A DNA stretch of 64,000 nt from assembly GCA_013001055.1 (NCBI GenBank), contig JABDNH010000015.1, positions 1 to 64,000 on the forward strand, in the 5' to 3' direction. Shown here piece after piece: positions 1 to 64,000 of the stretch. The translations under genes and the position numbers were made by a program. Position 1 is the stretch's first letter. Each line of letters opens with the position of its first letter. This stretch comes from Sphingomonas sp. (GTDB taxonomy: Bacteria > Pseudomonadota > Alphaproteobacteria > Sphingomonadales > Sphingomonadaceae). The notes below the pieces were generated by a model that had not been told where the DNA came from, searched no databases, and saw nothing but the letters and a program-made list of their open reading frames with translations.

Positions 1-70
1 GCAGGTAAGTGCAGTCCAGCCCATATGGACATCGATTTTAAACCCTTTGCCTCGTGCGCCGTCTCCATAG

Positions 71-185
71 CTTGGTGGTTATGGCGTCAGTGTCCCACCC
101 GATCCCATCCCGAACTCGGCCGTGAAACCGGACAGCGCCGATGGTACTTATGCTTAAGCATTGGAAGAGTAGGTCGTCGCCAGGC
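71..185 (+). rRNA. rrf: 5S ribosomal RNA
   Basis: This is the 5S rRNA of the large subunit. The conserved core CCCGATCCCATCCCGAACTC and the 3' part with GAGAGTAGGTCGTCGCCAGG-like sequence are both present, and the 5' end (CTTGGTGG) pairs with the 3' end. The ends are estimated from this pairing and may be off by a few bases. Bases 1-70 upstream are presumably the 23S-5S spacer; I see no gene in them. An initiator tRNA follows on the same strand, the usual end of an alphaproteobacterial rRNA operon. Confidence 0.93.
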
Positions 186-230
186 TTTGCGACTGCCGAG
201 AAGAACAACCCATTCTCAATGTTACACAAG

Positions 231-264
231 ACCGCTGCTGGAAACCTGGCGGCGGTTTTCGTGT
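231..264 (+). terminator. Terminator-like hairpin between 5S rRNA and tRNA-fMet
   Basis: ACCGCTGC (231-238) can pair with GCGGCGGT (249-256), 8 bp including one G-U, followed by a short T-rich stretch. It may be a terminator or a processing site, because the tRNA downstream is probably co-transcribed with the rRNA. Confidence 0.5.
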
Positions 265-292
265 TTATAGGCCGGTAACGGCCGCAGATTGG

Positions 293-369
<77 letters not shown>

Positions 370-379
370 ATCACACAAG

Positions 380-404
380 ACCCGCCCCTCGAGGCGGGTT
401 TTTT
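380..404 (+). terminator. Rho-independent terminator of the rRNA/tRNA transcript
   Basis: The stem ACCCGCC/GGCGGGT with a short loop is followed by six T. It ends the rrn-fMet transcript just before the convergent stop codon of acs. Confidence 0.85.
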
Positions 405-407
405 GTA

Positions 408-2330
408 TCAACGGTTCTTGCGTCCCGCGATCAGTCCATCGACCACCGATGGATCGGCGAGGGTCGAGGTGTCGCCCAGCGCGCCATAGTCATTTTCGGC
501 AATTTTGCGCAAAATCCGGCGCATGATCTTGCCCGATCGCGTTTTTGGCAAGGCAGGTGTCAGGTGGATATGGTCGGGCGTTGCGATCGGCCCGATCTCC
601 TTGCGCACCCATTGCCGCAATTCGGTCTCGAGCGCGGCGCTGGGATCCACGCCGGCATTGGTCGTAACGTAGCAATAGATGCCCTGCCCCTTGATGTCGT
701 GCGGGTAACCGACGACCGCCGCCTCGGCGACATCGTGGTGGAGCACCAGTGCGCTTTCGACCTCGGCAGTGCCCATGCGGTGTCCCGAGACATTGATGAC
801 GTCATCGACGCGCCCCGTGATCCAGTAGTAACCGTCTTCGTCACGGCGGCAGCCGTCGCCGGTGAAATACTTGCCGCGATAGGTCGAGAAATAGGTCTGC
901 ACGAAGCGGTCATGGTCGCGATATACAGTGCGCGCCTGGCCGGGCCAGCTGTGCGTGATGCATAGATTTCCCTCGGCCGCGCCTTCGAGCACGGTGCCGT
1001 CGTTGTCGACCAGTTGGGGCTGGATGCCGAACATGGGAACGCCTGCGCTGCCCGGCTTCATGGGATGTGCGTAGGGCATCGTCGTGATCATGATACCGCC
1101 GGTTTCGGTCTGCCACCACGTATCCATGACCGGGCAACGGCTATCGCCCACGATTTCATAATACCATCGCCAGGCTTCGGGATTGATCGGCTCGCCGACC
1201 GTGCCGAGCAGCCGCAATGAGGCGCGGTCGCGCCTGATGACGTGATCATCGCCCTCGCGCATGAGCGCACGGATCGCGGTGGGAGCGGTGTAGAAGATCG
1301 TCACGCCATGCTTGTCGACGACATCCCAGAAGCGGCCGTGATCAGGCCAGTTGGGCACGCCTTCGAACATCACCATCGTCGCGCCGTTCAGCAGCGGACC
1401 GTAGACGATATAGCTATGCCCGGTGACCCACCCGATATCGGCAGTGCACCAGAATATGTCGCTTGGCTGGTAGTCGAAGACGTAGTGGAAGGTCGCCGCC
1501 GCCCAGACACCGTATCCCCCAGTTGTGTGGACGACCCCCTTGGGCGTGCCGGTCGAGCCTGACGTGTAGAGCGCGAACAACGGGTCTTCGGCGGCCATCG
1601 GTTCGCACGGGCACTCATCGTCGCTTTGAAGGTCGTGGAGCCAGTGATCGCGGCCCTCGTGCCATTCGATATCGTCGCCGGTGTGGTTGAGCACGATAAC
1701 GGCATCGACCTCGACGCCATCGCGTTCGAGCGCCGCGTCGACATTCGTCTTCAGCGCGATAGGCTTGCCGCCGCGCCTGCCGCTGTCTGCAGTGATGACG
1801 AACCGGCTTTCGCAATCGATGATGCGGCCCGCCAAGGCTTCGGGCGAAAACCCGCCAAAGACGACCGAGTGGATTGCACCGATGCGCGCGCATGCCAGCA
1901 TGGCGAAGGCGCCTTCTGGTACCATCGGCATGTAGAGCGTGACGCGGTCGCCTTTCTTCACGCCCGCGGCCCTCAATGCATTGGCCATGCGCACAACTTC
2001 TTGCTTCAGCTCGGCATAGGTGAAGCGGCGCGTTTCGTCGTCGGGATTGTCGGGCTCGAACAGGATGGCAGTGCGATCGGGGGTCGCCTCTGCATGGCGA
2101 TCGACTGCATTGTGGCAAAGGTTGAGGACGCCGTCCTCATACCATTTGATGTCGACGGGATCGAAGGACCAATTTCCGGCGATGGCAGGCGCACGCTCCC
2201 AGTCGAGCCGTCTTGCCTGCTTTAACCAGAACGCGTCGGGCTGCCCGACTGACTGGCGATAGAGGCGCGCATAAGCCTCGGCGTCGGCCGTGGGGGCGTG
2301 CTTGGGCGGGGGCGGCTTGATGGCTTCCAT
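408..2330 (-). CDS. acs: Acetyl-CoA synthetase (AMP-forming)
   Basis: It activates acetate to acetyl-CoA through acetyl-AMP in the cytoplasm. The protein is 640 aa, normal for Acs. It carries the AMP-binding P-loop [14 protein letters not shown], the WWQTETGG motif, the hinge [15 protein letters not shown], and the C-terminal lysine motif [12 protein letters not shown], whose Lys is the acetylation target in the family. I chose ATG at 2330 because GGAGGAG lies 8 nt upstream; an in-frame GTG two codons earlier (2336) is also possible. It stands alone, convergent with the rRNA operon and divergent from the VOC gene. Confidence 0.96.
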
Positions 2331-2390
2331 CGTCACTTCTCCTCCTCACCACCATTGCCAGCGCGGCGGCGTCGCGCAATAGCTTGAGCC

Positions 2391-2802
2391 ATGAACCCGT
2401 TCCATCTCGCCTTTCCCGTCCACGACCTCGCGGCTGCGCGGTCATTTTACGGCGATGTGCTGGGATGCGAAGAGGGGCGATCGAGTGCGTGCTGGGTCGA
2501 TTTCAATTTCGCCGGTCACCAGATCGTGGCGCATCTCGATCCGGGCATGGCAGCGAAAGGCGCGACCAATACCGTTGATGGCGACGATGTCCCGATCTTC
2601 CACTTCGGCATGATCCTGGATTTCGACGGCTTCGAAGCGCTTGCGACTCGGCTCACGGAAATGGACGCAACCTTTATCATCGAGCCGCGCACCCGCTTCG
2701 CCGGCGAACCTGGCGAGCAACGCACCATGTTCGTGCGCGATCCTTCGGGCAACGCCTTGGAGTTCAAGGCGTTCGCCGACAAACGGCAGATTTTCGCGAA
2801 AG

Positions 2803-2807
<5 letters not shown>
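2391..2807 (+). CDS. VOC-family (glyoxalase/dioxygenase-like) protein
   Basis: This 138-aa protein has a vicinal-oxygen-chelate fold, with two beta-alpha-beta-beta-beta halves: residues ~3-50 ([22 protein letters not shown]) and ~65-130 ([20 protein letters not shown], then [15 protein letters not shown]). Likely metal ligands are His5 and the Glu of ALEFKAF. The substrate cannot be told; the family includes glyoxalases, extradiol dioxygenases and antibiotic-binding proteins. Its stop codon overlaps the first of two inverted repeats that precede katG. Confidence 0.85.
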
Positions 2808-5148
<2,341 letters not shown>

Positions 5149-5172
5149 CTCTCCCCCGGCTAGCGTCACAGG

Positions 5173-5203
5173 AAAGGGCCGTCCTTCGGGGCGGCCCTTT
5201 TTC
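5173..5203 (+). terminator. katG terminator
   Basis: AAAGGGCCG (5173-5181) pairs with CGGCCCTTT (5192-5200), followed by a T run. It separates katG from the convergent gene. Confidence 0.85.
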
Positions 5204-6192
5204 TATGCGCGTAATTCTTCCGGCGTGAAGCTGCGTGGGCCATTGGCTTCGACGTCGTGCACTGCCTCACGTATCGACCGGTTGAGCGGGACCGCGATGC
5301 CATGTTTGTCGGCCAATGCGATTATCGCACCTTGGAGCGCCTCGACCTCGGTCTTGCGCCCACGATCGAAATCCTCCGCCATCGAAGAGCGTGCTTCCGG
5401 ATCGATCTTGAACGTCTGGCGCGCTACCAGCTTGAACAGCGGTGTCGGCAGGCGCAGCAGCCGCGGCATCCATTTCGACGGGATGGGCGTGGCCGCCTCC
5501 GGGTCGATACCCTCGGCGCGCAGCACGGCGATACCTTCGTCGATCTGGTCCGCCATCAGGCGTCGCCAGTCCCGCTGTTCCAGTTGGGTCTTGAGCGGGA
5601 TGCCTGACAGCGCATTCAGCGCGTTGTTCAAGTTGATCAGCAGCTTCCCGTACTGGACCGGCTTGAGGTCGGCGCGCTCATCCAACGTCAGGGCTGCACC
5701 TTTGAAAAGATGGCTTATGGAAGGATCGCCACGCTCCGCCATCAGCGGCCCCGACGTGGCGCGGTGGAAGCGACCATCGGGCGTCTGCACTGCGTTGAAA
5801 CCGACCACGCCGGCGCGCACGTCGTGATGCGGTAGCGCGGCACGCAGCACGTCTGCGTTGGTAACGCCGTTCTGCAGGCTGACGACGATGCTGTCTTGCG
5901 GCGCATGTTCTGCGATGATCCGGCCCATCTCGGCGCTCGCCCCGCTCTTGACGGTGACGAAGATGACGTCGGCGCGCTCCAGGCAGGACGGGTCGACACG
6001 CATCGGGACTTGCTGGGGCGTAAGCTGTCCGTCGAGGCCGTCATTATCGCTGACGTGCAGCCCGTCGCGCGAAACGCGCTGTGCCAGTTCCCCGCGCCCC
6101 AGCAGTTTCACGTCCCGTCCGGCCAGCGCCAGGACGCCGCCGACAAAGCAGCCGATGCTCCCCGCGCCTGCAATTACAATCCGTTGCGTCAT
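5203..6192 (-). CDS. 2-dehydropantoate 2-reductase (ketopantoate reductase family)
   Basis: A 329-aa NADPH-dependent reductase of the PanE/ApbA fold. The N-terminal Rossmann motif is VIAGAGSIGCFVGGVLALAG (residues ~5-24). The mid-protein segment VVSLQNGVTNADVL matches the family's catalytic-domain entry, and the Lys-containing PVQYGKLLINLNNALNAL holds the usual catalytic region. If it is true PanE it makes pantoate for coenzyme A. The family has many paralogues of unknown substrate and no other panto genes are nearby, so the substrate is not certain. Confidence 0.85.
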   Translation of the reverse strand: MTQRIVIAGAGSIGCFVGGVLALAGRDVKLLGRGELAQRVSRDGLHVSDNDGLDGQLTPQQVPMRVDPSCLERADVIFVTVKSGASAEMGRIIAEHAPQDSIVVSLQNGVTNADVLRAALPHHDVRAGVVGFNAVQTPDGRFHRATSGPLMAERGDPSISHLFKGAALTLDERADLKPVQYGKLLINLNNALNALSGIPLKTQLEQRDWRRLMADQIDEGIAVLRAEGIDPEAATPIPSKWMPRLLRLPTPLFKLVARQTFKIDPEARSSMAEDFDRGRKTEVEALQGAIIALADKHGIAVPLNRSIREAVHDVEANGPRSFTPEELRA

Positions 6193-6314
6193 GCGGGTGA
6201 CAGTGGCAGCGCGAAACGCGCCTGTCAGCCCTTTGGCCGCTTGCCAACCGCCACAGCGCCGCTATCGTCCGTCACCAATCTGACCAATTTGAGTGCCGGG
6301 GGAGGCCCAAACAC

Positions 6315-7865
6315 ATGGCTGCAAGCAATGACGTCGCGCTGATCGATCGCGTCACCAACGTTTCCGATTTTATCTGGGGTGGTACCTGGAATGGCGAGCA
6401 GGTCATTCCGCTGCCGCCGATGGTGCTGGTGCTGTTCGGCATCGGTCTTTGGATCATGGTGGGCCTCAAATTCTATCCGCTGCGTCAGTTGGGCGGTGCT
6501 TTCAAAGGCCTGTTTGCCGGCCGCAAGAGTTCCGGTGAAGGCGAGATTTCGCCTTTTGCCGCTTTGTCGACGGCGCTTTCCGGACAGGTCGGCACGGGTA
6601 ATCTTGCCGGCGTCGCAACCGCCATCACGCTCGGCGGGCCGGGCGCGATCTTCTGGATGTGGATCACGGCGATCATCGGCATGGCGCTTGCCTTCGCCGA
6701 GGGCAGCCTCGCCATCCGCTATCGCGAAAAGGCCGCGAGCGGCGTCTATCGCGGCGGTCCGATGACCTACATCATGATGGGACTGGGCAAGAAGTGGACC
6801 TGGCTCGCCATTCTGTTCTGCTTCGGTACGCTGTTCAGCGCGGTGGTGACGGGCAACTCGATCCAGGCCAACTCGATCGCCGACAGCTTCGGCGAACTGT
6901 TCGGCATGGAAGAATGGCTTTCCGGCCTGATTGTGGCGATTGCGGTCTTCATCGTGATTGTCGGCGGCATCAAGTCGATCGGTTCGGTGGCCGAACGGGT
7001 CGTGCCGTTCATGGCGGCGGCTTATCTTCTGATGGCCTTGATTGCGCTGGTCCTGAATGCGGCCGATCTTCCCGAAACCTTCGGACTGATCTTCCACGGT
7101 GCGTTCAATCCGCAGGCGGCCAGCGGCGGGTTCCTTGGCGCGATGATCATCATCGCGATCCGGGCGGGTGCGGCGCGCGGCCTGTTCTCGAACGAGGCTG
7201 GTCAGGGTTCGACCCCGATCGCGCACGCGGTCGCGCAAACCAACGATCCCGAACAGCAGGGTCGCATGGCCATGCTCGGCACGTTCATCGACACGATCGT
7301 GATCTGCACCATGACCGCTCTGGTGATCCTCACCGTTCGCGGCGATTTCGAATTCGAAGGACAGGCGGTCGCGCATGCTTGGCAATCGGGGCTCAACGGC
7401 TTTGAAATGACCTCGGGCGCTTATGGCGCAGCGTTCCCGATGCTGCTCTTCGGGATCCCGCTTGGTACGCTGGTCGCTTCGGTGGCGTTGATCCTGTTCG
7501 TGTTCACCACGCTGCTGACGTGGAGCTATTACGGCGAACGCGCAATCACCTTCATCTATGACCGCACCCCGGGCGCGAGTGTGACTGGCGAAAAGGTTCT
7601 GCACTTTATCTGGCGCCTGCTCTGGTGTGTCGTGATCTTCATCGGCGCAAGCCAGGATCTCGAGCTCGTCTGGCGGATGGGCGACATCTCCAACGCGACC
7701 ATGGCGCTGCCCAACCTTCTGGCGCTGGCCTTGCTGTCGGGTGTCGTTTTCAAGCTCGCCAAGGGTGAGCGCGATGCCGGCCCGACGCATGAATTGAAGA
7801 AGATCAAGAAGGCGGGCGACGATGGCGAGGCGTTCGATGCGCCGCCGCCGGGTGTCGGTCACTAG
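6315..7865 (+). CDS. Sodium:alanine symporter family (AGCS) amino-acid transporter
   Basis: A 516-aa inner-membrane carrier of the AGCS family (Na+ or H+ coupled uptake of alanine or glycine). The family core is clear: ALSTALSGQVGTGNLAGVATAITLGGPGAIFWMW, then KAASGVYRGGPMTYI, and later GAARGLFSNEAGQGSTPIAHA. About ten to eleven hydrophobic segments are visible. GGGGGAGG lies nine bases before the ATG. It sits just upstream of the hut region on the other side of hutG, but nothing shows that it carries histidine. The C-terminal tail (DDGEAFDAPPPG) is polar and probably cytoplasmic. Confidence 0.93.
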   Translation: MAASNDVALIDRVTNVSDFIWGGTWNGEQVIPLPPMVLVLFGIGLWIMVGLKFYPLRQLGGAFKGLFAGRKSSGEGEISPFAALSTALSGQVGTGNLAGVATAITLGGPGAIFWMWITAIIGMALAFAEGSLAIRYREKAASGVYRGGPMTYIMMGLGKKWTWLAILFCFGTLFSAVVTGNSIQANSIADSFGELFGMEEWLSGLIVAIAVFIVIVGGIKSIGSVAERVVPFMAAAYLLMALIALVLNAADLPETFGLIFHGAFNPQAASGGFLGAMIIIAIRAGAARGLFSNEAGQGSTPIAHAVAQTNDPEQQGRMAMLGTFIDTIVICTMTALVILTVRGDFEFEGQAVAHAWQSGLNGFEMTSGAYGAAFPMLLFGIPLGTLVASVALILFVFTTLLTWSYYGERAITFIYDRTPGASVTGEKVLHFIWRLLWCVVIFIGASQDLELVWRMGDISNATMALPNLLALALLSGVVFKLAKGERDAGPTHELKKIKKAGDDGEAFDAPPPGVGH

Positions 7866-7885
7866 AACCGCGCATCTTCAAATGG

Positions 7886-8776
7886 CTAGGTGCTGGCTTG
7901 GCGTTCTTCGAACCCGGCCAGCACCTCCGCCAGCCAGCGTCCTGCTATCAACGCCGACGTGTCGGTCGGGTCCAATGGCGGATCCCACTCGGTCAGATCG
8001 ATCAGCTTTACTTTGGGGTGCGCGGCCAGCATCCGCGCCGCCTTGAAGAAGTCGCGCGCCTGCATGCCGGGAACGCGTGCGCCCGGCGCAGCAGCAAATT
8101 GTGAGCGATCGATGACGTCGATATCGCAATCGAGCACGATGGACTCGCAATGGCCGACATGGTCGAGCGCCGCGGCGACTGCCGCCTCGATGCCTGCTTT
8201 TTCGACCTGCCCCAAAGTTATGACCTGATTGCCCGCCTCCTCAGCGTCGCGATGCATCTCGCGGCTATTGGCGAAGGGCGCTAGACCGATCTGCGCGATA
8301 TTGGCGCCGGGCAGCCCATCTTCGATCAGGGCGCGGACAGGATTGCCATTACCAAGCCCGTCATCGAGGTCGCGCATATCGAAATGCGCATCGAGGGTGA
8401 TAAGTCCGACCTTGCCGAGCGAAAGCCCGAGTGCGTGAACACCCGGGCGCGTCACCGCATTATTGCCGCCGATCAGCAAGGACAGTTGGTGGCGTGCCAC
8501 CGCTGCTGCCGTAGCTTCGCGTATCGGGTCGGTTGCCGCCTCGATGCTTGCGCCGGCGATCGGCACATTGCCATGGTCGCAGATCGGGCTGTCGATTTCG
8601 CGGCCGGTTTCGATGTCGTACCGGCCAATCCGCCGCATCACGGCGCGAAGCGCATCGGGTGCCAGATCGCAACGCCCCTCGGTAACCGACCCGCTGGCCA
8701 GCGGCGCACCGACCAGCCCGATCGGCGTCTCATGGTCGCTGCCCAGCAGCAAGTCGGCGAGATTTGGCCATCCCAT
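7886..8776 (-). CDS. hutG: Formimidoylglutamase-like protein (arginase fold)
   Basis: A 296-aa member of the arginase/ureohydrolase fold. Beside hutIUH, its likely reaction is removal of formamide from N-formimidoyl-glutamate, the last step of histidine degradation. Two metal-site motifs are intact, DAHFDMRD and LDCDIDVID. The first motif, normally GG(G/D)H, reads [10 protein letters not shown], so the expected His ligand is Asn. ATG 8776 gives a normal length; the open frame continues upstream, but that stretch overlaps hutI. The start is only 39 bp from the divergent hutI start. The specificity is inferred from context. Confidence 0.8.
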
Positions 8777-8815
8777 GCTTGACGGATAGCAGGATGGAGG
8801 CGCATCGCCACCCTT

Positions 8816-10021
8816 ATGTGGGATCGACTTCTGACAGATTGTGACGTGGCGACAATGGTGCCCGGCGGAGATGATCCACTCGGCATTGTACGCAATGCGG
8901 CCATCGGTATCGTGGACGGTAAGATCGTGCGCATCGGTCCGCGCACCGAACTTGCTGGCATGCGGGCAAGACAGACGACAGCGTTGGGCGGAGCGCTGGT
9001 CACGCCCGCGCTGATCGATTGCCACACGCATCTCGTGTTCGGGGGAAACCGCGCGGACGAACATGCCATGCGCCGCGCGGGCGCCAGCTATCGGGAAATT
9101 GCCGAAGCGGGCGGGGGCATCCTGTCAAGTGTCAGGGCGACGCGCGCCGCGAGCGAGGCGCAATTGCTGGCGTCAGCGAAGCGGCGGCTTGAGGCATTGG
9201 CGAAGAGCGGCGCCAGCGTCGCGGAGGTGAAATCGGGCTATGGTCTCGATACCGAGACTGAGCTGAAGATGCTGCGCGTGGCCAAGGCGCTCGACGGCCA
9301 TGCTGGCGTCAAGATCGTGCCGACGCTGCTCGCGCTCCACGCCATGCCGCCCGATCAGGACCGCAAGCATTATGTCGAAATGGTCATGAAACAGACCATT
9401 CCGGCAGTGGCCCAAGAAGGGCTGGCGGCGAGCCTCGATGCCTATTGTGACGACATCGCCTTTACGCCTGCCGAGGTCGAAGCCGTTTTCACGGCGGCGG
9501 CGGCTCATGGCCTTCCTGTTCGCCTGCACGCGGAGCAGCTTTCCAACCAGAAGGGGGCGGCGCTGGCGGCGCGCTACAAGGCATTGAGCGCCGATCACCT
9601 CGAACATCTCGATGCCGAGGGCGCGCGGGCGATGGGCAAGGCGGGAACGGTGGCGGTGCTGCTGCCCGCTGCCTTCTATTGCCTGCGCGATGAAAAGGTC
9701 CCGCCGATTGACCTCTTGCGCAAGCATGGCGTGGCGATGGCGGTGGCGACCGATTGCAATCCGGGCACCTCGCCAACCTTGTCGTTGCCGCTGGTCATGA
9801 ACATGGCGACGACCTTGTTCGGATTGACGCCGGAAGAAGCGATCATGGGTACGACGGTTCGTGCGGCGCGTGCATTGGGGCTGGCGCACGAACGCGGCAC
9901 CGTTGCAGCCGGGAAAGTTGCCGATCTTTGCGTTTGGCAGGTGGAGAGCGTTGCCGAACTTGGCTACTGGATCGGCCTGCCCGGACCCGATCGCAGGATC
10001 GTTGCCGGCGAAGATCGATAA
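8816..10021 (+). CDS. hutI: Imidazolonepropionase
   Basis: It hydrolyses 4-imidazolone-5-propanoate to N-formimidoyl-glutamate, the third step of histidine degradation. The protein is 401 aa, normal for HutI. The amidohydrolase metal motif DCHTHLVFGGNRADE is present, with further ligands in RLHAEQ, SADHLEHLD and ATDCNPGTSP. It is first of three co-directional hut genes (6-nt gap to hutU). The start is only 39 bp from the divergent hutG, so the promoters must be compact or lie inside the neighbouring gene. Confidence 0.96.
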   Translation: MWDRLLTDCDVATMVPGGDDPLGIVRNAAIGIVDGKIVRIGPRTELAGMRARQTTALGGALVTPALIDCHTHLVFGGNRADEHAMRRAGASYREIAEAGGGILSSVRATRAASEAQLLASAKRRLEALAKSGASVAEVKSGYGLDTETELKMLRVAKALDGHAGVKIVPTLLALHAMPPDQDRKHYVEMVMKQTIPAVAQEGLAASLDAYCDDIAFTPAEVEAVFTAAAAHGLPVRLHAEQLSNQKGAALAARYKALSADHLEHLDAEGARAMGKAGTVAVLLPAAFYCLRDEKVPPIDLLRKHGVAMAVATDCNPGTSPTLSLPLVMNMATTLFGLTPEEAIMGTTVRAARALGLAHERGTVAAGKVADLCVWQVESVAELGYWIGLPGPDRRIVAGEDR

Positions 10022-10027
10022 GGGGGA

Positions 10028-11698
10028 ATGATGAGCGAACGGCGCGACAATAGTCGGCACATCAAGGCACGCACGGGGGCCGAAAAGGTGGCCAAGTACT
10101 GGACCACCGAAGCGGCAGTGCGCATGCTGCAGAACAATCTCGATGACGACGTGGCCGAAGACCCGCAAGCGCTCGTCGTATATGGCGGCATCGGTCGCGC
10201 GGCGCGCAATTGGGCCTGTTATGACAAGATCGTCGAGACGCTGGAGCGGCTGGAAGAAAGCGAGACCTTGCTCGTCCAGTCGGGCAAGCCGGTCGGTGTG
10301 TTTCCAACGCACAAGGACGCGCCCCGCGTGCTTATCGCCAATTCGAACATCGTCCCCAAGTGGGCAAACTGGGAACATTTCAACGAACTCGATGCCAAGG
10401 GTCTGATGATGTACGGCCAGATGACCGCGGGCAGCTGGATCTATATCGGCAGTCAGGGGATCGTTCAGGGCACCTATGAGACCTTCGTGGAGATGGGCCG
10501 CCAGCATTATGACGGCGATCTTTCCGGCAAGTGGATCCTCACCGCCGGCCTTGGTGGCATGGGCGGTGCGCAGCCGCTCGCTGCGGTCATGGCGGGCGCG
10601 CACTGCATCGCGATCGAATGCCAGGAAAGCCGGATCGAGAAGCGGTTGGAAACGCGCTATCTCGATCATCGCGCCGACAGTATCGAAGAAGCACTGGATC
10701 TCATCGACAAGGCTGAACAGCCGGTCAGCGTCGGCGTACTCGGCAATGCTGCCGAAATATTGCCGCAGATGGTCAGGGACGGCATCCGGCCCCACGCGGT
10801 GACCGACCAGACCAGCGCGCACGACCCCGCCAACGGATACTGCCCCGCAGGCTGGACCGTCGCCGAATGGATACGCGCGAGGGAGCAGCAACCGGAAAGA
10901 CTGGCAAAGGCGGCGCGCCAAAGCATGGCGGCGCATGTGAAGGCGATGCTTGCCTTCAAGAACATGGGCATTCCGACATTCGATTATGGCAATAATATCC
11001 GGCAGGAAGCCTATGACGAGGGTGTGGAGCACGCCTTTGATTTCCCCGGCTTCGTGCCGGCCTATGTGCGCCCGTTATTTTGTCGCGGCATCGGTCCCTT
11101 CCGCTGGGTCGCGCTGTCGGGTGATCCAGAAGATATCTACAAGACCGACGCCAAGGTGAAAGAGCTCATCCCGGACGACCCGCACCTGCACCGCTGGCTC
11201 GACATGGCGCGCGAACGCATCGCCTTTCAGGGCCTGCCTGCGCGCATCTGCTGGGTGGGGCTGGGCCAACGCCACCGGCTGGGTCTGGCTTTCAACCAAA
11301 TGGTCGCCAATGGTGAATTGAGGGCGCCGGTGGTCATCGGGCGCGATCACCTCGATTCTGGCTCGGTCGCTTCTCCAAATCGGGAGACCGAGGCGATGAT
11401 GGACGGTTCCGATACGGTCAGTGACTGGCCGCTTCTGAATGCGCTGCTGAACACTGCGGGCGGCGCGACATGGGTATCGCTCCACCATGGCGGCGGGGTT
11501 GGCATGGGATATTCGCAGCACTCGGGCGTCGTGATCGTCGCCGATGGCACCGAGGACGCCGCGAGGCGTCTGGAACGTGTCCTCTGGAACGATCCGGGCA
11601 CGGGCGTGCTGCGCCATGCCGATGCGGGCTATGAAAGTGCCAGGAAATGCGCCTCCGAACAGGGTCTCGATTTGCCCATGTTGGAGAATGGTCGATGA
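10028..11698 (+). CDS. hutU: Urocanate hydratase
   Basis: It converts urocanate to imidazolonepropionate using tightly bound NAD+ as an electrophile. The protein is 556 aa, typical. The NAD-binding core [20 protein letters not shown] and the HutU segments [25 protein letters not shown] and [19 protein letters not shown] are all visible. An A-G-rich Shine-Dalgarno (AGGGGG) directly precedes a double ATG, so the second ATG (10031) may be used. Its stop overlaps the hutH start as ATGA, pointing to translational coupling. Confidence 0.97.
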
Positions 11699-13182
11699 AG
11701 CTCGATCCGATCGCCATTACGCTCGATCAGCTGCGCACCGTATGGGAAGGCGCCAGCTTTGCGCTCGATGACGCGTCGCAGGCGCGCATCGCGAGGGGTG
11801 CCGATATCGTCACCAGGATCGTCGAAGGCGGCGAGACCGTATACGGTGTCAACACGGGTTTCGGCCTGCTTGCTTCCGAACGCATTCCTGTCGAGCGGCT
11901 GGCAGAATTGCAGCGCAACCTAATCCTGTCGCATAGCTGCGGACTTGGGCAGCCGCTGCCGCGCCATGTCGTGCGATTGATGATCGTGCTGAAGTTGCTG
12001 GGGCTTGGAAGGGGGCATTCGGGAGTCCGGCCGCTGGTCACCGATGCGCTGCAGGCGCTGCTCGATCACGATGCGATGCCGGTGGTGCCCAGTCAGGGCA
12101 GCGTCGGGGCTTCCGGCGACCTGGCACCGCTCGCACACATGACGGCGGCAATGCTTGGCGAAGGATGGATCGACCTCAAGGGCGAGAAGATGCGCGCCGC
12201 AGACGCACTCGATAGGATCGGTCTAAATCCGATCGAGCTCGGGCCCAAGGAAGGGCTGGCGCTAATCAACGGCACGCAGGCATCGACTGCGATCGCGCTC
12301 GATACACTGTTCGTCGCGGGCCGCATATTTGATGCCGCAGTGGCGGCCGGTGCCTTGTCGGTCGATGCACTCAAGGGCAGCACGAAGCCGTTCGATCCAC
12401 GCATTTCGGAATTGCGCGGCCAGCCCGGGCAGATCAGAGTTGCAGCCGCGCTTCGCGACTGGCTCGACGGCAGCGAGATCGTCGACAGTCACCACCGCTG
12501 CGGCAAGGTCCAGGACCCCTACAGCTTCCGCTGCCAACCGCAGGTGATGGGCGCGGCGCTCGATCTGCTCGGTAGCGCGGCCGCGACGCTCGAGATTGAA
12601 GCGGGGGCGGTTACCGACAATCCGATCCTGTTCGAGGAAGGGCCCGAAGCAATCTCGGGCGGCAATTTCCATGCCCAGCCGGTGGCTTTTGCGGCCGACA
12701 TAATCGCCATGGCGCTATGTGAAGTCGCGAGCATTTCGGAGCGTCGCACCAGCGTGCTGGTCGATCCCAAGATGAGTGGGCTTCCGGCCTTCCTGATCGA
12801 GGATGGCGGAGTGAATTCGGGTTTGATGATCCCGCAGGTCACCAGTGCCGCTTTGGTCAGTGAGAACAAGACGTTGGCGCATCCGGCGAGCGTCGATAGC
12901 ATTCCGACGTCGGCCGGTCAGGAAGACCATGTGTCAATGGCGCCGATCGCAGCGCGCAAGGCACGGGCAATCGCGCAGAATACGGCGGGCGTGGTCGCGG
13001 TGGAACTGATCGCGGCAGCGCAAGGTGTCGACTATCACGCCCCGCTCAAGACGTCGCCCAAGCTGCAGCAGCTTCACGCGCGCATCCGCGAGAAAAGCGC
13101 TTACCTGGAAAGCGATCGTTATTGGGCCGATGAGATGGCCGCGTTGCAGGATGCGGTCGTCGCGGGGGCCCTCACGGCCTAG
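11695..13182 (+). CDS. hutH: Histidine ammonia-lyase
   Basis: It removes ammonia from L-histidine to give urocanate, the first step of the pathway. The protein is 495 aa. The Ala139-Ser140-Gly141 triad in [14 protein letters not shown] cyclises to the MIO cofactor; YGVNTGFG supplies the catalytic Tyr region, and [12 protein letters not shown] and TDNPILF are conserved. ATG 11695 overlaps the hutU stop. Its stop codon overlaps that of the convergent dnaE2 gene. The hut order here is I-U-H with G divergent; no HutC repressor or histidine permease is seen in the window. Confidence 0.97.
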
Positions 13183-16100
13183 TGGAAGTCCCGGCTTTTG
13201 GGGATGCAGCTAACGTTGCGCGGATGAATCCCGGTGGTGCGTGCCACGGCTTCGGGCACCCTGCCGCTCGAGCCGCCGGCCGGCTCGTCGCCGCGCGCGC
13301 CGGAGGGCGACCATGCGCCGCCCCCGTCGCCGCGTCCCTGGGTGGCAGGCATCAGGTCCTCAGACAGTTCGGTAAGGCGGTGCGTATCGTCCTGCAGACG
13401 CGCCGCGATGACGTGGACGACCGCGTCGTCATGCTGGACAATGCCCGTAACGGTGAGCAGCCGCGCGCCCATTACCACCTTGCGATATTTGTCGAACGCG
13501 TCGGGCCAGACGACGAGGTTTGCGACGCCGGTCTCGTCTTCGATTGTGATGAAGCAGACGCCCTTGGCGCTGCCCGGGCGCTGGCGGATCAGGACGAGGC
13601 CGGAAATGGTCACGCGCCGCCCATAGCGCATCGAACGCAGTTCGGACGCGGTAACCTGCCCGCGCGCGCGGCATTCGGGCCGCAGGAACTGCATCGGGTG
13701 GGCTTTGAGGCTGAGCCGCGTGGTCTGGTAGTCGGTCACGACTTGTTCGGACAGACGCATGGTGGGCAGGCGCACCTGCGTCACCTCCCAGCCTTCATCG
13801 CGCGCATCGGCAAAGGCGAAGAGCGGCAGGCCGGGCGCCTGCTTCAATGCCTTGGCATCCCATAGCGCCTGACGGCGGTCGAGCTTGATCGAGCGGAAGG
13901 CGTCGGCTTCGGCCAGCTTGGTGATCGCGCTCACGCCGGCACCAGTACGCTGGCGGACTTCCTCGACGCTTTCATAAGGGCACTGCGCTCGCGCCGCGAC
14001 GATTCGCGTTGCCGCATCGAGCCTGAGACCGTCGATCAATCGCATGCCGAGGCGGAGCGCCACGCGCGGGGAGGGCGGGGGCAAGCTGTCGGGGGTCCAC
14101 TCCTGGCCGGGCAAGGCGGTCGAACCCCAGCTGCGGCGCTGCGGTTCGGGGACGCGGTCATCCTCGATCACCTCCAGGGTGCAGTCCCATTCGGAATGGT
14201 TCACGTCCACGGGGCGCACTTCGACGCCATGCTCCTTGGCATCGCGCACGATCTGGGCGGGCGCGTAGAAGCCCATCGGCTGCGAGTTCAGCAATGCGGC
14301 GGCAAAAGCGGCGGGGTAGCGCCATTTGAGCCAGCTACTCACATAGACGAGGTGCGCAAAACTCGCGGCGTGGCTTTCGGGAAAGCCATATTCGCCAAAG
14401 CCGCGGATCTGGTGGAAGCAGCGCTCGGCAAAGTCGGCATCGTAACCGCGTTCGACCATCCTCCCCACCATCTTGTCCTGCAGCAGGTCGATGGTGCCGC
14501 GCGAGCGAAAAGTCGCCATCGCCTTGCGCAGTTGGTTGGCCTCGGCGCTCGAAAACTTGGCGGCATCCAGCGCGATCTTCATCGCCTGTTCCTGGAAGAC
14601 CGGGACGCCCAGCGTGCGTTTCAAGATGCTTTCGAGTTCATCGGCGGGGCCGTAGCGTGGATCGGGGCAGGGAAAGACGACAGATTCCTTACCCTGCCGC
14701 CGCTTGAGGAAGGGGTGCACCATGTCGCCCTGGATCGGGCCGGGGCGCACGATCGCGACCTCGATGACGAGATCGTAAAATTCGCGCGGGCGCAGGCGCG
14801 GGAGCATGTTCATCTGCGCGCGGCTTTCGATCTGGAAGACGCCGAGGCTGTCGCCCTCGCACAACATATCGTAGACGCCCGGTTCTTCCTGCGGGATGGT
14901 GGCGAGCGTCCATTTTTCGCCCTGGTGCTGCTCGATCAGGTCGAACGCCTTGCGGCAACAGGTCAGCATCCCCAGCGCCAGCACGTCGATCTTGAGAATG
15001 CCAAGATCTTCGATGTCGTCCTTGTCCCATTCGATAAAGGTGCGATCCGCCATCGCGCCATTGCCGATGGGGACGGTTTCGGTGAGCGGGCGCTGGGTGA
15101 GGATGAAACCGCCCACATGCTGCGACAGGTGCCGCGGCATGCCGATCAATTGCTCGGCCAGTAGCACCACGCGCCTGAGATGCGGATCGTTCAGATCGAG
15201 CCCGGCTTCGGCGACGCGTTCGTCGCGCATCTCGCTTTCCATCGACCCCCAGAAGGTCGCCGCAATGGCGGCGCACACATCTTCGGAAAGGCCCATCACC
15301 TTGCCGACCTCGCGGATGGCCATTCGCGGGCGATAATGAATGACGGTCGCGGCGATGCCGGCGCGCGCGCGGCCATATTTGGCATAGATGTGCTGGATCA
15401 CCTCCTCGCGCCGCTCATGTTCGAAATCGACGTCGATATCGGGAGGCTCCTTGCGCTCCTCGCTGATAAAGCGTTCGAACAGAAGGTTGGTGGTCGACGG
15501 ATCGACCGCGGTAACGCCGAGGCAGTAGCAGACCGCGCTGTTGGCCGCGCTGCCGCGCCCCTGGCACAGGATCGGCGGATCGAGGCTGCGGGCAAAGGCG
15601 ACGATGTCGTGAACGGTGAGGAAATAGCGCGCAAAGTCTAGGCGATCGATCAGCGTCAGTTCCTTGTTCAGCTGGGCGCGTACCTTGGTGGGGACACCGC
15701 CGGGATAGCGCCGGTCGGCACCCTCCCAGGTGAGCGCGACCAGATGTTCCTGCGGGGTGCGCCCGTGGGGACAGGTTTCCTCAGGGTACTCGTAGCGCAG
15801 CTCATCGAGGCTGAAGTGGATAGCATCGGCGAACGTGCGCGTGGCGCGGATCGCGTGCGGCCAGCGATCAAACAAGGCGATCATGTCTTCGGGGCTCTTG
15901 AGGTGACGTTCGGCATTGGCGTGGAGGTGCCAGCCCGCGTCCGCCAGCTTCACCTTCTCGCGGATGCAAGTGATGACGTCCTGCAAGGGGCGCTTTTCGG
16001 GCGCGTGATAATGCACGTCGTTGGTCGCGAGAATGGAGAGGCGATGCGCGCGGGCAAGACGGTCCAGCCGTTCGATCCGGGCGCGATCGTCACCGCGATA

Positions 16101-16637
16101 GAGGTACGCAGCGCCGATATGCTGCATTTGCGGGAGCACCTTCGAGAGCGTCGGCAGCTGGCTTGCAAAATCGTCGAGATCGTCGCCGGGCATGGCGATG
16201 AAGGCGATACCCTGCGCCTGCGCGGCGATTTCCATTAGCTTCAGGTCGCATTCGCCCTTCTCGCAGCGCATCTTGCCCATGCTGAGGAGCGAGGAGAGGC
16301 GCCCATAGCCTTCGCGGTTGAGCGGGTAGGCGAGGAGCTGCGGCGCATCGACAGGGCATAGGCGGCAGCCGATCAGCGGGCGCATCCCGGCGGCCTTCGC
16401 GGCGCTATGGATGCGCACCACGCCGGCCAGCGTATCGCGGTCGGCAACCCCGATGGCGTCCATGCCTTTTTCCAGCGCGGTAAGAACGAGCTCGATCGCA
16501 TCTGATGCACCGCGCAGGAAGGAAAAGGGCGTGGTGATGCCAAGCTCGACATAGGGCGCGCGCTCCGGTCTGGACGGTGCGGCGCCATCATCGAGCAGCA
16601 GGCGTTTCCGGGCGAAAGAAGGTGTCTTGTCGGGCAT
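13179..16637 (-). CDS. dnaE2: Error-prone DNA polymerase III alpha subunit DnaE2 (ImuC)
   Basis: This translesion polymerase works with ImuA and ImuB in SOS mutagenesis. The protein is 1152 aa. From N to C: a PHP domain (YVELGITTPFSFLRGAS, with the usual His of this motif replaced); the polymerase catalytic aspartates in PPDIDVDFEHERR; palm and fingers with GRGSAANSAVCYCLG; and a C-terminal OB fold (VTISGLVLIRQRPGSAKGVCF) ending in the family tail IPKSRDFH. A Gly/Pro/Arg-rich insert of roughly 30 residues lies just before that tail. Its ATG overlaps the imuB stop as TGATG. Confidence 0.95.
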   Translation of the reverse strand: MPDKTPSFARKRLLLDDGAAPSRPERAPYVELGITTPFSFLRGASDAIELVLTALEKGMDAIGVADRDTLAGVVRIHSAAKAAGMRPLIGCRLCPVDAPQLLAYPLNREGYGRLSSLLSMGKMRCEKGECDLKLMEIAAQAQGIAFIAMPGDDLDDFASQLPTLSKVLPQMQHIGAAYLYRGDDRARIERLDRLARAHRLSILATNDVHYHAPEKRPLQDVITCIREKVKLADAGWHLHANAERHLKSPEDMIALFDRWPHAIRATRTFADAIHFSLDELRYEYPEETCPHGRTPQEHLVALTWEGADRRYPGGVPTKVRAQLNKELTLIDRLDFARYFLTVHDIVAFARSLDPPILCQGRGSAANSAVCYCLGVTAVDPSTTNLLFERFISEERKEPPDIDVDFEHERREEVIQHIYAKYGRARAGIAATVIHYRPRMAIREVGKVMGLSEDVCAAIAATFWGSMESEMRDERVAEAGLDLNDPHLRRVVLLAEQLIGMPRHLSQHVGGFILTQRPLTETVPIGNGAMADRTFIEWDKDDIEDLGILKIDVLALGMLTCCRKAFDLIEQHQGEKWTLATIPQEEPGVYDMLCEGDSLGVFQIESRAQMNMLPRLRPREFYDLVIEVAIVRPGPIQGDMVHPFLKRRQGKESVVFPCPDPRYGPADELESILKRTLGVPVFQEQAMKIALDAAKFSSAEANQLRKAMATFRSRGTIDLLQDKMVGRMVERGYDADFAERCFHQIRGFGEYGFPESHAASFAHLVYVSSWLKWRYPAAFAAALLNSQPMGFYAPAQIVRDAKEHGVEVRPVDVNHSEWDCTLEVIEDDRVPEPQRRSWGSTALPGQEWTPDSLPPPSPRVALRLGMRLIDGLRLDAATRIVAARAQCPYESVEEVRQRTGAGVSAITKLAEADAFRSIKLDRRQALWDAKALKQAPGLPLFAFADARDEGWEVTQVRLPTMRLSEQVVTDYQTTRLSLKAHPMQFLRPECRARGQVTASELRSMRYGRRVTISGLVLIRQRPGSAKGVCFITIEDETGVANLVVWPDAFDKYRKVVMGARLLTVTGIVQHDDAVVHVIAARLQDDTHRLTELSEDLMPATQGRGDGGGAWSPSGARGDEPAGGSSGRVPEAVARTTGIHPRNVSCIPKSRDFH

Positions 16638-18295
16638 CAGGCAAACAGCCCATGGATGTACCAGGCGGGGTCGCCGCCACGTCCGTCGCCGTGCAGGCCC
16701 TCGCGGAAAATCCAGTAGCGGCGGCCAGCCTGGTCCTCGACGCGGTAATAATCGCGCAGGCGCGCCGGGCGGAATTCGCGCCACCATTCGGGGGCGATCC
16801 GTTCAGGACCTTCGACCTTCCTGATATCGTGGACCGCACGGCGCCAGACGAAGCGGCGCGGCAGGCCTTCGGGAGTGGCGTAGAGGACGCCGATGGCCTC
16901 AGGGCGGTCGAGCAGGCGCTGCGGGCGGGGGGCCTGCACGGGCGCCTTGTCTTCGCCCGCTCCATCGTCGAGCGCGGGACGCCAGCTTGCGCTGCGCTCG
17001 GGCAGGTGACTGGAGGCGCGATGCGGGCGGGTTACGGCATCATCGCCCAGCTTGGCGGTGATACGATCGACCAGCCGGCCGACCTCGACTGCTTGCGGCA
17101 CCTTGCCATCGAGCGCGTCCTGCGCCGCATCCAGTCGTTCGGTCCATGGCGCAACCAGCGCGACCGCATCGACGCCATAACCGGGGTCGAGCGCCTCGGC
17201 CTTTTCGCCAAGGAGGCGGTTCAGATGCGGGATTTCGCGCGTGGGGAAGGCGGTGGCGGCCTCGATGCGGTGGATCGATCCGTCGACACGGTAGGCAATC
17301 AGCGCCAAGCGTCGTGCACCAAGGCGGCGGTCCTCCAGTTCGCGCGCCAGTTCGGGGACGAGGCGGCGGAGCGCTTGCGGCCCTGCCGCGGGATCGGTCA
17401 CCGGCTCCTTGAAGCGCGCCAGCGCGCGGGGCGGGGACAAGACCCTGGTGGGGGTGAGCGGCTCGCTCGCCTTGCCCAGCGCCTTGTCGAGCGCATCGAG
17501 AGGGTTGTCCTTGTCGCGGAAGCGGCGCGCGAGGCTACGCCGCTCGATCCCGGCCAGCATCCCGATCGTCTTGAGGCCGAGGCGTTGCAGCGTGCGCACG
17601 ACTTCGGGGCCGATGCGCAGCGCTTCGATGGGGAGCGGTGCGAGCACGCGGGCGATCTCGCCCTGCACTGCACGGCGGCGGCCGGTGGGGCCGAGCATGC
17701 GCGGATGTGGGGGAGAGGAGTGTGTCGAATGGCTCCTCTCCCCGCCCTCCCTGCTGCGACGCAAGGAGGGGCTGTCGAATGACGCCCTGATGTCATCTGG
17801 GCCATAACGGGCGAGCGCCCAGGCGGCGCCGGGCGTGGGTGCCATGGCGGCGCGCGCGGTGAGACCGAGATCGGAGAATTTGGCTTCGATCTCGAACAGC
17901 ATTTTCGCCTCGCCGCCGAACAGGTGCGCCGCGCCGGTGGCATCGAAGCGCAGGCCATCCGCGCCATCGACTTCGACCAGCGGCGACCAGCGCCCCGCCC
18001 AGCGCCCTAGCCGCTCGACCAGTGCCCGGTCGCCGGAAAGATCGGCAGGGATGGCAATCAGCGACGGCGCAACGGCGCGGGCATCGGTTAGGCGCTGGCC
18101 AGCGCGCGCGCCCGCTTGGGCGGCGGCGCGGGTAACGGCGTGGATGAGGAGGCCATGCGATCCCTCCCGGGTCAGCACGATCGGGGCGTCAACCGGATGC
18201 GATGCGCCGCCCAGCTTTTGCCAGCGCTCCACCGACAGTCGGGGCAGCCAGATCGAGACGAAACGGGGATCGGGGCGAGGCGGCGTCCGGCTCAT
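16637..18295 (-). CDS. imuB: ImuB, Y-family polymerase-like mutagenesis protein
   Basis: This is the inactive Y-family homologue that links DnaE2 to the beta clamp during translesion synthesis. The protein is 552 aa, somewhat long. FVSIWLPRLSVERW starts the catalytic-like domain and RWAGRWSPLVEVDGADGLRFDATGAAHLFGGE is typical of ImuB; the catalytic acidic triad of true Y polymerases is missing, as in the family. ATG 18295 is chosen by homology and lies inside the 3' end of imuA (107-nt overlap). Residues ~175-196 are encoded by a palindromic DNA element and look foreign to the fold. Confidence 0.92.
   Translation of the reverse strand: MSRTPPRPDPRFVSIWLPRLSVERWQKLGGASHPVDAPIVLTREGSHGLLIHAVTRAAAQAGARAGQRLTDARAVAPSLIAIPADLSGDRALVERLGRWAGRWSPLVEVDGADGLRFDATGAAHLFGGEAKMLFEIEAKFSDLGLTARAAMAPTPGAAWALARYGPDDIRASFDSPSLRRSREGGERSHSTHSSPPHPRMLGPTGRRRAVQGEIARVLAPLPIEALRIGPEVVRTLQRLGLKTIGMLAGIERRSLARRFRDKDNPLDALDKALGKASEPLTPTRVLSPPRALARFKEPVTDPAAGPQALRRLVPELARELEDRRLGARRLALIAYRVDGSIHRIEAATAFPTREIPHLNRLLGEKAEALDPGYGVDAVALVAPWTERLDAAQDALDGKVPQAVEVGRLVDRITAKLGDDAVTRPHRASSHLPERSASWRPALDDGAGEDKAPVQAPRPQRLLDRPEAIGVLYATPEGLPRRFVWRRAVHDIRKVEGPERIAPEWWREFRPARLRDYYRVEDQAGRRYWIFREGLHGDGRGGDPAWYIHGLFA
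17709..17772. repeat. Double-hairpin palindromic element inserted in imuB
   Basis: Hairpin A has perfect 11-bp arms, GGGGAGAGGAG (17710-17720) and CTCCTCTCCCC (17733-17743), with a 12-nt loop. Hairpin B follows at once: CCCTCC (17745-17750) pairs with GGAGGG (17765-17770). TGTCGAATG occurs in the loop of A and again just after B. The element reads through in frame as a Ser/Arg-rich stretch in ImuB. It resembles the small intergenic palindromes of sphingomonads in style; no database comparison was made. Confidence 0.7.
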
Positions 18296-18950
18296 GGACA
18301 ATTTTCCACTGCCCGGGCGGATGACCGCGCGCCCTGAACAGGTCGACGTTCCACGCGGGCTTCCCCGGTGCCTTGGCGTCGAGCGGATTGGCAAGGCTGG
18401 GCGCACTTTCCAGCCGCCAGCGAAAGCGCGCGCCCGACAGGTTGGCGCCGCCCGCGCCCACGCGCACCAGCCAGCAGGGCACGCCGCTTTTCTCGGCGGC
18501 AAAGGCTAACCGCCGCGTCGCGGTGAAGTCGAGCGCGGAAGGTTCGGCCCACAGTTCGCCGATCACGGCGCCTAATGCGTCGCATCGAAGTCCCTCCTCC
18601 ATGGCCCACAAAGCGGACTTGGCATCGCGCGCGCTGACATGGACAAGGTCGAGGCCCGGCAGTCCCGGCGCATGGACGCGCCCGGCTTCGATGATCGCCA
18701 TGCGTTCCTGGACCCACAGGATCGGCCCATTTCCAAGCTGCGCGGCGATAAAACCGGCCCAGCCGGCATCGCGCGGATGGTTGGAGAAAACCTCGCACAG
18801 CGTCGGTTTCGAAGGTGCAGGCAGCCGCCAGCGCTCACCGCCCGGCTTCTCCGGGGGCGTCGATTGAGGCCGTACGGATCCGCCTGCCGCAGCGTCGATC
18901 GACGCCAAAGCAGCGCGGCCGCCGGCGATGAAGGACACAGCTTCAACCAC
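18189..18950 (-). CDS. imuA: ImuA, SulA/RecA-like mutagenesis protein
   Basis: The first gene of the SOS mutagenesis cassette. The 253-aa product is a RecA/SulA-fold protein needed with ImuB and DnaE2 for damage-induced mutagenesis. Recognisable parts are PILWVQERMAIIEAGRVHAPGLPG, the segment ALWAMEEGLRCDALGAVIGELW, and FRLDLAAPTVGG near the end. The Walker A lysine of RecA is not present, as is usual in ImuA. The start is GTG at 18950, 18 nt from an SOS box. The gene overlaps imuB by 107 nt, so the three genes form one transcript. Confidence 0.88.
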   Translation of the reverse strand: MVEAVSFIAGGRAALASIDAAAGGSVRPQSTPPEKPGGERWRLPAPSKPTLCEVFSNHPRDAGWAGFIAAQLGNGPILWVQERMAIIEAGRVHAPGLPGLDLVHVSARDAKSALWAMEEGLRCDALGAVIGELWAEPSALDFTATRRLAFAAEKSGVPCWLVRVGAGGANLSGARFRWRLESAPSLANPLDAKAPGKPAWNVDLFRARGHPPGQWKIVHEPDAASPRSPFRLDLAAPTVGGALAKAGRRIASG

Positions 18951-18968
18951 ACGACTCGCACCATTTAT

Positions 18969-18983
18969 GTTCTAGTTTTGTTC
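18969..18983 (-). promoter_or_regulatory. LexA (SOS) box of the imuA-imuB-dnaE2 operon
   Basis: The sequence GTTC-TAGTTTT-GTTC is an exact match to the alphaproteobacterial LexA site GTTC-N7-GTTC (GAAC-N7-GAAC on the coding strand). It lies 18 nt upstream of imuA, with no other gene between. This predicts LexA repression and induction by DNA damage. Confidence 0.88.
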
Positions 18984-19021
18984 TTTTCTCTCGACAGGGG
19001 GGTCGGAGTCAAGCGCGCGAA

Positions 19022-19825
19022 TTAACGACCGCGGATTCGATCGCGCTTGCGCCACATCCCCTTGGTGGGAGGAGCGCCTTCATGCTCCGCCAAGAAATCA
19101 TGCATGTGGCGCATGATCTGCGATAATGCGGGGCGCCAGATGGCAAAGCCCATATGGTGGGTATCGATCTCGATGGCGCAGTCGCAATGCCCGTCTTCCC
19201 CGCGTGCGGCGTGCGGCGCGACGATCCCGTCCTTACGCGACCAGAAAGCCATCGTCGGCACGGGTGGCTTGTGCTCGAACCGCTCGAACGGCGGCTCGTT
19301 CACGTCGTGACCCGCTACCCGTTCATACAGCCAGCGGACATTGTTATTGGTCTTCAGGTCGCCGCAAAAGGGCGAGGCAAGCGTCGCCACCGCGCGGACC
19401 TTGTCGGGGTAGCGGTGCGCCAGTTCGCGTGCGTAAAGTCCGCCCAGGCTCCAACCGACGACCATCACCTTGCTGCCGCCACCGATCATATCGAGCCGCG
19501 CTTCGAGTTCTTCCAGCAAGCCCGCACGCGCGCCCTTGTTCATGCCAAGACCCCACGGATGCACTCGCCAGCCATGACGCGCCAGCGCGCGGCGCAACTG
19601 CTGGGTCGAGCGATCGGTCGACATGAAGCCGGGTAGAACAATCGCTGGCGGGCCGCTTTTACGGCCCTTGGGCTCTACCTTTTCCCAGTGCGTGAGGTTA
19701 CGCGGAAGCTGCCAGAGGAACTCGCGCGTGCGATGCCACCCCGACGGCGCGATGGTGTCGGGGTCGATTGCCGGCGGCGGCACCGTGGCCGTCGCGCCAA
19801 CGGACTTGTTACGCGACCAGAACAT
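19022..19825 (-). CDS. Alpha/beta hydrolase, first of a paralogous pair
   Basis: A 267-aa alpha/beta-hydrolase-fold protein. The oxyanion region is AIVLPGFMSTDRST, the nucleophile elbow is VVGWSLGGLYAREL with a serine nucleophile, and a later DTHHMGF could supply the catalytic His; an acid is plausible in WSRKDGIVAP. There is no signal peptide, so it is probably cytoplasmic. It is closely similar to the next gene upstream (LPGFxSxDR, VVGWSLGG, YPDKVRAVATLASPF), with a 57-bp gap between them. The substrate is unknown. Confidence 0.8.
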   Translation of the reverse strand: MFWSRNKSVGATATVPPPAIDPDTIAPSGWHRTREFLWQLPRNLTHWEKVEPKGRKSGPPAIVLPGFMSTDRSTQQLRRALARHGWRVHPWGLGMNKGARAGLLEELEARLDMIGGGSKVMVVGWSLGGLYARELAHRYPDKVRAVATLASPFCGDLKTNNNVRWLYERVAGHDVNEPPFERFEHKPPVPTMAFWSRKDGIVAPHAARGEDGHCDCAIEIDTHHMGFAIWRPALSQIMRHMHDFLAEHEGAPPTKGMWRKRDRIRGR

Positions 19826-19882
19826 ATTGCCAACATGGGGCCAACCTGCAGCAACATCAAGGCAAACGGCGGAAAAGCGGGC

Positions 19883-20602
19883 TTATTTGTCGACGAACGT
19901 ACGGATTTCGCTGACAACGCGTCTCAGCATGGGGCGCGATTTGCCGATCCGCATATGCCCGCAAGGGAGCATCACGACACGGTCGCATTCGTCGCGCAAA
20001 CCGATCTGTGCGCGCTGGGCGACGAGGCCGTCTTTCGCCGCCACGATGCTCATCGTGGGGACAGGGGGCTTGTCGGGTATCTGCTCGACCGGCGGATCAT
20101 CGACGCAATGACCGGCGACGAGCTCATATTCGCGCCAGACGTTGTTGAGCTTGCGATGCCCCGAGAAAGGCGAGGCAAGCGTGACGATCGCACGCACCTT
20201 GTCGGGTCGCCGTCGCGCCAGCTCTCGCCCCATTACGCCGCCCAGGCTCCAGCCGACGACCAGTGCCCGCCGGTCGCCGCGAATGGCGTCGAGCCGGGCT
20301 TCGAGGTCATCCAAGATGCCTTCATAGGCGCCGTTATTGCGCCCGTGCCCCCAGCCGTGCACTCGCCAGCCATCGCGCGCGAGAAAACGGCGCAGTTCAA
20401 GCGTCGTGCGATCGCTCGACAGGAAACCGGGAATGACCAGCGTGGGGATGCCGTCTTCGGGTCCGCGCGGTCCAAGGTGGCCGATATGCCGTCCCATGCG
20501 CAGGAGGTGGCTGGAAACATCAATGGCGCGCGCAATCAGGCTCGGAATGTCTTCGCCTTCGCCCTCTTTCAGGGCCGAGCGTCCGTCGTCAGAGATACTC
20601 AT
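19883..20602 (-). CDS. Alpha/beta hydrolase, second of a paralogous pair
   Basis: A 239-aa paralogue of the neighbouring hydrolase. It shares TLVIPGFLSSDRTT, the nucleophile elbow VVGWSLGGVMGREL, PDKVRAIVTLASPFSG and a CGHMRIG stretch where the catalytic His would be. ATG 20602 overlaps the serS 3' end by 14 nt; an in-frame ATG at 20620 is possible. No export signal is seen. The pair looks like a tandem duplication co-transcribed after serS. The function is unknown; lipase- or esterase-type hydrolysis is the general expectation of the fold. Confidence 0.78.
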   Translation of the reverse strand: MSISDDGRSALKEGEGEDIPSLIARAIDVSSHLLRMGRHIGHLGPRGPEDGIPTLVIPGFLSSDRTTLELRRFLARDGWRVHGWGHGRNNGAYEGILDDLEARLDAIRGDRRALVVGWSLGGVMGRELARRRPDKVRAIVTLASPFSGHRKLNNVWREYELVAGHCVDDPPVEQIPDKPPVPTMSIVAAKDGLVAQRAQIGLRDECDRVVMLPCGHMRIGKSRPMLRRVVSEIRTFVDK

Positions 20603-21851
20603 CGCCGCCCATGATCGCATGGATCGCAGGCGGAAGCTTCACCTTTCCGTCGGCCGTCTGGTGGTTTTCGAGGAACGGCACCAGGATGCGCGGGCTCGCA
20701 AGTGCGGTATTGTTGAGCGTATGCGCGAATAGCGGTTTGCCATCCTCACCGCGATAGCGAAGGTTGGCGCGGCGTGCCTGCCAGTCGTGCAGGGTCGAAC
20801 AGCTGTGCGTTTCACGATACTTGCCGAGGCTGGGAACCCAGCTTTCGATGTCGTTCATGCGAAACTTGCCAAGGCCCATGTCGCCCGTCGATGTTTCGAT
20901 GACCTGGTACGGGATTTCCATCGCCTTCAGCAGGCTTTCGGCTGCGGCAAGCAGCTTGGCGTGCCACTCGGCACTGACCGCCTCGTCGGCTTCGCAAATC
21001 ACATATTGTTCGACCTTGACGAACTGGTGGACGCGCAGGAGCCCGCGCACGTCGCGGCCAGCGCTTCCCGCCTCTCGGCGGAAGCATGGGGAATAGCCGG
21101 CGTAGAGCACGGGCAGCCGGTCGGCTTCGAGGATTTCGCCCGAATGTAGCCCGGTCAGCGCCACCTCCGCGGTACCGGCCAGGAACATTTCGTCCTTTTC
21201 CAGCTCGTAGGTTTCCTCGCGGTGGCCGGGAAACTGGCCCTGGCGAATGAAGGCGTCTTCGCGCGCGATCGCAGGCACGGTGATCGGGTCGAACCCGTTG
21301 CCCATGAGGGTTTCAAACGCCCACGCCATCAGCTTTTGTTCAAGCAATGCCAGGCGGCCCTTGAGGCAGTAGGTACGGCTGCCCGAGACCTGCACGATGC
21401 GGCTCAAATCGGCCCAGCCATTCATCTCCATCAGTTCGACATGATCGCGCGGCTCGAAGTCGAACTCGGGCTTTTCGCCTTCCGTGCGGATGACCGTGTT
21501 ATGGCTTTCATCGGGACCGAGGGGCGCGCCGTCCCACGGGATGCCCGGCATTTGCAGCATCATCGCTTTCAGATCGGCCTGCTTGTCAGCGACGGCTTCT
21601 TCGAGCTCGCTGGCTTTGTTGCCCGCTTCCTTCGAACGGCGGCCTAGCTCGGCTTTCTCCTCGGGTGCGGCGTCCTTGAACTTTGCCGAGATTGCATTGC
21701 GTTCGGCGCGCAGCTCATCGATCTGCGTTTTCGCCCCGCGCACCTCTTCCTCGAGCGCGAGGAAATGGTCGAGATCAAGATCGACATTCTTGGCGGCCAT
21801 GGCCTTGCGAACGACGTCCGGATTGGCCTTGATGAAATCCATTGCAAGCAT
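20589..21851 (-). CDS. serS: Seryl-tRNA synthetase
   Basis: It charges tRNA-Ser and tRNA-Sec with serine in the cytoplasm. The protein is 420 aa, a usual length. It begins with the long antiparallel coiled-coil arm (residues ~30-100), followed by the class II core: motif 2 CFRREAGSAGRDVRGLLRVHQF and motif 3 NTALASPRILVPFLENHQ. ATG 21851 is preceded by AGGGAG at 5-nt spacing; further open frame upstream lacks homology. The two hydrolase genes follow on the same strand. Confidence 0.97.
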   Translation of the reverse strand: MLAMDFIKANPDVVRKAMAAKNVDLDLDHFLALEEEVRGAKTQIDELRAERNAISAKFKDAAPEEKAELGRRSKEAGNKASELEEAVADKQADLKAMMLQMPGIPWDGAPLGPDESHNTVIRTEGEKPEFDFEPRDHVELMEMNGWADLSRIVQVSGSRTYCLKGRLALLEQKLMAWAFETLMGNGFDPITVPAIAREDAFIRQGQFPGHREETYELEKDEMFLAGTAEVALTGLHSGEILEADRLPVLYAGYSPCFRREAGSAGRDVRGLLRVHQFVKVEQYVICEADEAVSAEWHAKLLAAAESLLKAMEIPYQVIETSTGDMGLGKFRMNDIESWVPSLGKYRETHSCSTLHDWQARRANLRYRGEDGKPLFAHTLNNTALASPRILVPFLENHQTADGKVKLPPAIHAIMGGDEYL

Positions 21852-21936
21852 GGCTGCTCCCTGCTCGAAAGACGCAGCGCTTGCAAGGGCGCGCGAACGC
21901 CCGCTAACGCAGACCTTCGTAACAGGGAGTGAGTGC

Positions 21937-22917
21937 ATGCCATCGGGTCTAATTGCGTTACTTGACGATGTCGCGCTGATCGCGCGGACCGCGGCGGCCT
22001 CGGTCGACGACGTTGCCGCAGCTGCCGGACGTGCGGGCAGCAAGACGGCGGGCGTCATCATCGACGATGCGGCGGTGACCCCGCGTTACGTCACCGGGCT
22101 CGATCCCAGCCGCGAATTGCCGATTATCTGGAAAATCACCAAGGGCAGTTTCAAGAACAAGCTGATCTTCCTGCTGCCCGCCGCGCTGCTACTGAGCCAG
22201 TTCGCGCCGTGGTTGGTCTACCCCATCCTGATGCTGGGCGGCAGTTATCTGGCATTCGAAGCGGTCGAGAAAATCCTCGAGGCGATCACCGGCGATCATC
22301 ACGGCGAGGCAACGCTCGTAGCCGCAGATACCCCGGAAGAGCTGGAGGCGCGGCAGGTCTCCGGCGCGGTGCGCACCGATTTCATCCTGTCCGCCGAAAT
22401 CATGGCAATCACCCTCAATGAGCTGACGGCGCAGGGCCTGATCGAGGGCATCTGGATGCAGGCGGGCGCGCTCGCCATCGTCGCGGTGGTCGTTACCGTG
22501 GTTGTGTACGGATCTGTCGGCCTGATCGTGAAACTCGACGATATCGGCTTGCACCTGGCCAAGGGCGAAGGTGCCTCAGCACGATTCGGACACGGCATGG
22601 TCGAGTTCGTTCCCAAGCTGCTCACGATCCTCTCGGTCGTTGGCACCGCGGCGATGCTGTGGGTTGGCGGTGCGATCATCTTGCACGGTTTCCACGAATT
22701 GCACTTCCTCGAATTCATCTATGACGCCGTGCATCATGCGTCCGAAGCCATCGGGCGCGGCAACGGTGTGATCGAATGGATCGTCAACACGCTGGGCGCG
22801 GCCATTGTCGGCTTCATCTGGGGCCTCATCATTGTCCAGATCGTGACCCGCGTTTTCGGTCACCACCCGCTCCACGGCGGCGGCAAACCCGTCAAGAAGG
22901 GCGAGGTCGCGCCCTAG
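21937..22917 (+). CDS. DUF808 family inner-membrane protein (YedI-like)
   Basis: A 326-aa membrane protein of the DUF808 family. The N-terminus MPSGLIALLDDVALIARTAA and the segment ELPIIWKITKGSFKNKLIFLLPAALLLS are characteristic, and about five hydrophobic helices follow. The biochemical role of the family is not established. ATG 21937 follows AGGGAG at 7 nt. The stop codon abuts the crcB ATG (TAGATG), so the two genes are probably translated from one message; serS is divergent. Confidence 0.88.
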   Translation: MPSGLIALLDDVALIARTAAASVDDVAAAAGRAGSKTAGVIIDDAAVTPRYVTGLDPSRELPIIWKITKGSFKNKLIFLLPAALLLSQFAPWLVYPILMLGGSYLAFEAVEKILEAITGDHHGEATLVAADTPEELEARQVSGAVRTDFILSAEIMAITLNELTAQGLIEGIWMQAGALAIVAVVVTVVVYGSVGLIVKLDDIGLHLAKGEGASARFGHGMVEFVPKLLTILSVVGTAAMLWVGGAIILHGFHELHFLEFIYDAVHHASEAIGRGNGVIEWIVNTLGAAIVGFIWGLIIVQIVTRVFGHHPLHGGGKPVKKGEVAP

Positions 22918-23277
22918 ATGACCCATGCGCTGGCAGTCTTTCTGGGCGGCGGGTTCGGCGCTGTGCTGCGCTGGCTGGTCGGCAAATGGACGCTGGCGGA
23001 ATTCGGTACCGGCTTTCCTGTCGGCACACTCGCGGTCAATGTCGCCGGCTGCCTGGCGATCGGGCTGGCGGTCGGCACGCTCGAAGGCGTCGGCCAGCCG
23101 GCCAAGCTGTTCTTCGTCACCGGCCTGCTCGGCGGCTTCACCACTTTCAGTGCCTTCGGTCTCGACACGCTGACCCTATGGGAGCGTGGCGAGACCGGCA
23201 CGGCAGCGCTCTATGTGGCGCTGTCGTTGGTGCTGTCGCTGGGGGCTGCGGCAGCAGGTTTCTTGATCGGGCGATAG
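22918..23277 (+). CDS. crcB: Fluoride-specific ion channel CrcB/Fluc
   Basis: A 119-aa four-helix membrane protein exporting fluoride as a dual-topology dimer. The family signatures are present: GGFGAVLRWLVG at the N-terminus, FPVGTLAVNVAGCLAIG (pore Asn) and GLLGGFTTFSAFGLDT (the TTFS motif with the central Na+ site and Phe box). It starts directly at the stop of the DUF808 gene, so there is no room for its own fluoride riboswitch. The last 67 nt overlap the 3' end of the convergent phhA gene. Confidence 0.94.
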   Translation: MTHALAVFLGGGFGAVLRWLVGKWTLAEFGTGFPVGTLAVNVAGCLAIGLAVGTLEGVGQPAKLFFVTGLLGGFTTFSAFGLDTLTLWERGETGTAALYVALSLVLSLGAAAAGFLIGR

Positions 23278-24053
23278 GCGGCGAGCCGCGACAGCGCGTC
23301 CGGATCGAGGGCTTCAAGTTCTGCCGCGACGTCGTCGAGCGCGGAGCTGACGAAATACATCGGCTGGAAGTGGTCGTTTTCGTAGGGCGTCGCGGCGGCT
23401 TCCTCGACGGTGAACAGTGGGCGCGGCACGTCATCCTCAAGGCTGCGCCGCGCTTCACCAAAGCTCGAGGCGAGGCCGGCGCCCAGGATGCGCGTTTGCC
23501 CCCTTTCGCGCACGAGTCCGAATTCGACCGTGTACCAGTAGAGCCGGCTGATGATGTCGCCGTGCCCTGCTGCGCAGGCAGCCATACCAAGGTTTCCCAT
23601 CGCCTCCATCAGCCGTGCCATAGGTTGGTAGGCGATCAGCGGCACATGGCCGAAGATGTCGTGGAAGCAATCGGGCTCTTCCAGGTAATCAAGATGGCGA
23701 CCATCGCGGATGAAGTTGCCCACCGGGAAACGCTTGTCGGAAAGCATCGCGAAGAATTCGGCATCGGGCACGATCCCCGCGACCGATACGCAGCGCCAGC
23801 CGGTGGCGGCCTCGAGGCGATCCGACAGGCGCTCGAGTTCCGGAATGCCGGGCTCGTAAAGCCCGAGCCGTTTCCAGCCGGCGAGGAAGGGCGAGACGAT
23901 CCGGCCGTCAAGCAACCGCACCTGACGTTCGTTCAGCCGGTCCCAGGTGCGATGATCCGCCTGTGTGAAGCGATGCCAGTCCTGCGCCACGAGATAGCGC
24001 TGCCAATCCGGCGTAGCGGTGGCATTGGCGGCACTGATCTTGGGCTCGAACAT
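23211..24053 (-). CDS. phhA: Phenylalanine-4-hydroxylase
   Basis: This tetrahydropterin-dependent, non-heme iron enzyme converts phenylalanine to tyrosine. The protein is 280 aa, the size of bacterial single-domain enzymes without the regulatory ACT domain. The iron ligands are His131 and His136 in CFHDIFGHVPL and Glu177 in YTVEFGL; FPVGNFIRDGRHLDYLEEPD is the pterin and substrate region. GGAG lies 7 nt before the ATG. Directly upstream are a terminator hairpin and a Tyr-rich leader peptide, so tyrosine-controlled attenuation is likely. The pterin-recycling dehydratase gene is upstream on the same strand. Confidence 0.96.
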   Translation of the reverse strand: MFEPKISAANATATPDWQRYLVAQDWHRFTQADHRTWDRLNERQVRLLDGRIVSPFLAGWKRLGLYEPGIPELERLSDRLEAATGWRCVSVAGIVPDAEFFAMLSDKRFPVGNFIRDGRHLDYLEEPDCFHDIFGHVPLIAYQPMARLMEAMGNLGMAACAAGHGDIISRLYWYTVEFGLVRERGQTRILGAGLASSFGEARRSLEDDVPRPLFTVEEAAATPYENDHFQPMYFVSSALDDVAAELEALDPDALSRLAAYRPIKKPAAAAPSDSTNDSAT

Positions 24054-24077
24054 CTTTTCACTCCGGCGTTGGACAAT

Positions 24078-24108
24078 AAAAAACCCGCCTGGCTATTCGC
24101 GAGGCGGG
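24078..24108 (-). terminator. Attenuator terminator in the phhA leader
   Basis: On the phhA strand CCCGCCT (24108-24102) pairs with AGGCGGG (24090-24084) around an 11-nt loop and is followed by six T (24083-24078). It stands upstream of phhA, only 24 nt before the start codon, so it would cut off phhA rather than end another gene. The 5' arm is shared with a competing antiterminator helix. Confidence 0.8.
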
Positions 24109-24160
24109 CGGTGGTCGGTTACGTCTTCCCTTGAAGTCTAACTCGTCTCCACCGCACGCC
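24103..24160 (-). promoter_or_regulatory. Antiterminator pairing in the phhA leader
   Basis: GGCGTGCGGTGG (24160-24149), which lies in the leader-peptide codons just after the Tyr run, can pair with CCACCGCCCGCC (24114-24103) in 11 of 12 positions. This helix takes up the 5' arm of the terminator, so the two structures exclude each other. A pause-type helix is also possible between CGCGCC (24189-24184) and GGCGTG (24160-24155). Confidence 0.65.
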
Positions 24161-24233
24161 TAATATAGGCATAAGCGTACGTCGGCGCGGCATAAGCGGC
24201 GCACATCGGTACAAGGGCGGTCCTGCGAGTCAT
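24138..24233 (-). CDS. Tyr-rich leader peptide of phhA (candidate attenuator peptide)
   Basis: A 31-codon reading frame between the pterin dehydratase gene and phhA. Its middle reads CAAYAAPTYAYAY, that is four Tyr codons in ten residues (14, 19, 21, 23), against roughly one in forty expected. ATG 24233 has AGGA 8 nt upstream; an in-frame ATG three codons earlier (24242) lies too close to that site. The stop TAG is 30 nt before the terminator stem. If tyrosine-tRNA is scarce, a ribosome stalled at Tyr19 or Tyr21 would leave the antiterminator segment free and let transcription reach phhA. If translation finishes, the terminator can form. The peptide itself need have no other function. This is inference from architecture; I know of no homologue to cite. 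Confidence 0.7.
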   Translation of the reverse strand: MTRRTALVPMCAAYAAPTYAYAYIRRAVETS

Positions 24234-24288
24234 TGGCTGCATCCTATGCAGAAGCGGCCGTGAAGGAAAGGTGAATTTCTACGAACCG

Positions 24289-24540
24289 TCAGGCGACCAG
24301 CTTGTCGATCGTCGCTGCGAGCGATGCATCCTTGTCGGTAAGGCCGCCCGCATCGTGCGTGGTCAGCGTCAGCGTCACCTTGTTCCAGACATTCTCGATT
24401 TCGGGGTGGTGGTTGGCCTTCTCGGCGGCGATCGCCACGCGGGTGAGGAAGGCGAAAGCCTCCGAAAAATCGCCAAATTCGAAACGGCGAATGATGGCCT
24501 TGCCCTCTTCGCTCTTGGTCCAGCCTACGGGAATATCCAT
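24289..24540 (-). CDS. phhB: Pterin-4a-carbinolamine dehydratase
   Basis: An 83-aa enzyme that dehydrates the 4a-hydroxy-tetrahydropterin formed by phenylalanine hydroxylase, so the cofactor can be recycled. The motif [16 protein letters not shown] carries the active-site histidines, and [24 protein letters not shown] is typical of the family. AAGGAGG lies 5 nt before ATG 24540. It precedes phhA on the same strand, 56 nt before the leader peptide, so phhB may be transcribed constitutively with attenuation acting only on phhA. Confidence 0.95.
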
Positions 24541-24605
24541 ATCGCCCTCCTTGCAATGGAACGGTCACGCCGTCAGGACGCTCAACAACCGAAGGAGAGA
24601 ATTGG

Positions 24606-25808
24606 ATGCGCGAGGCTTATATCTGCGATGCGATCCGCACGCCCATCGGGCGCTATGGCGGCGGGCTGAGCCAGGTTCGCACCGATGATCTGGCGGCAAT
24701 CCCGCTGGCGGCGCTGAAGGAGCGCAATCCCGGAATCGATTGGGAAATGCTCGACGATGTCATCATGGGCGATGCCAACCAGGCGGGCGAGGATAACCGC
24801 AACGTGGCGCGCATGGCGGCCTTGCTTGCGGGGCTGGGCGAGAGTGCGCCGGGCACGACGGTGAACCGGCTATGCGGCTCGGGTCTCGACACGCTGTCGA
24901 TGGCGGCGCGCGCGATCAAGGCGGACGAGGGGGATCTCATCATCGCGGCGGGCGTGGAAAGTATGACACGCGCGCCCTTCGTTATGCCCAAGGCCGACAG
25001 CGCGTTTTCGCGCGCCAATGCGGTCTACGACACATCGATCGGCTGGCGCTTCGTCAACAAGCGCATGCAGCAGGAGTTCGGGATCGATTCGATGCCCGAG
25101 ACGGCCGAGAACGTCGCCGAACAATATGGCGTGAGCCGCGAGGACCAGGACAAGTTCGCGCATGAAAGCCAGGTCCGCGCGGATCGAGCGCAGAAAAGCG
25201 GGCGGTTGGCGAAAGAAATCGTCCCGGTCACCATCCCGCAGCGCAAGGGCGACCCCAAGATCGTCGAGCATGACGAGCATCTGCGCCTCTCCAGCCTCGA
25301 GGTGCTTGCCGGACTGCGCCCCATCGTGAAGCCCGACGGCACCGTCACGGCGGGCAACGCGTCGGGGGTCAATGACGGGGCGGGCGCGATCATCGTGGCG
25401 AGCGAGGAGGCGGTGAAGCGCCATGGCCTGACACCGCGCGCGCGCGTCCTTGGCGCTGCGGCCGCCGGGGTACCGCCACGGATCATGGGCATCGGGCCGG
25501 CCCCCGCATCGGCCAAGCTGATGGAGCGGCTCGGGCTGCATATCGACGATTTCGACGTGATCGAGCTCAACGAAGCATTCGCGGCGCAGGGGCTCGCGGT
25601 GCTGCGCGAACTGGGCGTGGCCGATGACGCCGAGCATGTGAACCCCAATGGCGGCGCCATTGCGCTCGGCCATCCGCTCGGCATGAGCGGCACGCGGCTC
25701 GCGCTGACGGCGACGCAGGAATTGCACGAACGCGGCGCAAAGCGGGCGCTTTGCACCATGTGCATCGGCGTCGGGCAAGGCATAGCGCTGGCGATCGAGC
25801 GGGTCTGA
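24606..25808 (+). CDS. Acetyl-CoA acyltransferase, probably 3-oxoadipyl-CoA thiolase
   Basis: A 400-aa thiolase that cleaves 3-oxoadipyl-CoA to succinyl-CoA and acetyl-CoA, the last step of the beta-ketoadipate and phenylacetate routes, if the assignment as PcaF/PaaJ is right. The nucleophilic Cys is in VNRLCGSGLDTLSMAAR, the catalytic His in GGAIALGHPLGMSGTR, and the second Cys in ALCTMCIGVGQGIA. AGGAGA lies 6 nt before the ATG. It overlaps paaD by one base, which supports an aromatic-catabolism role over general beta-oxidation, but no other paa or pca gene is nearby. Confidence 0.88.
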   Translation: MREAYICDAIRTPIGRYGGGLSQVRTDDLAAIPLAALKERNPGIDWEMLDDVIMGDANQAGEDNRNVARMAALLAGLGESAPGTTVNRLCGSGLDTLSMAARAIKADEGDLIIAAGVESMTRAPFVMPKADSAFSRANAVYDTSIGWRFVNKRMQQEFGIDSMPETAENVAEQYGVSREDQDKFAHESQVRADRAQKSGRLAKEIVPVTIPQRKGDPKIVEHDEHLRLSSLEVLAGLRPIVKPDGTVTAGNASGVNDGAGAIIVASEEAVKRHGLTPRARVLGAAAAGVPPRIMGIGPAPASAKLMERLGLHIDDFDVIELNEAFAAQGLAVLRELGVADDAEHVNPNGGAIALGHPLGMSGTRLALTATQELHERGAKRALCTMCIGVGQGIALAIERV

Positions 25809-26245
25809 TGGACCACGCCGCCATCATGCAGGTACTGGCAGGCGTGCCCGATCCCGAGATCCCGGTGATTTCGGTGATTGACCTCGGCATTGTGCGCGGG
25901 ATCGAGGATGGCAGGGTGATCATCACGCCGACATATTCGGGCTGCCCCGCGACGGCGGCGATCGAGGCGGACGTGCGCGCCGCGCTTGATGCCAACGGTT
26001 TTCGCGAGGTGATGATCGAAACCCGCCTCTCCCCGCCATGGTCGACCGACTGGATCAGCGAGGAAGGAAAGGCCAAATTAAAAGCCTATGGTATCGCACC
26101 GCCGCAGCAGTCGGACGAGGTCGAATGCCCCAATTGCGGTTCGTTAGATACAAGAGAAATTAGCCGTTTCGGTTCAACACCATGCAAGGCGCAGTGGCAG
26201 TGCAATGCCTGTCTTGAACCATTTGACCGCTTCAAGTGCCATTGA
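25808..26245 (+). CDS. paaD: PaaD-like phenylacetyl-CoA epoxidase subunit (MIP18/DUF59)
   Basis: A 145-aa protein with an N-terminal MIP18/DUF59 domain (GVPDPEIPVISVIDLGIVR, TPTYSGCPA) and a C-terminal zinc-ribbon-like cysteine array (CPNCGSLDTREISRFGSTPCKAQWQCNAC split over residues ~107-137). PaaD is thought to help mature or insert iron-sulfur or di-iron centres in the PaaABCE epoxidase. The start is the ATG in TGATG, overlapping the thiolase stop. The usual partners PaaA, B, C and E are absent here; the next gene is the convergent aroC. Confidence 0.9.
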   Translation: MDHAAIMQVLAGVPDPEIPVISVIDLGIVRGIEDGRVIITPTYSGCPATAAIEADVRAALDANGFREVMIETRLSPPWSTDWISEEGKAKLKAYGIAPPQQSDEVECPNCGSLDTREISRFGSTPCKAQWQCNACLEPFDRFKCH

Positions 26246-26311
26246 TGCCGATGGCGCAGCGCATTTTGGCAAGGCTTCAGTCGCCGCTACCACTTGGCGT
26301 CCTTTCGCGGG

Positions 26312-27301
26312 CTAGCCGCACTGCGCACGATGGAGCATGAAATGGTCTGCCAGCACCAACGCCATCATCGCTTCCATCACGGGGGCCCCGCGGATCCCGA
26401 CGCACGGATCGTGACGGCCCTTCGTTACCGCATCCTTGGGTTCGCCCGCCGCGTTGATTGACGGGACCGGCTTACGGATCGAACTGGTCGGTTTGAAGGC
26501 GGCACGCACGACGATCGGCTGCCCGGTCGAAATGCCGCCCGCCGTGCCGCCCGAATGATTGGCGTCATATTCGGAGCCGGGCCGCATCGGGTCGGCATTT
26601 TCGCTGCCCTTTAGCGCGGCGGCGTTCATGCCCTCGCCGATTTCCACGCCCTTCACCGCGGGGATGGACATCATCGCGCCCGCCAAAGCGGCATCGAGTT
26701 TGGCGTAGACAGGCGCGCCCCATCCGGCGGGAACACCGGTCGCGGTGCATTCGACCAGAGCGCCGAGGCTGTCGCCCTCGCCGCGGGCATCGTCGAGCAT
26801 CGCTTCCCACTTATCGGCTTCGGTTTCACCGCCAATGGCCACGACGCGCGCCGCGATGGACACATCGGGAATGATCAGGCGTGCTACAGCACCGCCCGCA
26901 ACGCGCATCGCGGTTTCCCGCGCGCTGGCGCGACCCCCACCGCGTGGGTCCCTGAACCCGTATTTCGCGTCGTAGCTGTAATCCGCATGACCCGGACGAT
27001 AGGCGGCGTCGGCGGGATAATCTTTCGAGCGCGCATCGACATTCTCGATCACCATCGCGATCGGCGTCCCGGTGGTCTTGCCTTCGTAAATGCCTGACAG
27101 GATGCGAACCTGGTCCGGCTCCTGGCGCGGCGAGACATTGCGACCGGTGCCCGGGCGGCGCTTGTCGAGAAAGGCCTGGATTGCCGCTTCGTCGAGCGCA
27201 ATGCCCGGCGGGCACCCGTCAAGCATGCAGCCGATCGCCGGCCCGTGGCTTTCGCCCCAGGTCGACAGTCGCAGGAGATGGCCGAAGCTATTAATGCTCA
27301 T
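26312..27301 (-). CDS. aroC: Chorismate synthase
   Basis: It forms chorismate from 5-enolpyruvylshikimate-3-phosphate using reduced FMN. The protein is 329 aa, slightly shorter than the usual ~355. Signatures are [20 protein letters not shown] at the start, [32 protein letters not shown] in the middle, and [28 protein letters not shown], followed by [17 protein letters not shown]. It is last of a three-gene shikimate operon; its ATG overlaps the aroA stop by 4 nt. Confidence 0.97.
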
Positions 27302-28602
27302 AAGCCTTGTTCTAGCCGTGCGCCCAATGATTGCATCAGCGAAATATAATCGGGGAAACTTGTGGCGATGGGGCTCATGTCATCGATCCGCACGGCGCTC
27401 TGCGCGCCGAGGCCAAGCGTCAGGAAGGCCATCGCGATGCGATGATCATGGTGCACCATTACCGTTCCGCCGCCGCGAACGGTGCCCTTGCCCAGCACCC
27501 GCAGCGAATCCTTTTCGGGGAAACAGCTAACGCCGTTGGCGGCAAGCCCGGCAGCAACCGCACCGAGCCGATCGCTCTCCTTGACGCGCAATTCGCCGAT
27601 GCCCTCGAAATGGCTTTCACCATCGGCAAAGGCGGCTACGCAGGCCAGCAGCGGCAGCTCGTCGATCGTTGCGGGCACCTGTTCGGGTGTGATGTGGATC
27701 GGTTGTAACGGGGCCTGGGTCACCGTGATGTCGGCAACCGGCTCGCCCGATTGGATGCGTTCGTTTTCGAGCGTGATACGCGCGCCCATGCGTTCGAGCG
27801 CTTCGATAAAGCCGGTGCGCGTCGCGTTGATGCAAACACCGGGCGTCGTGACACTGGCGCCATCGATGATGGCTGCCGCCGCCCACAGGAACGCTGCCGA
27901 AGACGGATCGGCCGGGACAACGATATCCGTAGCGACAAGTCGGCGCTGCTTGCCAAGCGAGACCGCCCAGCCCGCCTCGAGCTGTTCGGCATGGCCTTCG
28001 ACCCCGAACATGGCGAGCATGACTTCACTATGGTCGCGGCTGGGGTGCGGCTCGATCACCTGCACCGGGCTTTTGGTGCGCAGGCCCGCCAGCAGGATCG
28101 CTGTCTTGACCTGCGCCGAGGCGACCGCGCTTTCATGATCGATCCCGCCCAGTTGCGCGCCGTGCACGGTAACGGGCAAGGTGTCGCCACCTTCGAATTT
28201 GGCACCCATGCGCGACAATGGGCGGATGACACGATCCATCGGGCGCTTCGACAAGGAAGCATCGCCCGTGAAGGTGGCGCGCAGTCCATCGAAGCCGGCG
28301 GCGGCACCCATCAGCAGCCGGGCGGATGTGCCGCTGTTACCGCAATCGATCTCCTTGTCCGGACTTTGCCATTCAGCGCCGGTGACCGACCAATAGTCGT
28401 CGCCGCGCTCGACCGCCGCGCCGAAGGCTTCGACGGCAGCGGCGGTGGCCATCACATCCTCGCCAATCAACAGACCCTTGATGCGGGTGGTACCCTCGGC
28501 AAGGCCGCCAAGAATCAGTGCGCGGTGGCTGATCGACTTGTCGCCGGGCACGGTCGCGGTGCCGCCAAAGCCGGGGCTGGGATGCGAACTGACGGGTTTC
28601 AC
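27298..28602 (-). CDS. aroA: 3-phosphoshikimate 1-carboxyvinyltransferase (EPSP synthase)
   Basis: It adds enolpyruvate to shikimate-3-phosphate. The protein is 434 aa. [20 protein letters not shown] is the S3P-binding start; [16 protein letters not shown] corresponds to the inhibitor-contact loop and has Gly where glyphosate-tolerant class II enzymes such as CP4 have Ala; [21 protein letters not shown] follows. The overall form is like alphaproteobacterial class II. It overlaps the upstream DAHP synthase and the downstream aroC by 4 nt each, so the three are translationally coupled. Confidence 0.96.
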
Positions 28603-29762
28603 GCCAGCAGCGTTCCGATTTGCTGCGCAATATGCAAGGCCTGGGCGCGGTTGAGACGCGGGTCGCAGGCGGTGCGGTAGGCGGGGCCCAGGTCATCGAC
28701 ACCGAAGCCGAGACATTCGGTGACATCGTTAGGGCTCATTTCGAGGTGGACCCCGGCGGGGTGCATACCCGCTTCGTGTGCCAGCGCGAAAAAGGCGTGT
28801 ACGTCCCGCTCTATCGCGTCGACGCGGCGAGTCTTGCGGCCTTCATGTCTTTGCGTGTTGCCGTGCATCGGATCGACAATCCAGTTCACGGCGCGGTCCT
28901 TCGTAGCGGCGAGCAGCGGCGGCAGTTCCTGTTCGATGCGCTCGGCACCGAAGCGCGCGATGAGCGTCAGGCGCCCGGGCGTGTTGTCGGGATCCAGCCT
29001 GTCGCACAAGGCGGCAAGAGCGTCCGGCGCAAGACCGGGCCCGCACTTGATGCCGACAGGATTGGCGATGCCAGACAGATAATGGACATGCGCACCATCG
29101 AGCCGCTGGGTGCGATAGCCGAGCCAGAGGAAGTGCGCCGAAGTCGCCCACCAGTTACCGCTATCGTCGCGGCGGGTGAGCGCCTCCTCATAAGGGAGCA
29201 GCAGGCCTTCGTGGCAGGTGTAGATCGGCGCGCGGCCCTGGCGGATAACGCCCATCGTAGCGGCGGTGCCGACCGATTGGGCATGGCCGCGCAGCATGCG
29301 CGCCGGATCAGGCGTCCGCGCCCCGGCCTCGAACGGCCGTGCATTGATCATGTCCCCGCGATAGGCCGGAAGCTCGACATCGCCCTGTCGTTCGACCAGC
29401 CTGGTGCGCGGCTTGGCAAACTGGCCGCCGATACGCGCAATGCGGACGAGACGCTCCGGATCGCCCAGCGCGGTGGCCATCTCGTCGAACAGGCCGGCCA
29501 GCCGGTCGACGCGATCGGCAACACGATCATCGAAATTCTCGGCGCAATCGCCGCCCTGCAGGATGAAACCGCCGTGGTGAACGCGGCCCATTTCCCGCTT
29601 CAGCCTGGCGGCGTCTTCGATGCGGACTACGGGCGCTGCGGCGCGTAGCCTCGCTTCGACCTCGGCCAGCGCGTCGGCATCGCCATAAGTCGGCAACTGC
29701 TCCGCAGGGCAGTGCCGCCAATAAGCCGGATGCCAGCTTTTCGGGTCCTCATCTCGCGCCAT
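28599..29762 (-). CDS. Class II (plant-type) DAHP synthase
   Basis: It commits phosphoenolpyruvate and erythrose-4-phosphate to the shikimate pathway. The 387-aa protein is of the type II family (shorter than plant enzymes, ~450-470). Conserved segments are FILQGGDCAENFDD, IARIGGQFAKPR, YRGDMINARPF, IYTCHEGLLLPYEEALTR, WIVDPMHGNT and HLEMSPNDVTECLG, the last group giving metal and substrate ligands. No ACT or other regulatory domain is present. It is first in the operon with aroA and aroC; no leader peptide is seen in the short upstream gap. Confidence 0.95.
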   Translation of the reverse strand: MARDEDPKSWHPAYWRHCPAEQLPTYGDADALAEVEARLRAAAPVVRIEDAARLKREMGRVHHGGFILQGGDCAENFDDRVADRVDRLAGLFDEMATALGDPERLVRIARIGGQFAKPRTRLVERQGDVELPAYRGDMINARPFEAGARTPDPARMLRGHAQSVGTAATMGVIRQGRAPIYTCHEGLLLPYEEALTRRDDSGNWWATSAHFLWLGYRTQRLDGAHVHYLSGIANPVGIKCGPGLAPDALAALCDRLDPDNTPGRLTLIARFGAERIEQELPPLLAATKDRAVNWIVDPMHGNTQRHEGRKTRRVDAIERDVHAFFALAHEAGMHPAGVHLEMSPNDVTECLGFGVDDLGPAYRTACDPRLNRAQALHIAQQIGTLLA

Positions 29763-29794
29763 GAATGCGGCCTAGCCCAAGGGGGTGCGCCCCG

Positions 29795-30298
29795 CTAGCC
29801 CTCCTGCTCGTCAAGCTGTTTTTCGATTGCGCGCGACAGAGCGCGACGTTCTTTCGCCGATGCAGCGGCGATCTGCGTTTCACGCATGAAGAAAATCAGC
29901 GAGCCGATCACCAGTAACATCGCGCCGACCCAGCAAATCGCGACCAAGGTGCCCATTGCGGGGCGTACGAAGGCGCTAATGAACATCAAGGCGATCACGA
30001 GGCAGATAATCAACGCCGCGACCGACGAAAAGGTGATCGCCAGCGATGCAAATTTCTGGCGCCGGCGCAGCGCCGCCAGTTCTTCGTGGGCGCGATCCTC
30101 GGCGGTGCCTGCCTCGATTGCGCTGACCCTGTCGACAATCCAGATCAGGCGCACATTCATGACGTTGAGCACCGCGCCAATGGCGGCAAGCAAGAAGACG
30201 GGCGCAAGGCTGAGTTGCACCATCTGCTGAACCCGCGCGGTCTCCGAAGTACGGGTGATGAGTTCCGACGCCAAGTTGGCGGTAAGGTCGACAAACAT
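29795..30298 (-). CDS. DUF2721 family membrane protein
   Basis: A 167-aa protein with an N-terminal hydrophobic segment (residues ~28-50, LSLAPVFLLAAIGAVLNVM), a cytoplasmic arginine-rich stretch (ELAALRRRQKF), and two further helices (~88-110 and ~120-140), as in DUF2721. The function of the family is unknown. It lies 32 nt after the aroG-type gene start on the same strand and 38 nt before the phosphoesterase stop, so it may share a transcript with either. Confidence 0.75.
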   Translation of the reverse strand: MFVDLTANLASELITRTSETARVQQMVQLSLAPVFLLAAIGAVLNVMNVRLIWIVDRVSAIEAGTAEDRAHEELAALRRRQKFASLAITFSSVAALIICLVIALMFISAFVRPAMGTLVAICWVGAMLLVIGSLIFFMRETQIAAASAKERRALSRAIEKQLDEQEG

Positions 30299-30335
30299 GG
30301 TGCTCCTTTAGCGCGAGCGCGCGCTGCTCGCCAGA

Positions 30336-31067
30336 TTAGTCGTGCGTATGATGCACGACCTCGATTCGATCCGGGCCGACCTTGATCTCGTTATAGCTGG
30401 GGCGATACCCGCGAAGTCGATCCGACAAGGTGCCCGCGCCGATGAGGCGGATCGACCGGCCGCGCGCGTCGACGGAAAGGTCGAACGGGGTGTGGACATG
30501 GCCAGTTAGGACGGCGTCCGCGCCGGCCTCGACGATCGCATGGAGCGCCTCGCGCCCGCCGCGCGTCGGCCCTTTGAGATGATATTCGTCCGTATCGATC
30601 AGCGGATGGTGGCAGGCGACCAGCTTGCGCTTGTTTTCAGGAGCGAGGCGCAGGCGGCGCAGCGTCTTTTCGAGGCTTTCGTCATTGACGTTTCCGTGCG
30701 CCCAATTGAAACGCCACTGCGCGCGCGCCGTGGTGTTCAGGGGAACGATTACGCAGTCTTCGAGATCGAGGTGCCGCTCCACCTTGTCTTTGAGTTTTTC
30801 CATTCGCCTGTGGGGCGAAAAAAAGCGTTCGATCAGGTTGAAATAAGGCAGGTCGTGGTTGCCGTACTTGACCGTGACCGGCGCAGGGAGGGCATCGAGA
30901 TATTCGGCCGCTGCATCGAATTGAGAGGGCAGCGCACGTTGCGTAACATCGCCGGTGACGATGATGCTGTCGGGTTTGCGTTCTTTCGCCTGCGCCCCAA
31001 ACCAGTCGAGCGCCTCGCGGTCTTCCGCACCGAAGTGCAGGTCGGAGATGTGAAGCAGGCAGGTCAT
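30336..31067 (-). CDS. Calcineurin-like metallophosphoesterase
   Basis: A 243-aa phosphoesterase of the CpdA/Icc type. All five metal motifs are visible: ISDLHFG (D-x-H), VTGDVTQ (G-D), YGNHDLP (G-N-H-D/E), ACHHPL (H) and LTGHVHTP (G-H-x-H). These enzymes cleave phosphodiesters or monoesters, for example cyclic nucleotides, but the substrate here is unknown. ATG 31067 overlaps the stop of the diacylglycerol-kinase-like gene (ATGA), so the two form an operon; the longer open frame upstream lies inside that gene. Confidence 0.88.
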   Translation of the reverse strand: MTCLLHISDLHFGAEDREALDWFGAQAKERKPDSIIVTGDVTQRALPSQFDAAAEYLDALPAPVTVKYGNHDLPYFNLIERFFSPHRRMEKLKDKVERHLDLEDCVIVPLNTTARAQWRFNWAHGNVNDESLEKTLRRLRLAPENKRKLVACHHPLIDTDEYHLKGPTRGGREALHAIVEAGADAVLTGHVHTPFDLSVDARGRSIRLIGAGTLSDRLRGYRPSYNEIKVGPDRIEVVHHTHD

Positions 31068-31909
31068 GAGCTTTCCGTGGTGAAAAAGGTGATGCGTGTC
31101 GTCTCGACAGTAAGGTGCGCCGGTGGATCGAGCAGGCGTTCCTCGCCGTCGAACAGCGCCCGGATCGGGTGATCGGACAGGAGAACAAGCTCTTCGTCGG
31201 CGTGATCGACCGGCAGGCGTAAATCGGTGAACAGGCCGCGTAGCCATGACCATGCCACCTTGAGCGATGTGCCCCAGCCCCGCGAGCTTATGGCATCGAT
31301 CTCCATCTCGTTGTCGCTCATCGGCTTGGCGAAGACCGCGCGATAGCGACCCTCTGCGTTGCGGATGCGAACTGACCGTGTGAACGTCAGTCGCCATGCG
31401 AATCGAAGCGCACGCCATGCGCGGTGAAGATCGGCGCTACGAACATTCTCCCGAACATGGACGAAACCGGCGACCGGTCCCGCGATGAGGCGGGCAAAGC
31501 TGGCGTGACCTTGGCAAGCGATGAACGGCAGGATCCGGGTGCGCGGCCGCTTGGCGACGGCACGCAACACCGTCTCGTGGTCGATATCGGGGTAAAGGAT
31601 CTTGGGAACAAGGTTCATCGTACCGCCGGCGAGGGCCAGGATCCGCCCGTCCCATTCGTCGTAGCGCGATGCCGCGCACGTGATGGTGCCATCGCCGCCC
31701 AGCGCGACCAGCGTATCGACGGATTGCGCCTCGAGCGAAGATTGCGGCGGCAGGTCTCCATCGGGAAAGCAGGTGCGCCCGACGAGCGTCCAGCCCAGGT
31801 CATCGATCGTCTCGATGATGCGCGAAAGCGCAACATCATCGGTCGACCGAGAGCTCTCGTTAAAGACGAGCCACAGCCGCGAAGGTGGCGTCACGTCGTT
31901 TGTCGACAT
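31064..31909 (-). CDS. Diacylglycerol/lipid kinase family protein
   Basis: A 281-aa protein of the DAG-kinase catalytic fold (YegS/BmrU-like). The nucleotide motif VALGGDGTITCAASRY and the downstream LALAGGTMNLVPKIL (GGTMN) are clear, followed by the all-beta C-terminal domain. It probably phosphorylates a lipid or sphingoid-type alcohol, but the substrate cannot be read from sequence. It is coupled to the phosphoesterase by a 4-nt overlap, suggesting a kinase-phosphatase pair acting in related metabolism. Confidence 0.83.
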   Translation of the reverse strand: MSTNDVTPPSRLWLVFNESSRSTDDVALSRIIETIDDLGWTLVGRTCFPDGDLPPQSSLEAQSVDTLVALGGDGTITCAASRYDEWDGRILALAGGTMNLVPKILYPDIDHETVLRAVAKRPRTRILPFIACQGHASFARLIAGPVAGFVHVRENVRSADLHRAWRALRFAWRLTFTRSVRIRNAEGRYRAVFAKPMSDNEMEIDAISSRGWGTSLKVAWSWLRGLFTDLRLPVDHADEELVLLSDHPIRALFDGEERLLDPPAHLTVETTRITFFTTESS

Positions 31910-31915
31910 GGCGAA

Positions 31916-31943
31916 GGGGCTTCACGCGCAAACATGAAGCCCC
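31916..31943. terminator. Hairpin between the FHS transporter and the lipid kinase
   Basis: GGGGCTTCA (31916-31924) and TGAAGCCCC (31935-31943) form perfect 9-bp arms. It lies after the transporter stop and just before the kinase start. There is no clear T run, so termination is only a possibility. Confidence 0.4.
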
Positions 31944-31982
31944 AACACCTCAGGCGGCAAAAAGCTGCCTATGCGACCTGTC

Positions 31983-33398
31983 TTACGCGGGGCGCCGCGC
32001 GTAGAAGCCGAAGCCAGCGATGATCGCGTAACAGATCGCCGGTAGCGTCAGCGCCATGGCGAGGCTGCCCGTCGCATCGGCGAGTACGCCGTAGAGCAGC
32101 GGCACCACCGCGCCGCCGAAGATGGCGACGTTGATGATGCCCGACCCGTCGGCAGCGCGTGCGCCAAGCTTTTCGCACGCGAGGCTGAAGATGGTCGGGA
32201 ACATGATCGAGTTCATCAGGCCGCAGGCGAGCAGACTGTACGCCGCGATTTCGCCGGTCGTGTTGGCCGAGATGGCAATCAGCGTGATCGCGCCCAGCGC
32301 ATTGAAGGCGAGCAGCTTGCCCGGGCTGACGACGCGCATCAGCGCGGAGCCGATGAAGCGGCCGACCATCGCACCGCCCCAATAGAGACCGATCATCCAG
32401 CCGATGACCTCCTCGGGCTGGCCCAGGACTCGTTCTTCGGCGAGATAGTTGATGATGATCGACCCGATCGAGACTTCCGCCCCGACATACAGGAAGATGC
32501 ACAAGGCGCCGTAGCTGAAGCGGGTGCGCGTCAAAAGATCGTTGTCATAAAGCCAGATCGCAGGCGCCGCGAGAATGAGCAGCATCCCCAGCCACTCGTT
32601 GATCTGGATGGCGGCGAATGCGCCTGCGGCGACCAAGGCGAGGCCGACGAGATAGCGGTTGTTGGTGACGAGCTGGCTGTCGCCCATGCTCTTGGCGTCG
32701 TGCGGCAGGCGGTTGCGAAACGACCATACGGCCAGCGCGACGATGCCGATCAGCACGGCAAGCCCCAAGTAGCCTTGCCAAATCGCCTTGCTTTCGGCCT
32801 GGCGATATTCGGTAAGCGCCTGGCCGGTAAGTTCGGCTGCGCTGGTGTCGGCAAGGCTGCCGAGGATCACGGCCGCGCCGACGATCGGGAAGACCGTAGT
32901 GCCGAGCGAGTTGAACGCTTGCGCAAAGGTCAGACGACTGTGCGCAGTCCTGGGAGGTCCCAGCAGCGAGATCAGCGGATTGGCCACGACCTGCACGATC
33001 ACTACGCCGGAGGCGAGGATGAACAGGGCGCCCAGGAAGATTGCGTAGGTGGCCGTTTGCGAGGCCGGAATGAATAGCAAGCAGCCCAAAATCATGAGCG
33101 AGAGACCCGCGACGGCACCGCGCATATAGCCGATCCTCTTGACCAGCTTGGCGCCCGGGATGCCAATCAGCAGGTAGGCCGCGAAAAAGCAGAACTGTAC
33201 CAGCATGGCCTGCGTGTAGTTGAGCGTGAAGAGCTCTTTCAGTTTCGGGATGATGACATCGTTGAGGCTGGTGATGCCGCCGAATATGAAAAACAGGCCA
33301 AAGACAAAATATTGCAGGCCAGGCGCATTCACCCCCTGGCCTTCGTCGATCGCAGGACGCGGATCGGTGCTGCTGCTTACTTCGGGCGCGATTGCCAT
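31983..33398 (-). CDS. FHS-family sugar:H+ symporter (glucose/galactose MFS)
   Basis: A 471-aa major-facilitator protein with about 12 membrane segments, of the fucose/galactose/glucose (FHS) family. Typical parts are FFIFGGITSLNDVIIPKLKELF in TM1, QFCFFAAYLLIGIPGAKLVKRIGY, and ANPLISLLGPPRTAHSRLTFAQAFNSLGT. It imports a hexose, probably glucose or another monosaccharide released by the GH3 enzyme in this locus. A LacI-type operator lies 47 nt upstream of its ATG, identical at 11 of 12 bases with that of the lacI gene. Confidence 0.92.
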   Translation of the reverse strand: MAIAPEVSSSTDPRPAIDEGQGVNAPGLQYFVFGLFFIFGGITSLNDVIIPKLKELFTLNYTQAMLVQFCFFAAYLLIGIPGAKLVKRIGYMRGAVAGLSLMILGCLLFIPASQTATYAIFLGALFILASGVVIVQVVANPLISLLGPPRTAHSRLTFAQAFNSLGTTVFPIVGAAVILGSLADTSAAELTGQALTEYRQAESKAIWQGYLGLAVLIGIVALAVWSFRNRLPHDAKSMGDSQLVTNNRYLVGLALVAAGAFAAIQINEWLGMLLILAAPAIWLYDNDLLTRTRFSYGALCIFLYVGAEVSIGSIIINYLAEERVLGQPEEVIGWMIGLYWGGAMVGRFIGSALMRVVSPGKLLAFNALGAITLIAISANTTGEIAAYSLLACGLMNSIMFPTIFSLACEKLGARAADGSGIINVAIFGGAVVPLLYGVLADATGSLAMALTLPAICYAIIAGFGFYARRPA

Positions 33399-33444
33399 GA
33401 AAACTCCCCCGACTGATTGAATGTCGTCTATTGCTGTCGCCGTT

Positions 33445-33458
33445 TGTGAACGATCACA
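33445..33458. promoter_or_regulatory. LacI-type operator upstream of the FHS transporter
   Basis: TGTGAACGATCACA is a palindrome with 5-bp perfect arms and differs at one base from GTGAACGTTCAC found before lacI. It predicts control of the sugar transporter by the same repressor. The rest of the 33399-33694 gap holds the divergent promoters; I see no further gene there. Confidence 0.7.
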
Positions 33459-33694
33459 GGACGCTCGTCCATAGCGATTAATTGGCGTCCCCCTACGCCG
33501 TGCAATTCAGCTTCCGGAGCGCGGGCGACTGCCCGCGATCGTCTAAGACGGGATGCGTTTGAAGCCCTTGAGAGCCAATCGTCGGCTAATGCCTGCCTTT
33601 CGGCGTATAAGAGTTGCCGGCTGGCCAAGCTTGGTGAACTTTGGTGCACGAGGTGTGCGCAGCGGGATTTTGCTACAGGGAACACGAATACGGG

Positions 33695-34768
33695 ATGATT
33701 TCAGCAGCACCCTACAAGGCGGGAGACCGCTGGCACCTGCGCCGCGCCGCGATTGTCATTACCTTTTTCTTCCTCGCCTTCGAGGAAGCGATATGGTGGG
33801 GCCGCGCCGCCTTGTTCGAACAATATGCCTACAAGTTTGAATGGTTTTTCTTCATCCGGTCGAACCTCGCCAGCATCGGATGCTGCGCCGCGCTTTACGC
33901 CATCTTCGAATATTTCCAGCACCGCCGCTTCTGGCAGCTCGCCGCGATGGTCGCCGTATTATCGCTGCTGTTCGGTTGGCTTAGAATGTATATCGGCGCG
34001 CAGTTCGCCATCGCCGATGGATACACCGACGTGGAAACCGGCTTCCTCGCCTTGATGTCGGCGTGGTGGTTTCATTTCTTTCTGGCGTGGAGTGCTGTGA
34101 TCGTGGCGCTCCTTTATTCCGAGCGCATCCGGCGCGAGCGCCGGGCCACCGGCACCGCGCGCCGCAGTGCCCATGACGCGCAGATGCGTGCCGTACGCTA
34201 TCGGCTCAACCCGCATTTCCTGTTCAACACGCTCAACTCGATCGGCACGCTCATCCTCGAAAGGAGAAGCGAGGCGGCGGAAGGCCTCATCGGAAGGTTT
34301 TCCGCTTTTCTTCGCGCCAGCCTGAAGGCCGACCCTTATGCCGATCACACGCTCTACGCCGAATTCGAGCAGCTGCGCCAATATCTTGGTATCGAGCAAA
34401 CGCGTTTTCCCGACCGACTCCGCGTCACTGTCGACTTGCCAGCGGAAATCGAGGACGCGTTGGTTCCGCCCTTTTTGCTCCAGCCCTTGCTCGAGGATGC
34501 GATCCAGTTAGGCGTCGCGCCGGTTGCAGGAGAGACCCATCTCGATCTTTCCGCCGAAGTTATCGACCGGGCACTGCGCCTCAAGCTGGTGGAACGTCAC
34601 GCGCAGCCCATGCCCGATCTTGAACGGCGCGCATCGCGCGTCGTCGGGGAACGGCTGACGCAGCGTTTCGGCGATCGCGCCTCGATCGACGTTGATCGCG
34701 CTGAAGACCGGCTGACGATCCTGGTGCGTCTTCCGGTACATATGGGCGGCAAGGGGATTGCCGCATGA
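33695..34768 (+). CDS. LytS-type sensor protein with degenerate kinase domain
   Basis: A 357-aa membrane sensor with about four N-terminal helices (residues ~18-142) and a His-kinase dimerisation motif RYRLNPHFLFNTLNSIG (His174). The ATP-binding domain is poor: the N box reads LLEDAIQLGV where active members have LVENA, and no glycine-rich G1/G2 boxes are found. It therefore may not bind ATP. ATG 33695 gives the best N-terminus, although the ribosome site is weak; an upstream TTG (33641) is possible. It overlaps the next, intact kinase by 4 nt. Confidence 0.85.
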   Translation: MISAAPYKAGDRWHLRRAAIVITFFFLAFEEAIWWGRAALFEQYAYKFEWFFFIRSNLASIGCCAALYAIFEYFQHRRFWQLAAMVAVLSLLFGWLRMYIGAQFAIADGYTDVETGFLALMSAWWFHFFLAWSAVIVALLYSERIRRERRATGTARRSAHDAQMRAVRYRLNPHFLFNTLNSIGTLILERRSEAAEGLIGRFSAFLRASLKADPYADHTLYAEFEQLRQYLGIEQTRFPDRLRVTVDLPAEIEDALVPPFLLQPLLEDAIQLGVAPVAGETHLDLSAEVIDRALRLKLVERHAQPMPDLERRASRVVGERLTQRFGDRASIDVDRAEDRLTILVRLPVHMGGKGIAA

Positions 34769-35841
34769 TGGACCTGTCGCGCGACGAGCGCCGCCAGCTG
34801 CGCCGCTGGGCATTGACCCTCAGCGTGCTGCTCTGGCTGGGCGAGATCATCTACTTGGAATTGCGGCTCCAATTCGTCGGTAGCGCCGACGATGCCGAAT
34901 TCAGCTGGGCGCTGCTCCAGGTCATGCGATTGGTCTGGGCGGCCAGCGCAATCGCCATTGGCGCGCTGGTCTACCTGGTAATCGAGCGATACCTGGAACG
35001 ACCCTTCTGGCAGATCGCGCTTATGCTTTTCGCAATGGTCATCGCGGTCGGAACGGTCCACAGCCTCGCCAATCGCTGGGCCTTCGATGTTGCCTTTGCC
35101 GAAGTCACCAAGGGCCCGGAAGTCTACATGACGGTCGCCTACTGGCTGCACCTGCAGCTCGCCTGGGCTGCGCTGATCCTCGCTCTGCTGTACTCGGTCA
35201 GAATGCGGCGCGAGCAATTGGGCCGTGCGCAGGCGCAGGCGAATGCACAGAAGGCGGAAATCCAGGCCTTGCGTTACCAGGTCAATCCGCACTTCCTGTT
35301 CAACACGCTGAACAGCGTTTCCGCGCTGGTGCTCGACGAGCGCGGGAAGGAGGCGGAATCCATATTGCGCCGCCTGTCCGAATTTCTGCGCGGCGGGCTG
35401 TCGGCAGACCCCCTCGAGGATATTCCGCTCGAAGAAGAGGTGGCGCAGCAGCTCGTCTACCTCGACATCGAACGGTCACGCTTTGGCGAGCGCATCCACG
35501 TCGAGACGGATATCGATCCGACGCTGGGCAGCGAGAAAGTGCCGAGCTTCATTCTCCAGCCCCTCGTCGAAAATGCAGTGAAGTACGCAGTTGCGCGCTC
35601 GACGGGCCCGGTGACGGTGCGGATAGAAGCCAAAGACATGGGAGATCGTTTCCGTCTTGCGGTCACCGATGACGGTGACATCGGGGTCAAACCCTCTGCG
35701 GGGACCGGCACCGGGCTTCGCAACGTCCGCGAGCGACTCCACGCGCGTTACGGCGATGATTTTGATTTCGACGCAGGTCCATTGGGTGCGGGTGGATACC
35801 GCGTCGAACTGACCTTGCCTCGACAGGCGGCGCGAACATGA
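34765..35841 (+). CDS. LytS-family sensor histidine kinase
   Basis: A 358-aa kinase with four membrane helices (residues ~13-145), a coiled linker, and the phospho-acceptor motif YQVNPHFLFNTLNSVS (His176). The ATPase domain is complete: N box LVENAVKYAV, then LAVTDDGD and the glycine box GTGTGLRNVRERL. It probably phosphorylates the LytTR regulator encoded next (4-nt overlap). The stimulus is unknown, but the position inside a sugar-use locus suggests a link to carbohydrate or envelope status. Confidence 0.92.
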   Translation: MMDLSRDERRQLRRWALTLSVLLWLGEIIYLELRLQFVGSADDAEFSWALLQVMRLVWAASAIAIGALVYLVIERYLERPFWQIALMLFAMVIAVGTVHSLANRWAFDVAFAEVTKGPEVYMTVAYWLHLQLAWAALILALLYSVRMRREQLGRAQAQANAQKAEIQALRYQVNPHFLFNTLNSVSALVLDERGKEAESILRRLSEFLRGGLSADPLEDIPLEEEVAQQLVYLDIERSRFGERIHVETDIDPTLGSEKVPSFILQPLVENAVKYAVARSTGPVTVRIEAKDMGDRFRLAVTDDGDIGVKPSAGTGTGLRNVRERLHARYGDDFDFDAGPLGAGGYRVELTLPRQAART

Positions 35842-36632
35842 CCCTGCGCACCCTGATCGCCGATGACGAACCGCTGGCGCAGCGGCGACTGGTCATTGCA
35901 CTCAACAAGCTCGACGATATCGACCTCGTCGGCACGGCGGATGATGGCGAACAGGCGCTCGAAGCGATTGCCGTGCTCAAACCCGACCTGTTGCTGCTCG
36001 ACGTGATGATGCCCGGGATGAACGGGTTCGAGCTTCTCAAGGCGCTCGAGGTCGAAGACCCCCCGGCGGTAATCTTCGTTACGGCTTTTGATAATTACGC
36101 CGTCGACGCTTTCAACGAAGGCGCTCTCGATTACGTGCTCAAGCCAGTGGACGAAACCCGCTTATGCAAAGCCATCGACCGGGCGCGCGACCGCCGCCGG
36201 AACTTGAAAGCCGAGGCGCGTGTCGAACAATTGCGCGATGTCGTCGCCCGTTTGGACCAGGCGCGCGCTGACGATTTGCAAAGCCCTTATGATCAGGATT
36301 TGTGGATCAGTAGCCGCGGTTCGGTGGTGCGCGTTCCGGTCAGGGACGTACGCTGTTTCAGGGCCGCGGGTGACTATGTCAGCGTGCAGACCGATACCGC
36401 CAAGCATCTTGCCGACGATACGATTACCTCGCTGAACGACCGGCTCGATCCCGACCAATTCTTGCGGGTTCACCGCTCGAGTATCGTCAATCTTTCGGCA
36501 GTGCGGGCAATCGAACGCGAGAAATTCGGCGCGGTTGTTCTGGTGCTCGATGACAAGACGCGTATTCGCGTCAGCAAGTCTTACAAGAAAGAAACTTTAC
36601 AGCGACTTACCCACAAGGGCTCGGCGGCCTGA
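35838..36632 (+). CDS. LytTR-family response regulator
   Basis: A 264-aa DNA-binding response regulator. The receiver domain has acidic residues in IADDEPLAQRR, phospho-acceptor Asp55 in LLLLDVMMPG, the Thr of VTAFDNYA and the Lys of YVLKPVDE. The C-terminal LytTR domain (residues ~155-255) reads DLWISSRGSVVRVPVRDV, FLRVHRSSIVNLSAV and KTRIRVSKSYKKETLQRL. It is last of three overlapping genes with the two LytS-type sensors, a single signalling unit. The targets are unknown. Confidence 0.95.
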   Translation: MTLRTLIADDEPLAQRRLVIALNKLDDIDLVGTADDGEQALEAIAVLKPDLLLLDVMMPGMNGFELLKALEVEDPPAVIFVTAFDNYAVDAFNEGALDYVLKPVDETRLCKAIDRARDRRRNLKAEARVEQLRDVVARLDQARADDLQSPYDQDLWISSRGSVVRVPVRDVRCFRAAGDYVSVQTDTAKHLADDTITSLNDRLDPDQFLRVHRSSIVNLSAVRAIEREKFGAVVLVLDDKTRIRVSKSYKKETLQRLTHKGSAA

Positions 36633-36720
36633 CCGCTCCGATCGGTTGTTCGCCGAAACGCCCAAGCCGGTCACCGATCGCCCTCTCGTATGGCAACGAA
36701 AATTTCGGCATGGTCGCTTC

Positions 36721-36836
36721 GCGGCCATGGAAGGTCGTGAAGGGGGATGCGCGCAGCATCGGAGCGGTTTCTGAGAGCCCCGCAAGCCCCGACGCCGCGT
36801 CATCCGGGTCTCTTCGCTGCGCCTTCCATGGTCCGC
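36721..36836. other. Structured intergenic inverted-repeat element
   Basis: In the 219-nt gap between the LytTR gene and the convergent GH3 gene, GCGG-CCATGGAAGG (36721-36734) pairs with CCTTCCATGG-T-CCGC (36822-36836), 14 bp with one bulge. The 87 nt between contain further helices: GATGC/GCATC (36746-36760), GAGA-G-CCC/GGGTCTC (36773-36812) and GACG/CGTC (36791-36801). This may be a small RNA, a folded 3' end or a miniature transposon; no coding role is seen. Confidence 0.45.
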
Positions 36837-36851
36837 TGCTCGATTGACCGA

Positions 36852-39227
36852 TCAGAAGGAGCATTCAGTCCCTTCGGGCATTTCCTGGCGGGCGATGCTC
36901 GAAATCTTGATCGACATCGGTGCGACTGAACGGATCATGATCGAATCGCCGAGACCCGGCGCGCAATCATCGGTGATGATCATCTCGCGCCAGCCCTTGC
37001 CTGCGCTCAGCTGCAGCTGTCGCATGATATCGAATTCGGTATTGCCGACCATCATCAGCACAGGCGCGGCCGGCTGCGCATCGAGCGCATATTCGATGCG
37101 ATAGGCGCCGCTCCCCATCGTGTCGGACGCCAGCGTGATGCGTGCATCGGGAGCGAAGATGATCTCGCGGGCGTCTTCCTGGCGGTTGCGATCCAGGCCG
37201 CGCGCCACGATGCCGACCGCCTCGCCGCGAAGATTGGGCAGGGCGCGCCCACCCGCGCTGGCGCTGATGCCGTCGGCCAGGCGACCGTTCACGAACCAGT
37301 CGGCCACCGGCGTGGCATCCAATAGGCCGCAATCCTCGCTCAACGTGCCGAGCGAGGTAGGTGTGCCCTGGCTGTTGCCGTATCCGACATTGAACAGCGC
37401 GCCATCGGGTCCGTTGACCGGGGCGCCGCCGCAATTGGCGGGCCAGCTGAACGACAGGCGACCCGTCGCATCGCGTGCACCGTAAAGTATGTCGGCGACA
37501 CCTGCGCCTTCGCTACCGGGCAACCACGACGCGATGAAGGCGTCCGACACGTTGATCTCGCGGTTCATCCATATGGGGCGACCGCTCAGGAATATTGCGA
37601 TGGCAGGGATGCCCTCGGCATCAAATTTGCGCAGCAGCTCCAGTCCTTCGGTGTTGGCGAGGATGGCGTTCTTACGATCGCCCGCAAACTCGGCATAGGG
37701 CTCCTCGCCGAAAACCACGATCGCGACGTCAGGCTTGTTGTCGTAGCTGCCGTCGACCGACAGCGTCGCGTCGCCGCCGCTAGCCGCTGCGGCCTGTTCG
37801 ATGCCCGACCAAATGGAGGTCGCGCCCGGGAACATGTCGTTGCCCAGCTCAAGGCCGCCCTGCCATGTCAGCGTCCAGCCCCCCGCGGCCTGTGCGATAC
37901 TGTCAGCGGCGGTGCCGGCGACGAGAATGCTGGCGCCTTCCTCGATCGGGAGCACACCCGTATTCTTCAAGATCACCTGGCTCTTGGCTACGGCTTCGCG
38001 CGCGACCGCGCGGTGCGGTGCAAAACCCAGCTTGTCATATTCGCCCGCATTGGGCCGCGCTGATGGTTTCAGCGCATCGTCATCGAGTAGGCCGGCGCGC
38101 ATCTTCACGCGCAAAACGCGGGTCACGGCTTCATCGACCCGTTCCATCGGAATAGTGCCGTCGCCGACTTGCGCGATCAGCCTATCCATCAGCCCCTTCC
38201 AGTCGTCCGGCACCATGTAGATGTCGAGACCGGCAAGCAGTGATTGGGCGCAATCGGTTACGGTGCACCCGGCCACCTGCCCATGACCGTTCCAGTCGCC
38301 GACGACGAGCCCGTCAAAGCCCAGTTCGTCGCGCAGCACGTCGGTCAGCAGCTCCTTGTTGCCGTGCATCTTCCTGCCGTTGATGGAGTTGAAGCTGGCC
38401 ATGATGGTTTCGACGCCCGCTTCGATCACGGCGGGGTAGGGCGTGATGTGGATCTTGGCGAGCTCGGCAAGATCGCCGTTCACATCACCCTGGTCGACGC
38501 CCTGATCGGTGCCGCCGTCGCCGAAGAAATGCTTGGCCGTCGCGATAACGCGGCCGCGCCCTAGATAATCTTCGTCGTCTTTCTTGCCCTGAAGTCCTTC
38601 AACCAATGCGGCGCCCATCGTGGCAACAATGGCAGGATCTTCCGAATAGCTTTCATAGGTGCGGCCCCAGCGATCGTCGCGGGCGACCGCGACAGTCGGC
38701 GAGAAGTTCCAGTCGATACCGGTGACTTCGATTTCTGTCGCCGTCGCGGCGCCGATGCGATGAACAAGTTCGGCATCGCCCGTCGCGCCCAGGCCGATAT
38801 TGTGCGGGAAGATGGTGGCGCCGATAACATTGGTATGGCCGTGCACCGCATCGGTACCCCACATCACCGGGATGACGGGTTCATCGTCCGGCAGCGGGCG
38901 GGTCGAAGCTTCCCACATTTCATCGGCGAGCTTGAGCCACGCAGGCCCCGGTGCAAATTCGTCGCCATAGGGACCGCCATTGCCACCATTGAGATAGCTA
39001 CCAAAGCGATAGCGCTGCATATCCTCGGCAGTGAAACTGTTGATTTGCGGCTGGATGAGCTGGGCAATCTTGCGCTCCAGGCTCATGCGCGAGACCATGT
39101 CAGCGATGCGCGCTTCATCGGACATTGCAGGAGCCATTGCAGCGTCCGACGCCGGTTCGACCGGCACCATTTCGGCGCTACACGCGGCCACCCCGATGGC
39201 CAAGATGCTGGGAAACCAACGCTTCAC
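36852..39227 (-). CDS. Glycoside hydrolase family 3 lipoprotein (beta-glucosidase type)
   Basis: A 791-aa exported enzyme cleaving beta-linked glucosides. The start is GTG 39227 with GGAG 7 nt upstream; it gives a lipoprotein signal ending VAAC (Cys16). Then come the GH3 N-terminal barrel (SLERKIAQLIQPQ, WGTDAVHGHTNV, ATAKHFFGDG, nucleophile Asp in VVGDWNGHGQ), the GH3 C-terminal domain (ILVAGTAADS, VVFGEEPYAE) and an ExoP-like C-terminal beta domain. Similar proteins are exo-1,3/1,4-beta-glucanases. It shares a 302-bp divergent region, with a LacI operator, with lacI. Confidence 0.93.
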   Translation of the reverse strand: MKRWFPSILAIGVAACSAEMVPVEPASDAAMAPAMSDEARIADMVSRMSLERKIAQLIQPQINSFTAEDMQRYRFGSYLNGGNGGPYGDEFAPGPAWLKLADEMWEASTRPLPDDEPVIPVMWGTDAVHGHTNVIGATIFPHNIGLGATGDAELVHRIGAATATEIEVTGIDWNFSPTVAVARDDRWGRTYESYSEDPAIVATMGAALVEGLQGKKDDEDYLGRGRVIATAKHFFGDGGTDQGVDQGDVNGDLAELAKIHITPYPAVIEAGVETIMASFNSINGRKMHGNKELLTDVLRDELGFDGLVVGDWNGHGQVAGCTVTDCAQSLLAGLDIYMVPDDWKGLMDRLIAQVGDGTIPMERVDEAVTRVLRVKMRAGLLDDDALKPSARPNAGEYDKLGFAPHRAVAREAVAKSQVILKNTGVLPIEEGASILVAGTAADSIAQAAGGWTLTWQGGLELGNDMFPGATSIWSGIEQAAAASGGDATLSVDGSYDNKPDVAIVVFGEEPYAEFAGDRKNAILANTEGLELLRKFDAEGIPAIAIFLSGRPIWMNREINVSDAFIASWLPGSEGAGVADILYGARDATGRLSFSWPANCGGAPVNGPDGALFNVGYGNSQGTPTSLGTLSEDCGLLDATPVADWFVNGRLADGISASAGGRALPNLRGEAVGIVARGLDRNRQEDAREIIFAPDARITLASDTMGSGAYRIEYALDAQPAAPVLMMVGNTEFDIMRQLQLSAGKGWREMIITDDCAPGLGDSIMIRSVAPMSIKISSIARQEMPEGTECSF

Positions 39228-39529
39228 GATCGCTCTCCAAATTTGCGGGCGCTGTGTCGTTGGCGCCTCTCTGAAACGGCTTGGAGGAATATTGGCCGAA
39301 GCCGGCAGAGCCGACTCCGGCCATTCCCCCATTAAGTCGCACACGAAGGGTCACATACGACTTGCCAAGTTCAGGCGGCGGCAAGCCCCCTGCCAAGAGA
39401 CGTAACGGGTACGGACGGCCCGCTCGGTCAACGCCTGAACAACCTGCATAGCCAAAAACGTGAACGTTCACAATTATGAAAAAACTGGCATAATGGCATG
39501 AAGTTTGGGAGAGCCTGTGGCGGGGTAGC
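39228..39529. other. Divergent promoter region between GH3 gene and lacI
   Basis: This 302-bp region holds no gene that I can support. Its one clear signal is the perfect LacI-type palindrome at 39460-39471. Promoters for both genes must lie here. Confidence 0.6.
39460..39471. promoter_or_regulatory. LacI-type operator between the GH3 gene and lacI
   Basis: GTGAACGTTCAC is a perfect 12-bp palindrome, 59 nt upstream of the lacI start. It is the best copy of a motif also found before the FHS transporter and twice before the TonB receptor, so it probably gives autoregulation and control of the GH3 gene. Confidence 0.75.
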
Positions 39530-40573
39530 ATGAACAAGCCGACGACCATCACGATCGAAGACGTGGCGCGCGCCGCCGGCGTGTCGCGCCAGACGGTTTC
39601 GCGCGTCATCAACCGCAAGCCCGGCGTAAAGACGGCCGTGCGTGAACGCATCGAAACCGCGATCGCCGATCTTGGTTACGTGCCGAACCTGGCGGCGCGC
39701 CGAATGGGTGGTGCGCGCTCCTTCCTCATCATGGCGATCAACGACCGGGCCCGGACGATCGAAAATTGGACGGCGGGGCGCGGCAACGACTGGGTCGACC
39801 AGATGCTCCACGGCGGCATGCTCGCCTGCGAAGAACATGGCTATCATATGCTGTTCGAATTGGTGGACACCGAACATGACGAGGCCGTGCGCCAGGTCGG
39901 GCGAATTCTCACGAGCCTCCAGCCCGACGGCATCATTCTGACCCAGCCGCACAGCGAAAATGCAAAACTTGCGCAAATGCTGCGCGAGCGCGGCCGGCCT
40001 TTTGCGCGCATCGCGCTACCCAATCCCGAAATTCCATCGTTATCGGTCCATTTCGATGACGCCGCGGCCGCCCGCGCCTGCGTCGATCACCTGCACGATT
40101 TCGGTCATGAGCGCATCGCCTTCCTGGCCGGCAACAGCACCTATCGGGGCAGTCTGGATCGGCGCGAAGGCTTTGCCGATGCCATGCACGAAGCAGACCT
40201 TCAACCCGTCATCGGCGAATGCGATTTTTCGTTCGAAAAGGCGGCCAATTATGCGCGGTCGCTGATGCGCGGCGATGGCGCGCCGACCGCATTCATTGCC
40301 GAGAACGATGAAATGGCCTTTGCCGTGCTCAATGTCGCGGACGAACTTGGCTACGAGGTACCCGAGCAGGTCTCGCTTATCAGTTTTGAAGACACGCCGG
40401 GGGCCCGTTTTTCGGTGCCCCCGCTAACCGCCATCCGCCAACCGACCGCTGCGATGATAGGGCGGGCTTGTGAAGTCTTGATCGACGCCACCGGTAAGAC
40501 CGAGGTCGAGGGAAATCATGTGCTGCCGTTCGAGCTTCGCGTGCGCCAGACGACGGGGCCGGCGCCGCGGTGA
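39530..40573 (+). CDS. LacI-family transcriptional regulator of the sugar locus
   Basis: A 347-aa repressor. The N-terminal helix-turn-helix and hinge are ITIEDVARAAGVSRQTVSRVINR and AIADLGYVPNLAARRM; the rest is a periplasmic-binding-like sensor domain (PDGIILTQP, DFGHERIAFLAGN, SLISFEDTPGARFSVPPLTAIRQP). The effector is probably a sugar of the beta-glucan or hexose group, judging by the neighbours. The gene overlaps the next transporter as GTGA. Palindromes with the centre AACGTT at three promoters in the locus are its likely binding sites. Confidence 0.93.
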   Translation: MNKPTTITIEDVARAAGVSRQTVSRVINRKPGVKTAVRERIETAIADLGYVPNLAARRMGGARSFLIMAINDRARTIENWTAGRGNDWVDQMLHGGMLACEEHGYHMLFELVDTEHDEAVRQVGRILTSLQPDGIILTQPHSENAKLAQMLRERGRPFARIALPNPEIPSLSVHFDDAAAARACVDHLHDFGHERIAFLAGNSTYRGSLDRREGFADAMHEADLQPVIGECDFSFEKAANYARSLMRGDGAPTAFIAENDEMAFAVLNVADELGYEVPEQVSLISFEDTPGARFSVPPLTAIRQPTAAMIGRACEVLIDATGKTEVEGNHVLPFELRVRQTTGPAPR

Positions 40574-41772
40574 CAGGCCGCTTCGGCCCGCTCTACGTCA
40601 CCGCCAATTTTGGCGCGCATGTCGCGTTCATGCCACTATTGGTCCTGCTCCTGCCGCGGCGAGTCGAAGCCATCGCGCCCGATCAACCGATCGTCTTGCT
40701 GAGCCAGCTGCTGCTGGTGGGCGGGCTGACGGCGAGTATCTCGAATATCGCCTTCGGAGCCTTCTCGGATCGATGGCTTGCCCGTTTTGGCAATCGTCGC
40801 GGGCCGATTGCTGTCGGGCTCCTTTGTCTGATCGGTGCGTACGCTTATTTCGCCCGGGCCGATGCACCGGGCGCGTTGTTTCTTGCCACCATCCTGTTCC
40901 AACTCAGTCTCAATATCATGTTCGCGCCCCTGGGGGCGCTTCTTGCGGATCACATCCCGGACGCGCGCAAGGGCTGGATCGCGGGTTGGCTGAACATGGG
41001 GCTGCCTCTGTCGGGACTCGTCATCACCGTGCTCGGCGAATTCAGTGCAAGCGATGCCGCCTGGCCCTTCGGCCTTGTCGCTATGATCGTCGCTGCCACC
41101 GTCATCCCCTTGATCATCGCCTGGCCGCGCGATCTCAAGCTTCTCGCCAAACCTGTCGAAGCGGTAGTGGACGCGGTCTTGTCCCGGCGCGATTTTGCCT
41201 TCGCGTGGATAGCGCGCCTATGCATCCAGTCGGGCGCAGCCGTGATCCTGTCCTACCTATATCTGTACGTGAATGCGGTTGCCCGCAACGCGGACGGCTT
41301 TAGCGTCGAAAACGCGTCAGGCGGAGTCGCGTTGCTCAGCCTGCTCGCCACCATATTCTCGCTCGCAGCAGGCATCCTCGCCGGGCGGTGGAGCGACCGT
41401 AAGGGGTCGCGAAAGCGCCCGCTCATCTATTCGGCGTTGCTCGCTGCCGGTGCCTTTGGCTTGCTATCCTGGGGTGGCGACTGGCGCGTGATACTCGCGG
41501 CCTACGCATTGTTCACCATCGCACTGACAGCATTTTTGTCGGTAGACAGCGCGCTGGTAGCGCAACTTGTGGCGGGGCATCCGCGGCGCGCGACCTTCCT
41601 CGGCCTGATGAATCTCACCAACACGCTCCCGGCGATCATCGCGCCGGGTCTGGCGCTGTTCCTCGCCAGCGTGCAGCCGGGCGGAGATACGCTGCGATTC
41701 CTGTTAGCTGTCGCAGCTGGCGGTGCGCTGACAGCCGCGTTTGCCGTCAGCGCGATCCGCACGATCCGGTAG
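40570..41772 (+). CDS. MFS transporter
   Basis: A 400-aa major-facilitator carrier with about 12 membrane segments. The loop between TM2 and TM3 reads GAFSDRWLARFGNRRGP, and LAGRWSDRKGSRKRP lies at the matching place in the second half. The GTG start overlaps the lacI stop, so it is co-expressed with the regulator. It is probably a sugar or oligosaccharide transporter (or exporter) of this locus; its distance from the FHS transporter suggests a different substrate. Confidence 0.85.
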   Translation: MTGRFGPLYVTANFGAHVAFMPLLVLLLPRRVEAIAPDQPIVLLSQLLLVGGLTASISNIAFGAFSDRWLARFGNRRGPIAVGLLCLIGAYAYFARADAPGALFLATILFQLSLNIMFAPLGALLADHIPDARKGWIAGWLNMGLPLSGLVITVLGEFSASDAAWPFGLVAMIVAATVIPLIIAWPRDLKLLAKPVEAVVDAVLSRRDFAFAWIARLCIQSGAAVILSYLYLYVNAVARNADGFSVENASGGVALLSLLATIFSLAAGILAGRWSDRKGSRKRPLIYSALLAAGAFGLLSWGGDWRVILAAYALFTIALTAFLSVDSALVAQLVAGHPRRATFLGLMNLTNTLPAIIAPGLALFLASVQPGGDTLRFLLAVAAGGALTAAFAVSAIRTIR

Positions 41773-41784
41773 TCCAAGAAGAAA

Positions 41785-41815
41785 GGGCCCCCGCGTCAAG
41801 CGGAGGCCCCTCTTT
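41785..41815. terminator. Bidirectional terminator between the MFS gene and the TonB receptor gene
   Basis: GGGCCCCCGC (41785-41794) pairs with GCGGAGGCCC (41800-41809), nine of ten positions, flanked by TCTTTT on the plus side and CTTTCTTC on the minus side. It ends both convergent transcripts. Confidence 0.75.
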
Positions 41816-41837
41816 TCCTCATTGGTGCGCGGTGCGA

Positions 41838-44800
41838 CTAGAAGTCGAAGCGGACCATGAACGTGAAGCGACGGTCGTTGCGGAAGGCCGAACGACGGAT
41901 CCGCGTGTCGTCAAAGTCGACCAGCGAATTCGTGCCGGTAACCTCGTCGAGCAGGTTTACGCCCTGTGCGCCAATCTTGATGTTGTCGGTAAGCGAATAG
42001 AAAATCGACGCATCGAGCTGGCCCGTGCTGTCGCCGTAAATCGGTGAGAACGGGAAGATCACGTCGCGCGGCGTCTGGAGATATTCCGATCGCCAGTTAT
42101 ACGCGGCGCGTGCCGAGATGCCGCCATATTCGTAGAACAGGACGGCATTGACCGTATGCTCCGACACACCCGGCTGCGGGAGGTCTCCGAACACGTCGCC
42201 CGACGACGAGAAGTCATTCGAATCGACATAGGTATAGGTCAACTGCGATCCCAGCCCAGACAGCGGTCCCGGCAGGAAGTCATATTGCTGCTGGTAGGCC
42301 ACTTCGACACCGCGCAGCTTGGCCTGGCCGAAGTTGACCGGCCCGTTGACCTCGACATCGAAAGGCGTGCCGTCATCGGCGATGAAGGTACGGATCGACG
42401 GGCCGAAGCCGAACAGGTTATCGAAGTCCTTCTGGAACAGCGAGACCGTGAGCGAGCCGACGTCCGCCCAGTACCATTCGGCCGACAAGTCATAGTTCCA
42501 GGCTTCGACCGGACGCAGCAAGCGGTTGCCGGTGAAGACTTGGAACAGCGGACCCGTTTCGAGCGCACCCGCGACTTCAAGGTCGCGCGTATTGTCGAAT
42601 ATCGAACCGCCGGTGCGGAAGTCCGCGAGGTCCGGTCTGAAGATGCCCTTCGATACCGCCGCGCGGAACAGGATGCCGTTGCCAATATCAAGCTTGGCAT
42701 TGAAGCTTGGCAGCCAGTTGTCAAAGACGATGTCGTCGCTGTCGTCGATCGTCGTGCCGGTGAAGACCGACGCGAAGACCGCCTTGCGCGCATCGCTAAG
42801 CGAGCAATAACCCGGTGCCTGCTGGCCCGGCTGGATGTTGGCGCACGCCGCGTTGATTTCCGCGACGGTCACCGTGCCGTTCATATCCGTGTCGAAGAAA
42901 TCGCCGAAAGGATAGTTGATTTCACCTTCCGACGCGATGGTCGTCTCGACCCAGCGGACACCGATATTACCGGAAAACTCCCAACCGTTGGAAAACTCCT
43001 GGCCGAAGTCGAGCCGGCCGTAAGCCGCCAACGTCCGTTCATCGACGTCCGAAATCTCGCCCGGCAGCCAGACGCCGCCCGGCACGATACCGGTGCGGTT
43101 GTAGAGGGGTCCCCACGCATTCGGCGTCAGTGTGAAGGCCGTGATCTCGGCAGCCTGGCTCTCGGTCAAGCCGCTGAGATATTCTTCCACGAGATTGTCA
43201 CCGCCATAATAGAATGCCGAACCGTCGCCATAAGGCGTCGGCGCATTGCCACGCTGGAAGTTGTCGCCGAACGGATTGTAGACGTTCGCCGTCGTCGGGA
43301 AGTCCTTCACATAGGCGCCGCCGCAGCCAAAGGCCTGGAAGTCGCCGCAGTTCCAGTTGCCGCCACGCCCCGTCCAGGGCGCACCCAGGTTACCCCAGTT
43401 TGAGAAGTTGCCGTTGCGGGTGACACGATTGCGGTCGGCCCAGCGCGCACCGAAGCGCGCGTTGCGGAGCCAGCCATCTTCGCTGATCTCATAGTCGGCG
43501 TCGCCCTTGAGCGAGTAGAGTTCGCCTTCGTTCTTCACCTGGTTGTCCAGGAGGAACCAGTAGAAGCTGAGATCGGGATCGGTGAAATAGCCCGCCGGCG
43601 AACCCGCCGTGCCCGGCTGCAGGAACTGCACCTGCGGCGTGTCGGTCGAATTGTCGATGAACACGTCGGTGTAGGTCTGCATGACCGCGATAAGGCCCTC
43701 TTCGGTGCGATCCGAATTGATATACTGGCCTTCGAAATTCAGTGTGAAGCGATCGCTGGCATAGACTTCCAGTTCGATCGACATGTCTTCGGTCATCGCC
43801 TCGTCCTCACGCTGGAAGCGCAGGAACTCGGTCGGGATGCCGCCAGCCGCATTGCCATTGAAAGGCTGGAACTGGGTTAGCGTGATCTGCTGGACGACAT
43901 TGCCATCGAAAATCGGCGTCGTGCCGGCCGCGACGACCGGGAACAGGCCGTCATCGTTGACCAGCGCGAGTGCCGCGAATTCGTCCAGCGTCGCGGCGGT
44001 GTCGGCGCGCAGATATTCGAGCGTCAGCAGCGCCGTTCCGTCCTTGGGCTCGACCTGGAGCACTGCCGAGAAGGCGTTGCGGTCCCGCTCGAGCGTGGTC
44101 GTGCGAACACCGGCGCCCTTGGGCACCACGACGCTACCTGACGGCGGGAAGTTGCTCTCATCGAAATTGGGGTCGCCGAAATATCCGCCAGAGCCAACAT
44201 TGACGACGCGCTGGCATGGACCATCGAGCGTGCTGGCGCGATAGCAGGGATCGGTCAGCTGGCTGGCATCCGTGCGGGTCGTCAGCGTCGACTGCGCGTA
44301 GGCGAGCTGGGCACCTATATAGGCGCCGCCCGCATCCCAGGTATTTGAAACCAGAACCGAGAACCCGGGCTGCCACTCTTCGGCGAGGTCGCCATAATTG
44401 GCCTCGATCGTGCCGGCGACCTTGAGGCCACTATTGTCGAGCGGCTTGCGCGTGACCAGATTGACGGTGCCCGAAATGCCGCCGTCGATCATGTCGGCGG
44501 TGGTGTTCTTGAACACTTCGACGCGGCCCAGAAGCTCAGAGGAAACGTCGTTGAAGGACAGGACGCGTCCGCCATTGGCCGAGAAGATATCGCGTCCGTT
44601 AAGTTCCGAACGGACAAAGGGAAGGCCGCGAATGATGACGCCCGAACCTTCAACCGAAAAACGATCGGGGTCGGCAGCCTGCTCGAAGCGGCTGATATTA
44701 ACGCCCGGGACACGCTGCAACGATTCGGCAACCGACCGGTCGGGGAGCGCGCCAATGTCTTCGGCGGTGATCACGTCGACGAACGTATCGCTCTCTCGTT

Positions 44801-45011
44801 TGATTTCGGCAGCGGTCTCGAGACTTTGCAGGAAGCCGGTGATGATGATCGTGTCATCTTCTTCCTCGACTGGCGCTTCGGTGCCTTCTTCGGCATCCTG
44901 CGCGTAGGCCGGCTGCGCAAGCGCCATGCACATGGCAAGGCTCGATGCCGTGCCAAGTGCGCGCACCTGCGCGTTCCTAAAATTCGTCAACTGTTCGATC
45001 TTGCGGGTCAA
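41838..45011 (-). CDS. TonB-dependent outer-membrane receptor (carbohydrate type)
   Basis: A 1057-aa outer-membrane transporter. I start it at TTG 45011 (GGGGAGGG just upstream), giving a signal peptide ending AYAQDA; a longer frame to 45188 would cover the operators and is unlikely. The plug domain follows: VDVITAEDIGALPDRSVAESLQRVPGVNI, VIIRGLPFVRSELNGR. The long beta-barrel ends in the expected aromatic FMVRFDF. No CUB-type N-terminal extension is seen. The class is common in sphingomonads and Caulobacter for oligosaccharide uptake. Two LacI-type operators precede it. Confidence 0.93.
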   Translation of the reverse strand: MTRKIEQLTNFRNAQVRALGTASSLAMCMALAQPAYAQDAEEGTEAPVEEEDDTIIITGFLQSLETAAEIKRESDTFVDVITAEDIGALPDRSVAESLQRVPGVNISRFEQAADPDRFSVEGSGVIIRGLPFVRSELNGRDIFSANGGRVLSFNDVSSELLGRVEVFKNTTADMIDGGISGTVNLVTRKPLDNSGLKVAGTIEANYGDLAEEWQPGFSVLVSNTWDAGGAYIGAQLAYAQSTLTTRTDASQLTDPCYRASTLDGPCQRVVNVGSGGYFGDPNFDESNFPPSGSVVVPKGAGVRTTTLERDRNAFSAVLQVEPKDGTALLTLEYLRADTAATLDEFAALALVNDDGLFPVVAAGTTPIFDGNVVQQITLTQFQPFNGNAAGGIPTEFLRFQREDEAMTEDMSIELEVYASDRFTLNFEGQYINSDRTEEGLIAVMQTYTDVFIDNSTDTPQVQFLQPGTAGSPAGYFTDPDLSFYWFLLDNQVKNEGELYSLKGDADYEISEDGWLRNARFGARWADRNRVTRNGNFSNWGNLGAPWTGRGGNWNCGDFQAFGCGGAYVKDFPTTANVYNPFGDNFQRGNAPTPYGDGSAFYYGGDNLVEEYLSGLTESQAAEITAFTLTPNAWGPLYNRTGIVPGGVWLPGEISDVDERTLAAYGRLDFGQEFSNGWEFSGNIGVRWVETTIASEGEINYPFGDFFDTDMNGTVTVAEINAACANIQPGQQAPGYCSLSDARKAVFASVFTGTTIDDSDDIVFDNWLPSFNAKLDIGNGILFRAAVSKGIFRPDLADFRTGGSIFDNTRDLEVAGALETGPLFQVFTGNRLLRPVEAWNYDLSAEWYWADVGSLTVSLFQKDFDNLFGFGPSIRTFIADDGTPFDVEVNGPVNFGQAKLRGVEVAYQQQYDFLPGPLSGLGSQLTYTYVDSNDFSSSGDVFGDLPQPGVSEHTVNAVLFYEYGGISARAAYNWRSEYLQTPRDVIFPFSPIYGDSTGQLDASIFYSLTDNIKIGAQGVNLLDEVTGTNSLVDFDDTRIRRSAFRNDRRFTFMVRFDF

Positions 45012-45080
45012 ACTTCCCTCCCCTGACGTTTGAGTTCCGAGCGCACTTGGCGCTTCTTTACAGATCAGTGATAGGAAAAA

Positions 45081-45117
45081 TTGTGAGCGTTCACAAGCCA
45101 AAGGTTGAACGTTCACA
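45081..45117. promoter_or_regulatory. Two LacI-type operators between the TonB receptor and the halogenase
   Basis: TTGTGAGCGTTCACAA (45081-45096) and TTGAACGTTCACA (45105-45117) are spaced 22-23 bp centre to centre, about two helical turns. They lie 70-105 nt upstream of the receptor and 130-165 nt upstream of the divergent halogenase, so both genes may be controlled. Confidence 0.72.
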
Positions 45118-45247
45118 TTCGGCAGAAAACTGCGTAGGATAGGACGTAGAAGAAATGTTGCGGGGTGGCCCTGTTGCCGCATTGTCACAGGGACGTCACC
45201 ATGCCATCCCCGGGGACCAACAATTCAGCGACACGGATTCGGACGCA

Positions 45248-46744
45248 ATGGGCATTAAAAAGATCATCATCGTGGGTGGCGGGACGGCCGGCTGGATGAC
45301 CGCCGCCGCCTTGTCGAGGCTGACCACTTCCACCCCGGTGTCGATCACTCTGGTCGAATCCGAAGCCATCGGCACCGTGGGTGTTGGCGAAGCGACGATC
45401 CCGCCTTTCGTCGACTTCAATCGCCTGCTTGGTCTCGACGAAAGCGAATTGCTCTCCGCCGTGCAAGGCACCTTCAAGCTGGGCATCCATTTCGTAAATT
45501 GGGAAAGCCGGGGTGCCAGCTATTTCCACCCTTTCGGCAATTACGGCTACGAAATCGACGGATTCGATTTTCACCACCTGTGGATCAAACAGCGCATGGC
45601 GGGCGACGATCGCCCGCTGCACGCCTTCAGCCCCGAGACAATGGCGGCGATGAATCGAAAGTTCGCCAAGACCGACGCGAACCAGCGCGAGGACTTGCCG
45701 CCGATCAATTATGCCTATCACCTCGATGCCGGGGCCTATGCGCAATATCTGCGCAAGTTCGCTGAAGGCCGCGGGGTCAAGCGCCAGGAGGGTCGCATCG
45801 CCGATGTCCACCTCCACGGCGAGAGCGGGTTCGTACGTGCGGTGCAGCTGGAAAGCGGTGAAGAGCTTGCCGGCGACCTGTTCGTCGACTGCTCGGGCTT
45901 CCGCGGCTTGCTGATCGAGCAGGCGCTGGAAAGCGGGTACGAGGAATGGACGCATTGGCTGCCGTGCGATCGCGCGGTCGCCTTGCCCAGCGCGGGCGAT
46001 GGCACGGTGCTGCCATATACCCGCGCGACGGCGCATGAGGCAGGCTGGCAGTGGCGCGTCCCGCTGCAGAAACGCAACGGCAATGGCCATGTCTATTGCT
46101 CCAGCTTCATGGAGGCTGACGAGGCTACCGACATCCTCCTGGCGAACGTGGATGGCGAGGTGCAGGCCGACCCTAACCACCTGCGCTTCGTGACCGGACG
46201 GCGCAAGAAATTCTGGAACAAGAATGTTGTGGCGCTGGGGCTTGCCGCGGGCTTCATGGAGCCGCTCGAATCAACTTCGATCCATCTCATCAACACCGGC
46301 ATCAACAAGCTCATTGCCCTGCTTTCCCTTGACGGCATCACGCCCCAGCAGGAGCAAGCGTTCAACCGGCTGACGACCAAGGAGTATGAACGCATCCGCG
46401 ACTTTCTCATCCTCCATTACCACGCCACAAAGCGCGATGATTCCGAGTTCTGGAACTACTGCCGGACGATGAGCATCCCCGACTCGCTGCAAGAAAAAAT
46501 GGATCTGTTCCGCTTGAACGGCCAGATCTTCCGCGAGGATGACGAGCTTTTCACCTCGACCAGTTGGGTTGCGGTGATGATGGGACAGGGCGTCATGCCG
46601 AGCGGCTTCAATCCGATGGCGGCCGGCCTTGGCGGCAGCGAGCTCGACAAGGAAGTGAAGGGGATCGAGGAATCGATCAAATATCTGGTCGCGCAAATGC
46701 CGACGCATGACCAGTTCCTGCAGCAGTACTGCCCGGCGGTCTAG
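45248..46744 (+). CDS. Flavin-dependent (tryptophan-type) halogenase
   Basis: A 498-aa FAD enzyme of the tryptophan-halogenase family. The dinucleotide motif is IIIVGGGTAGWMTAAALSR; Lys77 in QGTFKLGIHF matches the catalytic lysine (Lys79 of PrnA); the halogenase motif W-x-W-x-(I/V)-P reads WQWRVP near residue 267; EPLESTSIHL is the flavin-strap region. Whether it halogenates tryptophan, a free indole or a sugar-linked phenol cannot be read. ATG 45248 is chosen because it directly precedes the flavin motif. Such genes often sit by TonB receptors in alphaproteobacterial sugar loci. Confidence 0.9.
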   Translation: MGIKKIIIVGGGTAGWMTAAALSRLTTSTPVSITLVESEAIGTVGVGEATIPPFVDFNRLLGLDESELLSAVQGTFKLGIHFVNWESRGASYFHPFGNYGYEIDGFDFHHLWIKQRMAGDDRPLHAFSPETMAAMNRKFAKTDANQREDLPPINYAYHLDAGAYAQYLRKFAEGRGVKRQEGRIADVHLHGESGFVRAVQLESGEELAGDLFVDCSGFRGLLIEQALESGYEEWTHWLPCDRAVALPSAGDGTVLPYTRATAHEAGWQWRVPLQKRNGNGHVYCSSFMEADEATDILLANVDGEVQADPNHLRFVTGRRKKFWNKNVVALGLAAGFMEPLESTSIHLINTGINKLIALLSLDGITPQQEQAFNRLTTKEYERIRDFLILHYHATKRDDSEFWNYCRTMSIPDSLQEKMDLFRLNGQIFREDDELFTSTSWVAVMMGQGVMPSGFNPMAAGLGGSELDKEVKGIEESIKYLVAQMPTHDQFLQQYCPAV

Positions 46745-46845
46745 TTGGCTGCGCGATGGGTCGACCTTGCTGTGCTCGGTCTTCTCCGCAACACTCCGGT
46801 TCGAGATCGATCGGCTTCTTGCAACGCCCGCATTCATTAAAAATG

Positions 46846-46872
46846 GCCGCCCCCTTGGAGCGGCCCTTTTTC
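46846..46872. terminator. Bidirectional terminator between halogenase and tRNA-Ser
   Basis: GGCCGC (46846-46851) pairs with GCGGCC (46861-46866), followed by five T on the plus strand; the minus strand shows T-rich sequence after the same stem. It serves the halogenase and possibly tRNA-Ser. Confidence 0.75.
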
Positions 46873-46875
46873 AAT

Positions 46876-46966
46876 GGCGGAGCGGGTGGGATTCGAACCC
46901 ACGATACGGGGTTACCGTATACACACTTTCCAGGCGTGCGCCTTCGACCACTCGGCCACCGCTCCG
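46876..46966 (-). tRNA. tRNA-Ser (GGA anticodon)
   Basis: A 91-nt class II tRNA with encoded CCA. The acceptor stem is GGAGCGG/CCGCTCC with discriminator G. The anticodon loop CTGGAAA gives GGA. The long variable arm GTGTATACGG-loop-CCGTATC-like is clear, and the T arm GGGTTCGAATCCC is intact. It reads on the minus strand. Confidence 0.97.
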
Positions 46967-47054
46967 CATTGACTGGAAGGCGGCGATGTAGCGTCCGTAA
47001 TGCCCCGGGGCAAGGCACCTTGCTGTCTTGCGGAGAGTGACTACAAACCGGCCC

Positions 47055-47456
47055 ATGCAGCGGGAACTCGGCATCGCGCCCACGGCGGCGGAAATGGAAG
47101 CGATTGCGCGCGGCGCAATGTCGCGCCTGCCGGCGCATATGCGCGAACAACTGGGCGACGTCGTCCTGCTGGTCGAAGACTTTGCCGATGCGCAAACATT
47201 GCAGTCGGTCGGTCTTGACCAGCCCTTCGAGCTTACCGGCATCTACGAAGGCGTGCCGATGCACGAAAAGAGCGTCGAGCATAGCGGGGCCATGCCTGAC
47301 AGGGTGCGGCTGTTTCGCATGCCCATCCTGCTCGAATGGGCCGAGCGCGGCAACGAGACGTTGGAGCATCTGGTATCTCACGTGCTTATCCATGAAGTCG
47401 GTCATCATTTCGGCTTGTCGGACGAAGATATGCACGCCCTGGAGGACCAGGCTTGA
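47055..47456 (+). CDS. Metallopeptidase family protein (zincin-like)
   Basis: A 133-aa protein of the bacterial minimal zincin group. The zinc motif HEVGHHFGLSDEDMHALE (HExxH with a third ligand after it) is intact near the C-terminus. Proteolytic activity has not been shown for the group. It overlaps ccmA by 4 nt (TTGA), so it is co-expressed with the heme-export genes. The start is the ATG in CCCATGCAG. Confidence 0.85.
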   Translation: MQRELGIAPTAAEMEAIARGAMSRLPAHMREQLGDVVLLVEDFADAQTLQSVGLDQPFELTGIYEGVPMHEKSVEHSGAMPDRVRLFRMPILLEWAERGNETLEHLVSHVLIHEVGHHFGLSDEDMHALEDQA

Positions 47457-48010
47457 GCGCCCTGGCGCAGCTTGAGGGCGTGACGTTGCATCGCGGCGGA
47501 CGCACGCTGCTTGAAGGCTTCAGCCTATCGGTCGACCCGGGAGAGGCGGTATTGCTGACGGGCCCGAACGGACGCGGCAAATCCAGCCTGCTGCGGCTGG
47601 TCGCCGGGCTACTCGATAAGCATGGGGGGAGGGTCGATGCCGTCGATGTGGCGCTAGCCGACGAACGGCTGGCGCTCGACAGCGAACGCGAATTGGCCAA
47701 GGCGCTTTCGTTCTGGACCGGCATGGACGGTGGCGATGCGATGGCCGCGCTCGATGCCATGGGGCTTGGCGGACTTGGGCATATTCCGGTGCGATATCTT
47801 TCGACCGGTCAGCGTCAACGCGCCCGGTTGGCCCGCGTAATTGCATCGCCGGCCAAGCTCTGGCTGCTCGATGAGCCGATCAACGCGCTCGATGGCGACG
47901 GACGGGATCGGCTGGCCAAGGCGATCGGCGTGCACCGTGGAGATGGTGGCGGTGTTCTTGCCGCCAGTCACGTGACGTTGGGCCCCGACTGGCGCGAGGT
48001 CGCGCTGTGA
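47453..48010 (+). CDS. ccmA: Heme exporter ATP-binding protein CcmA
   Basis: The ATPase subunit of the CcmABCDE system that releases heme for cytochrome c maturation. It is 185 aa, short for the family. Walker A is TGPNGRGKSS; the signature is LSTGQRQRARLAR; Walker B is LWLLDEPINALD. The start is TTG 47453, overlapping the zincin stop. ccmB follows with a 4-nt overlap (GTGA). The other ccm genes are not in the window. Confidence 0.93.
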   Translation: MSALAQLEGVTLHRGGRTLLEGFSLSVDPGEAVLLTGPNGRGKSSLLRLVAGLLDKHGGRVDAVDVALADERLALDSERELAKALSFWTGMDGGDAMAALDAMGLGGLGHIPVRYLSTGQRQRARLARVIASPAKLWLLDEPINALDGDGRDRLAKAIGVHRGDGGGVLAASHVTLGPDWREVAL

Positions 48011-48642
48011 AGGCGCTGATTGCCCGCGAAATACGCCGCGCGCTCGGCGCGTCGGCATGGATGCCGATCGTATTCTTCCTGCTGGTGGCAACGCTAATCC
48101 CGTTCGGCGTGGGACCCGACGCGCGCCTGTTGGCGCAAATCGGTGGCGGCGTGATGTGGGTCGCGGCCCTGCTTGCGGCAATGCTTCCCATCGAACGGCT
48201 GGTGGAGCCCGACCTTGCCGACGGGACGATCGACCAGCTGGCCATTCGCGGCGTGAGCGAGGAAATGATCGGTCTCGCAAAGGCGATCGGCCTATGGCTG
48301 AGCTTTGGACCGCTGCTGTTGGTCGCGGCGCTGCCCGCTGCGGCGATGCTCGGCGTCGATGGACCCGGGCTGGGGCGCATCTTGCTTGCCCTGGCGATCG
48401 GGACACCCGCATTGGCATCTGTGGCAGTTGCGTCTGCAGCGCTGACTGCGGGCCTGCCGCGCGGTGGGATGCTGGCCAGCATCGTCGCCTTGCCGGTCAC
48501 GGTGCCGCTGTTGATCTTCGGCGCTGCGGCGACCGGCATCGAAGGCAATGCCGCGCTCAAGTTCGAGCTGGCGGTGGCATTGCTGCTGGTGGCGGGCAGC
48601 CCGTTCGTGACCGGTGCCGCGATCCGCGCAGCGCGAACCTAG
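48007..48642 (+). CDS. ccmB: Heme exporter membrane protein CcmB
   Basis: A 211-aa membrane partner of CcmA with about six helices. MKALIAREIRRALGASAWMPIVFFLLVATLIPFGVGPD and the segment DQLAIRGVSEEMIGLAKAIG match CcmB. It forms the ABC-type complex on CcmC and CcmE for cytochrome c biogenesis. The GTG start overlaps the ccmA stop. Its 3' end overlaps the convergent methyltransferase gene by 4 nt. Confidence 0.92.
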   Translation: MKALIAREIRRALGASAWMPIVFFLLVATLIPFGVGPDARLLAQIGGGVMWVAALLAAMLPIERLVEPDLADGTIDQLAIRGVSEEMIGLAKAIGLWLSFGPLLLVAALPAAAMLGVDGPGLGRILLALAIGTPALASVAVASAALTAGLPRGGMLASIVALPVTVPLLIFGAAATGIEGNAALKFELAVALLLVAGSPFVTGAAIRAART

Positions 48643-49505
48643 CTGCGGCTCCAGCGCGCGAAGATTGCTGTCGGAAGGAGCAGGCCGCGACGCTCCTCGC
48701 GCACGCTCATCTCGCCAATCTCCACCTTGCCGTCCAGGTGGGCGGTGGACTGGCGCACCAACTCTCCGATCGCCAGCGCGCTCATGCGCACCGCATAGAC
48801 GGTCAGGATCATGAAGCGGCTCTTGTCATCGAGCAGCTGGGCGCAATCGCCCACCAGCGGTGCCAGCTGTTCTTCCAGTTGCCAGCGTTCGCCTTTGGGG
48901 CCGCGCCCGAATTTGGGTGGGTCGAGCATGATGCCGTCATAGCGGCGACCGCGGCGCACTTCGCGCGCGGCAAACTTGGCGGCGTCTTCGACCAGCCAGC
49001 GAATGGGATTGCCGTCCAAGCCCGACAGCGCGGCATTCGCGCGCGCGCCATCGACCGACTTCTTGGAGGCGTCGACATGGACGAGGTGGGCGCCGGTCTC
49101 GCTCATCTGCAGCGTGCCGACGCCGGTATAGCCGAACAGGTTCATCGCTTCGCTGTCGGGGCCTAGCCGTTCGCGGGCAAAGTCCCATTGCGGGGCCATG
49201 TCGGGGAAGAAAGCGAGGTGCCGGAACGGGGTCAGGCTGGCGTTGAAACGCACGTTGCCGCGCGACAATTCCCAGCCGGCCGGAACATGGCTGTGTTCGA
49301 CCCAGCGTCCGCGGCCGTCCTCGTCGCTGGCGGGCATGAAGGTAGCGTGCGGCGCCCAGTCATCGTTGGCGCGCGGCCACATGGCTTGCGGCTCGGGTCG
49401 AACGACACGGATGTCGCCGTAGCGCTCGTATTTCTGCCCATCGCCCGAATCGATCAGCGCCCAATCATCCCACGGCTCGGCAATCAGGGTCGTCAGCTTA
49501 TCCAT
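48639..49505 (-). CDS. Class I SAM-dependent methyltransferase (RlmI/K-like)
   Basis: A 288-aa methyltransferase resembling the catalytic domain of the 23S rRNA cytosine methyltransferases. The SAM site is AMNLFGYTGVGTLQMSETGAHLVHVDAS, and the catalytic loop is IMLDPPKFGRGPKGE. There is no PUA or THUMP domain at the N-terminus, so the exact RNA site is unknown. ATG 49505 lies inside the 3' end of the SURF1 gene (8-nt overlap), following the cytochrome oxidase operon on the same strand. Confidence 0.83.
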   Translation of the reverse strand: MDKLTTLIAEPWDDWALIDSGDGQKYERYGDIRVVRPEPQAMWPRANDDWAPHATFMPASDEDGRGRWVEHSHVPAGWELSRGNVRFNASLTPFRHLAFFPDMAPQWDFARERLGPDSEAMNLFGYTGVGTLQMSETGAHLVHVDASKKSVDGARANAALSGLDGNPIRWLVEDAAKFAAREVRRGRRYDGIMLDPPKFGRGPKGERWQLEEQLAPLVGDCAQLLDDKSRFMILTVYAVRMSALAIGELVRQSTAHLDGKVEIGEMSVREERRGLLLPTAIFARWSRS

Positions 49506-50070
49506 CACCGCGTTCCTCGCGGATCTTCTTGCGTAGCGCCAACAGATAAATGCCCGCTGCGAGGAACGCGAAGATGAACCACTGCACGGCATAACTGCGA
49601 TGGTTGTTGCGCACCGCATCGGGGGAGGGCGGGGCGCTAGCTTCGAGGCCGCCCAGCCCTTCGTCGGACACCAGGCGATAACCGAAAATGCCATCGGGTC
49701 CGATCACGCCGGAGACGTCACCGCCGCTCCAGTTGCGTCCGGCGTTCGGATCGGTGCTCCAGCCGGTTTCGACTGCAAATTCGCGATCGTCATTGGTGCA
49801 GGTGGCGATGTGGGCATAGCCGCTGCGGCCGGCGGCATTGGCCCCCGCGACATCGCGCCAGCCCGTCACGCTCTCGCACGCGGCGCTGGAGCGCCGGAAG
49901 AGAGGCGGGTCGTCGCTGGCATAGGGAAAATCCACTGCGGGCTGGTCGGCGGCCGCCTCGTAGTCGGCGAGAAGGGCTTCCTTCCAGCGCGCGCGATCGA
50001 GCTGCCAAACGCCGAGCGCAAACAGTATCGCAACGGCGATGAAAACGACGAGGTGGCTGAGCAGCCTCAT
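49498..50070 (-). CDS. SURF1 family cytochrome oxidase assembly protein
   Basis: A 190-aa inner-membrane protein. There are two membrane helices near the ends (residues ~5-24 and ~163-182). The family motifs are present: FALGVWQLDRARWKEALL at the N-terminus and the C-terminal SYAVQWFIFAFLAAGIYL. The protein helps heme a insertion into subunit I. It ends the ctaB-coxF-ctaG-ctaE operon, 6 nt after ctaE. Confidence 0.9.
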   Translation of the reverse strand: MRLLSHLVVFIAVAILFALGVWQLDRARWKEALLADYEAAADQPAVDFPYASDDPPLFRRSSAACESVTGWRDVAGANAAGRSGYAHIATCTNDDREFAVETGWSTDPNAGRNWSGGDVSGVIGPDGIFGYRLVSDEGLGGLEASAPPSPDAVRNNHRSYAVQWFIFAFLAAGIYLLALRKKIREERGDG

Positions 50071-50076
50071 GCGGAT

Positions 50077-50904
50077 CTAGTGGTAGGTCGCGCCCCAGCC
50101 GCCCCATACGTAGATGGTGGCGAAGAGGAACAGCCAGACGACGTCGACGAAGTGCCAGTACCAGGCCGCCGCTTCGAACCCAAAATGCTGCTTGGGCGTA
50201 AAGTCGCCGGCGCGCGCGCGCAGATAACAGACGATCAGGAAGATCGTACCCACGATGACGTGGAAGCCGTGAAAGCCGGTCGCCATGAAGAAGGTCGACG
50301 AATAGATGTTACCGCCGTCAGCCTTGTCGAAATAGAAGGGTGCAACGCCATATTCATAGGCCTGGATCGCGGTGAAGACGAGGCCGAGGATGATGGTTAG
50401 CAGCAGACCCGTCTTGAAATCCTTGCGGTTGCCATGAATCAGCGCGTGGTGCGCCCAGGTGACCGTCGTGCCCGAGCACAGCAGGATGAGGGTGTTGAGT
50501 AGCGGGTAGCCGAACGGATTGAGCACTTCCATGCCCGCGGGCGGCCATTCGCCGCCGATCGCATCCACCATCGGCGGGAACAGCGACGCGTTGAAATAGG
50601 CCCAGAACCAGGCAACGAAAAACATCACTTCGGACGCAATGAAGAGGATCATGCCGTACCGATGGTGCAGCTGAACCACGGGCGTGTGATCGCCCGAATT
50701 GGCCTCCTTGCGGACGTCCATCCACCACATCAGCATGGTGAACAGCACCCCGATGAAACCGGCGCCGAACACGTACTGCCCGTAGGCGCTGTCATGCATC
50801 CAGAAGACCAGCCCGCCGAACATCAGGATCGCGCTGATCGAACCGATAAGCGGCCAGATCGACGGCGGAAGGATGTGATAATCGTGATTGACGGTACCGG
50901 CCAT
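50077..50904 (-). CDS. ctaE: Cytochrome c oxidase subunit III
   Basis: A 275-aa membrane protein with seven helices, subunit III of the aa3-type oxidase. HHRYGMILFIASEVMFFVAWFWAYFN and TGFHGFHVIVGTIFLIVC are characteristic, and the C-terminal AAAWYWHFVDVVWLFLFATIYVWG is well conserved. It stabilises subunit I and the proton uptake path. It lies between ctaG and the SURF1 gene on one strand. Confidence 0.96.
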   Translation of the reverse strand: MAGTVNHDYHILPPSIWPLIGSISAILMFGGLVFWMHDSAYGQYVFGAGFIGVLFTMLMWWMDVRKEANSGDHTPVVQLHHRYGMILFIASEVMFFVAWFWAYFNASLFPPMVDAIGGEWPPAGMEVLNPFGYPLLNTLILLCSGTTVTWAHHALIHGNRKDFKTGLLLTIILGLVFTAIQAYEYGVAPFYFDKADGGNIYSSTFFMATGFHGFHVIVGTIFLIVCYLRARAGDFTPKQHFGFEAAAWYWHFVDVVWLFLFATIYVWGGWGATYH

Positions 50905-50935
50905 GATGTGTCCTCAGGTTTGGGTATGCCGCGCT

Positions 50936-51484
50936 CTAGCGTGACGCGGACTGCTTTTCCAAGGGGAAAAACGTGTAACTTAGGGTGATTTCGTCGATGT
51001 GTGCCGTATCGGGGTCTTCCTTGATCGCCGGATCGACGAAGAAGATGACGGGCATATCGACGCTCTGACCTGCTTCGAGCGTTTGTTCGGTGAAGCAGAA
51101 ACATTCGATCTTGCTGAAATACTGGCCGGCGATGGCGGGCGTGACGTTGAATGTCGCGGTGCCTGACGTGGGCCGTGCGACAAGGTTGGTGGCCTCGTAG
51201 GCGACCTGCGTGCGAGCGCCCGGCGCGATGCGCACGGTGGTCTGCTTGGGCTTGAAGCGCCACGGCACGCCATTGACGTTGGCATCGAAACGCACGCCGA
51301 TTTCCCCGGCGACCGCGCCCGGCGCGGTGGCAGCGACCTGGGTCGTGCCGCCCAAGCCGGTAACCTGGCAGAACACGCGGTAAAGCGGCACGCTGGCAAA
51401 AGCGAGGCCGAGCATTCCGGCCGCAAACAAGGCCATCTTGATTGCGGTCCTGGCGTTGGATGCACCGAGCGCTGCGCTGCTCAT
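50936..51484 (-). CDS. ctaG: Cytochrome c oxidase assembly protein CtaG/Cox11
   Basis: A 182-aa copper chaperone delivering CuB to subunit I. One N-terminal membrane helix (residues ~17-35) is followed by a periplasmic beta domain. The copper motif KIECFCFTEQTLE and the segment PVIFFVDP are intact. ATG 51484 overlaps the coxF stop (ATGA). Confidence 0.94.
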   Translation of the reverse strand: MSSAALGASNARTAIKMALFAAGMLGLAFASVPLYRVFCQVTGLGGTTQVAATAPGAVAGEIGVRFDANVNGVPWRFKPKQTTVRIAPGARTQVAYEATNLVARPTSGTATFNVTPAIAGQYFSKIECFCFTEQTLEAGQSVDMPVIFFVDPAIKEDPDTAHIDEITLSYTFFPLEKQSASR

Positions 51485-51621
51485 CCCCAGATCCCCAGCT
51501 TGGCGACGGTAATACCGAACACAAGCGCGACAAAGGCCAGCAGGCCCAGCGCCATAATGCGGCTGCGCACCTTCTGGCGGCGGCGGACTTCGGTTTCGTC
51601 GAATGGCGGTTGGTTGGTCAT
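51481..51621 (-). CDS. CoxF-type small membrane protein
   Basis: A 46-aa protein between ctaB and ctaG. The N-terminal part is polar (PFDETEVRRRQKVRSRI), followed by a single hydrophobic helix (ALGLLAFVALVFGITVAKL). Small proteins of this kind and place in alphaproteobacteria are called CoxF. The stop overlaps the ctaG start as ATGA, and ctaB ends 8 nt upstream. It is easily missed because of its size. Confidence 0.8.
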   Translation of the reverse strand: MTNQPPFDETEVRRRQKVRSRIMALGLLAFVALVFGITVAKLGIWG

Positions 51622-51629
51622 GTGCTTTC

Positions 51630-52556
51630 TCAGGACAGCGGAACGAGGCGATCGGCGACGAGCGCCGCAAACAGGATGAACAGATAGAGGATCGAAAAAC
51701 CGAACAGCTTCTTCTCGGCCTTCATGTCCCTGGGTTCGGTGGTGCGGCTCATTGCCACGCGCAGCGCGAAATAAAGGAACACGGCATTCAGGACAACGCT
51801 GGCCATGCCGTAAATCGGCCCGGCAAGCCCGAGCGGCCAAGGCGCGATCGCGGCAGCGACCATCGGCAGGGTGTAGAGCAGGATGTGGCGGCGCGTCGAC
51901 GCGATGCCCGCGACCACCGGCAGCATCGGGATATTCGCCTTCTCGTAATCGATCTTCACGAACAGGCTGAGCGCCCAGAAATGCGGGGGTGTCCACAAGA
52001 AGATGATGGCGAACAGCAAGACCGGCATGACGGAGACGTCGCCCGTCACTGCAGCCCAACCGATCAGCGGTGGGAAGGCACCGGCAGCGCCGCCGATCAC
52101 GATATTCTGCGCCGTTCGGGGCTTGAGCCACATCGTGTAGACCACGGCGTAGAAGAAGATCGAGAAGGCGAGGATCGCAGCGGCAAGCACATTGGTGGCG
52201 AGGCCCATCAGGATCACGCTGAAAAAGGACAGCCCGATACCGAAATGCAGCGCGCTTTCGCGGCTGACGCGACCGCCCGGTAGCGGGCGCGATGCAGTGC
52301 GCTTCATCTTCGCGTCGATGTCCGCCTCGTACCACTGGTTGAGCGCACCGGCCCCGCCGGCAGCCACGGCGATGCACAGGATCGCAGTGAAGCCGAGGAT
52401 CGGGTGGATCCCGCCCGGTGCCGCGATCAGTCCGCAAATCGCTGTGAACACGACCAGCGTCATCACGCGCGGCTTGGTCAGCGCGAAAAGATCGCGCCAA
52501 TCGCTCGGCATCGCCGGTGTCGGCGCGACGGTTTCGGGGGCGGGAATCAAGGTCAT
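51630..52556 (-). CDS. ctaB: Protoheme IX farnesyltransferase (heme O synthase)
   Basis: A 308-aa polytopic prenyltransferase making heme O, the precursor of heme a. The two Asp-rich motifs are N-x2[17 protein letters not shown] and [14 protein letters not shown], with about nine hydrophobic helices. It starts the ctaB-coxF-ctaG-ctaE-SURF1 block. The ctaD and ctaC genes, which often adjoin it, lie 5.7 kb further on. Confidence 0.96.
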
Positions 52557-52635
52557 CTTCGGCCCCTATAAAGATAGAATTCATTAAGCAAAAGAGGGGC
52601 TTTCGGGCGGGGGCAGTCTCGATTATTCTTGCCGC

Positions 52636-53283
52636 ATGAGTATCACCGTAACCAGCCTCGCTTTGCTCCTCGCCGCGGCGCAGGACGCCCCTGTCGACCC
52701 CGCCCATAATGCTGCGCCCGCGCCGGCTCTCGAAGATGCTGTCGAGGAGGTTGAAGAAGCGCCCGCCGAAGACCTCGTCACCGTTGCCATCGATACCACG
52801 ATGGGCCGGATCGTGCTGGAACTTGATCGTGGCCGGGCACCGATCACGACGGCCAATTTCCTTGCCTATGTCGATGACGGCTACCTCGAATTCGCGGAAT
52901 TCTACCGTGCCATGCCCTTCGGCGACACCGGGCTCGCCCAGTTCGGTGTGCGGCGGATGGACAAGACGCGCGATCCCATCGCGCACGAGCCTACCAACGA
53001 AACCGGCCTCAAGCACGAACGCGGCACGATCGCGCTGATCAATGCCGGCCCCGGCACCGGTCGCTCCGATTTCTATATCGCCATCGCGCCGATTCCAGGT
53101 TTTGACTGCTGCGACAATGGCCCGGGCTTTGCGCCATTCGGCCGGGTGGTCGAAGGCATGGATGTGGTCGAGGCCATCTACGCTGCGCCGGTTGACCCCG
53201 ACAAAGGCGAAGGCGTGATGAAAGGCCAGATGCTTGCCGACCCGATAAAGATTACCGGCGCCGAGCGGGTAGTGGCCGACTAG
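52636..53283 (+). CDS. Periplasmic cyclophilin-type peptidylprolyl isomerase
   Basis: A 215-aa exported prolyl isomerase. It has an N-terminal signal (SLALLLAAAQDA), then an acidic Ala/Glu linker (residues ~20-47), then a cyclophilin domain (TTMGRIVLELDRGRAPITTANFLAYV, FYIAIAPIPG, PFGRVVEGMDVVEAI). The segment FYRAMPFGDTG stands where canonical members have FHRVIPGF, so catalysis may be weak. Its stop overlaps the convergent membrane protein's stop by 4 nt. Confidence 0.87.
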   Translation: MSITVTSLALLLAAAQDAPVDPAHNAAPAPALEDAVEEVEEAPAEDLVTVAIDTTMGRIVLELDRGRAPITTANFLAYVDDGYLEFAEFYRAMPFGDTGLAQFGVRRMDKTRDPIAHEPTNETGLKHERGTIALINAGPGTGRSDFYIAIAPIPGFDCCDNGPGFAPFGRVVEGMDVVEAIYAAPVDPDKGEGVMKGQMLADPIKITGAERVVAD

Positions 53284-53843
53284 GGGACTGGTCTGCGCGC
53301 TGTTTTCCAGAACAGAAGGGCGGATAGTCCGTAAAGCAAAACGAACAGCGAATTGACGCCCACTATTTCTGTCACCGAACCCATGGGCTGAAGATGCTTG
53401 CGCAATGCCAGCGCAGCGATCGCCATACCGACGGGGAAAATTGCGGCGAGTGCCATGACCGCGGCCATTCCGCGTGCGCGCAACCGAACAATCAACGCGC
53501 CCAACGCAATCAGCGGCAGGAGCAGAAAATAGAATGAATTGAACGGATCGTTCTCCGACCCGACGATGCCGACCGCGAGGTTCGACCAGATCATGAACAG
53601 GGTTGTCAGGACGGCAAGCGCGGCACCAAGGCGGTAGGCCGGGTTGTGACTGACCCGTACCAGTCCCTCGATCAAGAGCCCGGAACCGACAAGAAGGACA
53701 AACGCAACGATGAAATCTTCGGTGCCCCAGTCCACACCGTCGACTTGCAGTCGCATCGCAGCGACCGGGAGCAAAAGCAGCAGGCCGACAATGGCCCATC
53801 CGGCGATGCGCAGTTTTGACAGGGCCGATCGTGAATCAGTCAT
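53280..53843 (-). CDS. Hypothetical membrane protein
   Basis: A 187-aa protein with about six hydrophobic helices (for instance residues 11-30, 42-60, 71-92 and 100-150). I do not recognise a family. ATG 53843 has AGGA upstream. It lies 49 nt after the membrane-bound winged-helix regulator gene on the same strand and is probably its operon partner. No catalytic motif is seen. Confidence 0.65.
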   Translation of the reverse strand: MTDSRSALSKLRIAGWAIVGLLLLLPVAAMRLQVDGVDWGTEDFIVAFVLLVGSGLLIEGLVRVSHNPAYRLGAALAVLTTLFMIWSNLAVGIVGSENDPFNSFYFLLLPLIALGALIVRLRARGMAAVMALAAIFPVGMAIAALALRKHLQPMGSVTEIVGVNSLFVLLYGLSALLFWKTARRPVP

Positions 53844-53892
53844 CGTTTCATTCCTCTCTTGTTTAGCTGGGCCCGGCATGCGCCCGCCGCGC

Positions 53893-54969
53893 TCAAAAGG
53901 AATGAGCAGGAGATGAGGAAGTCGTGAAATTGTCCTGAGCAGGGCGGGTAGCAAGGAGAATACCCGCGACAAGGCCCGCTCCGAACAACAACCCTTCGCC
54001 GCCAGCCACCGCCGCCTGCACCGATGCCCCGAACCCCTCGGAGCCGGCAAAGCGTCCGAATAGCCCGAGCTCAAGCGTCGAGCCGTGAAAGTTTCTGGCT
54101 AGAGCCGCCAGGCTTGCAGCCATCAGCTTTCCGCCAAGCAATGAAATCGCGATCCCCGCAAACGCACCGCCGGCGGCGCCGCCAATGAGCGGCCGCGGCC
54201 AGCGCCCATAGCGCGCACCCGCCAGCCGTGCCCCTGCGGCGATGGCTGCGCCCAGTACGGCGCCTTCAAGGCCACCTGTGAAGTCCCCATGCGGACGTCC
54301 GATAAAAAGCGAAAAGCTGCTACTGGCGATATAGTGGAAGGCTTCGCCAACGATAAATCCACCGAGCGCCGCGCCGATGATGGAAAATGTCCAACCGCGG
54401 TGCGCGATTCTGGTTGCGGCGGCCATGCCGAGACATAAAGCGAGCGCGCCCGTCATCGCGATCAGTGCTGTCAGCATGGTCATGACAAGCAGGATGACGA
54501 GCGCAGCATCATGACCCATGCCTGCAACCAGCCCGTAGACGAGACCGCCCAGCGCGCCCGCGGCCGTGCCGCCGAGCGTGCCGCCCACGACATGCCGTGT
54601 CAGCGACGATCGTTGTGGCGATGCGGCGGTGGTTCCTCGCTGCGTCCTCGCTGCGGAAACATTGGCGATAAAGCGGTAGCCACGCTTGGGTACGGTTTCG
54701 ATATATGCCGGCGAACCTGCCTTGTCGTCGAGAGCGCGTCGCAGGTCTTTGATCGCCTGGCTCAGGGCTTCGTCGCCGACGGTGACTTCGGGCCACGCCT
54801 CGTCAAGAAAGCGGTCCCGGCTGATGAGATCGCCCGCATTGGCTACCAGGAGGTGGAGCACATCGAAATAGCGTGGGCTCAAGTCTACCGGTGCCGTGCC
54901 TTTCCATAGACGACACTGCGCGGGGTCCAACGTGAAGTCGCCGAAACGGTAAATCGGATCACGAGCCAT
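53893..54969 (-). CDS. Winged-helix (OmpR/ToxR-type) regulator fused to a membrane domain
   Basis: A 358-aa protein with an N-terminal Trans_reg_C domain (residues ~7-100: FTLDPAQCRLWKGTAPVDLSPRYFDVLHLLVAN, VGDEALSQAIKDLRRAL, ETVPKRGYRFIANV). After it comes a glycine- and alanine-rich region of about six to eight hydrophobic helices. The layout is like CadC or ToxR, but with a large polytopic membrane part instead of one helix. It may sense a membrane or envelope signal directly. No receiver domain is present. The next gene downstream is a small membrane protein. Confidence 0.85.
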   Translation of the reverse strand: MARDPIYRFGDFTLDPAQCRLWKGTAPVDLSPRYFDVLHLLVANAGDLISRDRFLDEAWPEVTVGDEALSQAIKDLRRALDDKAGSPAYIETVPKRGYRFIANVSAARTQRGTTAASPQRSSLTRHVVGGTLGGTAAGALGGLVYGLVAGMGHDAALVILLVMTMLTALIAMTGALALCLGMAAATRIAHRGWTFSIIGAALGGFIVGEAFHYIASSSFSLFIGRPHGDFTGGLEGAVLGAAIAAGARLAGARYGRWPRPLIGGAAGGAFAGIAISLLGGKLMAASLAALARNFHGSTLELGLFGRFAGSEGFGASVQAAVAGGEGLLFGAGLVAGILLATRPAQDNFTTSSSPAHSF

Positions 54970-55113
54970 GCCACTGACGGTAGCATGTTGGCGACGCGAT
55001 GGTAGCGGCGTTCGACGCAAAAAAATCGCCGCACGGTAAAGGGCCGTGGGGCGATTTCGGTGTCCAAGGGCGGGCCCGGTGCCGTGCACCGGGCCAGCCA
55101 TTAGGCTAAGTCT

Positions 55114-55272
55114 CTACATAAAGTTCACGTACAAGGCATGCAGTACGCCGGGGATGAAAAATAGCAGCGTCAGCACGAGATTGACCAGAAAGGTCCCGCC
55201 AATACCCTTGCCGAGCGCGACGCCCAGCGGGGGCAGCAGAACCGATGCGATTGCAACAACAATATTACCCAT
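55114..55272 (-). CDS. YqaE/Pmp3 family small membrane protein
   Basis: A 52-aa protein with two hydrophobic helices. The family pattern is clear: SVLLPPLGVALGKGIGGTFL, then NLVLTLLFFIPGVLHALYV. Members in yeast and plants (Pmp3) affect membrane potential and are stress-induced; the bacterial role is unknown. AGGAGA lies 8 nt before ATG 55272. It is too short to be found by ordinary length cut-offs. Confidence 0.92.
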   Translation of the reverse strand: MGNIVVAIASVLLPPLGVALGKGIGGTFLVNLVLTLLFFIPGVLHALYVNFM

Positions 55273-55401
55273 TTCTAATTCTCCTTTGCACAATCAACGA
55301 GCCAACCGATGATTGCGTTCCTGTCCTTTCGGGTGTGCAACATTTTGAAATCAGGACATTTTTAAGCCTTGCGGAGATTGTGTCTGGAAATCGCAACAGA
55401 T

Positions 55402-55419
55402 TTGTCATATAACGGTCAC
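55402..55419 (+). promoter_or_regulatory. Pho-box-like repeat just before phoU
   Basis: TTGTCAT-ATAA-CGGTCAC is arranged as two 7-mers separated by 4 nt, like the PhoB box CTGTCAT-N4-CTGTCAT. It ends only 3 nt before the phoU ATG, too near for a normal activator site, so it may be a repressor site or a chance match. Confidence 0.35.
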
Positions 55420-55422
55420 ATT

Positions 55423-56100
55423 ATGGCAAGCGTACCCCATCATACCAATCCCGCCTTCGATAACGATATCGACAAGCTCCACGCGCTCACCGACAAGATC
55501 GGCAAACGGGCGCAAAAAGCGATCGATCAGGCGATGAAGGCACTCAAGACCGGCGATGCAAAGCTCGCCGCGAAAGTTGTCGAGCAGGATTCCCAGATCG
55601 ACAAACTCGAACAGAAGATCGACCAGCTCGCGATCCGTACCTTGGCATTGCGTGCGCCGATGGCGGATGATCTTCGCGACGTCGTCGCCGTGCTCAAAAT
55701 TGCGGCAGTGGTCGAGCGCATTGGCGATTATGCCAAGAATGTCGCGAAGCGCGTTCCGCAGCTCGAAAAGCGCGAGCCCGAAACGATCGATCCGCTGATC
55801 AAGATGGGCAGTCTGGCTGCTGACCTTGTGGCGATGGCGCTCACGGCCTTCAAGAAAGGCGACTTCGAACTGGCCAAGGAAACCGCCGTGCGCGACGACG
55901 CCATCGACGATCTCTACTCGCAGATCTTTACCGATTCGCTAGGCGCCATGGCCGCCGATGCCAGCGGGATCGCCGAGCACGCGCACGCCCTTTTCATTGC
56001 CAAGCACCTTGAGCGAATTGGCGACCATGCCACCAATATCGCCGAATTCGTGCATTATTCCGCGACAGGCGAAGCGATGCCGGAACGGACCGACGCCTAG
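55423..56100 (+). CDS. phoU: Phosphate transport system regulator PhoU
   Basis: A 225-aa protein with two three-helix-bundle repeats. The metal-binding E/D-rich motifs of the two halves are visible (VVERIGDYAKNVAKRV and HLERIGDHATNIAEF). PhoU links the Pst transporter to the PhoR kinase and keeps the Pho regulon off when phosphate is plentiful. Here it stands alone, with no pst or phoBR genes near, but next to a convergent porin O/P gene. Confidence 0.95.
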   Translation: MASVPHHTNPAFDNDIDKLHALTDKIGKRAQKAIDQAMKALKTGDAKLAAKVVEQDSQIDKLEQKIDQLAIRTLALRAPMADDLRDVVAVLKIAAVVERIGDYAKNVAKRVPQLEKREPETIDPLIKMGSLAADLVAMALTAFKKGDFELAKETAVRDDAIDDLYSQIFTDSLGAMAADASGIAEHAHALFIAKHLERIGDHATNIAEFVHYSATGEAMPERTDA

Positions 56101-56110
56101 GCGCCGGTCC
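56087..56110. terminator. Hairpin at the phoU stop codon
   Basis: GGACCGACGCC (56087-56097) pairs with GGCGCCGGTCC (56100-56110) with one mismatch, spanning the phoU stop. It lies in the 24-nt gap before the convergent porin gene. A weak bidirectional terminator is possible; there is no clear T run. Confidence 0.5.
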
Positions 56111-56124
56111 GCACCGAATATTTC

Positions 56125-57534
56125 TTAAAATTCGACCTGCGCGCGGGCGCCGACCACGTCGACCGAGTAATCGGCGTCGAGGCCGCTCAAGATCGCGGCA
56201 TCACTGATGTCGAGGCGCTGATACTGCGCCATCAGCCGGATATAATCCATCGGCGTCCAGATGAGGCTGAGGCCATAGGCGTTCTGCGTACCGCCGACGA
56301 TACCATCGCTCGAAAGGTCGAGATGATCGAAACGCAGATTGGCTTGGAGTGCGCCCATCCCGCCTTCGCCGACCGGGCTCACGGGTCGAACGCGATCGAA
56401 CTTGCCGCTCTTGTAGCCGCGGCTGTCGCCGCCTGTCAGGAAGTAGCCAATTTCGGCATAACCACCAAAGAAGGTCGGATCGTCCGCGCCGGGGCGGCTG
56501 GCGGTCTGCCAGTGCGTCTCGCCGGCAAAGTGCAGCGGGCCGGCAACGGCCGCGGCTTCCAGGCCATAGCTCAATGTCTCGGCAGCGTCGAAGCTGCCCG
56601 TATTGACGAAGCGCGTATCGGTCGTGGCGATGTTGGGGCGCTGGCGATAGCGTACCGACATGTCGTTGTCGTCGAGATCGACCCAGTGAACCGAACCGCC
56701 GAAATGTAGCTGCGTGTCGCCCATCTTCGGCGCGAAAACGATACGGCTGTCAAAACCCCAATTGTCGGCCTCATCGCTCGTCAGGTCATCGATGCTGGAG
56801 GAGAACAGGCCGCCCCAAATCGTCATGTCGCCGACCGAGTAATCGGCCGATACGCCGACGCGGCGGGCAAACCCGAACGCGTCGGTGAAGGCGGCGCGCT
56901 CGATAAAGCTGATATGGTTGCTCGAGGTAATTTCCTCGAGGCCCCAAAAGGCATTGTGCTGACCGACGGTCAGGCCAAGCGGGCCGTCGCCGTAAGTGAT
57001 GATCGCATCAGTTATCGCGACATCATTGTCGGCGAAGTCGACTTCGAACTTGTAGCCAAACCCGCCCGGCATGTCGCCCGACACGCCAAGGCGCGCACGG
57101 CGCAGCGTGGTGCCGGTGCCCAGCCCGTTGTCGGCAGCCATGATGGCATCCGGTGCCTGCACGTCGGCAACGTCATACTGAAGGCGGCCGCGCGGCTTGA
57201 AGGTGAAGCCGCCCGCTTCGACCTCGGGGGTCGGCTTCATGGTGATCTCGGGCGCTACTTCTGCGACCTTGGCGGCGGCCGCTGCATTGGCCTGTGCTTC
57301 TGCCGCCGCTGCATTGGCAGCCGCAATCTCCGCCTGCGTTGCGGCCGCCTGGCTGGCACTGCTGGCCTCGGCCGCTTCTAGCTTGGCGCGAAGATCGGTG
57401 ACTTCGGCTTCGAGCGCATCGAGGCGCTCGATCAGTCTGGCGGCGTCTTCGGGGCTCATTTCCTGCGCATGCGCGGGAGTTGATAGGCTGATCGCCGCTG
57501 CACCGAGCAGCAGCCATGCGGTCTTGGCTGTCAT
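56125..57534 (-). CDS. Porin of the OprO/OprP (phosphate-selective) family
   Basis: A 469-aa outer-membrane porin. A signal peptide (TAWLLLGAAAISLSTPAHA) is followed by a coiled-coil segment (ARLIERLDALEAEVTDLRAKLEAAEAS) and an Ala-rich linker, then the porin O/P barrel (FTFKPRGRLQYDV, GTTLRRARLGVSGDM, QHNAFWGLEEITSSNHISFIERA) ending in VGARAQVEF. The start is ATG 57534; a further upstream start would break the signal. It is convergent with phoU, which suggests phosphate or polyphosphate uptake, though selectivity cannot be read. Confidence 0.9.
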   Translation of the reverse strand: MTAKTAWLLLGAAAISLSTPAHAQEMSPEDAARLIERLDALEAEVTDLRAKLEAAEASSASQAAATQAEIAAANAAAAEAQANAAAAAKVAEVAPEITMKPTPEVEAGGFTFKPRGRLQYDVADVQAPDAIMAADNGLGTGTTLRRARLGVSGDMPGGFGYKFEVDFADNDVAITDAIITYGDGPLGLTVGQHNAFWGLEEITSSNHISFIERAAFTDAFGFARRVGVSADYSVGDMTIWGGLFSSSIDDLTSDEADNWGFDSRIVFAPKMGDTQLHFGGSVHWVDLDDNDMSVRYRQRPNIATTDTRFVNTGSFDAAETLSYGLEAAAVAGPLHFAGETHWQTASRPGADDPTFFGGYAEIGYFLTGGDSRGYKSGKFDRVRPVSPVGEGGMGALQANLRFDHLDLSSDGIVGGTQNAYGLSLIWTPMDYIRLMAQYQRLDISDAAILSGLDADYSVDVVGARAQVEF

Positions 57535-57680
57535 GAAAATTTCTCTCTTGTGGAACAAATCCGACATCAAATTGTCACGCGCCCTCTAGCCGGGCTGTGT
57601 GACGATATTCTTGCAATTGCATGACGGGACGGATGGTATCGGCGGCACCTCCACTGGCGCTTCACGATTTCAATTGAAAA

Positions 57681-57697
57681 ATACCCCCGGGGGGTAT
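57681..57697. promoter_or_regulatory. CsoR/RcnR-like G-tract palindrome before the DUF4396 gene
   Basis: ATACCCCCGGGGGGTAT has 7-bp perfect arms ATACCCC/GGGGTAT. This is the type of site bound by CsoR/RcnR/FrmR-family metal or thiol sensors. It lies 27 nt before the DUF4396 ATG, so a repressor bound here would block its transcription. The repressor gene is not in the window. Confidence 0.6.
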
Positions 57698-57723
57698 ATA
57701 TGGCTTCGACCATTGTGTGAAGG

Positions 57724-58215
57724 ATGACGCACATGGAACATCGTGTTGACCACCAGGCGGCTCATGCCGCCCACTTCCACCACGGGTCAGGAGGCCCGCT
57801 AAAACTCTCCGCCTTCGCGACTTTGCATTGCCTGTTGGGCTGTGTGATCGGCGAAGTCATCGGTCTGGCCATTGGTGTCACGTTTGGGCTGGGAGTCTGG
57901 CCGACCATCATTCTGGCAACGACGCTCGCCTATATCAGCGGCATGACGCTGGGCCTGGTGCCCGTCATGAAAAGTCGGAAGATCGGGATGATGGCCGCGT
58001 TGAAGATCATATGGATCGGTGAGGTCATATCGATCGGGGTCATGGAAATCGTCATGAACTGGGTCGATTATTCGATGGGTGGCATGACCGCCCCGAGTAT
58101 CTTCAGCTGGATGTTCTGGCGCGCCTTCTTCGTGGCGGTTCCCGCGGGTTTCATCGCGGCCTGGCCGGTCAATTACTGGCTACTGAGCCGGAACCTTAAG
58201 AATGGTCACGGCTGA
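57724..58215 (+). CDS. DUF4396 family membrane protein with His-rich N-terminus
   Basis: A 163-aa protein. The N-terminal tail has eight His in about 22 residues (MTHMEHRVDHQAAHAAHFHH), fit for metal binding. About four hydrophobic helices follow (FATLHCLLGCVIGEVIGLAIGV, IILATTLAYISGMTLGLVPV, IIWIGEVISIGVMEIVMNWV, FWRAFFVAVPAGFIAAW), matching DUF4396. Its function is unknown. The CsoR-like operator upstream and the position beside cytochrome oxidase suggest a copper or other heavy-metal role, which is inference. Confidence 0.8.
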   Translation: MTHMEHRVDHQAAHAAHFHHGSGGPLKLSAFATLHCLLGCVIGEVIGLAIGVTFGLGVWPTIILATTLAYISGMTLGLVPVMKSRKIGMMAALKIIWIGEVISIGVMEIVMNWVDYSMGGMTAPSIFSWMFWRAFFVAVPAGFIAAWPVNYWLLSRNLKNGHG

Positions 58216-58237
58216 TCGTTCGGTCGCAGCAATAAAA

Positions 58238-58268
58238 AAGGCCCCGGCGTTCAAACCGGGACCTTTTG
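58238..58268. terminator. Bidirectional terminator between the DUF4396 gene and ctaD
   Basis: AAGGCCCCGG (from 58238) pairs with CCGGGACCTT (to 58266), nine of ten positions, with T-rich sequence on the plus side and A-rich on the other, so it can end both transcripts. Confidence 0.75.
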
Positions 58269-58289
58269 CTTTTGGATCGAATGGTCTGC

Positions 58290-61039
<2,750 letters not shown>

Positions 61040-61196
61040 GATAGCTCCAGATGATCTAGGCACGCGGTGACTCGTGCCCTGCGAATTGGGCGCCTTATAG
61101 GCAGGAGGGTGCAAAGGCTCAAGCCGTGTTCCAAAGCCCATATTGCGCTTGGTTGCGAGGCTGCCCACATCGCTTTAATGCAGGCGCGTCACAGCC

Positions 61197-61787
61197 ATGG
61201 AGATGCGGGTGCAGGATTCAGAGATTTTGGCGGAATTCAGGGACGCAGGCGCGCTCCTCGAAGGCCATTTCATCCTCTCTTCCGGGTTGCGGAGCCCGCG
61301 TTACCTGCAGTGCGCACGTGTTCTCATGAATCCCGAGCGGGCCAGTCGGCTGGCGCAAGCGCTCGCTGCCACGCTGCCCGGCGACGTGCGCGAGGCCATC
61401 GACGTCGTCGTTTCGCCGGCCATGGGGGGCGTCATCATCGGCCATGAAATGGGCCGGGCGCTCGGCAAGGACGCCTTGTTCCTCGAACGTCCCGAGGGCG
61501 TGTTCCATTTCCGCCGAGGCTTTGCACTGGAGCAAGGCGCAAGGGTGCTGATGGTCGAAGACGTCGTCACCACCGGACTGTCGAGCCGCGAGGCCATAGC
61601 CGCCGTTGGCGAGGCGGGCGGCGAGGTGATCGCGGAAGCCGCGTTGGTCGACCGTTCGGGCGGTTCGGTCGATCTGGGCGTGCCTTTCTACCCGCTGATT
61701 GCTCTCGACGTGCCCAGCTATGAGCCCGACGACCTGCCCTCCGAACTCGAAGCGATCCCTGCAGTGAAACCCGGGAGCCGTGCCTAG
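61197..61787 (+). CDS. pyrE: Orotate phosphoribosyltransferase
   Basis: A 196-aa enzyme joining orotate and PRPP in pyrimidine synthesis. The PRPP motif is [37 protein letters not shown] is the N-terminal orotate loop and [17 protein letters not shown] the flexible-loop region. ATG 61197 or ATG 61203 are both possible. It is first of a run pyrE-pdxJ-acpS-lepB with one-base or ATGA overlaps. Confidence 0.96.
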
Positions 61788-62521
61788 TGCTGCGCCTTGG
61801 CGTCAATATCGATCATGTCGCGACGGTTCGAAACGCACGCGGCGGTGATCATCCCGATCCTGTGCGCGCGGCCGAGATCGTCGCCAGTGTGGGGGGCGAT
61901 GGTATCACCGCACACCTGCGTGAAGATCGCCGCCACATTCGCGACGAGGACCTGCGCCGCATTCAGGATGCCACCGACCTGCCGCTCAACCTTGAAATGG
62001 CAGCGACCGAGGAAATGCTCGAGATCGCGCTCAGACACCAGCCGCATGCCGCCTGCATCGTGCCTGAAAAGCGCGAGGAGCGGACGACCGAGGGTGGGCT
62101 CGATGCGGCGGGCCAGCACAATCACCTCGCGCCCTTCGTATCGCGATTGAATGATGCGGGTATCCGCGTCAGCCTGTTCATCGAAGCCAGCGAACGCCAG
62201 CTCGATGCGGCGCTCCGGCTCGGCGCGCCGGTGGTGGAGTTTCACACCGGGGAATACGCCCACGCATTCCTCGACGACGACAGCGATAGGCTTGCCGCCG
62301 AACTCAAGCGCATCGCCGATATGGCCGCGCTGGCCGCCAAGAACGGAATCGAACCGCACGCCGGGCACGGCCTTACCTACGAAAACGTGCAGCCCATCGC
62401 CGCCATTCCGCAGATCGCCGAACTCAATATCGGCCACTATCTCGTGGGCGAAGCGATCTTCGTCGGGCTGGAAGCAAGCGTGCGCAGGATGCGCCTGCTG
62501 ATGGACGAGGCGCGCGGATGA
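61787..62521 (+). CDS. pdxJ: Pyridoxine 5'-phosphate synthase
   Basis: A 244-aa TIM-barrel enzyme that condenses 1-deoxyxylulose-5-phosphate with 3-amino-2-oxopropyl phosphate. [33 protein letters not shown] and [11 protein letters not shown] are typical, with [12 protein letters not shown] near the C-terminus. The GTG start shares one base with the pyrE stop (TAGTG). acpS follows with a 4-nt overlap, as in many proteobacteria. Confidence 0.97.
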
Positions 62522-62922
62522 TCGTCGGAACGGGCTCCGACCTGTGCAATATCGAGCGCATACAGAAGTCGCTCGACCGTTTTGGCGATCGGTTCCTCCA
62601 GCGCAGCTTCACCGAAGTGGAGCGCGCCAAGGCCAGGCGCCGCCCATTTACCGCCGCCGGGACGCTGGCCAAGCGCTTCGCGGCCAAGGAGGCATTCTCC
62701 AAGGCGGTGGGCACGGGATTCAAGCGCGGCGTCTACATGAAGGATATCGGCGTCGTGAATGCACCGTCGGGCGCACCAACGCTTCACCTCACCGGCGGCG
62801 CGAAAGAACGGCTTGACGCGATGACCCCGGACGGCCACGCGATGCACGTTCATCTCACTCTCACCGACGACCACCCTTGGGCGCAGGCCTTCGTTATCCT
62901 CGAAGCTCGCCCGTTGGACTAG
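62518..62922 (+). CDS. acpS: Holo-[acyl-carrier-protein] synthase
   Basis: A 134-aa phosphopantetheinyl transferase that activates acyl carrier protein. The Mg-binding Asp is in [14 protein letters not shown], and the core motif is [17 protein letters not shown]. It overlaps pdxJ by 4 nt and lies 4 nt before lepB. Confidence 0.96.
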
Positions 62923-62926
62923 AAAA

Positions 62927-63862
62927 ATGGCATCCAAAAAATCTTTCGAAATTGGCGGCTTCGCTCGCGCCGTCTGGGCCGAAATCAAGGGCCTTACCAT
63001 CGTGCTGCTGGTGGTGCTGCTGGTGCACAGCTTCGTGGCCAAGCCTTTCTACATCCCGTCTGAATCGATGATGCCAGCAATGCTCACCGGTGACCGGCTG
63101 GTGGTGAGCAAATACCCTTATGGCTACAGCTTTGTTTCGCCGACGATCCCCGACCCGATCGGCATCGCGCGAGCGATCGTACCGGGCGGCGATCCGGGAC
63201 GGTGGACGGTCACGTTGCCGCCGATGGAAGGCCGCGTGTTCGGCAGCATGCCGCAGCGCGGCGACATCGTCATTGTCACGCCGCCGGGGAAGAATGAAGA
63301 CTATATCAAGCGCGTCATCGGCCTGCCGGGCGAAACCATCGAACTGGTCGACGGCACGGTCGTGATCGACGGCACGCCGGTCGCGCGCGAAGTCGTCGAC
63401 AATGCCCGCATCCCGGTCGACCCCAACTCGCCCTGCGGTCATAGCCGGGGCGGCGCCCCCGTCGACCTTGCGCTTGTCCAGCAGATCGAAGCGGGCGACG
63501 ACGGGCGGCTCTATTGTTCGCTTCCGATCGTGCGCGAAACACTCCCCAACGGGGTGTCCTATAATACGGTCGATCTTGGACGGTTCGAAGGCGATGACTA
63601 CGGACCGCTGACCATTCCCAACGGCCATGTTTTCCTGATGGGCGACAATCGCGACCGCTCCAGCGACAGCCGCGTCTCGCTAGAAGAGCGCGGTCTTGGC
63701 GGCGCGGTGCCGGTCGAGAATATCGGCGGCCGAGCCGAATTCATCACCTTTTCGCTCGACGGCACGACCAGCTGGAACCCGGCGACCTGGCTATCCGCGT
63801 TTCGCGAAGGGCGCGGCTGGACTAGCCTTCGTGGCTCGACCGGCGCTACTGGAGATGAATGA
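62927..63862 (+). CDS. lepB: Signal peptidase I
   Basis: A 311-aa membrane peptidase that removes signal sequences. One helix (residues ~22-37) anchors it. The catalytic Ser47 is in YIPSESMMPAML and the general-base Lys128 in DYIKRVIGLPGE. GHVFLMGDNRDRSSDSR is the conserved box E. It overlaps the next gene as ATGA. Confidence 0.96.
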   Translation: MASKKSFEIGGFARAVWAEIKGLTIVLLVVLLVHSFVAKPFYIPSESMMPAMLTGDRLVVSKYPYGYSFVSPTIPDPIGIARAIVPGGDPGRWTVTLPPMEGRVFGSMPQRGDIVIVTPPGKNEDYIKRVIGLPGETIELVDGTVVIDGTPVAREVVDNARIPVDPNSPCGHSRGGAPVDLALVQQIEAGDDGRLYCSLPIVRETLPNGVSYNTVDLGRFEGDDYGPLTIPNGHVFLMGDNRDRSSDSRVSLEERGLGGAVPVENIGGRAEFITFSLDGTTSWNPATWLSAFREGRGWTSLRGSTGATGDE

Positions 63863-64000
63863 GCTATAGCCCCGAAGACCAGGGCCCCGGCCCCACCGAT
63901 ATTCGCGACCCCATCGTTGTCAGGGAAGCGAAGAAAGCCGCGGTCTGGATCGGGATTGCATTGCTGGCAGCAGGGGTCGTGGTCCTCGCCGCGCCGCTCT
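63859..64000 (+). CDS. Membrane protein, truncated by the window end (possibly AI-2E family transporter)
   Basis: The reading frame starts at the ATG overlapping the lepB stop and is open to the end of the window (47 codons). A polar N-terminus (SYSPEDQGPGPTDIRDPIVV) is followed by a hydrophobic helix (WIGIALLAAGVVVLAAPL). This would fit the first helix of an AI-2E permease, but too little is visible to be sure. Confidence 0.55.
   Translation, partial: MSYSPEDQGPGPTDIRDPIVVREAKKAAVWIGIALLAAGVVVLAAPL

Follow-up and report, generated by a model that had tools for sequence, protein, structure and literature searches.

On the minus strand of the Sphingomonas sp. contig stretch analyzed here (64,000 nt, called the window below), a short open reading frame with clustered tyrosine codons lies between phhB and phhA, followed by sequences able to form two RNA helices and by a run of six T that ends 24 nt before the phhA ATG (Table 1). 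The original prediction read this arrangement as a tyrosine-sensing transcription attenuator on phhA, and each element it named is in place: a 31-codon peptide with four Tyr codons (leader residues 14, 19, 21, and 23), two antiterminator strands pairing at 11 of 12 positions, and a terminator stem directly followed by the T-run. A scan of the window against Rfam at gathering scores returned only a 5S rRNA and two tRNAs, with no match to the T-box or any other Rfam leader RNA family.

Table 1. Coordinates of genes and of observed or predicted elements at the window's phhA locus.
Feature	Position	Strand	Remarks
Putative promoter -35 (TTTCCT)	24264..24269	-	Best sigma70-like pair, spacing 17
Putative promoter -10 (TAGGAT)	24241..24246	-	3' end 7 nt before ATG; includes AGGA
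Leader ORF, 31 codons plus stop	24138..24233	-	Layout conserved in 57/60 genus loci
Candidate regulatory Tyr codons	24194-24192, 24179-24177, 24173-24171, 24167-24165 (span 24165..24194)	-	
Arm2, antiterminator 5' strand	24149..24160	-	Core 24155-24149, within the last codons of the ORF
Arm3, antiterminator 3' strand	24103..24114	-	Core 24114-24108; covarying pairs
Predicted intrinsic terminator hairpin	24084..24108	-	Stem 24108-24102 with 24090-24084
U tract, six T	24078..24083	-	From sequence
phhA, phenylalanine 4-hydroxylase, proposed controlled gene	23211..24053	-	PF00351, E 8.4e-39
phhB, pterin-4a-carbinolamine dehydratase, upstream neighbor outside the attenuator	24289..24540	-	PF01329, E 4.1e-30

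The presence of a Tyr leader and terminator before phhA is confirmed across most of the genus. When 100 relatives were searched, phhA turned up in 57 of the 61 same-genus genomes (G000-G060); with a contig-edge fragment in G035 left out, the genus set comprised 60 phhA loci (L081-L140) from 56 genomes. In 57 of these loci (55 genomes), phhA is preceded by a Tyr leader ORF and a strong terminator; a conserved helix links the end of the ORF to the 5' edge of the terminator, and the distance from leader stop to T-run is 50-61 nt in all 57. The loci without a leader are L135 and L136 (both in G006) and L138 (the second copy of G009). The same layout filter was passed by none of 74 more distant named loci (L007-L080), nor by L005 or ten other-family loci (L141-L150). 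It also passed Sphingomicrobium lutaoense (L001), S. astaxanthinifaciens (L003), Sphingomonas arenae (L004), and a metagenome-assembled genome (L002), whose leader peptides are identical to ones already in the genus count. Sphingomonas parva (L006) fails the filter, although inspection by eye shows a Tyr-rich ORF as well as a hairpin followed by a T-run.

The Tyr codons are the conserved part of the leader peptide. Across the 57 loci, tyrosine accounts for 21.3% of the 12 codons before arm2, versus 2.1% in PhhA itself, and for 0.1% and 1.9% in the other two frames of the same stretch; these 12 codons hold at least two Tyr in 54 of the leaders and a single one in three, and in 42 of 57, 6 nt separate the last Tyr codon from the arm2 core. 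The retention of Tyr codons in relatives, a comparison that the original prediction had proposed, is therefore borne out, and a short ORF with clustered codons for the presumed end product precedes the gene of the enzyme that would make it. The pattern of Tyr residues varies between leaders (YYYYY, YYY, YY, YAYAY, and YRY), as does the N-terminal part of the peptide, and the leaders are about 17 to 48 codons long, according to which start is chosen. Codon usage differs as well: the leaders have 122 TAT to 24 TAC (146 codons), versus 117 to 148 (265 codons) in the phhA genes, a bias that might be tied to wobble reading or to queuosine on tRNA-Tyr. In L086 and L001 the stop codon is replaced by CAG and the ORF is two codons longer. 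Leaders of the GAGGTTGG and GGTGGGG types carry a strongly conserved CGCGCG (TGACGCGCG) right after the stop, for which no pairing partner was noticed.

These features also bear on how the peptide might act. If the leader encoded an arrest peptide, the signal for stalling would be free tyrosine or some other ligand acting through a Tyr-containing nascent chain, and not a lack of charged tRNA-Tyr; conservation of the Tyr runs above the rest of the peptide is compatible with this. However, the variation in Tyr number and spacing, in the N-terminus, and in length is more in keeping with codon counting than with a binding motif, and arrest on free tyrosine would be expected to give the opposite sign of control unless wired differently. 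We regard an arrest peptide as very improbable.

Two simpler accounts of the hairpin were rejected. A chance hairpin is ruled out by the conservation in relatives together with a background check, in which none of 12 other terminator-like sites in 190,134 bases of the 57 loci had an ORF with a Tyr pair at leader spacing, while 53 of the 57 phhA leaders passed the same strict Tyr-pair filter. The leaders had first been picked by a looser filter requiring at least one Tyr, and because 57 of 60 loci passed it, the resulting selection bias is slight. The hairpin might instead be the terminator of phhB or another upstream gene, with the Tyr ORF arising by chance and the start of phhA transcription lying farther downstream, as the closeness of phhB in the window could suggest (its end is 42 nt before the putative -10; 24289 vs 24246). 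But only 11 of the 57 leader loci have phhB no more than 400 nt from phhA; it is farther away in 24 and beyond the examined locus DNA in 22, and the layout accompanies phhA irrespective of it. In addition, the Tyr enrichment is limited to one frame, and the 24 nt between U tract and phhA ATG would seem too short for a promoter and a ribosome site, so that a phhB terminator is hardly credible.

The leader mRNA is probably leaderless, or nearly so, to judge from promoter spacing. With leader starts chosen by promoter score, which favors a short distance from -10 to ATG and makes the counts approximate, in 49 of 57 loci the distance from the end of the best -10 to the ATG is 6-10 nt; transcription should therefore start at or next to the ATG. 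Sigma70-like pairs resembling the window's precede the leader ATG in many relatives, their scores only modestly above those of shuffles (9.8 vs 8.4), and the scoring covered sigma70-like pairs only. A Shine-Dalgarno site for the leader is not supported, since an SD-like string occurs in just 3 of 57 leaders and the best -10 usually occupies the region near the ATG; in at least four loci (L084, L085, L090, and L095) the in-frame ATG picked as the start is judged to be wrong, and SD and start counts are approximate. The AGGA of the window does lie 8 nt before the ATG, as originally described, but is probably part of the promoter -10 rather than a ribosome site.

Evidence for the antiterminator comes from pairing between arm2, at the end of the ORF, and arm3, next to or within the terminator. 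Pairing was counted by scripts with arm2 fixed and arm3 searched for, and because such a search favors pairing, swapped and shuffled controls were included. Arm2 scores 20.9 with its own partner versus 17.9 (sd 0.4) with partners swapped between species, and none of 20,000 permutations scored as high; among 30 dissimilar representatives the values are 20.5 and 17.8, again with 0 of 20,000 permutations as high. With arm3 placed wherever between stop and terminator it pairs best, the 7-nt core forms all seven pairs in 40 of 57 loci and six in the other 17, and two-sided changes are found at six of the seven core pairs, one of these in a single locus. When arm3 is instead fixed beside the terminator, seven of seven pairs form in 35 of 57 loci, versus a mean of 11.9 (maximum 23) for swapped partners and 1.4 (maximum 6) for base-shuffled sequences at that place. 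The second half of the proposed comparison thus came out as the original prediction anticipated: arm2/arm3 pairing is kept in relatives and beats swapped partners.

What differs between groups of leaders is where this helix sits relative to the terminator, and three registers can be distinguished among the 57 loci. In the first, which includes the window and its near kin, the helix shares at least one base with the terminator, and its extension gives the 11 of 12 pairs of the window. In the second, GGTGGGG pairs with CCCCGCC in full overlap; L133 and L137 also belong here, and the leaders of two other genera of the family (g71 and g80) show full overlap by eye. In the third, GAGGTTGG pairs with CCAACCTC and GAGGCTGG with CCAGCCTC, and the helix abuts the terminator without overlap. 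Among abutting loci of the GAGGYTGG type, 16 of 17 core helices end 2-4 nt before the 5' arm of the terminator. In all, overlap is missing in 23 of 57 loci, where the best arm3 leaves 0-11 nt before the terminator arm, L093 among them owing to a misplaced arm.

A third helix, which the original prediction offered as a possible protector (24189-24184 with 24160-24155), can be drawn by eye in the window as six pairs, one of them G-U, but is not conserved: among the 57 naked leaders, the probability that the arm2 core pairs upstream exceeds 0.5 in 26, and it is 0.15 in the window. We do not treat a protector as a defining feature because other attenuators also lack a protector or pause helix 1:2.

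Because the leader RNA of the window folds only moderately better than its shuffles (z = -1.64; 15 of 200 fold equally well), its sequence alone proves little, and the evidence beyond chance for its structure is comparative. From sequence and fold together, an intrinsic terminator is predicted between leader ORF and gene. By the filter used, a GC hairpin with a T-run is present in all 57 leaders, and its stem columns are near-invariant across the leader alignment; the T-run lies 4-55 nt before the phhA start (with the start chosen, 85 nt in L137), and the terminator finder placed the 5' arm wrongly in a few loci, e.g., L083, L093, and L137. RNAalifold run on all 57 leaders gave the terminator only and did not recover the antiterminator, because the register of the latter differs between groups.

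Masked-base folding was used to approximate the effect of a translating ribosome, assumed to cover 12 nt counted from the first base of its A-site codon. For the window leader with its stop codon occupied, the predicted fold has the terminator and no upstream pairing of arm3; when Tyr codons are occupied instead, arm3 is paired upstream at P >= 0.90 in all loci and states tested. This measure counts any upstream pairing of arm3, not that with arm2 alone, and in 6 of 57 loci it exceeds 0.5 even with the ribosome at the stop. Geometry and masked folds agree in predicting that a ribosome at the stop codon would cover arm2 and that one at the Tyr codons would leave it free.

Stalling does not, at equilibrium, abolish the terminator: its predicted probability in the stalled state is 0.88-1.00 for the window leader and close to 1 for many relatives, with lower values, down to 0.39 in L084, in a few. 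The original prediction had called the two helices mutually exclusive, and in the window they do share positions 24108-24103, but the core helix and the terminator coexist at equilibrium there even though the full antiterminator of 11 pairs uses these bases, and in many relatives the two merely abut. In these models, exclusion of the terminator by the antiterminator appears not to be thermodynamic. Because the helices coexist at equilibrium and often abut, kinetic or steric blocking must be assumed. For growing transcripts of the window, the full antiterminator (-30.7 kcal/mol) is predicted to hold until the 3' end passes 24087, beyond which the terminator combined with the core helix becomes more stable (-35.0); this stepwise fold fits kinetic control, as is the case for trp. 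In the abutting group, antitermination would presumably act by steric hindrance. Coexistence and abutment could also be taken to mean that the Tyr codons matter but that the arm2:arm3 helix acts on translation or mRNA stability instead of on transcription; the GC hairpin with T-run in every leader, with its near-invariant stem, argues against this, and we consider such a role very improbable.

A covariance model of the leader was run over 298 family and 296 order genomes, two samples that overlap. Matches with E < 1e-8 are confined to the genus and two other genera of the family, g71 (G143 and G222) and g80 (G283, G326, G362, and G392), and at all six of the loci outside the genus, the leader stands directly before phhA and contains a Tyr-rich ORF, in one case with five consecutive Tyr. 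A true genus leader, that of G018, scores only 3.8e-8, so that the 1e-8 line can miss real leaders. Some matches with E > 1e-8 fit the terminator part alone. Occurrence of the leader on other genes was considered for nine weaker matches (L200-L208) and rejected, as their translations led us to judge them ordinary terminators; the weaker matches L169-L174 gave no PhhA match. In a rooted PhhA tree of 53 rows hand-chosen from 175, the 29 leader rows group together in a single clade of 31 (SH-aLRT 100), whose two leaderless members are L136 (G006, tyrA intact) and L138 (G009 copy 2, tyrA split). An earlier PhhA tree of all 175 rows required 3 changes of leader label versus 53.7 when shuffled and, being midpoint-rooted, was uninformative on nesting.

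In the lineage that carries the leader, tyrA is mostly missing. A tyrA match (PF02153) above cut-off is present in 3 of the 61 genus genomes (G003, G006, and G009, where it is split), in 29 of 39 other-family genomes of the same sample, and in 13 of 14 controls. In the family sample, tyrA is found in 263 of 298 genomes and is absent from 12 of 12 genomes with a strong leader match versus 23 of 286 others (Fisher p 1e-12, which overstates independence because the species are related; G283, G326, G362, and G392 are called tyrA-less from their absence among the listed PF02153-matching genomes). Since leader genomes mostly have no tyrA, PhhA is probably their source of tyrosine, and the main route to it in this lineage. 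With the comparative sequence evidence, the near-absence of tyrA supports the original interpretation of a tyrosine-sensing attenuator on phhA. The gene order of G003, aroA-pheA(PDT)-aroC-aroB-aroE-leader-phhA-GntR, lends further support, the leader and phhA closing a cluster for aromatic biosynthesis.

The correspondence between leader and tyrA is not strict in either direction. G003 has the leader together with an intact tyrA, and G009 has a leader-bearing phhA copy with a split tyrA elsewhere; in G006, where tyrA is present, aroE runs straight into phhA with no leader between them. The leaderless phhA genes L241/L138 (G009) and L240/L136 (G006) adjoin aroE in tyrA-bearing genomes. The tyrA of G009 consists of two fragments in different frames, beside the leaderless phhA copy. 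A PhhA search of 33 genomes, 30 of them tyrA-less, found phhA in 29; PhhA is present in 20 of the 22 leaderless tyrA-less family genomes searched (of 23), and in none of these 20 was an ORF with three Tyr among 12 codons seen before it. Several tyrA-less genera (L222-L237) have a different PhhA lineage, of 38-41% identity, before which no such leader was seen. As other tyrA-less genera are without this leader, loss of tyrA does not require it.

Other genes of aromatic metabolism qualify the role of PhhA. Because 54 of the 61 genus genomes carry hmgA, for the homogentisate dioxygenase of tyrosine breakdown (in that of the window at G000:C9:17559-18005), and this gene coexists with the leader-bearing phhA, PhhA may also serve catabolism. 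A search for prephenate dehydratase (PF00800) picked it up in just 14 of the 61 genus genomes and not in the window's own genome (G000), where chorismate mutase is present; in G000 and the other genus genomes without PF00800, phenylalanine may come from outside or from an unrecognized enzyme.

Taken together, computation shows conserved Tyr codons, their spacing, arm2/arm3 pairing, the terminator, the link to phhA, and a mostly missing tyrA. This supports classing the window's feature with elements that work like a ribosome-mediated attenuator: very probably, one that senses charged tRNA-Tyr controls phhA, itself the probable main route to tyrosine. We infer stalling, antitermination, and the direction of the response as follows. 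Transcription would start at, or a few bases from, the leader ATG. When tyrosine is ample, the ribosome would read through the Tyr codons, reach the stop, and cover arm2, and the terminator would then form and stop transcription before phhA. When tyrosine is scarce, the ribosome would stall on the Tyr codons and leave arm2 free to pair with arm3 once arm3 leaves the polymerase; the terminator would be hindered and phhA transcribed. The retention of this layout before phhA suggests an enzyme that is switched on when tyrosine runs short.

A more specific version dispenses with the shared strand. The helix formed on stalling, ending 2-4 nt before the terminator, would block it sterically, since the base of the terminator hairpin must enter RNA polymerase and an abutting helix could prevent that. 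Such an attenuator would have a single origin, in an anabolic lineage of PhhA to which tyrosine synthesis passed with the loss of tyrA, and its register would later have slid from full overlap (L133, L137; g71, g80) to abutment. We offer this tentatively and think it rather unlikely in its entirety.

If the attenuator is real, it would fill the tyrosine gap among amino-acid leader-peptide attenuators. It would also provide regulatory evidence that phenylalanine hydroxylase, usually called catabolic, can be a tyrosine-making enzyme. The overlapping and abutting natural variants offer a test of whether antitermination needs competition for a strand.

Leader-peptide attenuators are textbook systems for Trp, His, Phe, Leu, Ile/Val, and Thr. 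The phhA leader is like E. coli pheL-pheA and trpL-trpE in its general layout: codons for the end product, an antiterminator strand at the end of the ORF, and a terminator before the biosynthetic gene. It differs in that the codons are for Tyr and the target is an aromatic amino acid hydroxylase, that the ORF is probably near-leaderless, that a 1:2 protector is not conserved, and that the antiterminator often abuts the terminator. The pheL and trpL leaders of E. coli act by attenuation (PMC11802643, in the passages concerned). No dedicated tyrosine or phhA leader-peptide attenuator was among the matches listed in the open-licence PMC literature, and the main text of a survey of predicted attenuators (PMC2965389) contains neither 'phhA' nor 'tyrosine' nor 'Sphingo'. 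The passages concerned of a 2005 paper describe predicted attenuators before tyrA operons and leave phhA attenuation unmentioned; they also describe PhhR with sigma-54 in Pseudomonas aeruginosa as a protein activator of the catabolic phhABC operon (PMC1173090). That system likewise controls phhA, whereas the promoter candidate of the window, where only sigma70-like pairs were scored, is sigma70-like. In Dyella japonica and Legionella pneumophila, in which no prephenate or arogenate dehydrogenase was found, PhhA has been proposed to make tyrosine, the same role as suggested here; the relevant passages mention neither an attenuator nor Sphingomonadales (PMC7311316). Among the matches listed, the nearest described system is the aroR leader before aroF in Corynebacterium glutamicum, which contains Phe-Tyr-Phe and controls aromatic biosynthesis by ribosome stalling; according to the passages concerned, expression rises when Phe is limiting and does not depend on Tyr availability (PMC11802643). 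The aroR leader thus also has a Tyr codon, whereas in the phhA leaders Tyr codons dominate. For the start of the mRNA, the closest parallel in the literature seen is the trpL leader of trpE(G) in Sinorhizobium meliloti (peTrpL/rnTrpL), the RNA of which starts at the leader ATG (PMC7298713, in the part concerned); it too is alphaproteobacterial and leaderless, while the phhA leader has Tyr codons, stands before phhA, and has a leaderless start that promoter spacing makes probable.
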